Shown here: positions 1 to 43,961 of the stretch, one piece after another
How positions within the stretch are numbered: position 1 is the first letter of the stretch
Layout: the number at the start of each line of letters is the position of its first letter
Assembly: GCA_944323995.1 (NCBI GenBank)
Contig: CALUUN010000011.1
Location: 1-43,961 of the forward strand
DNA from: Candidatus Gastranaerophilales bacterium
GTDB lineage: Bacteria > Cyanobacteriota > Vampirovibrionia > Gastranaerophilales > Gastranaerophilaceae
DNA: 43,961 bases
Direction of reading: 5' to 3'
Notes under the pieces: model-generated
The model's database searches: none
Seen by the model: only the letters and a program-made list of their open reading frames with translations
Told to the model about the DNA's origin: nothing
Position numbers and translations under genes: made by a program

Positions 1-8
1 GGGGGGGG
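1..8 (+). repeat. poly-G tract cut by the window edge
   Basis: Eight G are visible before TACTTC. The same tract at 7318-7326 has nine G, so this one has at least eight and its true length is hidden by the window edge. It lies in the leader of the prepilin gene, where a length change would shift the reading frame. Confidence 0.7.
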
Positions 9-1101
9 TACTTCTTTAAGCTCTCACCGTGCGGGTTTCGGGGTATTTTGGAGTAAAGGTTTTACACTTGCGGAGGTATTAATCACTCTTGCAATAATCG
101 GCATTGTTGCAGCATTGACAATACCAACCCTTGTACAGAATTACCAAGAGCGTGCATGGAACACTGCATCACAGGTATTCCAGAGAAAACTCGGTGAAGC
201 ATTAAGGGTAATGAATGTTCAAGGAACCTTAGCAGGCTATACAACAACAGAAGCATTTGTTGATGAATTGTCTAAACATATTAAGATAACAAGAATATGC
301 GATAACGATGATATTACAACATGTTTTTCAGATACGGTAACCTGGGGTGATGAAGAAGTTGATATGTCTAAAGTTAAAAAAGCAAAAAACTTCGGACAAA
401 CCGACTGGGATACAAACACGGTAGCAGTACAATTTGCAAACGGAGTAAACGGGGTAATAGCATATAATCCTGATTGCAGACAAAACCAATTCAGTAATGA
501 TGTAATAACAATAGGAGAAACCGGCATAGGCACAGATTGTCTTGCAATACTATATGACGTAGACGGATTTAAGAACCCTAATACCGAAGGTAAAGATTTA
601 AAGAATCTAAACGTAGCAAGTTTAGGGGGCAGCAACTGTGCAATAGAACTAAGTGACGGAACATGTTTCACTGCGCCATTCATACCAACACCAGTATTAT
701 CAGTACCAGAATGCGAGCAATTAGTAGCAGACGGTTATCCGATAAAAGAGTGTAATTTTGCCAAGGACTATTGGGCAGGTGCAGTAAAAGCATGCCATGA
801 CATGGGCTCAAGTTTACCTAGTCAGGAACAGTTAGACCAATTAGCGAGAGATTTGTATCCGGGCACAACAATATACACTGATTCTACAAAAAGCTACGGC
901 GCAAGAGATAACGACCTAGCAGTATCAATGGGATTCATCACCTCGCCCGACTCCGAATTTTGGGTTTGGTCCAGTGAGGAGCACAACAGTAGCGTCGCGT
1001 ACTACCGCTACTTCTTATCCACGCGCACATACCGGAATGACCCCGGCTACACTCGCCACCGCGACAACAGCCGCGGTCAGGCGGTGTGCTTAGCGGAATA
1101 G
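1..1101 (+). CDS. type IV prepilin-like protein with C-terminal lectin-like domain, copy 1 (5' partial)
   Basis: The frame is open from base 1, so the true start lies left of the window; the first internal ATG is at 115. Reading from base 1, a short basic leader ends in SKG followed by FTLAEVLITLAIIG, a class III prepilin site: cleavage after Gly, mature Phe+1 and Glu+5, then a hydrophobic helix. The product is therefore probably a pilin or pseudopilin processed by a PilD-type peptidase and assembled at the envelope. The C-terminal part (W-A-G-A-V-K-A-C, LPSQEQL, then FWVWSSEE and final AVCLAE) resembles DUF1566/FGE-like C-type-lectin folds. The last ~45 codons are GC-rich and dominated by NNC codons, unlike the rest of the gene. 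It is homologous to the gene at 7316. The pilin N-terminus is clear; the lectin-like assignment is by motif only. Confidence 0.8.
   Translation, partial: GGGTSLSSHRAGFGVFWSKGFTLAEVLITLAIIGIVAALTIPTLVQNYQERAWNTASQVFQRKLGEALRVMNVQGTLAGYTTTEAFVDELSKHIKITRICDNDDITTCFSDTVTWGDEEVDMSKVKKAKNFGQTDWDTNTVAVQFANGVNGVIAYNPDCRQNQFSNDVITIGETGIGTDCLAILYDVDGFKNPNTEGKDLKNLNVASLGGSNCAIELSDGTCFTAPFIPTPVLSVPECEQLVADGYPIKECNFAKDYWAGAVKACHDMGSSLPSQEQLDQLARDLYPGTTIYTDSTKSYGARDNDLAVSMGFITSPDSEFWVWSSEEHNSSVAYYRYFLSTRTYRNDPGYTRHRDNSRGQAVCLAE
955..1101 (+). other. candidate diversity-generating variable region 1
   Basis: This segment covers the end of the lectin-like domain. Of the 33 codons after the SSEE motif, 23 are NNC, against an AT-rich codon style upstream. 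Aligned with 8276-8407, anchors such as GCG TAC TAC CGC and GCG GTG TGC TTA are fixed, while the codons between them differ mostly at first and second positions. An AAC-rich template copied with adenine mutagenesis, as in diversity-generating retroelements, would give this. Some third-position differences and a four-codon length difference are not explained by one shared template. Confidence 0.5.
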
Positions 1102-1137
1102 CATGTGTGCCGCAAGGCTGGTGAAGATATATTTAAT

Positions 1138-1175
1138 AAAGCGGTATTTGTGACATTCCACAAGTGCCGCTTTTT
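1138..1175 (+). terminator. rho-independent terminator after prepilin copy 1
   Basis: A stem of about 15 bp (AAAGCGGTATTTGTG against CACAAGTGCCGCTTT, two G-U pairs) with a 6-nt loop is followed by a T run. The same hairpin, with one wobble restored to A-U, follows copy 2. Confidence 0.8.
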
Positions 1176-1180
1176 AACAA

Positions 1181-1440
1181 TATAACAGCCTCTCCCCTTG
1201 TGGGAGAGGCAGAATTTCAACACGAGGAACGAGTGTTAGAAATTCGGTGAGGGGTAATTTGAGAACTTCATGCATATTTAGACCCCTCACCCGCATTTGT
1301 AGTTCACTGCGTTCACACAACTGCTGCCTCTCCCACAAGGGGAGAGGCTACTGCTGTTGGTTCGCTTTGCTCCTCAAGTGGGGAGGGAGTTTCAAGCAGA
1401 TAACCTATCCTGTGCGATGCGAAAGTCCGGGACACGACTT
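1181..1440. repeat. nested inverted-repeat element, copy 1
   Basis: A 23-bp hairpin sequence at 1188-1210 (arms GCCTCTCCC / GGGAGAGGC) recurs as its exact reverse complement at 1326-1348. Inside are a GAATTTC...GAAATTC pair and a GGTGAGGGGT...ACCCCTCACC pair. The block resumes downstream of the second prepilin gene and both copies end at the string GACACGACTTA. It looks like a non-autonomous intergenic repeat (REP- or MITE-like). Small open frames here are translations of the repeat and I do not call them. This fills most of the 411-base gap between the prepilin gene and tpiA. Confidence 0.65.
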
Positions 1441-1446
1441 AATGTC

Positions 1447-1475
1447 TTTACTTATTTATATGTTTGGAGTAAAAT
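1447..1475 (+). promoter_or_regulatory. probable sigma-70 promoter of tpiA
   Basis: TTTACT, 17-nt spacer, TAAAAT, placed 37 bases before the tpiA start and just after the repeat block. Confidence 0.45.
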
Positions 1476-1512
1476 CAGCTTGTAATGGTAACTAAAAAAA
1501 GGAGAGATTATC

Positions 1513-2307
1513 ATGTCAAGAAAACCAATTATAGCCGGAAACTGGAAAATGAATCTGCTTCAATCAGAAGCAAGAGAACTTTTTGAAGGTATTAAATCTT
1601 TTGTAAAAGATTACACTGCGGTTCAATTACCGACAGTTGTTATTGCACCGACATTCACATCTTTGTGTGCCGTAAGTTCTGTTGCTTGTGACTGCGGATG
1701 CGGCGGTAATAAAATTTCGGTTGCCGCTCAAAACTGCCACTGGGAAAATTCAGGTGCTTATACCGGTGAAATTTCGGTTGCTATGGCTAAAGATGCAGGC
1801 TGTGACTATATTATTATCGGTCACTCCGAAAGAAGACAATATTTTTCAGAAACTGATGAAATGATTAACAAAAAAGCAAAAGCAATTCTTGCAGGCGGTT
1901 TGATTCCGATTATCTGCTGCGGTGAAACTCTTGAACAGCGCGAAGCAGGTATCACTGATGAACACATTGCAACCCAAATCAGAGCTGCTCTGTCTGGAAT
2001 TTCTTCTGAAGATGTTGCAAAATCTGTTATCGCTTATGAACCTATCTGGGCTATCGGTACAGGCAAAACCTGCGATTCTGCCGAAGCTAACAGAGTTATT
2101 AAAATGATTAGAAGTGTTGTTAGTGATGTTGCAGGTGCTTCTGCCGCTGATTCTATCAGAATTCTCTACGGCGGTTCGGTTAAACCTTCAACCATTGAAG
2201 AACAAATGTCACAATCAGACATCGACGGCGCTCTTGTCGGCGGTGCTTCTTTGAAAGCTGACAGCTTCAATGAAATTATTGCAAACACTATGAAAGTTGC
2301 AGTTTAA
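1513..2307 (+). CDS. tpiA: triosephosphate isomerase
   Basis: Interconverts dihydroxyacetone phosphate and glyceraldehyde 3-phosphate in the cytoplasm. The 264-residue TIM barrel has all hallmarks: NWKMN with N10 and K12, catalytic H104 in IIGHSERR, catalytic E176 in AYEPIWAIGTG, and the phosphate-binding YGGSV at 219-223. The start is set by the strong AGGAGAG sequence just upstream. An unusual Cys/Gly-rich stretch (CDCGCGG, 59-65) adds a few residues to a surface loop compared with the usual ~250-residue enzymes. It has its own probable promoter and a terminator at 2327, so it is probably transcribed alone although the next gene, gpmI, is also glycolytic. Confidence 0.98.
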   Translation: MSRKPIIAGNWKMNLLQSEARELFEGIKSFVKDYTAVQLPTVVIAPTFTSLCAVSSVACDCGCGGNKISVAAQNCHWENSGAYTGEISVAMAKDAGCDYIIIGHSERRQYFSETDEMINKKAKAILAGGLIPIICCGETLEQREAGITDEHIATQIRAALSGISSEDVAKSVIAYEPIWAIGTGKTCDSAEANRVIKMIRSVVSDVAGASAADSIRILYGGSVKPSTIEEQMSQSDIDGALVGGASLKADSFNEIIANTMKVAV

Positions 2308-2326
2308 TTCTTTTTCATATCTTCTC

Positions 2327-2352
2327 AAAGCCGGAGGCGACTCCGGCTTTTT
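2327..2352 (+). terminator. terminator after tpiA
   Basis: AAAGCCGGAG, GCGA loop, CTCCGGCTTT plus T run: a 10-bp stem closed by a GNRA-type tetraloop. Confidence 0.9.
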
Positions 2353-2357
2353 CTCTG

Positions 2358-2386
2358 TTGAAATTTTTTTATGTTCCTGTTAAAAT
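2358..2386 (+). promoter_or_regulatory. probable promoter of gpmI
   Basis: TTGAAA, 17-nt spacer, TAAAAT, directly after the tpiA terminator and 36 bases before gpmI. Confidence 0.5.
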
Positions 2387-2422
2387 TTTCTCATAGTACG
2401 AAATATAAAGAGGGGATCTGAT

Positions 2423-3952
2423 ATGTCTAAGAGAGTATTGTTATGTATAATGGACGGCTGGGGAATAAGTTTAAACCATCCGGAACACGATGCAACCAAA
2501 CTTGCCAATCCTGTGCATGTTAATAAACTTGAAAAAGAAGAACTTTTTACAAAACTTCACGCAGACGGTGAATTTGTCGGACTTCCGGCAGGTCAAATGG
2601 GTAACAGTGAAGTCGGACACCTGAATCTCGGCGCCGGCAGAATTGTTTATCAGGATTTGTCAAGAATTAATAACGCAATTAAGGACGGTTCTTTCTTTAA
2701 AAACGACAAATTCTTAATGGCTATAGATCACGCAAAGAAAAACAATTCAGCTTTGCATATATACGGCCTTGTTTCTACAGGCGGCGTGCACTCATCACTT
2801 GATCATGTGATGGCATTGATTAAACTTGCCGCAGATAACGGTTTGAAAAGAGTTTATGTCCATGCGTTTCTTGACGGGCGTGACACTCCTCCGCAAAGCG
2901 CCTGCACTTTCTTGCAGCCGGTTGAGGATGAATTGAAAAAATACGGACTTCCGCCGATTGCAACAATTATCGGAAGATATTATATTATGGACAGAGATAA
3001 CCGCTGGGAAAGAGTTGAAAAGGGTTATAACGCGCTTTTGCTCGGCGAAGGCGAACATGCCCCGTCTGCCTGCGAAGGTGTAAAACAATCCTATGAACGC
3101 GGTGATAACGATGAATTTGTTCTGCCGACGGTTATCGGAGGTGAAGAATCCAGAATTCATGATAATGATGCGATTATTTTCTTTAATTACCGTCCTGACA
3201 GAGCCAGAGAAATTTCAAAAGCAATTAACTTTGAAAACTTTGACGGATTTAACAGAAAAAAAGTCCTCAAAAACATCTGTTACGTTACAATGACACCGTA
3301 CGATGAAACTTTCACTTTCCCTGTTGCGTTTGAAAAAGAACATCTCGTTAATATTCTCGGCGATGTTCTTGAAGCAAACGGGGTTAAGCAGTTCAGAACG
3401 GCTGAAACCGAAAAATACGCTCATGTAACTTTCTTTTTTAACGGCGGAATTGAAGAGCCTCAGCCTCACGAAACCCGTGTTCTTGTTGCATCTCCGAAAG
3501 TTGCGACCTATGATTTGCAGCCCGAGATGAGCGCACCAGAGGTTTGTGAAAATGTTTTGAAGGCAATTGATGACCCGCAGTACGGATTTATTCTCGTAAA
3601 CTTTGCAAACCCTGATATGGTTGGCCATACAGGTGTTATTGAAGCTGCGAAAAAAGCATGTCATGTTGTCGATGAATGTGTCGGAAAAATTGCCGATGCC
3701 TGTAAAAAACACGATATTGTAATGCTTTTGACGGCTGATCACGGAAATTCAGAAGTTATGGTTAACGAAACGACAGGCAAACCGCATACTGCTCACACCA
3801 CAAACGAAGTTCCGTTTGTTCTGATTAACGCTCCGGCAGGAACAGAATTGAAGCCGGGTGACGGCGCGCTTTGCGATATTGCACCGACTGTTTTGCAGCT
3901 GCTGGGTATTAATCAACCGAAAGAAATGACCGGTAAATCTTTAATTAAATAG
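2423..3952 (+). CDS. gpmI: 2,3-bisphosphoglycerate-independent phosphoglycerate mutase
   Basis: Interconverts 3- and 2-phosphoglycerate through a phosphoserine intermediate. The 509-residue length is typical of iPGM. Visible active-site elements are the metal ligand D11 in MDGWG, the nucleophile S62 in GQMGNSEVGHLNLG, DGRDTPP in the phosphotransfer domain, and LTADHGNSE near the C-terminus (alkaline phosphatase superfamily metal site). GAGGGG precedes the ATG. The next gene starts 7 bases after the stop codon, so the SNF2-family gene probably shares this transcript. Confidence 0.98.
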   Translation: MSKRVLLCIMDGWGISLNHPEHDATKLANPVHVNKLEKEELFTKLHADGEFVGLPAGQMGNSEVGHLNLGAGRIVYQDLSRINNAIKDGSFFKNDKFLMAIDHAKKNNSALHIYGLVSTGGVHSSLDHVMALIKLAADNGLKRVYVHAFLDGRDTPPQSACTFLQPVEDELKKYGLPPIATIIGRYYIMDRDNRWERVEKGYNALLLGEGEHAPSACEGVKQSYERGDNDEFVLPTVIGGEESRIHDNDAIIFFNYRPDRAREISKAINFENFDGFNRKKVLKNICYVTMTPYDETFTFPVAFEKEHLVNILGDVLEANGVKQFRTAETEKYAHVTFFFNGGIEEPQPHETRVLVASPKVATYDLQPEMSAPEVCENVLKAIDDPQYGFILVNFANPDMVGHTGVIEAAKKACHVVDECVGKIADACKKHDIVMLLTADHGNSEVMVNETTGKPHTAHTTNEVPFVLINAPAGTELKPGDGALCDIAPTVLQLLGINQPKEMTGKSLIK

Positions 3953-3958
3953 GTAAGT

Positions 3959-6922
3959 ATGACTGAAAACTGGGATATTGATTTTTCATTTAAAAAGAAT
4001 AATATAGACGAGTTATTTTTTAATTTGAGTGAAAATCCGGAAGGCTTTAAAAATAAGGATTTCCGCTACACCTTGAGTTTGATTTATCAGATTGTGGAAG
4101 ATGAATTTGCGGGAGTGTTTTTGAGTCCTTATACGCCGGCAAGAAATACTAATTTTTTCCTTGTGAACGATAATGACAAACTCTCTTTTTTCGTTACTCC
4201 GACAAATAATTTTCAATATTATTTAAAATCAAAAGGTTCGCTTTTCAGATTTAATTCGCAGGTTCTGGGCAAAGATGTCGGATATGCGTTGAGTTTGGAT
4301 GTCGTGCTGGATTATTTCGGCGGGTTCGGCAATATTGTGGATATTGAATCTTTGACGCCGACGTTTGTTTATATGAACAAACTTACCTATTTTGTCATGA
4401 AGCTGATTGAAAAACTCTATTTTATCCCGACAATCAAACGTCACGGACAGATGTTCAGGATTATTTACGAGCCGATTATTTCAAATCAACAGCTTGCGCG
4501 GATTGTTAACCAGTTTGAAGAAAACATGCCGGAAAACCTTTTTATCAAAGGTGAAAAACCGAAAAACTTTGTGTATGAATTTATTTATAATTATTTGAAC
4601 TATGTTATTTATAAATTTTTGGGCATAAAGGCATACAGGTTCAAAGATGTTAAATCAGGAACTTATCTTATAAAAGACCTTGAGCAGCGTTCGGTTATGA
4701 AGGGACTTGATATCGCCGAAAGTTTCTCACAGTGGTTTGATGAACTTTATCTTGGCAAATATGACGTTATTCCTTTCTTTAAAATCGAAAAAATTGAGGA
4801 CGAACTTTTCAGGCTGAAAGTTTATATCAAAAACCGCAAAACAGATGAAAGTGTTTTGATAGATAAACTTTACACAGATGAAGAAGTTTTCGGCGCAAAT
4901 TCTTCTGATATCGCAAGAATTGTCGAAAAGCAGCTCAATTACGCTATCCGTTACATGCCGGAACTTGAGGATTTGTTTGAAGATGAAGAAAAACTCGCGC
5001 TTGATTTGAATTTGAATGAAGTTTATAAAATCATCACCCAGACCGCTTATTATCTTCAAAAGGCTCAAATTGACGTTGTTTTACCGGATGAACTTGTGAA
5101 TGTTGTTGTTCCCCGCGCTTCCATTAACGCAAAAGTCAAGGCATCGCGTTCGGCTGACCTTGCGGATATATTTAACAGCAGTACAGCAGGCAAAATTTCG
5201 CTCGACGATATTCTTGATTTTTCTTACGAAATCGCTATCGGAAACGACAAGATTTCGCTTGAAGAATTTAACAAACTTGTTGAAAACAGTACCGGGCTTA
5301 TTAAATACAAAAATAAATACGTGCTTGTCGATAAAGACGAAAGCAAGAAAATATTTGAGCAGGTTGCAAAGGCAAATCTCAAATCAATGTCGAGAATGGA
5401 GTTAATCCATGCAGCGATGTCCGGACAGATTGATGAATACGATTTTGACTATGATGATGCGTTTGCAAGAGTTATAAAAGATTTTACAAAACCCGTAGAG
5501 GTTACCGTTCCCAAATCCTTGCATGGTGAATTGAGACCGTATCAGCAAATAGGTTTAAAATGGCTCTGGACAAATATTACAAAAGGATTCGGCGCGTGCA
5601 TGGCCGATGATATGGGGCTCGGCAAAACAATTCAGGTTATAAGTTTGATTTTGAAAATGAAAGAAGAAGGCACTTTGAAAAAGCCGGTTCTTGTTATTTG
5701 TCCGACAACGCTTATAGGAAACTGGATGAAAGAATTGCAGATGTTTGCGCCTTCTCTTGACGCTGTTGTTTACCACGGCGCTGAAAGAAAGCTCGATGTG
5801 AAACATGATGTTATAATGACGACTTATGCAATTATGCGTATTGATGTTGAGGAGCTTAAAAAACAGGATTGGGGCGTTATAATTGTTGATGAAGCACAAA
5901 ATATCAAAAACCCCGATACAGCACAGACACTTGCAATAAAAATGCTTAAATCCGATGTTAAAATCGCCATGACCGGTACTCCGGTCGAAAACAGACTGAC
6001 TGAATTGTGGAGTATTTTTGATTTTATCAATAAAGGTTATCTTGGCTCGCTGAAGGATTTTCAAAAGAGTTATGCAATTCCGATTGAGCGGTTTAAGGAA
6101 ACTTCGCGTGCCGCCAAGTTAAAAATGTCGGTGTCGCCGTTTGTTTTAAGACGTTTGAAAACGGATAAACACGTAATAACCGATCTTCCCGAAAAAATGG
6201 TACTTAACGAATACTGTTATCTTTCCAAACCGCAGGCGGTTCTTTACGAAAAAACTCTTAATGAAATGATGGACAAGATAAGCGGATTTACGGGAATCAA
6301 CAGACGCGGAAATATTTTCAAACTCATTACGGCTTTGAAACAAATCTGCAATCATCCTTACCAGTTCTTAAAATCGGGTGAGATGAATAAAGAGCTTTCC
6401 GGCAAGATGGAAAAATGTATTTCAACGGTACAGACAATTCTTGATAACAATGAAAAAACGCTTATATTCACTCAATACAAAGAAATGGGCGATATATTGA
6501 CAAAGATTATCGGAGAAGAATGCAATACAGAGCCTCTGTTCTTCCACGGTTCGCTAACCGTGCCGCAGAGGGAAGAATTGATTGACAAATTCCAGAATGA
6601 TGATAATACTAAAGTTATGATATTGTCTTTAAAAGCCGGCGGAACGGGGTTGAACCTGACAAAAGCGACAAACGTAATTCATTACGACCTGTGGTGGAAC
6701 CCTGCGGTTGAAGATCAGGCAACCGACAGAACATACCGTATCGGGCAGGATAAAAACGTTATGGTGCACAGGATGATTACGCTCGGAACTTTTGAAGAAA
6801 AGATTGACGAAATGCTTAAGTCTAAAAAAGAACTTGCAGACCTTGCGGTTTACGAAGGCGAAAAGATTATTACCGAACTTTCGGACGAGGAAATTTACAA
6901 TATATTCACGCTTTCAGCCTGA
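3959..6922 (+). CDS. SNF2-family DEAD/H-type ATPase (helicase-like)
   Basis: A Swi2/Snf2-type double-stranded-DNA translocase of 987 residues. The C-terminal half holds both RecA lobes: motif I DDMGLGKT (K556), motif II DEAQ (644-647), the GTPVENRL motif, then SLKAGGTGLNLTKA and motif VI QATDRTYRIGQ near 920. The first ~500 residues are rich in acidic, aromatic and Lys residues with no motif I recognise; bacterial SNF2 proteins often carry an N-terminal accessory region of this size. Its substrate is not evident. It follows gpmI by 6 bases, which suggests co-transcription without implying a shared pathway. Confidence 0.92.
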   Translation: MTENWDIDFSFKKNNIDELFFNLSENPEGFKNKDFRYTLSLIYQIVEDEFAGVFLSPYTPARNTNFFLVNDNDKLSFFVTPTNNFQYYLKSKGSLFRFNSQVLGKDVGYALSLDVVLDYFGGFGNIVDIESLTPTFVYMNKLTYFVMKLIEKLYFIPTIKRHGQMFRIIYEPIISNQQLARIVNQFEENMPENLFIKGEKPKNFVYEFIYNYLNYVIYKFLGIKAYRFKDVKSGTYLIKDLEQRSVMKGLDIAESFSQWFDELYLGKYDVIPFFKIEKIEDELFRLKVYIKNRKTDESVLIDKLYTDEEVFGANSSDIARIVEKQLNYAIRYMPELEDLFEDEEKLALDLNLNEVYKIITQTAYYLQKAQIDVVLPDELVNVVVPRASINAKVKASRSADLADIFNSSTAGKISLDDILDFSYEIAIGNDKISLEEFNKLVENSTGLIKYKNKYVLVDKDESKKIFEQVAKANLKSMSRMELIHAAMSGQIDEYDFDYDDAFARVIKDFTKPVEVTVPKSLHGELRPYQQIGLKWLWTNITKGFGACMADDMGLGKTIQVISLILKMKEEGTLKKPVLVICPTTLIGNWMKELQMFAPSLDAVVYHGAERKLDVKHDVIMTTYAIMRIDVEELKKQDWGVIIVDEAQNIKNPDTAQTLAIKMLKSDVKIAMTGTPVENRLTELWSIFDFINKGYLGSLKDFQKSYAIPIERFKETSRAAKLKMSVSPFVLRRLKTDKHVITDLPEKMVLNEYCYLSKPQAVLYEKTLNEMMDKISGFTGINRRGNIFKLITALKQICNHPYQFLKSGEMNKELSGKMEKCISTVQTILDNNEKTLIFTQYKEMGDILTKIIGEECNTEPLFFHGSLTVPQREELIDKFQNDDNTKVMILSLKAGGTGLNLTKATNVIHYDLWWNPAVEDQATDRTYRIGQDKNVMVHRMITLGTFEEKIDEMLKSKKELADLAVYEGEKIITELSDEEIYNIFTLSA

Positions 6923-6925
6923 TGC

Positions 6926-6954
6926 TTGATATTTATTTTGTTTTGTGGTATTGT
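6926..6954 (+). promoter_or_regulatory. probable promoter of rpsU
   Basis: TTGATA, 17-nt spacer, TATTGT, in the 76-base gap before rpsU. Confidence 0.45.
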
Positions 6955-6998
6955 AAAACCTGTACCCGATAAGATTTATAAAGGTGGTGAAAATATAA

Positions 6999-7172
6999 AT
7001 GGCAGAAGTTAAAGTCGGCGAAAACGAATCAATTGAAAGCGCATTAAGACGTTTCAAGAAAAAAATTCAAAAAGCCGGTATCTTATCCGAAGTTAAAAAA
7101 CGTGAAAGATATGAAAAACCGAGCGTTAAAAGAAAACGCAAATCAGAAGCTGCTCGTAAGAGAAAAGTTTAA
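6999..7172 (+). CDS. rpsU: 30S ribosomal protein S21
   Basis: A 57-residue highly basic protein. It has the S21 pattern of a short acidic N-terminus ([17 protein letters not shown]), a central [18 protein letters not shown], and a Lys/Arg-rich tail ([13 protein letters not shown]). S21 binds the small subunit near the 3' end of 16S rRNA and helps initiation. The start follows AAGGTGGTGA at good spacing. A strong terminator follows. Confidence 0.95.
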
Positions 7173-7184
7173 TAAAAAAAACTT

Positions 7185-7216
7185 AAAAAAAAGTTCCTGT
7201 AAAGGAACTTTTTTTT
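7185..7216 (+). terminator. terminator after rpsU
   Basis: A-run plus GTTCC, 6-base loop, GGAAC plus T-run; the A and T runs extend the stem. Confidence 0.85.
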
Positions 7217-7217
7217 A

Positions 7218-7246
7218 TTGCCAAAATTAAAAAAATATGCTATATT
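7218..7246 (+). promoter_or_regulatory. probable promoter of prepilin copy 2
   Basis: TTGCCA, 17-nt spacer, TATATT, directly after the rpsU terminator and ~44 bases upstream of the Shine-Dalgarno-linked ATG at 7290. Confidence 0.5.
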
Positions 7247-7315
7247 AAAACAGTAGAGCGACACATGAATAACGAAAGGGGCTAAAAGTATGATGGATAG
7301 TGAATTTCAGCCTAA

Positions 7316-8386
7316 ATGGGGGGGGGTACTTCTTTAAGCTCTCACCGTGCTGGTTTCGGGGTATTTTGGAGTAAAGGTTTTACGCTTGCGGAGGTTTTAA
7401 TCACTCTTGCAATCATCGGAATAGTTGCGGCACTGACAATCCCGACGTTAGTGCAGAACTATCAAACAAGAGCATGGAACACAGCATCACAGGTATTCCA
7501 GAGAAAACTCGGTGAAGCATTAAGGGTAATGAATGTTCAAGGAACCTTAGCAGGCTATACAACAACAGAAGCATTTGTTGATGAATTATCTAAACATATT
7601 AAGATTACAAGAATATGTGAAAATGATGATATCACAACATGCTTTTCAGATACCGTAACCTGGGGTGATGAAGAAGTTGATATGTCTAAGATTAAAAAAG
7701 CTAAAAACTTCGGACAAAATGATTGGGATACAAATACAGTTGCCGTACAATTTGCAAACGGTGTGAACGGTGTAATAGCATACAATCCGGATTGCAGACA
7801 GAACCAATTCAGTAATGATGTAATAACAGTAGGAGAAAACGGAATAGGAACAACCTGTCTTGCAATACTGTATGATGTAGATGGATTCAAGAACCCTAAT
7901 ACCCAGCAAAAAGATTTAAGAGGCCTAAACGTAATAAGTTTAGGCAGCAACTGTGCAATAGAACTAAGTGACGGAACATGTTTTACTGCACCTTTCTATC
8001 ATATTGCATTAACCCATGCAGAATGTATAGAAAGACAATCAGAACTTGGCATAGAATATTGTAAAGATGACAATAATGATTTCTGGGGCGGTGCAGTAAA
8101 AACATGCCATGATATGGGCTCAAGTTTACCGAGCCAGGAACAGTTAGACCAATTAGCGAGAGACTTGTATCCCGGAGCAACAATAAATACGGGCATAGGA
8201 GTAAGTAGTACAGGTGGCAGCAGAGATAACGACCTTGCAGTATCAATGGGCTTTATCTCATCTTCCGGCTATACGTTTTGGCTGTGGTCGAGTGAGGAGA
8301 ACAGCAAGTCCTACGCGTACTACCGCTGCTTCAGCCCCACGAGCACGTACCGTACCAGCAACATCCGCGACATCAGCAACGCTTAG
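7316..8386 (+). CDS. type IV prepilin-like protein with C-terminal lectin-like domain, copy 2 (probably phase-variable)
   Basis: The frame as read starts at ATG 7316, whose G is the first of nine G, but no ribosome-binding site precedes it. A better start is ATG 7290 (or 7293) behind AAAGGGG. In that frame the peptide reads MMDSEFQPKW, enters the G tract and stops at TAA a few codons later; one extra G would fuse it to the pilin frame. The protein has the prepilin site SKG/FTLAE with a hydrophobic helix, a middle region nearly identical to copy 1, and a lectin-like C-terminus (FWGGAVKTC, LPSQEQL, FWLWSSEE). It ends at TAG 8384, where copy 1 has CAG; six more codons (AVCLAE) would follow to the ancestral stop at 8405. 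It is probably a surface or pseudopilus component; its partner is unknown. Confidence 0.78.
   Translation: MGGGTSLSSHRAGFGVFWSKGFTLAEVLITLAIIGIVAALTIPTLVQNYQTRAWNTASQVFQRKLGEALRVMNVQGTLAGYTTTEAFVDELSKHIKITRICENDDITTCFSDTVTWGDEEVDMSKIKKAKNFGQNDWDTNTVAVQFANGVNGVIAYNPDCRQNQFSNDVITVGENGIGTTCLAILYDVDGFKNPNTQQKDLRGLNVISLGSNCAIELSDGTCFTAPFYHIALTHAECIERQSELGIEYCKDDNNDFWGGAVKTCHDMGSSLPSQEQLDQLARDLYPGATINTGIGVSSTGGSRDNDLAVSMGFISSSGYTFWLWSSEENSKSYAYYRCFSPTSTYRTSNIRDISNA
7318..7326 (+). repeat. nine-G homopolymer, candidate phase-variation switch
   Basis: Nine consecutive G lie between the Shine-Dalgarno-linked ATG (7290) and the prepilin cleavage site. At nine G the upstream start is out of frame with the pilin; at ten (or seven) it is in frame. 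Slipped-strand changes of such tracts switch surface proteins in other bacteria. A sequencing or assembly error of one G is the main alternative. Confidence 0.6.
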
Positions 8387-8407
8387 GCGGTGTGCTTAGC
8401 TGAATAG
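8276..8407 (+). other. candidate diversity-generating variable region 2
   Basis: The segment is GC-rich (about 59% over 8281-8383, counted by hand) in an AT-rich gene. Of 28 codons after the SSEE motif, 22 are NNC (AAC, AGC, TCC, TAC, TGC, ACC, ATC), nearly all obtainable from AAC by changing only the adenines. It contains the in-frame TAG at 8384. See region 955-1101 for the paired copy. Confidence 0.5.
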
Positions 8408-8440
8408 CGTGAGTATTGCAAGGCTGGAAAATATATGTTT

Positions 8441-8480
8441 AAAAAGCGGTATTTGTAACTTTCCACAAGTACCGCTTTTT
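8441..8480 (+). terminator. rho-independent terminator after prepilin copy 2
   Basis: AAAAAGCGGTATTTGT pairs with ACAAGTACCGCTTTTT across an 8-nt loop. It is homologous to 1138-1175. Confidence 0.8.
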
Positions 8481-8484
8481 AACA

Positions 8485-8951
8485 ATAGAACAGCCTCTCC
8501 CCTTGTGGGAGAGGCAGAATTTCAACACGAAGAACGAGTGTTAGAAATTCAGGTGAGGGGTAATTTGAGAACTTTATGCATATTGACCCCTCACCCGCAT
8601 TTGTAGTTCACTGCGTTCACACAACTGCGGCCTCTCACCTTCACTTCGTTACGGAAGCAGGCTCACACAACTCGTTCCTCGTTGGTTCGCTTTGCTCCTC
8701 AAGGGGCGAGGCTATTTTGCTGTTGGTTCACTTTGCTCCTCAAGGGTGGGAGGGAGTTTCAGGCACATTATTGCGACGACAATGCGTTTACTACGTCGGA
8801 CTTGCGTCTGTATCGGATTATTCGGGGTGCCGGCGGAGTAACGTCCGACCGGCACCTTACGGGCTGGGTTCGCTTCGCTCACACGGCGCCCTACCGAAAA
8901 TCCGCCTCGTAATGGCATATTATTGAGCGGAGCAAATCCAAGACACGACTT
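8485..8951. repeat. nested inverted-repeat element, copy 2 (longer, rearranged)
   Basis: It starts like copy 1 (hairpin GCCTCTCCC/GGGAGAGGC at 8493-8515, then the GAATTTC and GGTGAGGGGT pairs). Its right hairpin is degraded, and it carries extra material: two direct copies of a TTTGCTCCTCAAGGG-type unit, a GTCGGAC...GTCCGAC pair and a GGTGCCGG...CCGGCACC pair. It ends at the same GACACGACTTA string as copy 1, ten bases before the stop codon of the next, convergent gene. No gene is called in this 554-base gap. Confidence 0.6.
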
Positions 8952-8961
8952 AACAACTTTT

Positions 8962-10044
8962 TTATTTCGTTTCAATAAAATTAGTATTCGGGATATATTC
9001 GGATTTATGGCCGCTCAATTCAATTTTATTAATTATATTAGCGCGTTTTTTGCGGAAAAGCATGTCGACAAAGGCTTCCAAACGTGTTATGAAGCCGGCT
9101 TCGCCCGTGTGTTCATCTATTGTTAAATTCAAGAGCGGTTTGTTAAATCTTTTTGCTTTTCTCGTGATACGTTCAACCATCAGCGAATCAGGCCCGCAGC
9201 CGAAGGCAGTGAGAGTTATTACGCCGTCTATTTTGTTGTCTTTAAGATAGTGGCCTGCGCTTCCTGTCATGTCGTATTCGTTTGCCCAGTATTGCTCATT
9301 GCCCAAAGAGGCAATACCGTCGTCAAGCTGTTCGTTTGAAAGCTGAAGCGAGGTGTAAACTTTTACGTCCATTGCCTCAAGTTTATCAAATATCTTCATG
9401 CAGGTTCTGTCATCGTAAATATTGTATCCGTGCGATACAAGTGCAATTGAAATCGGGTATTCTTTTGTTTGATTTTCAATGAAAACTTTGCCTTGCAGGG
9501 CGTAGTTTATGGCTTTTTTATAGCTCATGCCGGATTTAGCCATTATATGGAAGTTGTTATAGCATCTCCAGCCGGCTTTTGAGGCTTTTTTGATAACTTT
9601 TTCGTCCGTAATCCCGAACGGTGCAGCCATTTCAGTCAGAAATTCATACAGCCCGTGATTTTTTTCCGATTTGTCGAGCGTTGCCTCAACCATTGTAAAA
9701 TCACGTTTAACAACGTTTCTTACAAGATCCGGCAGCCCTCTGATTTTTGAACAGTTATAAATTTTCGGCGCTATTGACTGGATTGACGGTACAAGAATCT
9801 TGTCCACGCCTTTGTCAATCAAGTTTAATATATGTCCGATGTAAACCTTAATCGGCAGGCAGGTTTCCGTTACAACAAGCGCAGAACCGTTTGACATTGT
9901 CTGCTTTGTTGTTATGTCAGATAAAACTATTTTTATCCCGAGATCGGTAAAAAATCCGTAATAAAAAGGGTAATTGTTATAAAAAGACATCGCCCGCGGA
10001 ATGCCTATTACTTTTTCTGTTTTTGTTTCGTTTGTCATGTTCAT
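8962..10044 (-). CDS. DUF2229-type / 2-hydroxyacyl-CoA dehydratase-related protein
   Basis: The 360-residue protein opens with the IGIPRAMSFYNNYPF pattern of the DUF2229 family, which is related to activases and D-components of 2-hydroxyacyl-CoA dehydratases. Conserved cysteines are C62 (TETCLPIK), C98 (YNCSKIRG), C161 and the one in FGCGPDS, consistent with iron-sulfur cluster binding. In other bacteria this module often sits with or is fused to an ATP-dependent activase; no activase lies next to it here. An ATG two codons in (10038) is an alternative start. The exact reaction is unknown; the family call is solid. It is convergent with the repeat block of prepilin copy 2. Confidence 0.8.
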   Translation of the reverse strand: MNMTNETKTEKVIGIPRAMSFYNNYPFYYGFFTDLGIKIVLSDITTKQTMSNGSALVVTETCLPIKVYIGHILNLIDKGVDKILVPSIQSIAPKIYNCSKIRGLPDLVRNVVKRDFTMVEATLDKSEKNHGLYEFLTEMAAPFGITDEKVIKKASKAGWRCYNNFHIMAKSGMSYKKAINYALQGKVFIENQTKEYPISIALVSHGYNIYDDRTCMKIFDKLEAMDVKVYTSLQLSNEQLDDGIASLGNEQYWANEYDMTGSAGHYLKDNKIDGVITLTAFGCGPDSLMVERITRKAKRFNKPLLNLTIDEHTGEAGFITRLEAFVDMLFRKKRANIINKIELSGHKSEYIPNTNFIETK

Positions 10045-10143
10045 ATCCCGATTAAAATTTCTACTACTTTTATAATACTACAACTTTTAATTATTTGACA
10101 GATAAAAATATAAAATTTAACAATTTTGTTGTATTATTTTGGT

Positions 10144-10869
10144 ATGCCACACTTTTTTATTTCGTCAAAAGATGTTAATAACGGCCGCGTTGCAATATCC
10201 GATAAAGAAAATTACCGGCATATTGCAAAATCTTTGCGCATAAGAAAAGGTGAAAAACTGCTTTTAATTGACGAAAACAAAATTCAGTACGAAACTGTTG
10301 TCGAAAACGTTACAACTGATGAGGTGCTGGTAAAAATTGAAAATAGTTATAAATCTGATAGAAGCCTTGATTTCGGATTATATCTTGCGCAAAGTCCGCT
10401 CAGAAGTGATGCGCAATCCTTTGTTGTCGAAAAAGCTGCAGAACTTGGCGTCAAAGGACTTTATCCCGTTCATACTGATAATTGTGCTCTCAGTCCTGAA
10501 ATTATTAAAAAGAAAATAGATAAGTGGCAAAAAATTATGTACGAAGCCTCAAAACAGTGCGAACGCGCGGATGTTCCGGTCTGCTTTCAGCCGGAAACTC
10601 TTGAAAACCTTATTGAAAAATTCAGCCGCGTAATCGTATTTTGCGAGCGTATTGCAGAAAAAACTTTGAAAGATATCAAGCCGATTAATAAAGGTGATGA
10701 GGTTCTTGTGATTATCGGCCCTGAAGGCGGATTTTCCGAGAGAGAATTTAAACTTTTTAAAGACAAAAATCTTGATATGCTTACGCTCGGCTCGTTAATT
10801 TTGAAAGCGGAAACTGCGGTTACGGTTGCACTCGGGAATATTATATATGAATTTAATTCAAACAATTAA
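10144..10869 (+). CDS. rsmE: 16S rRNA (uracil(1498)-N3)-methyltransferase
   Basis: Methylates N3 of U1498 in 16S rRNA using S-adenosylmethionine. The C-terminal SPOUT knot shows GPEGGFSERE and LGSLILKAETAV, and the N-terminus has the PUA-like HFF...H-I-x-x-x-L-R-x-x-x-G pattern. I place the start at ATG 10144 (MPHFF), because the longer frame opens with TTG at 10126; this gives 241 residues, normal for RsmE. The start of cca overlaps its end by 23 bases, so the two are probably translated from one message. Confidence 0.94.
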   Translation: MPHFFISSKDVNNGRVAISDKENYRHIAKSLRIRKGEKLLLIDENKIQYETVVENVTTDEVLVKIENSYKSDRSLDFGLYLAQSPLRSDAQSFVVEKAAELGVKGLYPVHTDNCALSPEIIKKKIDKWQKIMYEASKQCERADVPVCFQPETLENLIEKFSRVIVFCERIAEKTLKDIKPINKGDEVLVIIGPEGGFSEREFKLFKDKNLDMLTLGSLILKAETAVTVALGNIIYEFNSNN

Positions 10870-12244
10870 AAATGACAAAATTTTGAATATTATATCTGAA
10901 GAATTTGACAACGATGTTTTTGTCGTAGGCGGTGCCGTCAGAGATTTTGTGCTGAATAAATCAGTTTTGGACCGCGATTTGATTGTATGCGATTGCCATG
11001 CGAAAGATTTTGCGCTTAAACTTGCGGATAGATTTGATGCAAAATTTATTCCGCTTGATGAAGAAAATAAAATATACAGGCTTGTATTTCCGGATAAAGC
11101 GAATTTTCTTGATATAACAAACCCTGTCGAAAATTCTCTCAGAGCTGATTTGCTGCGCCGTGATTTAACGATTAATGCCGTTGCGGTTAATCTTAAGTCT
11201 TTTGAAGTTGTTGACCTTGTAAACGGTCTTGAGGATTTGAAAAATAAAAAATTAAATTTAATTTCGGAAAAAAATTTCATTGATGATCCGCTAAGACTTT
11301 TGAGAGTGTTCAGATTTCACGCAAATACAGGGTTTGATATCACTCCCGAACTGTCTGCAGTCGTTAAAAAACATGCCCGATTAATTCACAAACCTGCGGT
11401 TGAGCGCGTTAATTATGAAATTATGAAAATGTTCTCGGGCGAATTTGTTCATCAATCACTTTTGCTCTGCGATGGGTGCGGACTTTTGGAAGAGTTGTTT
11501 CCGGTTGTGAAAGAATTAAAACTTGTTCCGAAAAACTCTCACCATCACCTCGACCTTTTTCACCACAGTGTTGAAACGGTCAGAAATATCACCGAAATTT
11601 ATAAAAATTCCGATAATGCGGTAAGGGAGCATCTGGAAAAAGTTGATTTCGGAGGTTTTCCGCGAATCGCGCATCTTAGGCTCGCCGGTTTTTTGCATGA
11701 TATAGGAAAGTATTCTACCTGGATGATTGAACCCGATACAGGCAGGCACAGATTTATAAAACATGATGATGCGGGCGCAAAACTTTCTCTCAAACTTTTG
11801 AAAGATTTGCATTTTTCAAACAAGCAGATTGATTATATTTCAACTTTGATTAAATACCACATTTATCCCTCGCATGTTATGTGTTCGCCGGAAATTACCG
11901 ACAAAATTATGATGCGGTTTGTAAGACGTATGAATGACAGTGCAATTGATAATATCATTCTTGCAAAAGCTGACCGCCTCTCTGCGCGCGGCCCGCTGAT
12001 TACTGATGAAATTGTCGTGAATAATATTTCTTCGCTTTCAAAATTGCAGGATTTTTATCTCAACGTTAAAGATTCCCTTAAGCCTCTGCCCAAATTGCTT
12101 TCCGGCAACGATGTTATGCGCGAACTTAATATAAAACCGTCTCCAAAATTGGGCGAAATTATGGATGCTTTGTATGAAGCTCAACTGAATGGTGATGTCA
12201 TGACATGTGATGACGCGCTCAAATTTATTCGAAAATTCAGGTGA
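10847..12244 (+). CDS. cca: CCA-adding tRNA nucleotidyltransferase / poly(A) polymerase family, with HD domain
   Basis: Adds or repairs the 3' CCA of tRNA. The N-terminal head domain has VVGGAVRD, the catalytic pair D42/D44 in LDRDL, and RRDLTINAVA; these are class II nucleotidyltransferase hallmarks. The C-terminal half has an HD phosphohydrolase motif (GFLHDIGKY), typical of the HD-containing subgroup. ATG 10847 is preferred to the TTG at 10826, giving 465 residues. It overlaps rsmE by 23 bases. In some lineages A-adding and CC-adding are split between two such enzymes, so one activity alone is possible. Confidence 0.92.
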   Translation: MNLIQTIKNDKILNIISEEFDNDVFVVGGAVRDFVLNKSVLDRDLIVCDCHAKDFALKLADRFDAKFIPLDEENKIYRLVFPDKANFLDITNPVENSLRADLLRRDLTINAVAVNLKSFEVVDLVNGLEDLKNKKLNLISEKNFIDDPLRLLRVFRFHANTGFDITPELSAVVKKHARLIHKPAVERVNYEIMKMFSGEFVHQSLLLCDGCGLLEELFPVVKELKLVPKNSHHHLDLFHHSVETVRNITEIYKNSDNAVREHLEKVDFGGFPRIAHLRLAGFLHDIGKYSTWMIEPDTGRHRFIKHDDAGAKLSLKLLKDLHFSNKQIDYISTLIKYHIYPSHVMCSPEITDKIMMRFVRRMNDSAIDNIILAKADRLSARGPLITDEIVVNNISSLSKLQDFYLNVKDSLKPLPKLLSGNDVMRELNIKPSPKLGEIMDALYEAQLNGDVMTCDDALKFIRKFR

Positions 12245-12428
12245 TTTTTTCTTTATATTGCAAAAAATTTACAAAAATTTACAATTTTTTTTCTGAAATA
12301 AATTGTACTTTTTACATTTTTTCGTCTGTTTTTTTTATTTTTATTTTTATTTTTTATGATTTTTGTTTTTAAAAAACGTATTTTTATAAAAAAAATTAAA
12401 AATTCCTCTTTACATTAACTTAACAATC

Positions 12429-12449
12429 TTGCCTTACGGGGCAATTTTT
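12429..12449 (+). terminator. weak terminator-like hairpin in the cca downstream gap
   Basis: TTGCC, 6-base loop, GGCAA and five T. The rest of the 282-base gap 12245-12526 is very AT-rich with long T runs; I see no gene in it. Confidence 0.4.
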
Positions 12450-12480
12450 AAAATTGACCGCTTTTAATTTTAATGAACTG

Positions 12481-12495
12481 TTGTTATAATAACAA
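12481..12495. promoter_or_regulatory. extended -10 promoter inside a 15-bp palindrome
   Basis: TTGTTATAATAACAA is a perfect palindrome that contains TGTTATAAT (extended -10, TATAAT at 12485-12490), 37 bases before the start of the 518-residue gene. The overlap suggests the promoter could be covered by a dimeric regulator. Confidence 0.45.
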
Positions 12496-12526
12496 TATTA
12501 AAAGGTTAATTTCCAGACAGTAATTT

Positions 12527-14083
12527 ATGATTAACAGAATTAGCAGTGTAGAAAACAGTAAATATACCCCTAATCGGGATGTAAAACATCAACCGGCTTT
12601 CAAAGGCGTTGGCGATGTTTTGTTGCGCGGCATTCAGCTTTGCGAAGAAATGCCGATGGTTAACGTATCTGTACTGGATTTGTCAACTGCGATTATTCCG
12701 CGTACAATTATAGAAACCAAAGAATCTAATGCTTATGCCGGTATGGAAGCGTTCCGCCGTGAATCCTCAGGGTTGATTGTTAACTGTCTTTTGCCCAGCT
12801 TTATTGTTATGGGTATGGCTGCGCTTTTGCAAAAAACAGGTATGTTCAAAGATATTAAGGGTATGTCTAATGTCTGGGCAAACGAAGAATCTTTGAAAAT
12901 AGTTCAAAAATATCTTCAAAATGCAGAAGGCAAAGGTTCAATAAAACTTGAACATGCTCTGAAATCTTTCGTTAACGATTTGTCAGGTATTGACGGAAAT
13001 ACTAAAAAAGCGTTTAAAGATTTTGATTTGCAATCCGGCATAAAAGCCGCTGCAAAATCTTCCCGTCTCAAAAACGGCAAAAAACTTTTCAACAGAGGTT
13101 ATGCGGAAATTGCAGGCAAAACCCATATGACCGAACACCTTGAACTTAACGGTAAAGTTCTTTCTAAAAACCTTAAAGGATTTATGGAAGATTTCGTTTA
13201 TGTTCATAAAGCGGTTGAAAAGAACGGCATAAAAACCGCTGAAGAGTTTTCTAAATTTATTAATAAATCAGTAAAACTGGTAAACTGGAAAAGTTTTGCA
13301 GGTTTGGGTGTCATTTTGCCGCTTGCTATATCAATGCAGCCTTTGAACAGATGGCTTACCGCAAGACACTCCGGTGTAAAAGGCGCGCCTATTTACAAAG
13401 ATTTTGCACAAAATAAGGACAATCGTGAACTTTCTTCAAATGAAAAAGCTGCACTTTTAAAACAAAAATTTATATCCGTAGGTTCAATGCTTGCAGTTAT
13501 GCTTATGTCAATGGGCTTTAAACTGCCTAATAAACAGATGCTCCAATTCAAAGGAATTTTCCCGACAATGGATCAGGCAAGGTTTATTTCAACAGCAACT
13601 TTTGCAAGCCGTATGATGGCATCTGAAGATAAAAACGAACTCAGAGAAGCAACCATACGTGATATAGCAACCTTCTCAAGTCTTTACTTTTTAGGTGATT
13701 ACGCCGCAAAAGGTGTTGCTACGCTTATTGAAAAAGTAAGACCGGATGTAAAATTGTTGAACAGATTAAAAGAAACCCCGAAAGATGCAAATGCAATGAA
13801 AAAATTCTTGCACTGGGTTAAAGACGTAAGTCTGAAATCCTCGGATGAAGTTGCCGGCAAAACAGCCAAAAACTTCCGCTCCGTATGCCAGCTCGGCAAT
13901 CTGGCATTCTCATTGCTTGCCCTTGGTATATTTATCCCGCTTTATACCCGTACACAAACTAACAAAAAACGTGAAGCGGAGTTGAAAAAGCTGGCGGAAT
14001 CCGTTAGTTCTACAAACGGATTTTTGAAAGACCAAATCAAAAATAATTCACCCGCATTTAAATCTTTTTTTAGTTTACAATAG
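12527..14083 (+). CDS. unknown multi-pass membrane protein, N-terminal FxG motif (paralogue 1)
   Basis: I do not recognise this 518-residue protein. It begins with a polar, Asn-rich N-terminus ending in PAFKG (F25-G27). Hydrophobic segments follow near 83-101, 259-280, 319-337 and 455-475, with a Lys-rich tail. It is a paralogue of the next gene. Shared blocks are a PRT tripeptide near 58, RREx(S)G near 77-82, QP-x-N, G-x-x-PT-x-x-Q, and DK(N/D)ELREAT(I/V)-x-D near 368. It starts the operon, behind a palindromic promoter. It has no classical signal peptide and no catalytic motif I can name. An envelope or internal-membrane role is inference. Confidence 0.75.
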   Translation: MINRISSVENSKYTPNRDVKHQPAFKGVGDVLLRGIQLCEEMPMVNVSVLDLSTAIIPRTIIETKESNAYAGMEAFRRESSGLIVNCLLPSFIVMGMAALLQKTGMFKDIKGMSNVWANEESLKIVQKYLQNAEGKGSIKLEHALKSFVNDLSGIDGNTKKAFKDFDLQSGIKAAAKSSRLKNGKKLFNRGYAEIAGKTHMTEHLELNGKVLSKNLKGFMEDFVYVHKAVEKNGIKTAEEFSKFINKSVKLVNWKSFAGLGVILPLAISMQPLNRWLTARHSGVKGAPIYKDFAQNKDNRELSSNEKAALLKQKFISVGSMLAVMLMSMGFKLPNKQMLQFKGIFPTMDQARFISTATFASRMMASEDKNELREATIRDIATFSSLYFLGDYAAKGVATLIEKVRPDVKLLNRLKETPKDANAMKKFLHWVKDVSLKSSDEVAGKTAKNFRSVCQLGNLAFSLLALGIFIPLYTRTQTNKKREAELKKLAESVSSTNGFLKDQIKNNSPAFKSFFSLQ

Positions 14084-14092
14084 GTATAGAAC

Positions 14093-15652
14093 ATGAAAGT
14101 ACAACAAATTAATCAACAACAAAACTACAATAAGAATAATAACCGTCAAACCTTTACCGGTGCTGCGGATACAGCTGTTCAGTTATTGAGATTTCTTGAT
14201 ACGAATCAGGCATGGGGTGCAACAGCGGTAGACTTTTCGTGCATGGTTGCACCGAGAACTTTAACCGATTTTACAAGAGGTCCTGCAGCAGGTGTTGAAA
14301 CATTGCGCCGTGAGGCAAGCGGTACTGTTAACCATGCGGCCGTAGGTCTTGTATACGGGCCTCTTGCAGGTATGCTGCTTGCTGCGGCAGTAAATTCAAA
14401 ATACGGTATAAAAGCTCAAAATATTTATGCTGATTCTGATGCTGTAGATATATTGAGCAAGTTCCGCTATGATGTTTTGAAGTCAGACAGTTCGGATAAC
14501 GCAATTGATTATGCAAAACGCGTTGCCTCAAGTATTTCTTCAGGCGACGGTAAAAAATTCTTATCTGAAGATGCAGGTGAAAAATTTGCCCGAACTCTTG
14601 CTAAAGAAATTAAATCACCCGACAAAGCCAATAAAGCAATGCTTAAAAATATTGTTCTTTCCGATTTGGGCGAAGAAGCGAACATCCTTTTAAAATCGGG
14701 TGAAAAAGAGGTTAAAACTTCTCTTAACGATATTGTTGATAACATCACTTCAATGTCAAAAGCGCTGTTTAAGGATAAAGTTGTTGAATCCTTTAATCAC
14801 GCAGCAAAATTTGAAGATGTAAATTTTGTAAAAACATTAAAGAATTTCGGGCTTCGAAGATCATTGCTCGGCCTCGGAATTGCATCAGCAATTGGCTGCT
14901 GTATTCAGCCGTTTAATATTTATTTGACTAAAAAGAAAACAGGCAGCGACGGATTTGTCGGTGTAGAAGGCCGTGAAAAAGATAAATCAGCCGGATTTAT
15001 GGCTTTGAAAACTGGCGTTGCGGCCGCATTCGGTACTATGGTTTACGGCTTGATTACAAAATTCAATCCGAAAAACTTCCTGCCTAACATCCAATACAAA
15101 GGCATTACGCCGACTTTGAATCAGTTCAAACTTGTTTACGGTTTGACTATTATGTCAAGATTTTTAGCTGCCCGTGATAAAGATGAATTGCGCGAAGCAA
15201 CTGTAAAAGACACGCTCGGTTACCTGAGCTGGCTTGTATTCGGTAACTTTGTTGCAAGAGGCACATTAAAAGCTCTTGATAAAAACCTAATCGGCAAAAC
15301 AAGAGATGAAGTCCTCTACGGTGCATTGAAAAAAGCAGGTATTTCAACCGTTAAAGACGGTAAAGCATTACCGTTCAAAGAATTATTGAAATTACTGCCG
15401 AAAACCGATAAAGCTGCAAGAAAGAGTCTGCGTTACTTAAATATTGCACAGCTTGCCGGTTATGCATTCTCCGGAATCGTGCTCGGTGTCGGTGTTCCGA
15501 AATTGAATATATATATGACGAAGAAAAGTGAACAAAAACGTGCTCAACTCCGAGCAATGAATCCGGCAAACAATATGCTTAAACCCGAAAACATAGCATT
15601 TTTAAGCAGCCAGATGAGTTTCACATCAAATAAATTGCTCGGAAAAGACTAA
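14093..15652 (+). CDS. unknown multi-pass membrane protein, N-terminal FxG motif (paralogue 2)
   Basis: The 519-residue paralogue of the preceding gene lies 9 bases downstream and is probably co-transcribed. The N-terminus is Gln/Asn-rich and ends in QTFTG (F21-G23). LRREASG, QPFN, GITPTLNQ and DKDELREATVKD match the paralogue. Hydrophobic stretches lie near residues 80-102 and 258-275 and toward the C-terminus, which is basic. The stop codon overlaps the end of atpG by 4 bases tail-to-tail, with no terminator between, so read-through antisense to the ATP synthase operon is possible. Function unknown. Confidence 0.75.
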   Translation: MKVQQINQQQNYNKNNNRQTFTGAADTAVQLLRFLDTNQAWGATAVDFSCMVAPRTLTDFTRGPAAGVETLRREASGTVNHAAVGLVYGPLAGMLLAAAVNSKYGIKAQNIYADSDAVDILSKFRYDVLKSDSSDNAIDYAKRVASSISSGDGKKFLSEDAGEKFARTLAKEIKSPDKANKAMLKNIVLSDLGEEANILLKSGEKEVKTSLNDIVDNITSMSKALFKDKVVESFNHAAKFEDVNFVKTLKNFGLRRSLLGLGIASAIGCCIQPFNIYLTKKKTGSDGFVGVEGREKDKSAGFMALKTGVAAAFGTMVYGLITKFNPKNFLPNIQYKGITPTLNQFKLVYGLTIMSRFLAARDKDELREATVKDTLGYLSWLVFGNFVARGTLKALDKNLIGKTRDEVLYGALKKAGISTVKDGKALPFKELLKLLPKTDKAARKSLRYLNIAQLAGYAFSGIVLGVGVPKLNIYMTKKSEQKRAQLRAMNPANNMLKPENIAFLSSQMSFTSNKLLGKD

Positions 15653-16572
15653 TTGTTCTGTGCGTTTGCACCGGAAACAACCTCGATGAGTTCTTGAGTA
15701 ATCGCGGTTTGTCTTGTTTTGTTGTATTCAATCGACAAATCATGCAGCATTTTTTCCGCGTTGGAAGTCGCAGCAGACATTGCAGTCATTCTTGAAGCCA
15801 ATTCAGAGGCTTGAGCTTCCAACAGTGCCTGATAAATAATATTTGTAATGTATAAAGGCACAACTCGCTGCAAAATGGTTTCGGTATTCGGCTCAAATTC
15901 CATAAGAGGATCTATTTTGCGGATAGTTTCATCCGATTCCGGTTTTTGAACCGGCAGTACAACCCAGTCCTCGGTGTAATAACTCATCATATTTTTAAAC
16001 CTTGTCGTTACAATTTCAATTTTGTCTATTTGACCTTCGACAAAGTATTTTGCAATATCTTCGGTTATTATATTAGCTCCGGAAGGAGTCGGATTGTTTG
16101 CAACCCCTAAATATTCGCCGGCAATTTCACAATTAAAATCTTTGCATTTTTTCTTTAAAACCGAAAGTCCTTTTTGGCCGACAATAAAGAGCTTGCAATT
16201 TATACCGCTTTGTGAATAATTTTCAATAATTTTCACGGTTTTACGGATAATATTTGCGTTATATGCGCCGGCAAGCCCTTTGTTTGATGTCAAAACCAGA
16301 ATACCAACGGAATTTACCGGTCTTTCGGCCAGCAGACAGGGATAATTGTCTATGGCTGATTTAACTTTTACATTGCAGTCGGTAAGGCTGCCCACAGAGG
16401 TTAAAAGTTTTGCAAACATGGTGTTCAATTCAGCCGTAAACGGTCTTGATGCCTTAACTGCATTTTCGGCACGTTTTACTTTTGCCGCTGCAACCATTTT
16501 CATTGCACGGGTAATCTTTTTGGTGCTTTCAACACTCTGTATTCTGTTTTTGATATCTTTTAAGTTAGCCAT
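15649..16572 (-). CDS. atpG: ATP synthase F1 gamma subunit
   Basis: The central rotor stalk of F1, 307 residues. N-terminal MANLKDIKNRIQSVESTKKITRAMKMVAAAK and C-terminal MTAMSAATSNAEKM are the two long coiled-coil helices typical of gamma. The region where photosynthetic cyanobacterial gamma carries a ~35-residue regulatory insertion (after the RFKNMMS segment) has no such insertion; the modest extra length lies earlier, around residues 70-90. It is the last gene of the a-c-b'-b-delta-alpha-gamma operon, 11 bases after atpA. Beta and epsilon are not in the window, as in cyanobacteria where they form a separate operon. Confidence 0.97.
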   Translation of the reverse strand: MANLKDIKNRIQSVESTKKITRAMKMVAAAKVKRAENAVKASRPFTAELNTMFAKLLTSVGSLTDCNVKVKSAIDNYPCLLAERPVNSVGILVLTSNKGLAGAYNANIIRKTVKIIENYSQSGINCKLFIVGQKGLSVLKKKCKDFNCEIAGEYLGVANNPTPSGANIITEDIAKYFVEGQIDKIEIVTTRFKNMMSYYTEDWVVLPVQKPESDETIRKIDPLMEFEPNTETILQRVVPLYITNIIYQALLEAQASELASRMTAMSAATSNAEKMLHDLSIEYNKTRQTAITQELIEVVSGANAQNN

Positions 16573-16583
16573 TTTTTACCTTT

Positions 16584-18095
16584 TTAGAATGTTTTTTTAA
16601 AGTTTTCAATTGCATCTTTCAGCTGTTTTTTATCCTCGTCTGACAGAGCACTGCCTTTGTTGAGTCTGTCCGCAAGTTCAGCCAAATTAGCTTTTAAATG
16701 TACAAACCATTCTTTTTTAAATCTGCCGATATCGCTTGTTTTAACATCATCAAGCAGACCTTCGTTAGCCGCAAAAAGTATGCTTACCTGTTCTGCAACG
16801 CTTAACGGATTGTATTGCGGTTGTTTCAAAACTTCAGTGAGTTTTTCACCTCTTAAAAGCTGGTTTTTAGTTGCCTGATCAAGATCTGACGCAAATTGTG
16901 CAAACGCTTCCAGTTCTCTGAACTGAGCCAAATCAAGTCTTAACTGGCCTGCAACCTGTTTGATCGCTTTTGTCTGGGCTGCGCCGCCGACACGTGAAAC
17001 AGAGATACCGGCGTTAATTGCCGGTCTTACACCAGCGTTAAACAAGCCTGATTCCAAAAATATCTGGCCGTCTGTAATTGAGATTACGTTTGTCGGAATG
17101 TACGCCGAAACGTCGCCGGCTTGAGTTTCAATAATCGGTAAAGCGGTAATGCTTCCGCCGCCGAGTTCGTCATTCAATTTTACCGCACGTTCAAGCAGTC
17201 TTGAGTGAAGATAGAATACATCACCCGGATAAGCCTCACGTCCCGGCGGTCTTTTTAACAGCAAACTCATTGCACGGTAGGCCTGAGCGTGTTTTGAAAG
17301 GTCATCATAGACTATCAAAACTGATTTGCCCTGTTCCATAAATTCTTCGGCAATCGCAACCCCTGCAAACGGAGCAATATATTGAAGCGGAGCAGATTCA
17401 TCCGCTGTTGCCGAAACAATTATTGAATAATCCATTGCACCGTGATTTTCTAATGTTTTTGCCAGCTGTGCAACAGTTGATGCTTTTTGTCCGATTGCCA
17501 CGTAGATACAAATAACGTCTGTATCTTTCTGGTTAATTATTGTATCTATGGCAATTGCTGTTTTACCGGTTTGTCTGTCGCCGATAATAAGTTCACGCTG
17601 TCCGCGTCCTATAGGTGTAAGACCGTCAATTGCGGTCAAACCTGTTTGAAGGGGCTGGTGAACCGATCTTCTTGCAACAATACCCGGCGCAACACGTTCA
17701 ATAGGACGTGTTTTTGTATATTCAATTTCACCTTTGCCGTCAAGCGGTTTGCCTGTAGGGTCAATAATCCTTCCGATTAAATTGTCGCCTACTGGAACAG
17801 ATGCAATGCGGCCGGTTGTTTTTACCGTCATACCTTCTTTAATCTGCGTGTAATCACCGAGAATTACGACGCCTACGTTATCTTCGTCAAGGTTCATTGT
17901 AATCCCGAGGGTATCATGCCCGTCTTCAAATACGACAAGTTCACTTGACATTACGTTTCTTAAACCGTAAATTCTGGCAATACCGTCACCGACTTCAAGA
18001 ACACTGCCGGTATTTGCAACTTCTGTTTGAAGCTCATAATTTTCAATTCGGTTCTTAATAATAGAACTGATTTCATCAGGTTGTATTAGTGTCAT
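16584..18095 (-). CDS. atpA: ATP synthase F1 alpha subunit
   Basis: Non-catalytic nucleotide-binding subunit of the F1 hexamer. The 503-residue length is standard. The P-loop is GDRQTGKT (172-179), and [10 protein letters not shown] carries the arginine finger that reaches the beta active site. The start overlaps the atpH stop by 4 bases, so translation is probably coupled. The order delta-alpha-gamma follows as in all F-type operons. Confidence 0.99.
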
Positions 18096-18646
18096 AAGTT
18101 CCCCTTTATAATATTTTTACTTAAACTTTCAAGTTTGTTTTTTATGCTTGTATCAATCACGTTATCGTCAATCTGAATTACAAGACCGCCGATAATCGAA
18201 GAATCTTGCTGCCAGTCGGCGCGTATTGTTTTTTGAAGTTTTTCCGCTAATTTTGCGGAGATTTTATTTTTGTAATCTTCCGAAAGCTCAATTGCCGAAA
18301 TAACCGTAACATTTTTTATGCCCTGTATTTCGTCAAGTTCTTTTTTATATGCGCTGACAATTGAATCAAATTCGCCGAAACGTTTCTTTTCCGCAAGAAG
18401 TTTCAGCAAATTTAAAATCTCAGGATGAACCTGATTTTTGAAAACATCGTCTATGACCGCAGCTTTTTGCTCGGTAGAAACTGCCGGTGAAATTAAAACA
18501 CTGCGCAGTTCCGTTGAACTTTCCAAAATTTTTTCAACTGTTTCAAGGTTAATTGAAATATCTTCATAGCGCATTTTACCGTCCTGTGCTGTTTTAATCA
18601 GGGCGTCCGCATATATTTTTGCTGATTTTGAAATTTTTGTAATCAT
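18092..18646 (-). CDS. atpH: ATP synthase F1 delta subunit
   Basis: The 184-residue stator subunit linking the top of F1 to the b/b' stalk. It shows the delta-family pattern: an N-terminal helical domain beginning [27 protein letters not shown] in the middle, and a C-terminal [20 protein letters not shown] motif. It overlaps atpF by 4 bases and atpA by 4 bases. Confidence 0.95.
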
Positions 18647-19137
18647 AATTTTACCTTGTCCAGTTCATTAAGACTTGCGTCAATAAATTTTTCGTGCAGT
18701 TCTTGGTTGAGTCTTGCTTCAATATTTTGTTTTGCAAGTTCCATTGAATCAACAACCGCGCCTTGAGTCAATTTTAGCGATAAATTTTTTTCTTCGGCCG
18801 ATAGTACACGCTGAACGTTTTCTTCAATATGCTTGAGTTGTTCTTCGGTTGTTTTAAGAATCTGCCCGGTGAGGTTACGGGCATTTATTTCTGCGTTTTC
18901 AAGACGCTCTTTAACCTCATTATCCGTATTTGCGGCTGTTTTTTGCGCCGTTATCAATTCTTTTTGTGCATTTTCTTTTTCGGATTTGGCGTTTTCTATG
19001 GCAAAAGCGGCATCATTTTTAATTTTTTCAATAATACCTGCAATGTCAATTTTTACAAAAACAGCGGCAATTATTATTACCAGTATTGCAAAGTTAAATG
19101 TATTTGATTGTACTATTGTATTCCACAGATCTGCCAT
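18643..19137 (-). CDS. atpF: ATP synthase F0 b subunit
   Basis: Peripheral-stalk subunit of 164 residues: one N-terminal membrane helix (about 14-30, FNFAILVIIIAAVFV) followed by a long charged coiled coil. It pairs with the separate b' subunit encoded 3 bases upstream. Having both b and b' is typical of photosynthetic bacteria, plastids and cyanobacterial relatives. Confidence 0.92.
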   Translation of the reverse strand: MADLWNTIVQSNTFNFAILVIIIAAVFVKIDIAGIIEKIKNDAAFAIENAKSEKENAQKELITAQKTAANTDNEVKERLENAEINARNLTGQILKTTEEQLKHIEENVQRVLSAEEKNLSLKLTQGAVVDSMELAKQNIEARLNQELHEKFIDASLNELDKVKL

Positions 19138-19140
19138 GTT

Positions 19141-19554
19141 TTATCCTAATATTTTTGATGTTATAACTTCCGCCAAATCTTTTACTGTATTATCAAGATT
19201 TGACTTAATCCGGTCATTCTCATCCGAGAGGTTTGCTTTTTGGCGGTTGATTTCATTGACCGAATTGTTTTTTGCCTGCTGTGTACGTTCTTTTGCCTGC
19301 AAATTCGCATTTTCAACGCTTTCTGAAATCAACTTTTTACTGTCATCGTATGCTTTATTGAGTTTGCTTTCACGTTCCGCAAGCAGTCCTGATGCGGTAT
19401 CTCGCGAATTTTTCGCCTCATTTAAAGTATCATCAACAAGTTTTTCGCGCTCTGAAATGATATCAGTCAAAGGCGCATAGAAAATCTTGTTCATAAGAAA
19501 TACGAACAAAATGAAACTTATTGCTGATACTAAAAATGTTGCGTTAAATTCCAT
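19141..19554 (-). CDS. atpF': ATP synthase F0 b' subunit
   Basis: Second b-type stalk subunit, 137 residues, shorter than b. An N-terminal membrane helix (about 7-24) is followed by FYAPLTDIISEREKLVDDTL, the conserved b-family turn into the coiled coil. It lies between the c and b genes, the cyanobacterial position of atpG (b'). The alternative, a duplicated b, is functionally the same. Confidence 0.9.
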   Translation of the reverse strand: MEFNATFLVSAISFILFVFLMNKIFYAPLTDIISEREKLVDDTLNEAKNSRDTASGLLAERESKLNKAYDDSKKLISESVENANLQAKERTQQAKNNSVNEINRQKANLSDENDRIKSNLDNTVKDLAEVITSKILG

Positions 19555-19563
19555 ATTTTACCT

Positions 19564-19806
19564 CTACATCAAGCCGACTAATTTAGCTGCGATAACGAAA
19601 GCATAAAGTGCGCAGGCTTCTGATAATGCAGCACCAAGAAGGAAGAAACCGAATGCTTTACCCGAAACTTCCGGTTGTCTTGAAATTGCATCCATAAGCC
19701 CTTTTGTTGCAAAACCGATACCTAATCCTGCACCGATTGCACCAAAACCAATTGCGACACCGCCGCCCAATTGTGCCAAATCAGAAATTGTTTTTAATTC
19801 TTCCAT
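19564..19806 (-). CDS. atpE: ATP synthase F0 c subunit
   Basis: 80-residue hairpin of two membrane helices that forms the rotor ring. Glycine-rich helix 1 (GFGAIGAGLGIGF), polar loop RQPE (43-46), and the ion-carrying carboxylate E63 in helix 2 (LSEACALY). The positions that hold Gln in helix 1 and Ser after the Glu in Na+-binding c subunits are Ile and Ala here, so proton coupling is expected. Confidence 0.96.
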   Translation of the reverse strand: MEELKTISDLAQLGGGVAIGFGAIGAGLGIGFATKGLMDAISRQPEVSGKAFGFFLLGAALSEACALYAFVIAAKLVGLM

Positions 19807-19823
19807 TTTTATCTCCTTATTAA

Positions 19824-20522
19824 TTAATGTTCATCGCCTGTAGCAGATGAAACATACGCTATAGTCAACATCATAAATACGGTTGCCTGAATAAATGCCA
19901 CAAGCAGTTCAAACAACATTATCGGCAGCGGCAAAAAGTATGCAAATACTCCGAGTGCTACCGTAACCAAAATTTCGCCCGCAAATATATTCGCAAAAAG
20001 TCGGATTGCAAGACTCAAGGGTCTTGTAATCATTTCAAGAAGTTCAACAAGCATCATTATAATCCCCGTAAAGCTGAATTCATGCAAAAAGAACTTCGGG
20101 CCTTTTTTCATAATTCCCATGGCAACATAATATATTAAGACGATTATCGCCATTGCCGCCGTAAGGTTTAAATCGTTTGTCGGAGAAGCTAATTCGCCGC
20201 TTTTTAAATGTATAATTTTCAAAGGCAGCTGCCCCATAAGGTTTGCGGTTAATATAAAAAGAAAGAGTGATGCAACCAGCGGAACATGCTTTCTGTTATC
20301 ATTCGGAATCATTGTATCAAGCGTGCCCCAGAAAAACTTCATCATGCTCTCCGATACAGCCTGCAATTTCCCCGGAATTATTGAAAGTTTGCGGGTCGCA
20401 GCAAATGCAAATAATAAAACAACAGCCATCGCAAACCACATTGTGAAAATGGTATCCAGATTGAATGACATGCTGTGTCCTGCTATTACCGTATTATAAA
20501 CCCAGTGTCCGGTTTCACTCAT
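19824..20522 (-). CDS. atpB: ATP synthase F0 a subunit
   Basis: Membrane stator channel subunit of 232 residues. The essential arginine is R174 in LAIRLFANIFAGE; RPLSLAIR precedes it, and several long hydrophobic helices surround it. It is the first gene of the operon, with a good AAGGAGAG upstream. No atpI is present before it; the next gene upstream is divergent birA. Confidence 0.96.
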   Translation of the reverse strand: MSETGHWVYNTVIAGHSMSFNLDTIFTMWFAMAVVLLFAFAATRKLSIIPGKLQAVSESMMKFFWGTLDTMIPNDNRKHVPLVASLFLFILTANLMGQLPLKIIHLKSGELASPTNDLNLTAAMAIIVLIYYVAMGIMKKGPKFFLHEFSFTGIIMMLVELLEMITRPLSLAIRLFANIFAGEILVTVALGVFAYFLPLPIMLFELLVAFIQATVFMMLTIAYVSSATGDEH

Positions 20523-20595
20523 ATCTCTCTCCTTACAAAATTTATTCTAACTCAAGCAAAAAAAATTAGCAAATATATTTTTCCAAGTTTATTTT

Positions 20596-20637
20596 TTGTA
20601 CAATTTTTAACAAATATTTTGTGTTTGTTGTACAATT
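20596..20637. promoter_or_regulatory. divergent promoter region of atpB and birA with repeated TTGTACAATT
   Basis: Two identical TTGTACAATT sequences (20596-20605, 20628-20637), each containing the palindrome TTGTACAA, lie between the divergent genes. On the minus strand TTGTAC has AAATAT 17 nt downstream; on the plus strand TTGTGT-17-TATATT leads to birA. These are plausible but weak promoters. Confidence 0.35.
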
Positions 20638-20668
20638 ATTATATATTTCAATTTTTTAAGAGTGAGAA

Positions 20669-21388
20669 ATGCAGGTTATAACCCTAGAAGAAGTTAATTC
20701 AACAAACCTTTATGCTAAAGAAAATTTAGCCTCTTTTGCTGACAAAACGGTTATAAGAGCACTCAGGCAGAGTGCCGGCAGAGGACGCTTTTCGCGCAGC
20801 TGGATTGATTTAGGCAAAGAGAATTTGTTTATTTCTTTTGTACTCAAACCGTCGGATTCTTTTGACCCTGTTTATTCAAACCTTACGCAGTATTTGTCCG
20901 TGGTGCTCTGCAAATTGCTTGAAAAATACGGTGCGGCATGTGAAATTAAGTGGCCGAATGACGTACTGGTTAACGGTAAAAAGATTGCAGGAATACTTGC
21001 GGAAACAGTTATGTCGGGTAATATTTTTAAAGGGCTTGTTCTGGGTATAGGTGTGAATTTGAATGCTGATCCGCTTTCTCTTTCAAAAATAACCGGCAGG
21101 GAAGCTGCCGCGTTAAACATAGAATTAAACATGGAAATTTCTGCGGAACATTTTTTGCATAAACTTACCTCGGATTTTTTTGCCGGCTATGATGAATTTT
21201 TGAATAAAGGTTTCAGTTTTATAAAATCGGATTACATTTCGCGGGCATCATTTATTGATACCGAAGTCTGCGTTCAGGGCATAAACGATAAAAAATGCGG
21301 AATTGCGAAGGGTGTTAACGATTTTGGCGAGCTTGTTTTAGACGCTGCTGACGGGCAATGTGTTCTAAATATAGGTGATATTCTTTGA
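20669..21388 (+). CDS. birA: biotin-[carboxyl carrier] ligase
   Basis: Attaches biotin to the lysine of biotinyl domains through biotinyl-AMP. The 239-residue protein has the catalytic GRGRFSRSW (adenylate-binding loop) and KWPNDVLV...KKIAGILAE. It lacks the N-terminal helix-turn-helix of BirA repressors, so it is a ligase only. It lies just before a gene whose product ends in a biotinyl domain, its likely client. The start at 20669 follows an AGTGAG sequence. Confidence 0.93.
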   Translation: MQVITLEEVNSTNLYAKENLASFADKTVIRALRQSAGRGRFSRSWIDLGKENLFISFVLKPSDSFDPVYSNLTQYLSVVLCKLLEKYGAACEIKWPNDVLVNGKKIAGILAETVMSGNIFKGLVLGIGVNLNADPLSLSKITGREAAALNIELNMEISAEHFLHKLTSDFFAGYDEFLNKGFSFIKSDYISRASFIDTEVCVQGINDKKCGIAKGVNDFGELVLDAADGQCVLNIGDIL

Positions 21389-21425
21389 TAATTATTGTAC
21401 GAAAAATATAGTGAAAGGAAAAATT

Positions 21426-23207
21426 ATGGGAAAAAAACTTATTAAAGTCATGGATACCTCGTTCAGGGACGGTTTTCAATCCGTATACGGCGCAAGAGTA
21501 TTCGTTGATGATTTTATTCCTGCATTGCAGTCTGCTGTTGCGGCAGGTATTAATCATTTTGAAGTGGCAGGCGGAGCAAGATTCCAGTCACCTATTTTTT
21601 ATTGTAATGAAAATGCTTTTGAAACAATGGACAAAATCAGAGCTGCGGTCGGCCCGGACGTAAATTTGCAATCGCTCGCACGCGGTGTGAATGTTGTTGG
21701 GCTTGATTCACAGCCGAGAGATATTATTAATCTTCATGCAAAAATGTTTAAAAAACACGGTATTACAACTGTTAGAAACTTTGATGCGCTGAATGATGTT
21801 AACAATCTTATATATTCAGGTCAATGCATTAAAGATAACGGCTTAAAACATGAAATCACAATTACTATGATGGAGCTTCCGATTGGTTGTACCGGAGCGC
21901 ATGACGTTGATTTCTATGAAAAAGTTCTGAGAAACATCCTTGATGCGGGAATACCGTTTGATTCAATCGCATTTAAAGATGCTTCGGGAACTTCTGCACC
22001 GAGAAAAGTTTACGAAACGGTTAAACGTACACGCGAAATCCTCGGCAATGACATGCACATAAGGTTCCATTCGCATGAAACTGCCGGTACCGGTTTGGCG
22101 GCATATCTTGCAGCCCTTGACGGTGGTGCCGACGGTATAGATTTATCCATGAAGCCTGTTTCAGGCGGTACTGCACAGCCCGATATTGTTTCTATGTGGC
22201 ATGCACTAAAAGGAAGCGATTATGATTTAGGCGTTAATATTGAAAAAATTCTTGAAACAGAAGAAGTATTTAAAGACTGTATGAAAGATTATTTCTTGCC
22301 GCCTGAGGCTCTTGCGGTTAATCCTATGATTATCCAGTCGCCTTTACCCGGCGGTGCATTGACGGCAAATACTCAAATGCTCCGTGATAACGGCATTATG
22401 GATAAATATCCCGAAATTGTAGCCGCTATGAAAGAAGTTGTGGAAAAGGGCGGTTTCGGAACATCGGTTACTCCTGTTTCGCAGTTCTATTTCCAGCAGG
22501 CATTTAATAACGTTATGTTCGGAAAATGGAAGAAAATAGCAGAAGGTTACGGAAAAATGGTTCTCGGATATTTCGGCAAAACTCCGTGTGAACCTGACAG
22601 TGAAGTTGTTAAGCTGGCAGCCGATCAATTAAATCTTCAGCCTACAACAGAAACAGTTGTTGACATTAACGACAAAGATCCGAATAAAGGTATTGAAGCA
22701 GCCAGAAAAATGCTTAAGGATGCAAATCTTGAAGAAACCGACGAAAACATCTTCATTGCTGCGGCATGTAAAGAAAAGGGAATTTTGTTCCTTGAAGGCA
22801 AAGGTACAATCGGCGTAAGAAAATGCGAGCAGAGTGCGGAAACTTCGGGCGATGCTTCAAATGCTTATACGGTTACTATTAACGGTAAAAAGTATGCCGT
22901 TGCGCTTGAGGGCGATAAAGCAACGGTTAACGGCAAGCTGTACGATTTTATGATTAAATCGGGTATTGAAGCCAAACAGGCTGCAGGCGGCGAAGCTACT
23001 CCGGTTAAAGCAGCTTTGCCCGGCACTATTTTAAAAGTGCTGGTTGAAGAGGGCGACAGTATTGAAGCCGGCGATGTTATTGCCGTTGTCGAAGCAATGA
23101 AAATGGAAACTGAAATTAAATCTCCGGTGGGCGGTACGGTTCAATCTGTTGAAATTGAAGCAGGAAACCATGTTCAAACCGGTCAGGTTTTGGTAAGCAT
23201 AGTTTAG
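21426..23207 (+). CDS. oadA: oxaloacetate decarboxylase alpha-like / pyruvate carboxylase subunit B-like protein with biotinyl domain
   Basis: Carboxyltransferase fused to a biotin carrier, 593 residues from ATG 21426 (behind AAAGGA); the longer frame begins at GTG 21375 inside birA. Metal-site residues are visible: D15, K184 in FKDASG, and H215/H217 in FHSHETAG. The usual RDAHQS motif reads RDGFQS, so the active-site entrance is divergent. The C-terminal 70 residues form a biotinyl domain with K559 in EAMKMETE, 34 residues from the end. With oadB 13 bases downstream it should feed a Na+-pumping decarboxylase; whether oxaloacetate or another carboxylated acid is the substrate is not shown. 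Confidence 0.85.
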
Positions 23208-23220
23208 AAGGAATAGAAAA

Positions 23221-24393
23221 ATGGATATAGTAGAAAGTTTAAGTAAATTATGGGCATCTACCGGTATTGCAAACTTTATACAGCCGGTTGATCCGAATAT
23301 TACCAACGGGTTTGAACAATTCCTGCATCAGTTCGGTTCACCGATTATGATACTTGTATGTTTGTTTTTACTCTGGCTCGGTATTAAAAAACAATTTGAA
23401 CCGCTTCTTCTGGTTCCGATTGCATTCGGCGGATTGCTTTCAAATATTCCCGTTGCGGATATTGCAGGCCCGCACGGATTTTTGGGAATAATTTATGAAG
23501 CGGGTATTCATCAGGGATTATTCCCGTTGATAATTTTTATGGGTGTGGGCGCAATGACAGATTTCGGCCCTTTAATTGCCAATCCGAAAACAGCGCTTCT
23601 CGGCGGCGCGGCTCAATTCGGTATATTCGGCGCATTGCTTCTTGCTTTGTGCGTGTTCGGATTTACTTTGCCGCAATCTGCCGCTATCGGTATTATAGGC
23701 GGCGCTGACGGCCCGACATCTATTTATGTAACTTCAAAATTGGCTCCTGAATTGCTCGGTGCGATTGCGGTTGCCGCATATTCTTACATGGCGCTTGTGC
23801 CTGTTATTCAGCCACCGATTATGAAATTGCTTACGACTGAAGAAGAAAGAAAAATTCAGATGTCGCAATTGAGAAATGTTACAAAACGCGAAAAAATAGT
23901 ATTCCCTATTGTTGTTCTGGGATTATGTATAATTTTCTTGCCGGATGCCTGCCCGTTGATTGGTGCGTTAACTTTCGGCAACCTGTGTAAAGAGTGCGGT
24001 GTTGTTGAAAGATTATCCGATACAATGCAGAATGCTTTGATTAATATTGTTACAATATTTTTGGGGCTGTCTGTAGGTTCAAAATTATCCTCGGATCAGT
24101 TTTTAACCTTGCAGACATTGTTTATTCTGGTTCTCGGTATTACGGCATTTGCTCTTGCAACAGCCGGCGGTGTTATATTTGCAAAAATCATGAACCTGTT
24201 TTCTAAAAATAAAATTAACCCGTTGATAGGCTCAGCCGGTGTTTCGGCAGTTCCGATGGCAGCGAGAGTTTCCAATAAGGTCGGACTTGAGGCAAATGAC
24301 CAGAATTACCTTTTGATGCACGCAATGGGGCCGAATGTTGCAGGCGTAATCGGTTCTGCCGTGGCGGCCGGTATATTGCTTGCTTTGTGCTGA
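23221..24393 (+). CDS. oadB: sodium-translocating decarboxylase, beta subunit
   Basis: Membrane subunit of 390 residues that decarboxylates carboxybiotin and pumps Na+ outward. It is mostly hydrophobic helices with the family signature [10 protein letters not shown] (D163 a likely Na+ site), and a C-terminal [14 protein letters not shown] and [22 protein letters not shown]-like GAAGGA precedes the start. It ends the birA-oadA-oadB unit at a strong terminator. No gamma subunit (OadG) gene is adjacent. Confidence 0.93.
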
Positions 24394-24394
24394 T

Positions 24395-24424
24395 AAAAAA
24401 AGCTCCTTTAAAGGAGCTTTTTTT
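24395..24424. terminator. bidirectional terminator between oadB and the minus-strand pair
   Basis: AAAAAAAGCTCC, TTTAAA loop, GGAGCTTTTTTT: symmetric A/T runs allow termination from both sides of this convergent junction. Confidence 0.88.
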
Positions 24425-24835
24425 CTATGCTAATCCTAAAGTTTTTGCGGCAACAGGTTCAATGTCAATTTCTTTTCCTATTTCTTTCAGGCCGCTGGTA
24501 ACAACATAGTTTAAATCTTCGTTGAATTCTTTTTGTGTTTTTACGGGATAAAGTGTGTCATAGAAATTTGCACAGAGTGTGTCTATTTTTGTTGCAATTT
24601 TATCAAGCACAGGGTATTTTTCGCGCAAAACTACGCTTAATTTGTTCACTGCCCGGCCGAATTCCGCATGTTCAAGCGATTGTACATCGTAATTAGTTAA
24701 TTTGGAAATCACTCTTTTTTGCAATCTGATACTTTCGTCCGTGCCGAAAAGGTTTCTTGCTGTTGCTGCCTGCAGAGCTTCTTTTGCCGGAATTTTCATC
24801 CCGAAACTTTGTGTGTGTGCGTGTTGAATTTTCAT
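24425..24835 (-). CDS. small unknown protein with N-terminal SFG motif (paralogue 1)
   Basis: Unrecognised soluble-looking protein of 136 residues, mostly helical by composition. The N-terminus MKIQHAHTQSFGMK carries the F-G motif (F11-G12) shared with its upstream neighbour (PSFGAK). Both also share an (L/A)xAAT block after the motif, an EKYP-type motif in the middle (REKYPVLDKIA vs VEKYPEVADAA) and a GK-x-(I/M)-D-I ending. The two genes are 9 bases apart and likely form an operon. No signal peptide or membrane segment is seen. Confidence 0.65.
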   Translation of the reverse strand: MKIQHAHTQSFGMKIPAKEALQAATARNLFGTDESIRLQKRVISKLTNYDVQSLEHAEFGRAVNKLSVVLREKYPVLDKIATKIDTLCANFYDTLYPVKTQKEFNEDLNYVVTSGLKEIGKEIDIEPVAAKTLGLA

Positions 24836-24844
24836 ATTAACTCC

Positions 24845-25192
24845 TTATATTGTTATGTCCATTGTTTTGCCTAATTTTTTTATGTACGGTTGTACGAATT
24901 CCTGAAGTTCTTTTTTTGCGGCATTTGGATTTTTGTCGCAGTATTCAAGTATATCAAATGCGGCATCGGCGACTTCGGGATACTTTTCAACTATTTTGTC
25001 GCCTATGTTTTTCAGGTAATACCTGTAGCCGCGGTTGCCTGTCGCTTTTAATTTTTTCGGCCATAGCGCATCTATAAGCGGCTTCATATCGGATACGGAT
25101 TCTCTCGTAATTGATTTGAATGTAGCAGCCTCGAGCACTCTTATTGTGTCTACTTTTGCGCCGAAAGAAGGCGTTGTTTTATTTATTTGCAT
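24845..25192 (-). CDS. small unknown protein with N-terminal SFG motif (paralogue 2)
   Basis: Unrecognised protein of 115 residues. It starts MQINKTTPSFGAK (F10-G11), then LEAAT, VEKYPEVADAAFDI, and ends GKTMDITI. It resembles the downstream neighbour along its length and is probably its distant paralogue and first gene of a two-gene operon. No known domain was recognised. Confidence 0.65.
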   Translation of the reverse strand: MQINKTTPSFGAKVDTIRVLEAATFKSITRESVSDMKPLIDALWPKKLKATGNRGYRYYLKNIGDKIVEKYPEVADAAFDILEYCDKNPNAAKKELQEFVQPYIKKLGKTMDITI

Positions 25193-25277
25193 ATCCGATT
25201 AAAACTCATAAAAATATTTTTTGCTAGTTTTTTAAATTTTTTCGTAATAAAATTTACAAAGAAAGGAGTTTTAATTT

Positions 25278-25868
25278 ATGTCCAAAAAAATTGCGATAAT
25301 GGGATCTGACAGAGGAAATAATTTTTCCGCAATTGTTGAATATTTCAAAAATTCAGGTGTTGAAATTACCTGTCTTTCTGATAATTTAAATTCCGATATT
25401 TTAAAATGTGCTGAAAAACTCGGAGTAAAACATCAGTATCTTCCGTTTGAAGAGACAGCGGGGTATCTTGGAGCAAACGATTTTGATTTGATTGTGTTGT
25501 CTGATTACAAAAAAGAACTTACCGAAGAAATTCTGGAACTCGGCAGATTTGTGAATGTACATCCGTCGCTTTTGCCTGCTTTCAAGGGGGCTGATGCTGT
25601 TCAAAGAGCTTATTTCGCAGGAGTTAAAGTAAGCGGTGTCACAGTTCACCGGGTTGTAGATGAGCCCGAAGGTTATAAGATAATTGCGCAGTATCCCGTC
25701 TTAATCGGAAATGACATGCATTTTGATGAGTTTGAAGCAGAAATACACAATCTGGAGAATTTACTTTATCCGATTGTTATTGATAAATTGTTAAAAGATG
25801 AAGTTTTTGACTTTGGCGATTTAATCAGCGGCTGTCATGGCAATTGCAAAGGCTGTTCACATTCGTAA
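25278..25868 (+). CDS. PurN-like formyltransferase-fold protein (divergent)
   Basis: 196 residues with the phosphoribosylglycinamide formyltransferase pattern: GSDRGNNFSAI at the N-terminus, and NVHPSLLPAFKGADA with the catalytic N93 and H95. The third catalytic residue, normally Asp in the DEx-D-GGP motif, is Glu (E131 in DEPEGYK), and the following GP is absent. The C-terminus ends with a Cys/His cluster (C186, H187, C190, C193, H195) that could bind a metal. It could be a true GART with altered residues or a formyltransferase-fold protein with another substrate. GAAAGGAG precedes the ATG. Confidence 0.72.
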   Translation: MSKKIAIMGSDRGNNFSAIVEYFKNSGVEITCLSDNLNSDILKCAEKLGVKHQYLPFEETAGYLGANDFDLIVLSDYKKELTEEILELGRFVNVHPSLLPAFKGADAVQRAYFAGVKVSGVTVHRVVDEPEGYKIIAQYPVLIGNDMHFDEFEAEIHNLENLLYPIVIDKLLKDEVFDFGDLISGCHGNCKGCSHS

Positions 25869-25878
25869 AAAAAAAATA

Positions 25879-25907
25879 TTAACATTTTTTGTTGTCTTGT
25901 GTATAAT
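25879..25907 (+). promoter_or_regulatory. probable promoter of glgC
   Basis: TTAACA, 17-nt spacer, TATAAT; 26 bases before the ATG, with TTGAGGG as the ribosome-binding site. Confidence 0.55.
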
Positions 25908-25933
25908 AGTTATATAAATGTTGAGGGTTTTAT

Positions 25934-27169
25934 ATGTCAATAGATGATGCATTGGTTATGATTCTTGCAGGCGGTGAAGGTAAAAGACTTTACCCGCTCA
26001 CAAAAGACAGGGCAAAGCCTGCTGTGCCGTTCGGCGGCAGATATAGAATTATTGATTTTGTAATCAATAATTTTATTAATTCAGGGTTCTTTAAAATAAA
26101 AGTTTTAACCCAGTATAAATCTGATTCTTTAAACAAACACATCACGCGCGGCTGGATGCTCTCGCCGTTTTTGAATCAGTATATTGATCTTGCCCCCGCT
26201 CAGATGAGAACCGGCAATGACTGGTACAGAGGTACTGCCGATGCAATTTATCAAAATATTTTCCATATTGAAGATGAGGATCCGAGATTTGTCTGTATCT
26301 TCGGCGGTGATCACATCTATAAAATGGATGTTTCTCAAATGCTTAATTTTCATAAGGATAAATGTGCGGATCTTTCAATTTCGGCAATTCCCATTCCGGT
26401 TGAAGAAGCATCGGAATTCGGAATTATGGAAGTTGACGAAAACTGGCGTTTGATTAATTTTGTTGAAAAACCGCAGACCGCACCGAAGACTATTCCGGGT
26501 AATCCGAATATGTGCCTTGCATCTATGGGAAATTATATTTTCAACAAAGATGTATTACTTGATGCGCTTTACCGTGACGATAAAATTCAAGAATCAAGTC
26601 ATGATTTCGGTAAAAACGTTATTCCGATGCTGTTGAATGAAGGGAAAAATATTTTTGTATATAATTTTCATGACAACAGTTTTGCGGGAATGTCAGATGC
26701 AGAGCGCGGATACTGGCGTGATGTAGGAAGTATTGATGCTTACTGGCAGGCAAATATGGATTTATTGCAGGCATCTCCCGAATTGGATTTGTATTCCAAA
26801 GATTGGCCTATAAGGACTTTTAATTACAATTATCCGCCAGCTAAGTTTATCTGGCAGGAGGGTGATCGTGTGGGTATGGCTACAAACTCAATGGTATCCG
26901 AAGGCTGCATTGTTTCAGGCGGTATGCTTTCTCACTGTGTTTTGTCGCCGAAAGTCAGAATTAACAGTTATTCTCAAGTTGTTGACAGTATTTTGATGGA
27001 AAATGTTGAAGTCGGCAGATATTCAAAAATCCGTAAAGCAATTATCGACAAGAACGTTAAAATTCCGCCTAATACGCGCATCGGCTACAGCTGGGAAGAA
27101 GATGTGAAACGCGGTTTCCATGTTTCTCCGGGCGGCGTTACCGTTGTACCCAAAGGGGCTATTTTATAA
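25934..27169 (+). CDS. glgC: glucose-1-phosphate adenylyltransferase
   Basis: Makes ADP-glucose for glycogen synthesis. The 411 residues match the bacterial enzyme: nucleotidyl-binding LAGGEGKRLYPLT, RAKPAVPFGGRYRIIDF (allosteric/catalytic site), WYRGTADAIYQN, GGDHIYKMD, EKP and GNYIF, with a C-terminal left-handed-helix domain. No glycogen synthase gene is adjacent. Stored-carbon metabolism fits a gut-type fermentative lifestyle, which is inference. Confidence 0.97.
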   Translation: MSIDDALVMILAGGEGKRLYPLTKDRAKPAVPFGGRYRIIDFVINNFINSGFFKIKVLTQYKSDSLNKHITRGWMLSPFLNQYIDLAPAQMRTGNDWYRGTADAIYQNIFHIEDEDPRFVCIFGGDHIYKMDVSQMLNFHKDKCADLSISAIPIPVEEASEFGIMEVDENWRLINFVEKPQTAPKTIPGNPNMCLASMGNYIFNKDVLLDALYRDDKIQESSHDFGKNVIPMLLNEGKNIFVYNFHDNSFAGMSDAERGYWRDVGSIDAYWQANMDLLQASPELDLYSKDWPIRTFNYNYPPAKFIWQEGDRVGMATNSMVSEGCIVSGGMLSHCVLSPKVRINSYSQVVDSILMENVEVGRYSKIRKAIIDKNVKIPPNTRIGYSWEEDVKRGFHVSPGGVTVVPKGAIL

Positions 27170-27266
27170 TTTTTTGATGAAAAATTTTTTTGTTTTATTT
27201 ATAGTTGTAAAGCATGGATTTTTGCTGCTTAATTTTTCTTAATAAAAGACTGATTTCAGGCAATTC

Positions 27267-27887
27267 ATGAACTTCACCGTACTTACATACTTGGGTGGCT
27301 CAATGGTAAGTGTAAATAAATTAAGAAATATCTCTTTTTCAAGAGGGTATGCGAGATTTGCTCGCAAGGCCACTCAATTGGGGCTGGACTTGTGCGGCGG
27401 AAAAAACAGGCTGCTTAATATCAATTCAGAGGGAAAAAATAAAGCCATTGATTGGATAGGAAAAAATTTATCATCCGCTGAAAACCGTTTGATTTTAGGT
27501 GCATCAGCTTTAATGTCCCAGCCGTTTATTGATGCTGCAAATAAAGACGTTGATTCGGAAACCAGAAGAATTTCAGTCTGCCGCACAGTGGCTAAAATTA
27601 TTGCCGGTACCGCAACCGGTTATTCTATCCGAAAACTGTGTATAAAAACCATTGATGCATTCACCAAAGATCCGGCCAAGCTGAAAGAAGGGGCAAAATT
27701 CAACAAATTAAGGACATGCCTGCTTCCTGCACTGAAATATACTGCGGATGAACTTTCGCAGTATAAAAATGCACTCGGCACCCTGCTTGCGCTTGGTGTA
27801 ATGGTATTTACAAACTTCCTGATTGATGCCCCGCTTACCAAATTTTTGACAAATGTTTTTGCCGGAAAGGGGGATAAAAATGTTTAG
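27267..27887 (+). CDS. unknown protein, first of a two-gene unit
   Basis: 206 residues from ATG 27267; an internal ATG at 27303 (MVSVNKLRNISFSRG) gives a start resembling the FxG-type N-termini elsewhere in the window and is preceded by GGTGG, so it may be the true start. Hydrophobic segments lie near 72-90, 108-122 and 165-190. No family is recognised. Its end overlaps the next gene by 8 bases. It ends in a charged GKGDKNV tail. Confidence 0.6.
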   Translation: MNFTVLTYLGGSMVSVNKLRNISFSRGYARFARKATQLGLDLCGGKNRLLNINSEGKNKAIDWIGKNLSSAENRLILGASALMSQPFIDAANKDVDSETRRISVCRTVAKIIAGTATGYSIRKLCIKTIDAFTKDPAKLKEGAKFNKLRTCLLPALKYTADELSQYKNALGTLLALGVMVFTNFLIDAPLTKFLTNVFAGKGDKNV

Positions 27888-28527
27888 ACCCGATACGGTT
27901 TTCCGGAATTTCAAAAATACAATACTTACAAAATACGGCCCCAATCCTGCAAAAATGCTTATTTATACAGGTGTTTTGGGATGGTTTTTGTCCTCTGCAG
28001 CGCAGGTTGTTGCAATTGCGGTAAATGATAAAATTCCTAAAGAGCAGAAAATGTTTTTAATTCCGCAGGAGATAAGCGACGGTGCAATCAACGTGCTTTC
28101 GTTTTTCCTTGTTACCTCGGCAATTAAGAACTTTGCATCAAAACTTGTTTCAACAGGCAAACTTGCCAATCCTAAAATCAGAAAATTTTTAAATGAAACC
28201 GGACTTGATGTTAAAAAAGGTTTAGGCCAGACAAAATTTAACATTGAAAAACTTGCAAATTATGACCAGATAAAGGATGATTACAAGAGCTTCAAAAACG
28301 GTATTGACGTAATCGGTATGACTTTAGGGTCAATTTTGTCCTGCAATATCATAACTCCTATTTTAAGAAACAAAGTTGCTGCAGACAGACAGCAAAAAAC
28401 TCTTGCCGAGTTACATAAAATTGAGCAGGCAAAACTCAAAAGCCCGCGCGGTATTTCTATGGATAACTACTGCAAATCCGCAGCGCTTAAATATTCATCG
28501 CCCTATTCGGGTTCTTTAAAAATATAA
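27880..28527 (+). CDS. unknown membrane protein, second of a two-gene unit
   Basis: 215 residues from ATG 27880, chosen because AAAGGGGG sits 6 bases upstream; the longer frame from 27853 lies inside the preceding gene. Hydrophobic stretches near 22-45 (MLIYTGVLGWFLSSAAQVVAIAV), 70-85 and about 145-160. No known domain. Its last 12 bases overlap the convergent anti-sigma gene. Confidence 0.6.
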   Translation: MFRPDTVFRNFKNTILTKYGPNPAKMLIYTGVLGWFLSSAAQVVAIAVNDKIPKEQKMFLIPQEISDGAINVLSFFLVTSAIKNFASKLVSTGKLANPKIRKFLNETGLDVKKGLGQTKFNIEKLANYDQIKDDYKSFKNGIDVIGMTLGSILSCNIITPILRNKVAADRQQKTLAELHKIEQAKLKSPRGISMDNYCKSAALKYSSPYSGSLKI

Positions 28528-29049
28528 AGCAGCGATAAAACCGAGAACAATTATGCTTATCAGTGCTGAAAAGCCGAAAATGATTCCTGTCAGAGGGTCT
28601 TTTTTTGCTGCGGTTGCATTGTCTGTTAATTTATGCATAACCGTTTTGGAACAGTCGTTTTTCCATTCGGTCTTTGTCCTGTCAAATGAATTGTGCAAAA
28701 GCCGTTTGAAGGTGTACATGTCTTCAAGATCTTTTCTTGCAAGCGGATTTGAAATTGCTATTTTTTTAATCCTTATACTCTCGTGTTCATCGAGTTCATT
28801 GTCAATGTAGGCAGAAAGATTCAGTTTGAAGTCCTCGTACTGTTTTGTCTGGTATTCGCTGTCATTCAGGTTTTCAGTCAATGAAATGATATGCGGCATG
28901 ATTTTTTTAGACTGCATATAAACTTTTCTGCATTCTGGACAATTACGCAGATGGTCGTCTACGTATTCTTTGAGCCGTGAATTTAATTTATCTTCCACAT
29001 AAAAACTCATCAGTGCTATAACTTGATTACATGACAGTTGGTTTTGCAT
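28516..29049 (-). CDS. zinc-finger anti-sigma factor
   Basis: 177-residue single-pass membrane protein. An N-terminal ZAS-type zinc finger has C7 and H33-x3-C37-x2-C40, and the C-terminal helix (TGIIFGFSALISIIVLGFIAALYF region, about 152-175) anchors it, with the sensor side presumably outside being very short. It lies 9 bases after the ECF sigma gene and should hold that sigma factor inactive at the membrane until a signal releases it. The signal cannot be read from the sequence. Confidence 0.85.
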   Translation of the reverse strand: MQNQLSCNQVIALMSFYVEDKLNSRLKEYVDDHLRNCPECRKVYMQSKKIMPHIISLTENLNDSEYQTKQYEDFKLNLSAYIDNELDEHESIRIKKIAISNPLARKDLEDMYTFKRLLHNSFDRTKTEWKNDCSKTVMHKLTDNATAAKKDPLTGIIFGFSALISIIVLGFIAALYF

Positions 29050-29058
29050 AATTTTCTC

Positions 29059-29649
29059 CTATATATACGATTTAAGTTCACCTTGCAGTTTGCCTCTTGC
29101 TCTTGCAATACGGGATTTTACCGTACCCACGCTTGTGTTTGTTACGTTTGCTATTTCTTCATAGCTTAAGCCCTGCAGCTCGCGAAGGATTATTGCAATT
29201 TTGAATTGTTCCGGAAGATCCTGTATGGCTTCTTTTATCAGCTGCTCAAGTTCTATTGATAAGCATTTTTCGTGAGGTTTGCATTTTTTATCGGGCAGGC
29301 GGTTTTTTATTGAATTTTCGTTTTCTTCTTCGTCAATTGATACGATATCAGGTCTGCGCTGTTTTTTGCGTAATTCATCATAAAAAAGATTTGAGATAAT
29401 CTGGTTAAGCCAGCTTTTGAAGTTTTTCGGATTTTTAAGCGTGTGAATGCTGCGTGCAAGCCGTAGTAATGCTTCTTGCGTTAAATCTGCAACGTTTTCG
29501 CGTTTTTTACTCAGGTATGAAAATGCAGCAAAAACATTCTTCTGCTCGCGTCTGATGAGTTCTTCAAGCGCTTTGAAATCGTCTTTTTGTGACAGTACAA
29601 CAAGCTCTTCAATCGTCATTTTTTTATATGCTGGCTTGTTTGTTGTCAT
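29059..29649 (-). CDS. ECF-type RNA polymerase sigma factor
   Basis: 196 residues with region 2 (DLTQEALLRLARS...WLNQIISNLFYDELRK) and region 4 helix-turn-helix (LPEQFKIAIILRELQGLSYEEIANVTNTSVGTVKSR is a textbook sigma-4 motif). A linker of acidic residues separates them. It is co-transcribed with its anti-sigma partner. Targets are unknown; autoregulation is common in this group but no promoter match was established here. Confidence 0.9.
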   Translation of the reverse strand: MTTNKPAYKKMTIEELVVLSQKDDFKALEELIRREQKNVFAAFSYLSKKRENVADLTQEALLRLARSIHTLKNPKNFKSWLNQIISNLFYDELRKKQRRPDIVSIDEEENENSIKNRLPDKKCKPHEKCLSIELEQLIKEAIQDLPEQFKIAIILRELQGLSYEEIANVTNTSVGTVKSRIARARGKLQGELKSYI

Positions 29650-29811
29650 TTGCTTCTCCTTATTTCCATAGTAATGAAATCCTGCCTTTAATTTCTCATT
29701 CTTTATTACATATCCGCGTGGTTATATTTTTTCAGTTAAAATCAGAAACGGCGGTTGTTTTATAGCTTAATAACTTGCTTTTTTTGTATAAATTAATTAA
29801 AATATACTTAG

Positions 29812-31398
29812 ATGGATAAGTTGTTAGAAAAAAAAATTAATAAAGAATTCAAAACTGGTAACGTAAAATCGGCAATTGAGCTTTGTCAGCTCGGTTTGCA
29901 GAACGATCCGACAAACGCGGATTTGCATGTCCGCCTGGGCGATTTGTTTCTGGCATGGCATCTTGATATTTACAATTCATGCCAGTATATTGACGAGGCT
30001 ATAACGGAATACCAAAGAGCGCTTGAAACTTATATTGATTCAGCCGAAATTTACTATAAGATAGGAAAAGCCCAATTCCATAAAGGGGATCTGGATAAGG
30101 CGATAAATTATCTTGATATGGCTATTGCAAAAAATGAAAAATTTGCGGCGGCTTATTATCTTCTTGCTGAAACTTATACAAGAAAAGCAAGGTTTCTTGA
30201 GGCATCAATAAATGCTAAAAAAGCGGTTAAATTCAAACCGTTCAGAAACTCCTGCGCGCATTATTTACTGTATTCTCTGTATAGAGTTTCTTCTTTCAGG
30301 TGCTTTAAAACAACAATGAAGGCATATTTTGAACTGGTTTTATCATGGCTTACGCTTCCGTTTGATATGCAGGCAGTGAAAAATGTGTTCAAAGCGCTTT
30401 CTTACCTTAAATTTATGCCTATTCTTGTAAAAGGTTTTTACAGGGTTCAGACAAAAGGGTTGAGCGAAGCTATAGAAATTTACGCAGAGGCGATTGAAAA
30501 AGCTCCGGGCTTTGTTCCGCTTTACTGTTTGTTAGGTGACATCTACCGTTCTGTCGGACAATTTGATAATGCAATCACTGAATACAAAATGGCAATCTGG
30601 CTTGACAGTTTGAATATTCCTGCCTATAGACATCTGTGCCAGGCTTATGAGGAAATTGGCGATTATGACAGTGCGGTTGAAATTTACGAGAAATTAATTC
30701 AAATCATGCCGAATATTCCGGAATTTCATTCCAATCTGGCAAATATTTTGTATATTAAAGGCGACGCAGACGCAGCAGTTTCGCATTTTCAAACAGCTGT
30801 TACGCTGAACCCGAATAAACAATGGACAAGTGTTATAAACCAGACTTTAGGTTATGTTTTTCAGGAAGCCAAGTCTGATTTAAACGCGGCAATAAGTTCT
30901 TATCAAAGCGCTTATCTTCTTACGCCCGAGGATATTGATATTTACATAAATCTCGGCAGTGCGTTTTATGACAAAGAAGATTATAACAACGCTTTAACCG
31001 TTTACAGAAATGCGCTTGACCTTCAGCCGGATAATGCAAAAATTCACTGTAATCTGGGATTTTTATACTGGGGAAAAGGTGACATCGATGAGGCTATTAA
31101 AGAGTATGAACTTGCAATTGAGTATGATAATAATTATGATATAGCTTACAACAATCTCGGCGTAATTTATCTTGATGATTTAGGCAGGGTGCAAAAGGCG
31201 ATGGATTTGTTTAAAAAATCTGTTGCGTGTAATCCGAATTATGCTCTTGCACATTTTAATCTGGCAAGATGTATAGCGCTTACGGGCGATAAAATTGAGG
31301 CTGCTAAGCTCTATCAAATTGCTCAGGATATCAATAAGGTTACCGGCGAAATTGACCCGCAAGATATTACTGACAAAATAAACGCCCTGTTTGATTAG
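29812..31398 (+). CDS. tetratricopeptide repeat protein
   Basis: 528 residues made almost wholly of TPR units, e.g. AIEYDNNYDIAYNNLGVIYL and ALDLQPDNAKIHCNLGFLYW. A break near residues 150-215 (HYLLYSLYRV, FELVLSWLTLPFD) is less repeat-like and hydrophobic. No signal peptide or enzymatic domain. TPR superhelices bind partners, so it is a probable scaffold. Start ATG 29812 lacks a strong Shine-Dalgarno. Confidence 0.85.
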   Translation: MDKLLEKKINKEFKTGNVKSAIELCQLGLQNDPTNADLHVRLGDLFLAWHLDIYNSCQYIDEAITEYQRALETYIDSAEIYYKIGKAQFHKGDLDKAINYLDMAIAKNEKFAAAYYLLAETYTRKARFLEASINAKKAVKFKPFRNSCAHYLLYSLYRVSSFRCFKTTMKAYFELVLSWLTLPFDMQAVKNVFKALSYLKFMPILVKGFYRVQTKGLSEAIEIYAEAIEKAPGFVPLYCLLGDIYRSVGQFDNAITEYKMAIWLDSLNIPAYRHLCQAYEEIGDYDSAVEIYEKLIQIMPNIPEFHSNLANILYIKGDADAAVSHFQTAVTLNPNKQWTSVINQTLGYVFQEAKSDLNAAISSYQSAYLLTPEDIDIYINLGSAFYDKEDYNNALTVYRNALDLQPDNAKIHCNLGFLYWGKGDIDEAIKEYELAIEYDNNYDIAYNNLGVIYLDDLGRVQKAMDLFKKSVACNPNYALAHFNLARCIALTGDKIEAAKLYQIAQDINKVTGEIDPQDITDKINALFD

Positions 31399-31466
31399 TT
31401 ACATTTTGTAACGCAGGTGACAAATTATTTTTTTACTGTTTTTTAAATTCTCAAAAGGAGCTAAAA

Positions 31467-31859
31467 ATGTCAATTGTCAGCGGTATTACTCCAAAGGGTA
31501 CAATATGGATTAAAAATTTTAATGAGCAGGGCAGGCTTGTTTCAAAGCGTGTAATAAAAGACGGTTTTCAATTTGATACAGGGTTCAGGCTGTTTAACGG
31601 TGAACCGTCATTTTTGCTGAAAACCGATATGTTTTCGGGTAAACAGCTTTATAAAGCGGTGCCGAGTCGGACGAGTCTTTTTGTGAAATTGAATTACAGG
31701 TCGCTTATGAAAAGTCCTATGTCAGAACTTAAAAATGCAGCGAAATATGTTGGGCAGGATTATGCGGATTTTGTTCTTAACTGCACCGGATTTTTAAACA
31801 AAGAAGTTGACAAAACTGCTGAAAAACTTTTAAAAAGCGTTAAAAAAATTATACGGTAA
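31467..31859 (+). CDS. unknown small protein
   Basis: 130 residues, not recognised. It starts MSIVSGITPKGTIWIKNFNE after AAAAGGAG, is basic, and has no membrane helix. It may follow the TPR gene on one transcript (68-base gap). Its end overlaps the convergent kinase gene by 11 bases. Confidence 0.55.
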   Translation: MSIVSGITPKGTIWIKNFNEQGRLVSKRVIKDGFQFDTGFRLFNGEPSFLLKTDMFSGKQLYKAVPSRTSLFVKLNYRSLMKSPMSELKNAAKYVGQDYADFVLNCTGFLNKEVDKTAEKLLKSVKKIIR

Positions 31860-33606
31860 CAGCCGAATTTACGGGCAGTGTAAATCCGAAGGTTGAACCG
31901 GCTCCAACTTCAGAGGTGACAAAAACTTTGCCGCCGTGATGTTTTTCAATTGCTGTTTTTACAAGGTGCAGACCGAGTCCTGTTCCTTTTATTGTGTGTG
32001 TATCATTTTCAACACGGAAAAATCTGTCAAATACTTTTTTCTGATATTCAGGCGCTATTCCGCATCCTTCATCCTGAACGGTTAAGGTTACGTTATCCGC
32101 ATCTTTTGATATGTGTACGCGGATTTTTTTGCCTTCGGGTGAATATTTTATGGCATTTGAAAGCAGGTTCCTGAGCGCACGTTCTATACTGTCGTAATTG
32201 AAAAGGATTTCAGGTATTTCATTATCTTTTGAAATTTCTATGGTAAGATGTTTTTCTTGCGCAAGTACCTGTATCTGGTTAACACAGTTTTCGGTAAGTT
32301 GAACAATATCGTTAAATGTTTTTTCAAGTTCAATGTCCGAATCCATTCTTGAAAAATCAAGAATGTCGTTAACCATGTTCTGCAATCTTATGATTTCATT
32401 GTTTATTGTTCCTATAAATTCTTTTTGGGTTTCGTAGTCAAATTCACTGCCGAGATGGTACAAGGTATCAATATAGCTCCTTAAAACCGTGACAGGTGTT
32501 CTTAATTCGTGCGAAACATTTGAAATAAACTGCGAACGCATAAGATCCATTTCGGTTTCTTTGGTCACATCAATCAGGACAATAATATATCCGACGTAAT
32601 CGCCGCTTCTTGTGTACATTGGTGATATTATTGATTTGATAACGCGTTTATCCACATTTATGTTGAAAGTTACAAATTTATTTTCGCTTGCCTTAAACTC
32701 TTCAATTTTGTCTTTAAAGCAGAAATTGCCTTCGGTATCAATGTAGTTTTGAATTGATGTATTGAGCATTTGCTCTTCGGTTACTTCAAGAAGGTTTTGG
32801 GCGTGGTTGTTGACAAGCACAACAGTATCGTTGTTATCGCATACAACAACGCCGTTTGCAATGCTCATTAAAACCGCCTCAAGTTTGTTCCTTTCAAGAG
32901 TAAGTTGTTCAATATTTTGTTCTTCATATATATGAAGTCTTGCGGACATGTCATTAAAAGAATTAAAAAGCTCCTGAACTTCGCTGCTGACATTTTCACC
33001 TTCAATTTTGTAACCGAAATTTCCGGATGAAATTTTTTGAACGCCGTCATGCAAAATCCTGAGTTCACGCGTTATCAGATAGGTATTCACAAGTATTACA
33101 AACGCAAACACAAGCCATGCAACCGCAAAAACAAACAGCAAAGACGCCCTTGTTGTTGAAGATATCTGGCTTATGATATTACCTGACAAACCGACTGTGA
33201 CAGAGCCTATGGGTGAATTGTTAATGACGTCGGTTAGGGGCGAACTCACGGTTATATTTGGTCTTTGAGTGCTTTTATGCGCCTCGTTTTTGCCTGAATA
33301 TATTACGTTGCCGGAGTTATCGGTAAATTCTATAAATACAATGTCATTGTGGCTTTTTAATATGGAATCGGTATGTGATTTAAGAGTGTTATAAATTTCT
33401 TCATCCGGAATGTTTTTAGTAAGTTCATTGCTTTCAATAGCCAGAGTTTTTGAGATTACCTGTCCGAAGTTTTGATAACCTTCGTTAAGTTTTTTCTGGA
33501 TATTCAGGACAGAAAATACCGCAATAGCCATAATAAGTACGGTACTCAACAGAAGTCCGAAAATAATTAAGCGGTTTTGTGTCGTTAAACTTACTTTCTT
33601 ATCCAT
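31849..33606 (-). CDS. membrane sensor histidine kinase with PAS domain
   Basis: 585 residues from ATG 33606; the longer frame to 33663 would overlap the upstream gene. Order: membrane helix 13-35, extracytoplasmic sensor ~36-150, second helix ~155-178, HAMP ~178-230, PAS ~240-350, dimerisation helix with phosphoacceptor H366 (ISNVSHELRTP), and ATPase domain with N484, DEGCGIA (512-518) and GTGLGL (541-546). It resembles PhoR/WalK- or NblS-type kinases. No response regulator is adjacent, so its partner lies elsewhere. Confidence 0.92.
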   Translation of the reverse strand: MDKKVSLTTQNRLIIFGLLLSTVLIMAIAVFSVLNIQKKLNEGYQNFGQVISKTLAIESNELTKNIPDEEIYNTLKSHTDSILKSHNDIVFIEFTDNSGNVIYSGKNEAHKSTQRPNITVSSPLTDVINNSPIGSVTVGLSGNIISQISSTTRASLLFVFAVAWLVFAFVILVNTYLITRELRILHDGVQKISSGNFGYKIEGENVSSEVQELFNSFNDMSARLHIYEEQNIEQLTLERNKLEAVLMSIANGVVVCDNNDTVVLVNNHAQNLLEVTEEQMLNTSIQNYIDTEGNFCFKDKIEEFKASENKFVTFNINVDKRVIKSIISPMYTRSGDYVGYIIVLIDVTKETEMDLMRSQFISNVSHELRTPVTVLRSYIDTLYHLGSEFDYETQKEFIGTINNEIIRLQNMVNDILDFSRMDSDIELEKTFNDIVQLTENCVNQIQVLAQEKHLTIEISKDNEIPEILFNYDSIERALRNLLSNAIKYSPEGKKIRVHISKDADNVTLTVQDEGCGIAPEYQKKVFDRFFRVENDTHTIKGTGLGLHLVKTAIEKHHGGKVFVTSEVGAGSTFGFTLPVNSAVTV

Positions 33607-33625
33607 ACAAAAATTATACCACCAT

Positions 33626-35002
33626 TTAACCGCGTGAGCAAATAGTTCTTGCAACGTGAACACCTGATGCCGAGGCTTGTATCAAACCTCTTGTGACACC
33701 GGCGCCGTCACCGATTGCAAAAAGATTTTTCACGCCTTCTGTTTCAAGCTCGTCGGTTAATTTTACGCGTGCAGAATAGAATTTTACTTCTATGCCGTAT
33801 AAAAGCGTATAGCGTGAAGCGGTTCCGGGGGCAATTTTATCCAGTGCAAAGAGCATTTCTTTAATGCTTGTGAGCTGTCTATACGGAATAACAAGGCTCA
33901 AATCACCCGGAGTAGCGCAGGATAAAGTCGGAGTTATTATGCTTGCTTTAATCCTTTCGGGAGTTGAGCGTCTGCCTTCAAGCAGGTCGCCGAATCTTTG
34001 AACAAGGATTCCGCCGCCCAGCATATTTGCAAGCCTTGCTATATGTTGGCCGTACTGGATGGGTTCTTTAAACGGTTCGGTAAATTTTTCGCTTACAAGA
34101 AGCGCAAAGTTTGTGTTTGGAGTTTTGTAATTTGCATAACTGTGTCCGTTAACCGTTGCGATTCCGTTGTAATTTTCCTGAACGACTTCACCGTTCGGGT
34201 TCATACAGAAGGTTCTGACCTCATCTCCGAAAGTCGGTGAATGGTATATGAGTTTAGATTCATATAATTTTGATGTCAACGGCTCAAACACAGGCGCCGG
34301 AAGTTCCACTCTGACACCGACGTCAACCGCGTTATTTACCATACCGATTTTGTGTTCGGCAAATTCTTTTGTAAGCCAGTCTGCACCTTCTCTGCCCGGT
34401 GCAATAATTGTGTATTCCGCGCAAATTGTTTCACCGTTGCTTAACTTTATACCCTTAACTTGCTCGCATTCTACAATAAGACTGTCGGCAGATACGTTAT
34501 TCAAAATAGTAATTCTTTCATTTAAATAGTCCTGCATTGCTTTCAAAACGTCAAGACTTCTTTCTGTACCGAGGTGTCTTACGGGTGAATGTACAAGTTT
34601 TAATTCTGCAAGCACTGCCTGATGTTCAATTTCATGGAATGTTTTCATATCGGTTCCGAATACTTCATCCGTAGCGCCGAATTCAAGATACAATTTGTCT
34701 GCGTAATCAATTAAGTCTTCAGCATTTTTGCGCGGCATATAGTCAACAAGGTGCCCGCCGACATCCGGTGTAAGTGTTAACTTGCCGTCTGAAAAGGCTC
34801 CCGCACCGCCCCAGCCGCATAAAAGACCGCAGCGTTTGCAGTTTGTGCACACAGGTGAACCTTCACGCAGGGGACATTTTCTTTCCTCTATTTTTCTGCC
34901 TTTTTCAACTAATATAACTTTCCAGTCAGGTCTTAACTTTGTGATTTCAAGAGCCGCAAATATTCCGGCGGGGCCCGCACCGATTATCGCTGCATTGTAC
35001 AT
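33626..35002 (-). CDS. FAD-dependent oxidoreductase (COG2509-type)
   Basis: 458 residues. FAD-binding GAGPAG at 8-13, a cysteine cluster (C43, C52, C55, C58, C62) followed by GWGGAGAFSDGKL, which is a signature of the COG2509 family, and GDGAGVTRGLIQASASG near the C-terminus. The substrate is unknown. It lies 19 bases upstream of the kinase gene on the same strand, so the two are probably co-transcribed; a redox-sensing link is speculation. Confidence 0.82.
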   Translation of the reverse strand: MYNAAIIGAGPAGIFAALEITKLRPDWKVILVEKGRKIEERKCPLREGSPVCTNCKRCGLLCGWGGAGAFSDGKLTLTPDVGGHLVDYMPRKNAEDLIDYADKLYLEFGATDEVFGTDMKTFHEIEHQAVLAELKLVHSPVRHLGTERSLDVLKAMQDYLNERITILNNVSADSLIVECEQVKGIKLSNGETICAEYTIIAPGREGADWLTKEFAEHKIGMVNNAVDVGVRVELPAPVFEPLTSKLYESKLIYHSPTFGDEVRTFCMNPNGEVVQENYNGIATVNGHSYANYKTPNTNFALLVSEKFTEPFKEPIQYGQHIARLANMLGGGILVQRFGDLLEGRRSTPERIKASIITPTLSCATPGDLSLVIPYRQLTSIKEMLFALDKIAPGTASRYTLLYGIEVKFYSARVKLTDELETEGVKNLFAIGDGAGVTRGLIQASASGVHVARTICSRG

Positions 35003-35083
35003 TTATTCTCTCCGCTTTTCTTGTTTCAACCTGTTAAATATAACTCAAAAAAACTTTTTTTTAAAGCTATTGTGAAGTTTTAG

Positions 35084-35701
35084 TTACTTATAATCACTGA
35101 ATGTAATTGAATCAATGGTAACTTTAAAATCTTCCGCACCTTTTCTCTTAACGGGTTTTGCCGATACATTAAGGTTCATCTGCTGGTAATTCCCTGCTTT
35201 TTCAAGCGTGTTTGGTATAAATGTTTCTCTTATACGGTAAAGCAGATTGTTACCTACATCTGCGACGTATTGCCAGTAATTCTTCTTTGCCTGTTCAAGT
35301 TTTGGCGATGTAGAAACGTTATATTCATTACATTCTCTCTGCGCCAGTCCTATCTGTCGTCCGAGATCGGAAAGATTTTCGGACGGTTTGCCGGTTACAA
35401 TATATCCGCGGTTGTGCTTGTCGAATATTATTTTGAAAAACTTTGACGCTGTTAATTTTTGGTCCGGAATTAATCTGTCATAGCCAAAAAATGCACGTGC
35501 GTATTTATAGTCATTATCCATTACTGATAATTGTGCCGCCGCAACCTTGAAGTCAGGTTTTTCTCTGAGCGGGCCTGACAGGCCTTTAACAGCATTCTGG
35601 CATGCTTTGTGAACTATTTTTTTGTTAAGCGTTTCTTTGCCGTCAAGAATTACCTTAACAGGTATTACGCCGCTGAAACTGATGTTGTTGTTCACGTTCA
35701 T
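35084..35701 (-). CDS. unknown protein with N-terminal SFSG motif
   Basis: 205 residues, not recognised. The N-terminus MNVNNNISFSGVI has the Asn-rich leader and F-x-G motif (F9-G11) seen in several other proteins of the window. The rest is basic and without membrane helices (KNYWQYVADVGNNLLYRIRETF near the middle). It stands alone between an oxidoreductase and the smc operon's last gene on the same strand. Confidence 0.65.
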   Translation of the reverse strand: MNVNNNISFSGVIPVKVILDGKETLNKKIVHKACQNAVKGLSGPLREKPDFKVAAAQLSVMDNDYKYARAFFGYDRLIPDQKLTASKFFKIIFDKHNRGYIVTGKPSENLSDLGRQIGLAQRECNEYNVSTSPKLEQAKKNYWQYVADVGNNLLYRIRETFIPNTLEKAGNYQQMNLNVSAKPVKRKGAEDFKVTIDSITFSDYK

Positions 35702-35773
35702 GCAGAATACTCCTTTTTTAACTTTAAAACCCCTGAAATATAAACTTGCTACATTATTAGTAATTGTTTACAA

Positions 35774-37075
35774 TTATTTAGAAACGCGTTTGTCATGCTC
35801 GATTATGCCGATTAATTCCAGAACATCCTGCGAAGTTTGAATGTTTTTTGCAAGATTGGCATATTCAAGTGCAGTGTCATACTCTTTCAAATTCATATAA
35901 ATATATGCATAGTTGTAGTATATTATAAATTTTTCATCATCATTTTTTGCTGTATCAAGCGCGTTTTCAAGTGCGGAAATCGCCTTATTGTATTCTTTTA
36001 GATCCGCATAAGCTCCTGCAAGGTTGATGTAACCCACGGAAAGTTCCGGAGAAGTTTGGATGTAATTCAGTGCTTCTTCCACCTTTTTACGTGCAATTTC
36101 TTCAGGGCTGCCGAGGATTATAGGCGTGTATATAAGTCCGCTTTTGTCATCCTGTCTTTTATCCGTAATTGTCGGGTCAAGCATATAAAGCAGGTGCATT
36201 GTGTTGACATCGCTACCCGAAAGATAATGAAAATCACCTCTATATTGGACAAAAAAATTATCCTTGTCGTGAGTTTGCAAATACATTAAATCATCTGTGC
36301 TGTAGCTGTGTCCCATAATTCCAAGTGCATGGCCGAGTTCATGCAAGACAGTATTATAAAGCTCTTTGTCCGACAGATATTCCCCTTTTGGATTTGCTTT
36401 GTATACGGTTACAGTCATATTTTTGAGTTTTCTTCCCGAAATCTTCGGCCGGGTATATCCGACAACATATTTGCACATCCCGCCGTCACAGACATCTTCG
36501 GGCAGGTTTTTGAATTCTATTATAATCTGTGCATGTGATTTTTTCGGAACAATTTCAAAACTTATAAAGTCGACAGAATTATCCCATTGATTAAGGGCTC
36601 TTAAAATTGATTCCTTATAATAATCCGGAAGGTTTGCCAGATTTTTTTCATCAATATAGGTTTTTAAAGGAAACGAATCTTTATTCCAGCGAATTATATT
36701 TGCATCCGAGGGAGCCTGATCAATATAATTGCTTCCGACATTCAAATTTATATTTCTTTTCCATTCCGCAAGTTTTTCATTAGCAAGCATTTTTGCCGTG
36801 TCGTCAGGATTTGAATTTGCCATTTTGTACATTTTTTTCTGAACGCTATATACCGGTTTGAGTTCGGAAAGTGATTTCACGTAATAATACCGGAAATCTT
36901 TGTTGTGAGGTCTAAGCATCAGTGCACGGCTTAAAAAGGCTGCTGATTTTACATAATTCTGATGTTCGTAAGCTGATTTGCCGCGCAGATAAAAATATCC
37001 CGGAGCAAGAAAAGTCCCGAACAAATATGCCGCAACCAGTGTCACAACCCCGTATAGTAAATTTTTATTCTTCAT
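35774..37075 (-). CDS. membrane-anchored matrixin-like zinc metalloprotease with TPR-like repeats
   Basis: 433 residues from ATG 37075. A membrane anchor at about 6-26 is followed by a TPR-like helical pair, then a protease domain with the zinc site HELGHALGIMGH (H245, E246, H249, H256) and Met-turn at M264. C196 and C201 may form a disulfide. C-terminal TPR-like repeats follow (AYADLKEYNKAISALENALD, YNYAYIYMNLKEYDTALEY). The catalytic domain should face outward. The gene overlaps scpB by 11 bases, so it is the fourth gene of the smc-scpA-scpB operon; substrate unknown. Confidence 0.88.
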   Translation of the reverse strand: MKNKNLLYGVVTLVAAYLFGTFLAPGYFYLRGKSAYEHQNYVKSAAFLSRALMLRPHNKDFRYYYVKSLSELKPVYSVQKKMYKMANSNPDDTAKMLANEKLAEWKRNINLNVGSNYIDQAPSDANIIRWNKDSFPLKTYIDEKNLANLPDYYKESILRALNQWDNSVDFISFEIVPKKSHAQIIIEFKNLPEDVCDGGMCKYVVGYTRPKISGRKLKNMTVTVYKANPKGEYLSDKELYNTVLHELGHALGIMGHSYSTDDLMYLQTHDKDNFFVQYRGDFHYLSGSDVNTMHLLYMLDPTITDKRQDDKSGLIYTPIILGSPEEIARKKVEEALNYIQTSPELSVGYINLAGAYADLKEYNKAISALENALDTAKNDDEKFIIYYNYAYIYMNLKEYDTALEYANLAKNIQTSQDVLELIGIIEHDKRVSK

Positions 37076-37577
37076 CAGGTATCCTTTTTTCCAAATCCAG
37101 CATTTTCGCAAGAGTTTTTGTATCACCTTTAAGTTTAAAATATTCTGCGAATTTAGGAGTTGTTTTAAGATTGTAGCTCCTGCCGTTTTTATCTTTTGTG
37201 CGTGAAATCAGGCCTTTTTCAAGAAGTTCCTGAACGTGTTCATAGGCATTTGAGCCGCGCATATCTTTTAATACAGCCTGTCGTATAGGTTCTTTCAGCG
37301 CAATTACCGAGAGCGTGCGTAATACTGCAGGTTTTAATTCAACCGGACAAAGTTTTTCAACTATATCCATGTGTTCTTCTTTGACCTGAAGAATATAACC
37401 GTTTTCGTCATCAATTTCAAGTGCACCGTCACGGGATGAATAATCCATTATAAGTTCAAGCAGAGCTTCTTCAACCGTTTCGGTATCAGCTTCAAGGATT
37501 TCACCTATTTCTTTCGCGCTAAGCGCTTTGGCTGTCGTAAACAGAACAGCCTCAATTCTCGACTTCAACTGTTCCAT
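37065..37577 (-). CDS. scpB: segregation and condensation protein B
   Basis: Winged-helix subunit of the SMC-ScpAB condensin that bridges ScpA. 170 residues from ATG 37577, placed by AAGAGG five bases upstream; an upstream GTG (37583) adds two residues. LKSRIEAVLFTTAKALSAKEI and LRTLSVIALKEPIRQAVLKDMRG are typical. The start lies inside scpA (26-base overlap). Confidence 0.95.
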   Translation of the reverse strand: MEQLKSRIEAVLFTTAKALSAKEIGEILEADTETVEEALLELIMDYSSRDGALEIDDENGYILQVKEEHMDIVEKLCPVELKPAVLRTLSVIALKEPIRQAVLKDMRGSNAYEHVQELLEKGLISRTKDKNGRSYNLKTTPKFAEYFKLKGDTKTLAKMLDLEKRIPDEE

Positions 37578-38376
37578 GTTCACCTCTTACTACATATAAA
37601 TCCGAATAAAATTCATCCTGTTTTAGATCGTAATCCGTATCCGCAGTCAAAAACAAAAGTGCGATATATGCGCTTATTTTATCCATTCCGAGAAGTGTAA
37701 GTTCATTTAATTCAATTTTATCTTCGCGTTCAAAAATCTGCGCAAGATTATCTTTTAATTTAAGAACACAGTCTTCAATATATTCTTCGTGCGCAAGGTT
37801 TATGATATCGTCCGGTGTAAATCTGGAGTAAGACTGAACTCTGCGTTTTGCGCGTTCATGAGCCTGCTGCAGCGACTGTTTTTGTTCCAGCTTTTCATAA
37901 AATTGCAATTGTCTTATCAAGTCACGCAGAGTTACTACGCGGTTGCGGTTAAGCCGGACGCTGGTTCTTCTCTGCAATACATCATCAATTGAAACAACAT
38001 TGCTTGCAGGCGTAAACTCATCTTCTTCCGGATATTCAACTATAAATCCGTCATCATCGTATTCAAGGCCTTCTGTGTAATCGGGTTCACCGATTTGTAA
38101 TATATCATTGCCTTCAAGAATATTTGATTTTAACTTAAGCAAAACTGCCGCAAATAAAAAGGTTCTGCCGGTTAATCTCAAATTTTGGGTTTTCATTTCG
38201 CAGATATGCGCGAGATATTTGTCCGTAACATCAATAATATCAACATTCCACGGGTCAATTTTACCGGCTTTTGCCATGGAAACAAGAATACCGATACCTT
38301 CATCTTCGTTCGAATGTACAATTTCGGGTAAATTTTCACCGTTTATGTCGTAATGTTTTATTGCTTGTTCTGTCAT
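37552..38376 (-). CDS. scpA: segregation and condensation protein A
   Basis: The kleisin of bacterial condensin, 274 residues, linking the SMC heads. Kleisin N-domain features are visible (GIGILVSMAKAGKIDPWNVDI near 27-47, the usual LLxLIxxxxIDPWDI pattern) and a C-terminal winged helix (ISAYIALLFL region). Its ATG overlaps the smc stop codon (TAATG), pointing to coupled translation. Confidence 0.96.
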   Translation of the reverse strand: MTEQAIKHYDINGENLPEIVHSNEDEGIGILVSMAKAGKIDPWNVDIIDVTDKYLAHICEMKTQNLRLTGRTFLFAAVLLKLKSNILEGNDILQIGEPDYTEGLEYDDDGFIVEYPEEDEFTPASNVVSIDDVLQRRTSVRLNRNRVVTLRDLIRQLQFYEKLEQKQSLQQAHERAKRRVQSYSRFTPDDIINLAHEEYIEDCVLKLKDNLAQIFEREDKIELNELTLLGMDKISAYIALLFLTADTDYDLKQDEFYSDLYVVRGEHGTVEVEN

Positions 38377-41300
38377 TATTCTTCGTCTCTTAGTTTAATC
38401 CCCGTAACCCTTGTGATGCCTTTTTCTTTTTGAGTAACTCCGATTGTTCTATTAGCTGATTCTATCATAGGTTTGCGGTGGCTAACTACTATAAATTGCG
38501 TATTTTTTGATTGATTCTGCACCATATGGGCGATACGTTCCACATTCATGGTATCAAGGCTGGCATCAACTTCATCAAAAGCATAGAAAGGAGCCGGCAT
38601 ATATTTTTGGATGGCAAAAACAAATGCAAGAGCAGTCAGGGATTTTTCACCGCCTGACATACCTTCAAGTCTTTGCAATTTTTTATCGCGGGGCTGCGCC
38701 TCAATTGTAAGGCCTCCTGATAGCGGATCGTCAGGATTTTCCAGTTTTAATTCACCCTCGCCTTCGGAGAGATTGTGAAATACTTCTTTGAAATTGTCAT
38801 TTATGTTGTTAAATGTTTTCATAAATGTTTCTTTTTTAAGCTGTTCATATCCTTGCATTCTTTCAAGAATTTCCTTACGCTCTTTTGACAGAGTTTCAAT
38901 TTGAAGTTTCAGTGCTTCCTGTCTTGCAAGAACCTCTTCATAGGCCTCAAGAGCACGCATATTGACCGCACCCAATTCTTCCATTCTGCGTTCAAGGCGC
39001 TGGATTTTTGAGGTTATCTCATCAATTGAAATATTAACCGGTTCAAGTTTATTTATTTCAACACCTGAATTTTCAAGTTCTTCGCGTGCTGCGTCCATTT
39101 GAGGTTCAAGTTCTCTGCGGCGTGCTTTGAACGATTCAATGCTTTCCGCTATTTTTTCTATATCTGACAGCTTGATATGTTTTTGTTTTTCAAGTTCTAT
39201 AATATCGTTATTGAGGCTGTCGCGCTCTTTCAGCAGTTTGCCGAGTTTTTCTTCAATAACCGCAATTTGTTCTCTTAATTCTTCAATTTTTTTGTTCAGT
39301 TCTTCAATATCTTTTTTGTAGCCGTTTTTGTCCTCTTCCAATTTAAGATTATTTTTTTCGGTTTGAGATATTTCTTCATTTTTGGTATCAATCAGATTTA
39401 TGTTGAAGTTTATCTGACGGTTAAAATCGTTTATATCGTTGTTTGCAGTCATAAGATTAGCCTGCAGACGTTTAATATCAGCTTCGACACCTTCGGTTTT
39501 TTCTTTTAATTCTTTTAAATCTTTGTCATTTATAAGTTTTTCAACTTCTTCAATTTGAGATTGGGTTGTCGAAATTTTATCAAGTATACCGATATGTTTT
39601 TCTTCAAGTTTATCGAGTTTTTTATTTAATTCTTCAATTTTAGGCGCAGTAATTTTAATAAAATCAGTTTTTTCGGTCAAAACATTTTCGCTGTTTTCGT
39701 AATTTTTGTTTAAGTTAGCAAGGTCAATACCCGCCTGTCTGAATTCAGTGAGCGCATCAGTATAATTTGTGCGGACGGTTTCAAGTTTCTTTTCAAGTTC
39801 TGTTTTTCTGCCGTTAAGCATTGAGAGCCTTGATTCCATATCTTTTAACCTGATTTTATACGCTTCAAGCTCAGCGTCATCGTTCTGGCTGAAACTCAAG
39901 CCCGAACGTCTTGCGGTACCGCCGGTTATTGAACCTGATTTTTCGAATAATTCGCCCTGAAGTGTTACCATACGGTATTTGCCGATTAATTTTTTTGCGC
40001 ATTCCATATCTTCAACAACAAGTGTATCACCCACTGCGTAGAAAAACGCATTTATATATTTTTCATCAAAATCAACAAGATTTATTGCAAAATCAATAAC
40101 GCCTTTGTCTTTTGGAAGCTGCAATTTTGAAGGTGCTCTTTGAATTTTATTCAAAGGAATAAATGTTGCTCTGCCGGCACCGGAAGATTTCAAAAGTTCA
40201 ATTGCAACTGAGGCTACATGTTCATCATCAACCACAACATGCGACATTCTGCCGCCGAAAGCAACTTCCATTGCGGTTGAATATTCTTTGTCAACAGTGC
40301 CGAGTTTAACGAGCGGAGCATGAACTCCTTTGAGTTTTGCACTCATTATTGTATCAATTGCACGGCCGAAGTTTATGTCTTCAAATGTCTGCTTTTTTAC
40401 TTCCATAGAAGTTATTTTTCGCTCGGCCATTTGAATATCATAAACAAGGTCGTTGATTTCGTTTTTGGTCGTATCAAGATCATGCATTGTTTCCTGCTGG
40501 ATTGTTTTAAAGTCCTGCAGTTCTTTTTCCAGTTGTTCGGTTAAGGCCTTTTTCATTGCCTGATTTTCGCTGAAGTTTTTCTTTAAGTCCTCAAGTTCGG
40601 CATGCTTTGCTCTTGCCTCGTCCAGCTCTTTTTGAAGCACCTTAAGTTCATTTTCAAGCGGAAGGCGTTCTTTTATAAGGTTGTTTTCCGCATCTTGCAG
40701 GCTTTCAAGCTCTTTACGCAGTTCGTTTCTGCGGTTGATATGCTGGTCTGCCGTCACATTAAGGCCTGTCATGTCCTCAAGAATTTTTTTGAGCTCTTCG
40801 TTTTTTTCGGCAATATTTTTTTCAATATTTTTTATCGTGTCATTTTTGAGGTTTATATTGAGTTTTAAATCTTCAATTTTATGTTTGTAAGTTTCAATGC
40901 CGTTTTTTGCGTTTTCAATTGAGCGCAAGCCGTCATGAATTTGTTTGTCGGCATAAATTGCAGCGTTGTTTTTTCTGTCGATTTCCCCTTTAAGTTCTTC
41001 TTCCTGCTTTTTGAGGTTTATCTGCTGCTGTTCGCCTTCTTCTTTTAATTTGTCGGAAACTTCCTGATATTTTTGTTTTATTAATGCCAGTCTTTCGTCA
41101 ATATCCTTGCTTTGAAGCTCTTCTTCTTTTTTCTTTTTTGTAAATTCTAAGATATTTTCATGCGCAAGTTCAAGGTTTCTTTTTATGTCAAAGAATCTCA
41201 CGGTGCTGATTTGTGCTTCAAGTGAGGATTTTTCTTCGCGCAGTTTCTGGTATTTCAGAGCAACTTCGCGCTCTTCTTTAAGCTGTTCAAGTCTTGCATC

Positions 41301-41876
41301 CACTTCATTCAAAATAAGCGAAGATCTTTCAACGCGTTGCTCAACGGTTGTTAATTCATTGGTTGCCTGTTCTATTCTTCTGTCGAAATCTGCAATACCG
41401 GCGATTTCATCAATAATTTTTCGTCTTTGCTTCGGGGTGCAATCGGTAATCCCCATTACGTCACCCTGCATTATGACATTGTAGCTGTTTGGGGTTACGT
41501 TATATTTTTCCAGAACGGCATGGATATTTGAAAGTGTTGTTACACTGTCGTTAAGATAGTAGGTGCTTGCATAGCCTTGAGAGGATTTGCGTATTCTTCT
41601 TGCAATGCTCAGATCTTTGCCGCCCTCCATGTCGCCGAAAGTAACTTTTACAAGTGCGTCATTGCGTTTTGTGTAAGTCGAAATAAAATGCGACAAATTT
41701 TCCGCGCGAAGTTCACCTGCGTTTGCAAGTCCGAGCGCGAAAAGCACACTGTCAATAATGTTGCTTTTACCTGAACCGTTCGGTCCGGAAATTGTCGTAA
41801 AACCCTTTAATAACGGGATTTCCGATTTATTGGCAAATGATTTGAAATTATCTATTTCGAGCTGTTTTATGTACAT
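38376..41876 (-). CDS. smc: chromosome segregation protein SMC
   Basis: 1166-residue ATPase of condensin. The P-loop is GPNGSGKSN (31-39), two long coiled coils flank a hinge at about 515-650 (glycine-rich GGRMSHVVVDD), and the C-terminal head has MSGGEKSLTALA (near 1070) and Walker B FYAFDEVDASLD (near 1095). First gene of smc-scpA-scpB-protease; the promoter must lie in 41877-42016, a region shared with the divergent gene. Confidence 0.98.
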   Translation of the reverse strand: MYIKQLEIDNFKSFANKSEIPLLKGFTTISGPNGSGKSNIIDSVLFALGLANAGELRAENLSHFISTYTKRNDALVKVTFGDMEGGKDLSIARRIRKSSQGYASTYYLNDSVTTLSNIHAVLEKYNVTPNSYNVIMQGDVMGITDCTPKQRRKIIDEIAGIADFDRRIEQATNELTTVEQRVERSSLILNEVDARLEQLKEEREVALKYQKLREEKSSLEAQISTVRFFDIKRNLELAHENILEFTKKKKEEELQSKDIDERLALIKQKYQEVSDKLKEEGEQQQINLKKQEEELKGEIDRKNNAAIYADKQIHDGLRSIENAKNGIETYKHKIEDLKLNINLKNDTIKNIEKNIAEKNEELKKILEDMTGLNVTADQHINRRNELRKELESLQDAENNLIKERLPLENELKVLQKELDEARAKHAELEDLKKNFSENQAMKKALTEQLEKELQDFKTIQQETMHDLDTTKNEINDLVYDIQMAERKITSMEVKKQTFEDINFGRAIDTIMSAKLKGVHAPLVKLGTVDKEYSTAMEVAFGGRMSHVVVDDEHVASVAIELLKSSGAGRATFIPLNKIQRAPSKLQLPKDKGVIDFAINLVDFDEKYINAFFYAVGDTLVVEDMECAKKLIGKYRMVTLQGELFEKSGSITGGTARRSGLSFSQNDDAELEAYKIRLKDMESRLSMLNGRKTELEKKLETVRTNYTDALTEFRQAGIDLANLNKNYENSENVLTEKTDFIKITAPKIEELNKKLDKLEEKHIGILDKISTTQSQIEEVEKLINDKDLKELKEKTEGVEADIKRLQANLMTANNDINDFNRQINFNINLIDTKNEEISQTEKNNLKLEEDKNGYKKDIEELNKKIEELREQIAVIEEKLGKLLKERDSLNNDIIELEKQKHIKLSDIEKIAESIESFKARRRELEPQMDAAREELENSGVEINKLEPVNISIDEITSKIQRLERRMEELGAVNMRALEAYEEVLARQEALKLQIETLSKERKEILERMQGYEQLKKETFMKTFNNINDNFKEVFHNLSEGEGELKLENPDDPLSGGLTIEAQPRDKKLQRLEGMSGGEKSLTALAFVFAIQKYMPAPFYAFDEVDASLDTMNVERIAHMVQNQSKNTQFIVVSHRKPMIESANRTIGVTQKEKGITRVTGIKLRDEE

Positions 41877-42016
41877 AAATTTATAAATTTCCTACCAAGT
41901 CTCATTATTATTGAACTATAACTTTTCTGTCATGTCAAAATATTAAATAAATCTTTACGTTTACCATTTGCTATATGACTTGTTTAATGTTAAAATCGTA
42001 AAAAAACGGGTGAATT

Positions 42017-43882
42017 ATGCAGGATTTTTCAGAACAAAACAGCGTAGACAGAGAGTATTTCGGCAGAGATTTTTCTCCTGCTGCGGAACTTTTGCAAAGA
42101 ATTAGAAAATCACTTTTAACAGGCGAGCCGGTTGAGCTTTCCGATATCAATCTTAATGGTATTATAAACTATTACCCGTCAGAAACGCTGACATATATTA
42201 CTCTTTTTCAAGCAGGCAGGAAGTTTATAAGATACGGCAGCAAACGCGCCAATTTCGGCGCCACGCTTAACCGTGATATTGAAATGCTTCGCAAACACAA
42301 AAGATTTGCTGAATTTGATATAAAGGACACAGCAAAATGCCGTATAATGCTTGAATATATGTACGACAGAAAAAAAACTTCTCTTGATAAAATTAATTCT
42401 ATTTATTTTAATGAGGACAGGTTTGAAATTGGTGTAAACGGGCTTGAAGCAAGGCATGACGGAATTTCTTATTACTATATGCCGACTGATGCAGTCAGTA
42501 TGAGCCACCTTTCAATCGGCAGTGTTTTGCAGACTCTTGTTAAGAAAACCCCTATTGCAAAACTTACCGATAAAATTTCAGAGCGGATTAAACTGCTGCA
42601 GCAAGCAAAAGATTACGAATTTTATATATTTAAAAGCCGTGCTCTTATATCATATAAAAATACATGTGTTCCCCTATACAGAGGTAATATTTTATACAAT
42701 GAGTTTGACTATGATACTTTGCGTTATCAAATGCTGAAGTCTGCGGACTGGCTTATTCAAAATATGTATGACGACGGCAGATTCCTTTACTATTACGATT
42801 GCTGTGATGATACATTCAAAGACCATGAACATCCGAACAGATCGGCAGATAATCTTTATTATAATGATTTGCGTCACTGCGGCGGAATTATTACTCTTGT
42901 GCGCGCTTATCAACTTACTGGAGATAAAAAATATACAGAAGCTGCTAAAAAAGCTCTCAACTGGAGCGTATCTGTTTTAGATACCCACGAAACCGATTTC
43001 GGGCAAGGATTTTATGCATTTTGTAATAAAAAAGCCAAATTGGGCGGAACCGGTGTTTTGCTGGCTGCATTCATGCAATACCGTAACTTTACGGGCGACA
43101 TCTGTTTTGATGAGTATATAAAAGGCTGCGTACGCCACCTTTTAAGCCGTGTAACCGCTGACGGTGAATTTTTGGGATATTATATCCATCCTGATTATCA
43201 TAACGGTGAACCGCTTCTTGTGATGTCAGATAAAGAACGCAGAGAAACTTTTTCTTTCTATTATCCGGGTGAGGCGCTTTTCGGACTCGGTCTGTTTGTT
43301 AATAATTTTGATCGGGATAATGAACTGGTTGAAACAGCCAAACGAATTTCGAAAAAAGCACTTGATTGGATCGTTGATGAAAGACCGAAAATTTATTCAG
43401 ATCTGTTCACTGCACTGCCGTCTGATGCCTGGCTTATGCAGGCTGTTGAAGAATGGGTTAAAATTGACGGTTTTCAAAAAGACAGCTACTTGAATTTTGT
43501 TTTTAATGATGCAAATACTATGCTTGAAAAAATGTATAAACACGATGATTCTCCGTATATTGATTATGAAGGCGGATATTATTATATTTACGGCGACCAT
43601 TATTATCCGGACGGAGCCCGTTCGGAAGGCCTTGTCGCGGCTTATTATCTCGCTAAGTATCTTAAGTTAAATGATGTTGCAAACGCTCTTTTAAATGCCT
43701 GTAAACTGGCCGCAAAGTCACAATTTTCTCTTTTTAACAATGAAATCTATACTTATTCACACATGAATCCCGTAAAATCGCTTAATGCGATAAGATTTAA
43801 AGCTACGCGGCAATGGGTTCGTGTGGATTCAATCCAGCACGTTGCATGTTTTTTTGCACGGCTTTATAAAGCTGAAAATTAG
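42017..43882 (+). CDS. predicted (alpha/alpha)-barrel protein, glycosidase/epimerase-like, function unknown
   Basis: 621 residues. The first ~190 are unlike anything I recognise. From ~235 on there are repeated paired helices with aromatic- and Gly-rich turns (SADWLIQNMYDDGRFLYYYD, CGGIITLVRAYQLTGDKKY, GGTGVLLAAFMQYRNFTGD, YPGEALFGLGLFV), the style of six-hairpin glycosidases, glucuronyl epimerases and terpenoid cyclases. No signal peptide was seen. Catalytic residues cannot be assigned. The start ATG 42017 follows a weak GGGTG sequence. A polysaccharide role is inference. Confidence 0.6.
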   Translation: MQDFSEQNSVDREYFGRDFSPAAELLQRIRKSLLTGEPVELSDINLNGIINYYPSETLTYITLFQAGRKFIRYGSKRANFGATLNRDIEMLRKHKRFAEFDIKDTAKCRIMLEYMYDRKKTSLDKINSIYFNEDRFEIGVNGLEARHDGISYYYMPTDAVSMSHLSIGSVLQTLVKKTPIAKLTDKISERIKLLQQAKDYEFYIFKSRALISYKNTCVPLYRGNILYNEFDYDTLRYQMLKSADWLIQNMYDDGRFLYYYDCCDDTFKDHEHPNRSADNLYYNDLRHCGGIITLVRAYQLTGDKKYTEAAKKALNWSVSVLDTHETDFGQGFYAFCNKKAKLGGTGVLLAAFMQYRNFTGDICFDEYIKGCVRHLLSRVTADGEFLGYYIHPDYHNGEPLLVMSDKERRETFSFYYPGEALFGLGLFVNNFDRDNELVETAKRISKKALDWIVDERPKIYSDLFTALPSDAWLMQAVEEWVKIDGFQKDSYLNFVFNDANTMLEKMYKHDDSPYIDYEGGYYYIYGDHYYPDGARSEGLVAAYYLAKYLKLNDVANALLNACKLAAKSQFSLFNNEIYTYSHMNPVKSLNAIRFKATRQWVRVDSIQHVACFFARLYKAEN

Positions 43883-43961
43883 CCAAAAAAAAACGACCGA
43901 AAACGGCCGCCGGAAAAAAAGGGAAAAAGGGGAAATTTTAAGTAAGCCGAAAAAATATCGG

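Follow-up and report, generated by a model that had tools for sequence, protein, structure and literature searches.

Comparison of related sequences indicates that a short N-terminal tag with a Phe-x-Gly layout is real and under selection in Candidatus Gastranaerophilales, an uncultured, gut-dwelling and non-photosynthetic cyanobacterial relative with a genome of 1.75 Mb. The tag was found in a window of 43,961 nucleotides, and in a sample covering 48% of the genome it recurs on about 20–25 largely unrelated proteins. The layout looks like an undescribed address label. An earlier note had likened short N-termini of this kind, common to otherwise unlike proteins, to sorting or processing signals, and the comparison with sorting gained ground: the tag recurs, it is conserved despite drift of the leader, and it is carried by only one of two GH77 paralogues. 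Our leading reading, which we hold at somewhat under an even chance, is that the tag may serve as an N-terminal docking signal for a flagellum-type export system without flagellin; the docking, the receptor and the export are each inferred. It is possible, though we would not call it probable, that Phe-x-Gly is a new sorting code that sends dozens of unrelated proteins, enzymes included, to a flagellum-derived, non-flagellar exporter hitherto read as a decayed flagellum.

Should the tag prove to be an address label, it would offer a way into the large part of the Gastranaerophilales proteome that counts as unknown, and sequence alone would predict which proteins travel together. A supposedly degenerate flagellar gene set would become a functioning exporter whose candidate cargo can be named. 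A signal built around a single residue and tolerant of nearly any leader would, besides, show with unusual clarity how minimal sorting signals are read.

Tagged proteins in the window and conservation of the Phe

All six N-termini singled out in the earlier note are present in the sequence as it gave them. The tag MINRISSVENSKYTPNRDVKHQPAFKG (12527..12607, plus strand) opens a hydrophobic, Gly/Ala-rich protein of 518 aa (12527..14083, plus strand); its F is kept in every aligned family member and its leader is variable. The tag MKVQQINQQQNYNKNNNRQTFTG (14093..14161, plus strand) opens a mostly helical protein of 519 aa (14093..15652, plus strand), whose family occurs in 38 of the 40 Gastranaerophilales as well as in the outgroup families f9 and f15; here F21 is invariant. 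On the minus strand, the gene starting at 24835 reads MKIQHAHTQSFGMK and carries the tag MKIQHAHTQSFG (24800..24835) on a protein of 136 aa (24425..24835), with the F kept in 8/9 and the G in 9/9 orthologues. The minus-strand gene starting at 25192 reads MQINKTTPSFGAK; its tag, MQINKTTPSFG (25160..25192), belongs to a protein of 115 aa (24845..25192) and appears in orthologues as SQPAFGAK, TQPGFGAK and SQTAFGTK. A protein of 205 aa (35084..35701, minus strand) begins with MNVNNNISFSG (35669..35701, minus strand); the F is present in 17/17 orthologues, behind leaders of 4–14 residues, and the third residue is G or S. The sixth tag, MVSVNKLRNISFSRG (27303..27347, plus strand), opens a gene at 27303–27887, or 27267–27887 if an upstream ATG at 27267 is used, and its body is weakly similar to another tagged family, that of L016:4545 (E 4e-4).

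The two pairs that had been called paralogous are indeed so, with 26% identity for 12527/14093 (E 1e-28) and 27% for 24425/24845 (E 5e-7). The description of the bodies as proteins of unknown function also stands, as none scored above cut-off for any Pfam or NCBIfam family. Neither PHROGs nor PDB sequences gave the tagged proteins of the window a match above cut-off. An AlphaFold2 model of the 14093 protein (mean pLDDT 72.9) has a mostly helical body predicted with moderate confidence. Residues 1–27, the tag included, have pLDDT below 50 and are disordered in the model. Comparison of the model with PDB folds gave none at E≤0.001 (best E 0.26). Many closely similar prepilin-like proteins (GFTLAEVLITLAIIGIVAALTIPTLVQN) are encoded as well, at 115–1101 and 7316–8386 of the window and elsewhere in the genome (L004:281, L004:12739, L010:5234, L010:14070 and L086:14497); some have a repeated leader, MGGGTSLSSHRAGFGVFWSK.

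Conservation in orthologues was clear. In the five families of this genome that were aligned, 85 of 86 N-termini have the Phe (22/22, 8/9, 17/17, 20/20 and 18/18 distinct N-termini per family). This is a count of related sequences rather than independent events, and it omits one GH77 row in which the N-terminus could not be read. The leader before the Phe ranges from 4 to about 36 residues overall (16–36, 7–13, 4–14 and 10–26 in four families), and the commonest residue in a leader column averages about half. The 35084 family illustrates this with MQVSFTSVIPV, MDTKISFTGVIPV, MNVNNNISFSGVIPV and MQVNQTTGTNFTGVIPV. Conservation sharpened the motif as first described, Phe-Gly or Phe-x-Gly behind an Asn/Gln-rich leader. 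The Phe is near-invariant; the Gly is usual but looser, being replaced by Ser in the 35084 family (NFTS) and by Arg in the GH77 family (NFQRR). Richness in Asn and Gln holds for the leaders of this lineage but is not an intrinsic property, because in relatives from two other families of the class F-x-G is kept behind Pro/Ala/Arg-rich leaders. In f9 and f15, homologues of the 14093 protein have the tag after leaders of a different kind (MKVAPLPISSYYPVTQPKPAPPTPRFQG, MTIHPTLSGPVPRLTFGRG and MTTLNPVQQNIPNRPVQQAARFKG). In the outgroup comparison of this family, which is a small sample, F.?G lies within residues 4–60 in 12/12 aligned members and the Phe falls in one column in 9/12.

Leaders diverge freely, both within the five families and between families of the class, yet the Phe stays fixed, a pattern that requires selection. 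A constant Phe behind a leader indifferent to sequence looks like a short docking motif. A leader of free sequence with a fixed junction to the body could also be a processing or maturation signal, as the earlier note suggested, in which a dedicated peptidase would cut the leader near the Phe-Gly. However, the residue after the Phe varies (T, S, K, N, G, Q), as does the Gly position (G, S, R), which is loose for a cleavage site, and we regard such processing as unlikely.

Enrichment and the range of tagged proteins

The proteome sample consisted of 803 proteins called from 41 stretches (840 kb, about 48% of the genome) by a simple script, so that some starts may be wrong. The bare string F.?G was not enriched at residues 5–30, and on this count the expectation of an enriched motif was not borne out: it was seen 125 times among the 803 proteins, at a ratio to the internal rate of 1.05 (p=0.55). 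The string is common in ordinary proteins, which accounts for this. A model of context and position, which scores the start, the leader and the two positions preceding the Phe and was trained on relatives only, gave 19 F.?G matches among the 803 proteins, as compared to 0–5 for each of six controls in which F was substituted (Y, W, L, I, V, M) and 0–7 for each of six in which G was substituted (D, E, A, K, L, V). About 13 of the 19 came from families outside the training set. Applied to G035, a genome from another family of the order, the same model gave 9 matches versus 0–4 for controls; it gave 0 and 2 in the small samples from G021 and G059, and none in 264 proteins of family f8. The enrichment lies in the whole layout of start, leader and F.?G and not in the bare string. 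Filters by N/Q content and crude polar-leader rules were also tried and were either too lax or too weak. A reading without function, in which the tag is either a shared ancestral N-terminus carried about by gene fusion or an accident of composition, would agree with the unenriched bare string and with the paralogy of some pairs. It is contradicted by the fixed Phe among freely diverging leaders in the five families and the other families of the class, and we find it scarcely credible.

The tagged bodies with family matches include an AAA ATPase (E 1e-28), a GH77 4-alpha-glucanotransferase (E 5e-33) and an HNH protein. Two more are weakly PARP-like (E 3e-4 and 1e-3), and many have no family match. 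Several look membrane-embedded or like cytoplasmic enzymes. Weak similarity to the PARP catalytic domain is seen in two adjacent tagged proteins of G035 (L201:11207–12022 and L201:12040–12966). In the outgroup genome G063, the second ORF of L285, which by eye resembles an HD-type (SpoT-like) hydrolase, starts MNIRYQLEKTFRLSGAAQARPTRRPQAVRFG and puts the tag on another body. The GH77 enzyme provides the cleanest case. It is present as two paralogues in this genome, a tagged copy (L086:6657, MRVSGVNSTVNFQRR) and an untagged one (L248, MAFDENSTKTIHK), and each of the 18 tagged orthologues with a readable N-terminus retains the Phe. A tag on one of two copies of a known enzyme looks like a targeting signal, and the pair offers a ready natural experiment.

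The identity of these bodies and the position of the motif also bear on docking without export, in which a flexible leader with one Phe would hold these proteins, which would not leave the cell, on a shared hub in the cytoplasm or at the membrane, such as a scaffold, an envelope complex or a storage body. Only the Phe and a small neighbour are fixed, spacing is free and some spacers are very short. The bodies include GH77, AAA and Gly/Ala-rich helical proteins, and GH77 and AAA proteins elsewhere are cytoplasmic. Six strong internal matches to the motif occur in the genome, four of them in proteins that seem by eye to be of the same broad type (L006:12634, L015:1619, L036:4231 and L086:4004). 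However, the motif shows an N-terminal preference (7 seen versus 0.8 expected from internal positions) that a general docking motif does not need, and no hub protein has been identified. We consider docking of this kind the main rival to export and a serious possibility, albeit on the doubtful side.

Comparison with known signals

In most of the tagged proteins, a hydropathy scan did not find the hydrophobic core within about 30 residues, with a cleavage site or lipobox, that marks a Sec, Tat or lipoprotein signal. By eye, a few have a hydrophobic stretch further on (L024:17280 and L188:4454). In L024:17280 the tag is followed by a signal-peptide-like stretch with TTTNAAD, and in L188:4454 and L089:7508 by GLSSC or ATSSC with a lipobox-like Cys, as would be seen if the tag lengthened the N-region of a Sec or lipoprotein signal. 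Since a hydrophobic segment close to the tag is missing in most cases, this fails as a general explanation and is very unlikely.

Flagellar rod and hook subunits dock on FlhB through a gate recognition motif, which accompanies an N-terminal hydrophobic element, and in FlgD spacing is required between the two (PMC8983047). Like FlgD-type signals, the tag is N-terminal and unchaperoned, has a hydrophobic start and joins a flexible spacer to a short hydrophobic motif that may dock, and the homologous export gate FlhA/FlhB/FliPQR is encoded here. Unlike those signals it has no minimum spacing, as leaders are as short as 4 residues, and its motif is Phe with Gly, Ser or Arg, carried on many unrelated bodies and not on rod proteins. 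Because the spacing rule fails, the two-signal reading from Salmonella is kept only as an analogy.

With the signals of type III injectisome effectors the tag shares disorder, a composition rich in Asn, Gln, Ser and Pro and poor in Leu, Asp and Glu, and diverse bodies mostly free of a Sec signal. At residues 2–25, N (2.3x), Q (2.2x), P (1.7x) and S (1.6x) were raised and E (0.36x), L (0.43x) and D (0.57x) depleted in 25 tagged proteins relative to 791 others, a bias that is weak as a type III likeness and arises in part from selection of the set, which was chosen partly by polar leaders. To our knowledge injectisome effector signals have no conserved residue, whereas the tag has one near-invariant Phe, and export is only a candidate role for the tagged proteins. 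FG-nucleoporins also place Phe-Gly in a disordered context rich in Asn, Gln, Ser and Thr, but as multiple repeats; the tag is single in nearly all proteins, with few internal second copies. No known signal fits the tag.

A candidate export apparatus and its possible link to the tag

The genome encodes an export core of FlhA, FliF, FliE, FliH, a FliM/N domain, FliP, FliQ, FliR, rod proteins and FlhB, on contigs C4, C7 and C10 (L004:6587–12425, L007:4301–6548 and L010:9783–13650). A search of the genome for flagellin found none. Partial flagellar gene sets have been described in non-motile Gastranaerophilales (PMC4040986), and the apparatus here is most likely that partial set. It differs from the published picture in that flagellated members of the order carry an export set of the flagellin-less type beside a canonical flagellar set; in the flagellated G030, for example, there are two FlhB genes, two full-length FHIPEP proteins and a separate second gene set. 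Since flagellated members carry both, the set in non-flagellated members reads, from gene content, as a second system rather than a flagellar relic.

Several observations bear on whether this system reads the tag. A stand-alone protein with the FlhA cytoplasmic domain (about 492 aa, PF00771 positions 309–655; L086:8818–10296 and L095:13888–15369) was found in nearly all Gastranaerophilales searched; its N-terminal region resembles DUF4177 by eye. In 18/20 cases, mostly from genomes of the same genus with two other genera sharing the arrangement, the tagged GH77 gene begins 56–199 bp past the match to this gene on the same strand. The linkage is operon-like and provides circumstantial evidence that ties the tag to export. 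At a broader scale, 40/40 Gastranaerophilales have FHIPEP, and none of the listed f8 genomes does. The f8 genomes searched have no member of the 14093 family; f9 and f15, both of which have FHIPEP, contain it. This co-distribution may reflect shared ancestry. Families f14 and f12 have export genes, and the 14093 family was not detected in their thinly sampled proteomes. The rod proteins of the second system do not carry the tag. The rule that a genome without the stand-alone FlhA domain has no tag failed in G017, which gave no match for the domain yet has a tagged start read by eye (MQVNSIGGINFTG); the stand-alone protein is therefore not taken as an obligatory receptor.

In flagellar systems, the cytosolic domains of FlhA and FlhB help to recognise substrates (PMC8983047, PMC10965912). 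By the export reading, the tag would consist of an M-[K/Q/N]-[V/I] start, a flexible polar leader of variable length and one exposed Phe with a Gly (or Ser/Arg), ahead of a folded body. The likeliest receptor would be the second, non-flagellar type III apparatus of flagellum type (FlhA, FlhB, FliP, FliQ, FliR, FliF, FliE, FliH and rod proteins, no flagellin). The tag might dock the protein at FlhA/FlhB-type cytosolic domains, and the unfolded leader would then be threaded first into the export machine. Leaders of as few as 4 residues depart from the spaced FlgD signal, and the internal copies of the motif in some related proteins are odd for an export signal. Tagged bodies that look membrane-embedded or like cytoplasmic enzymes also count against export. 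These weak points are why export is preferred only tentatively and docking without export is retained beside it. In the literature we found neither the tag nor a second type III system described for Gastranaerophilales. Beside the export genes, three proteins without a Pfam match (L004:1322, L010:193 and L010:7874) share MG[ML]AASQAR starts and are candidate structural substrates.
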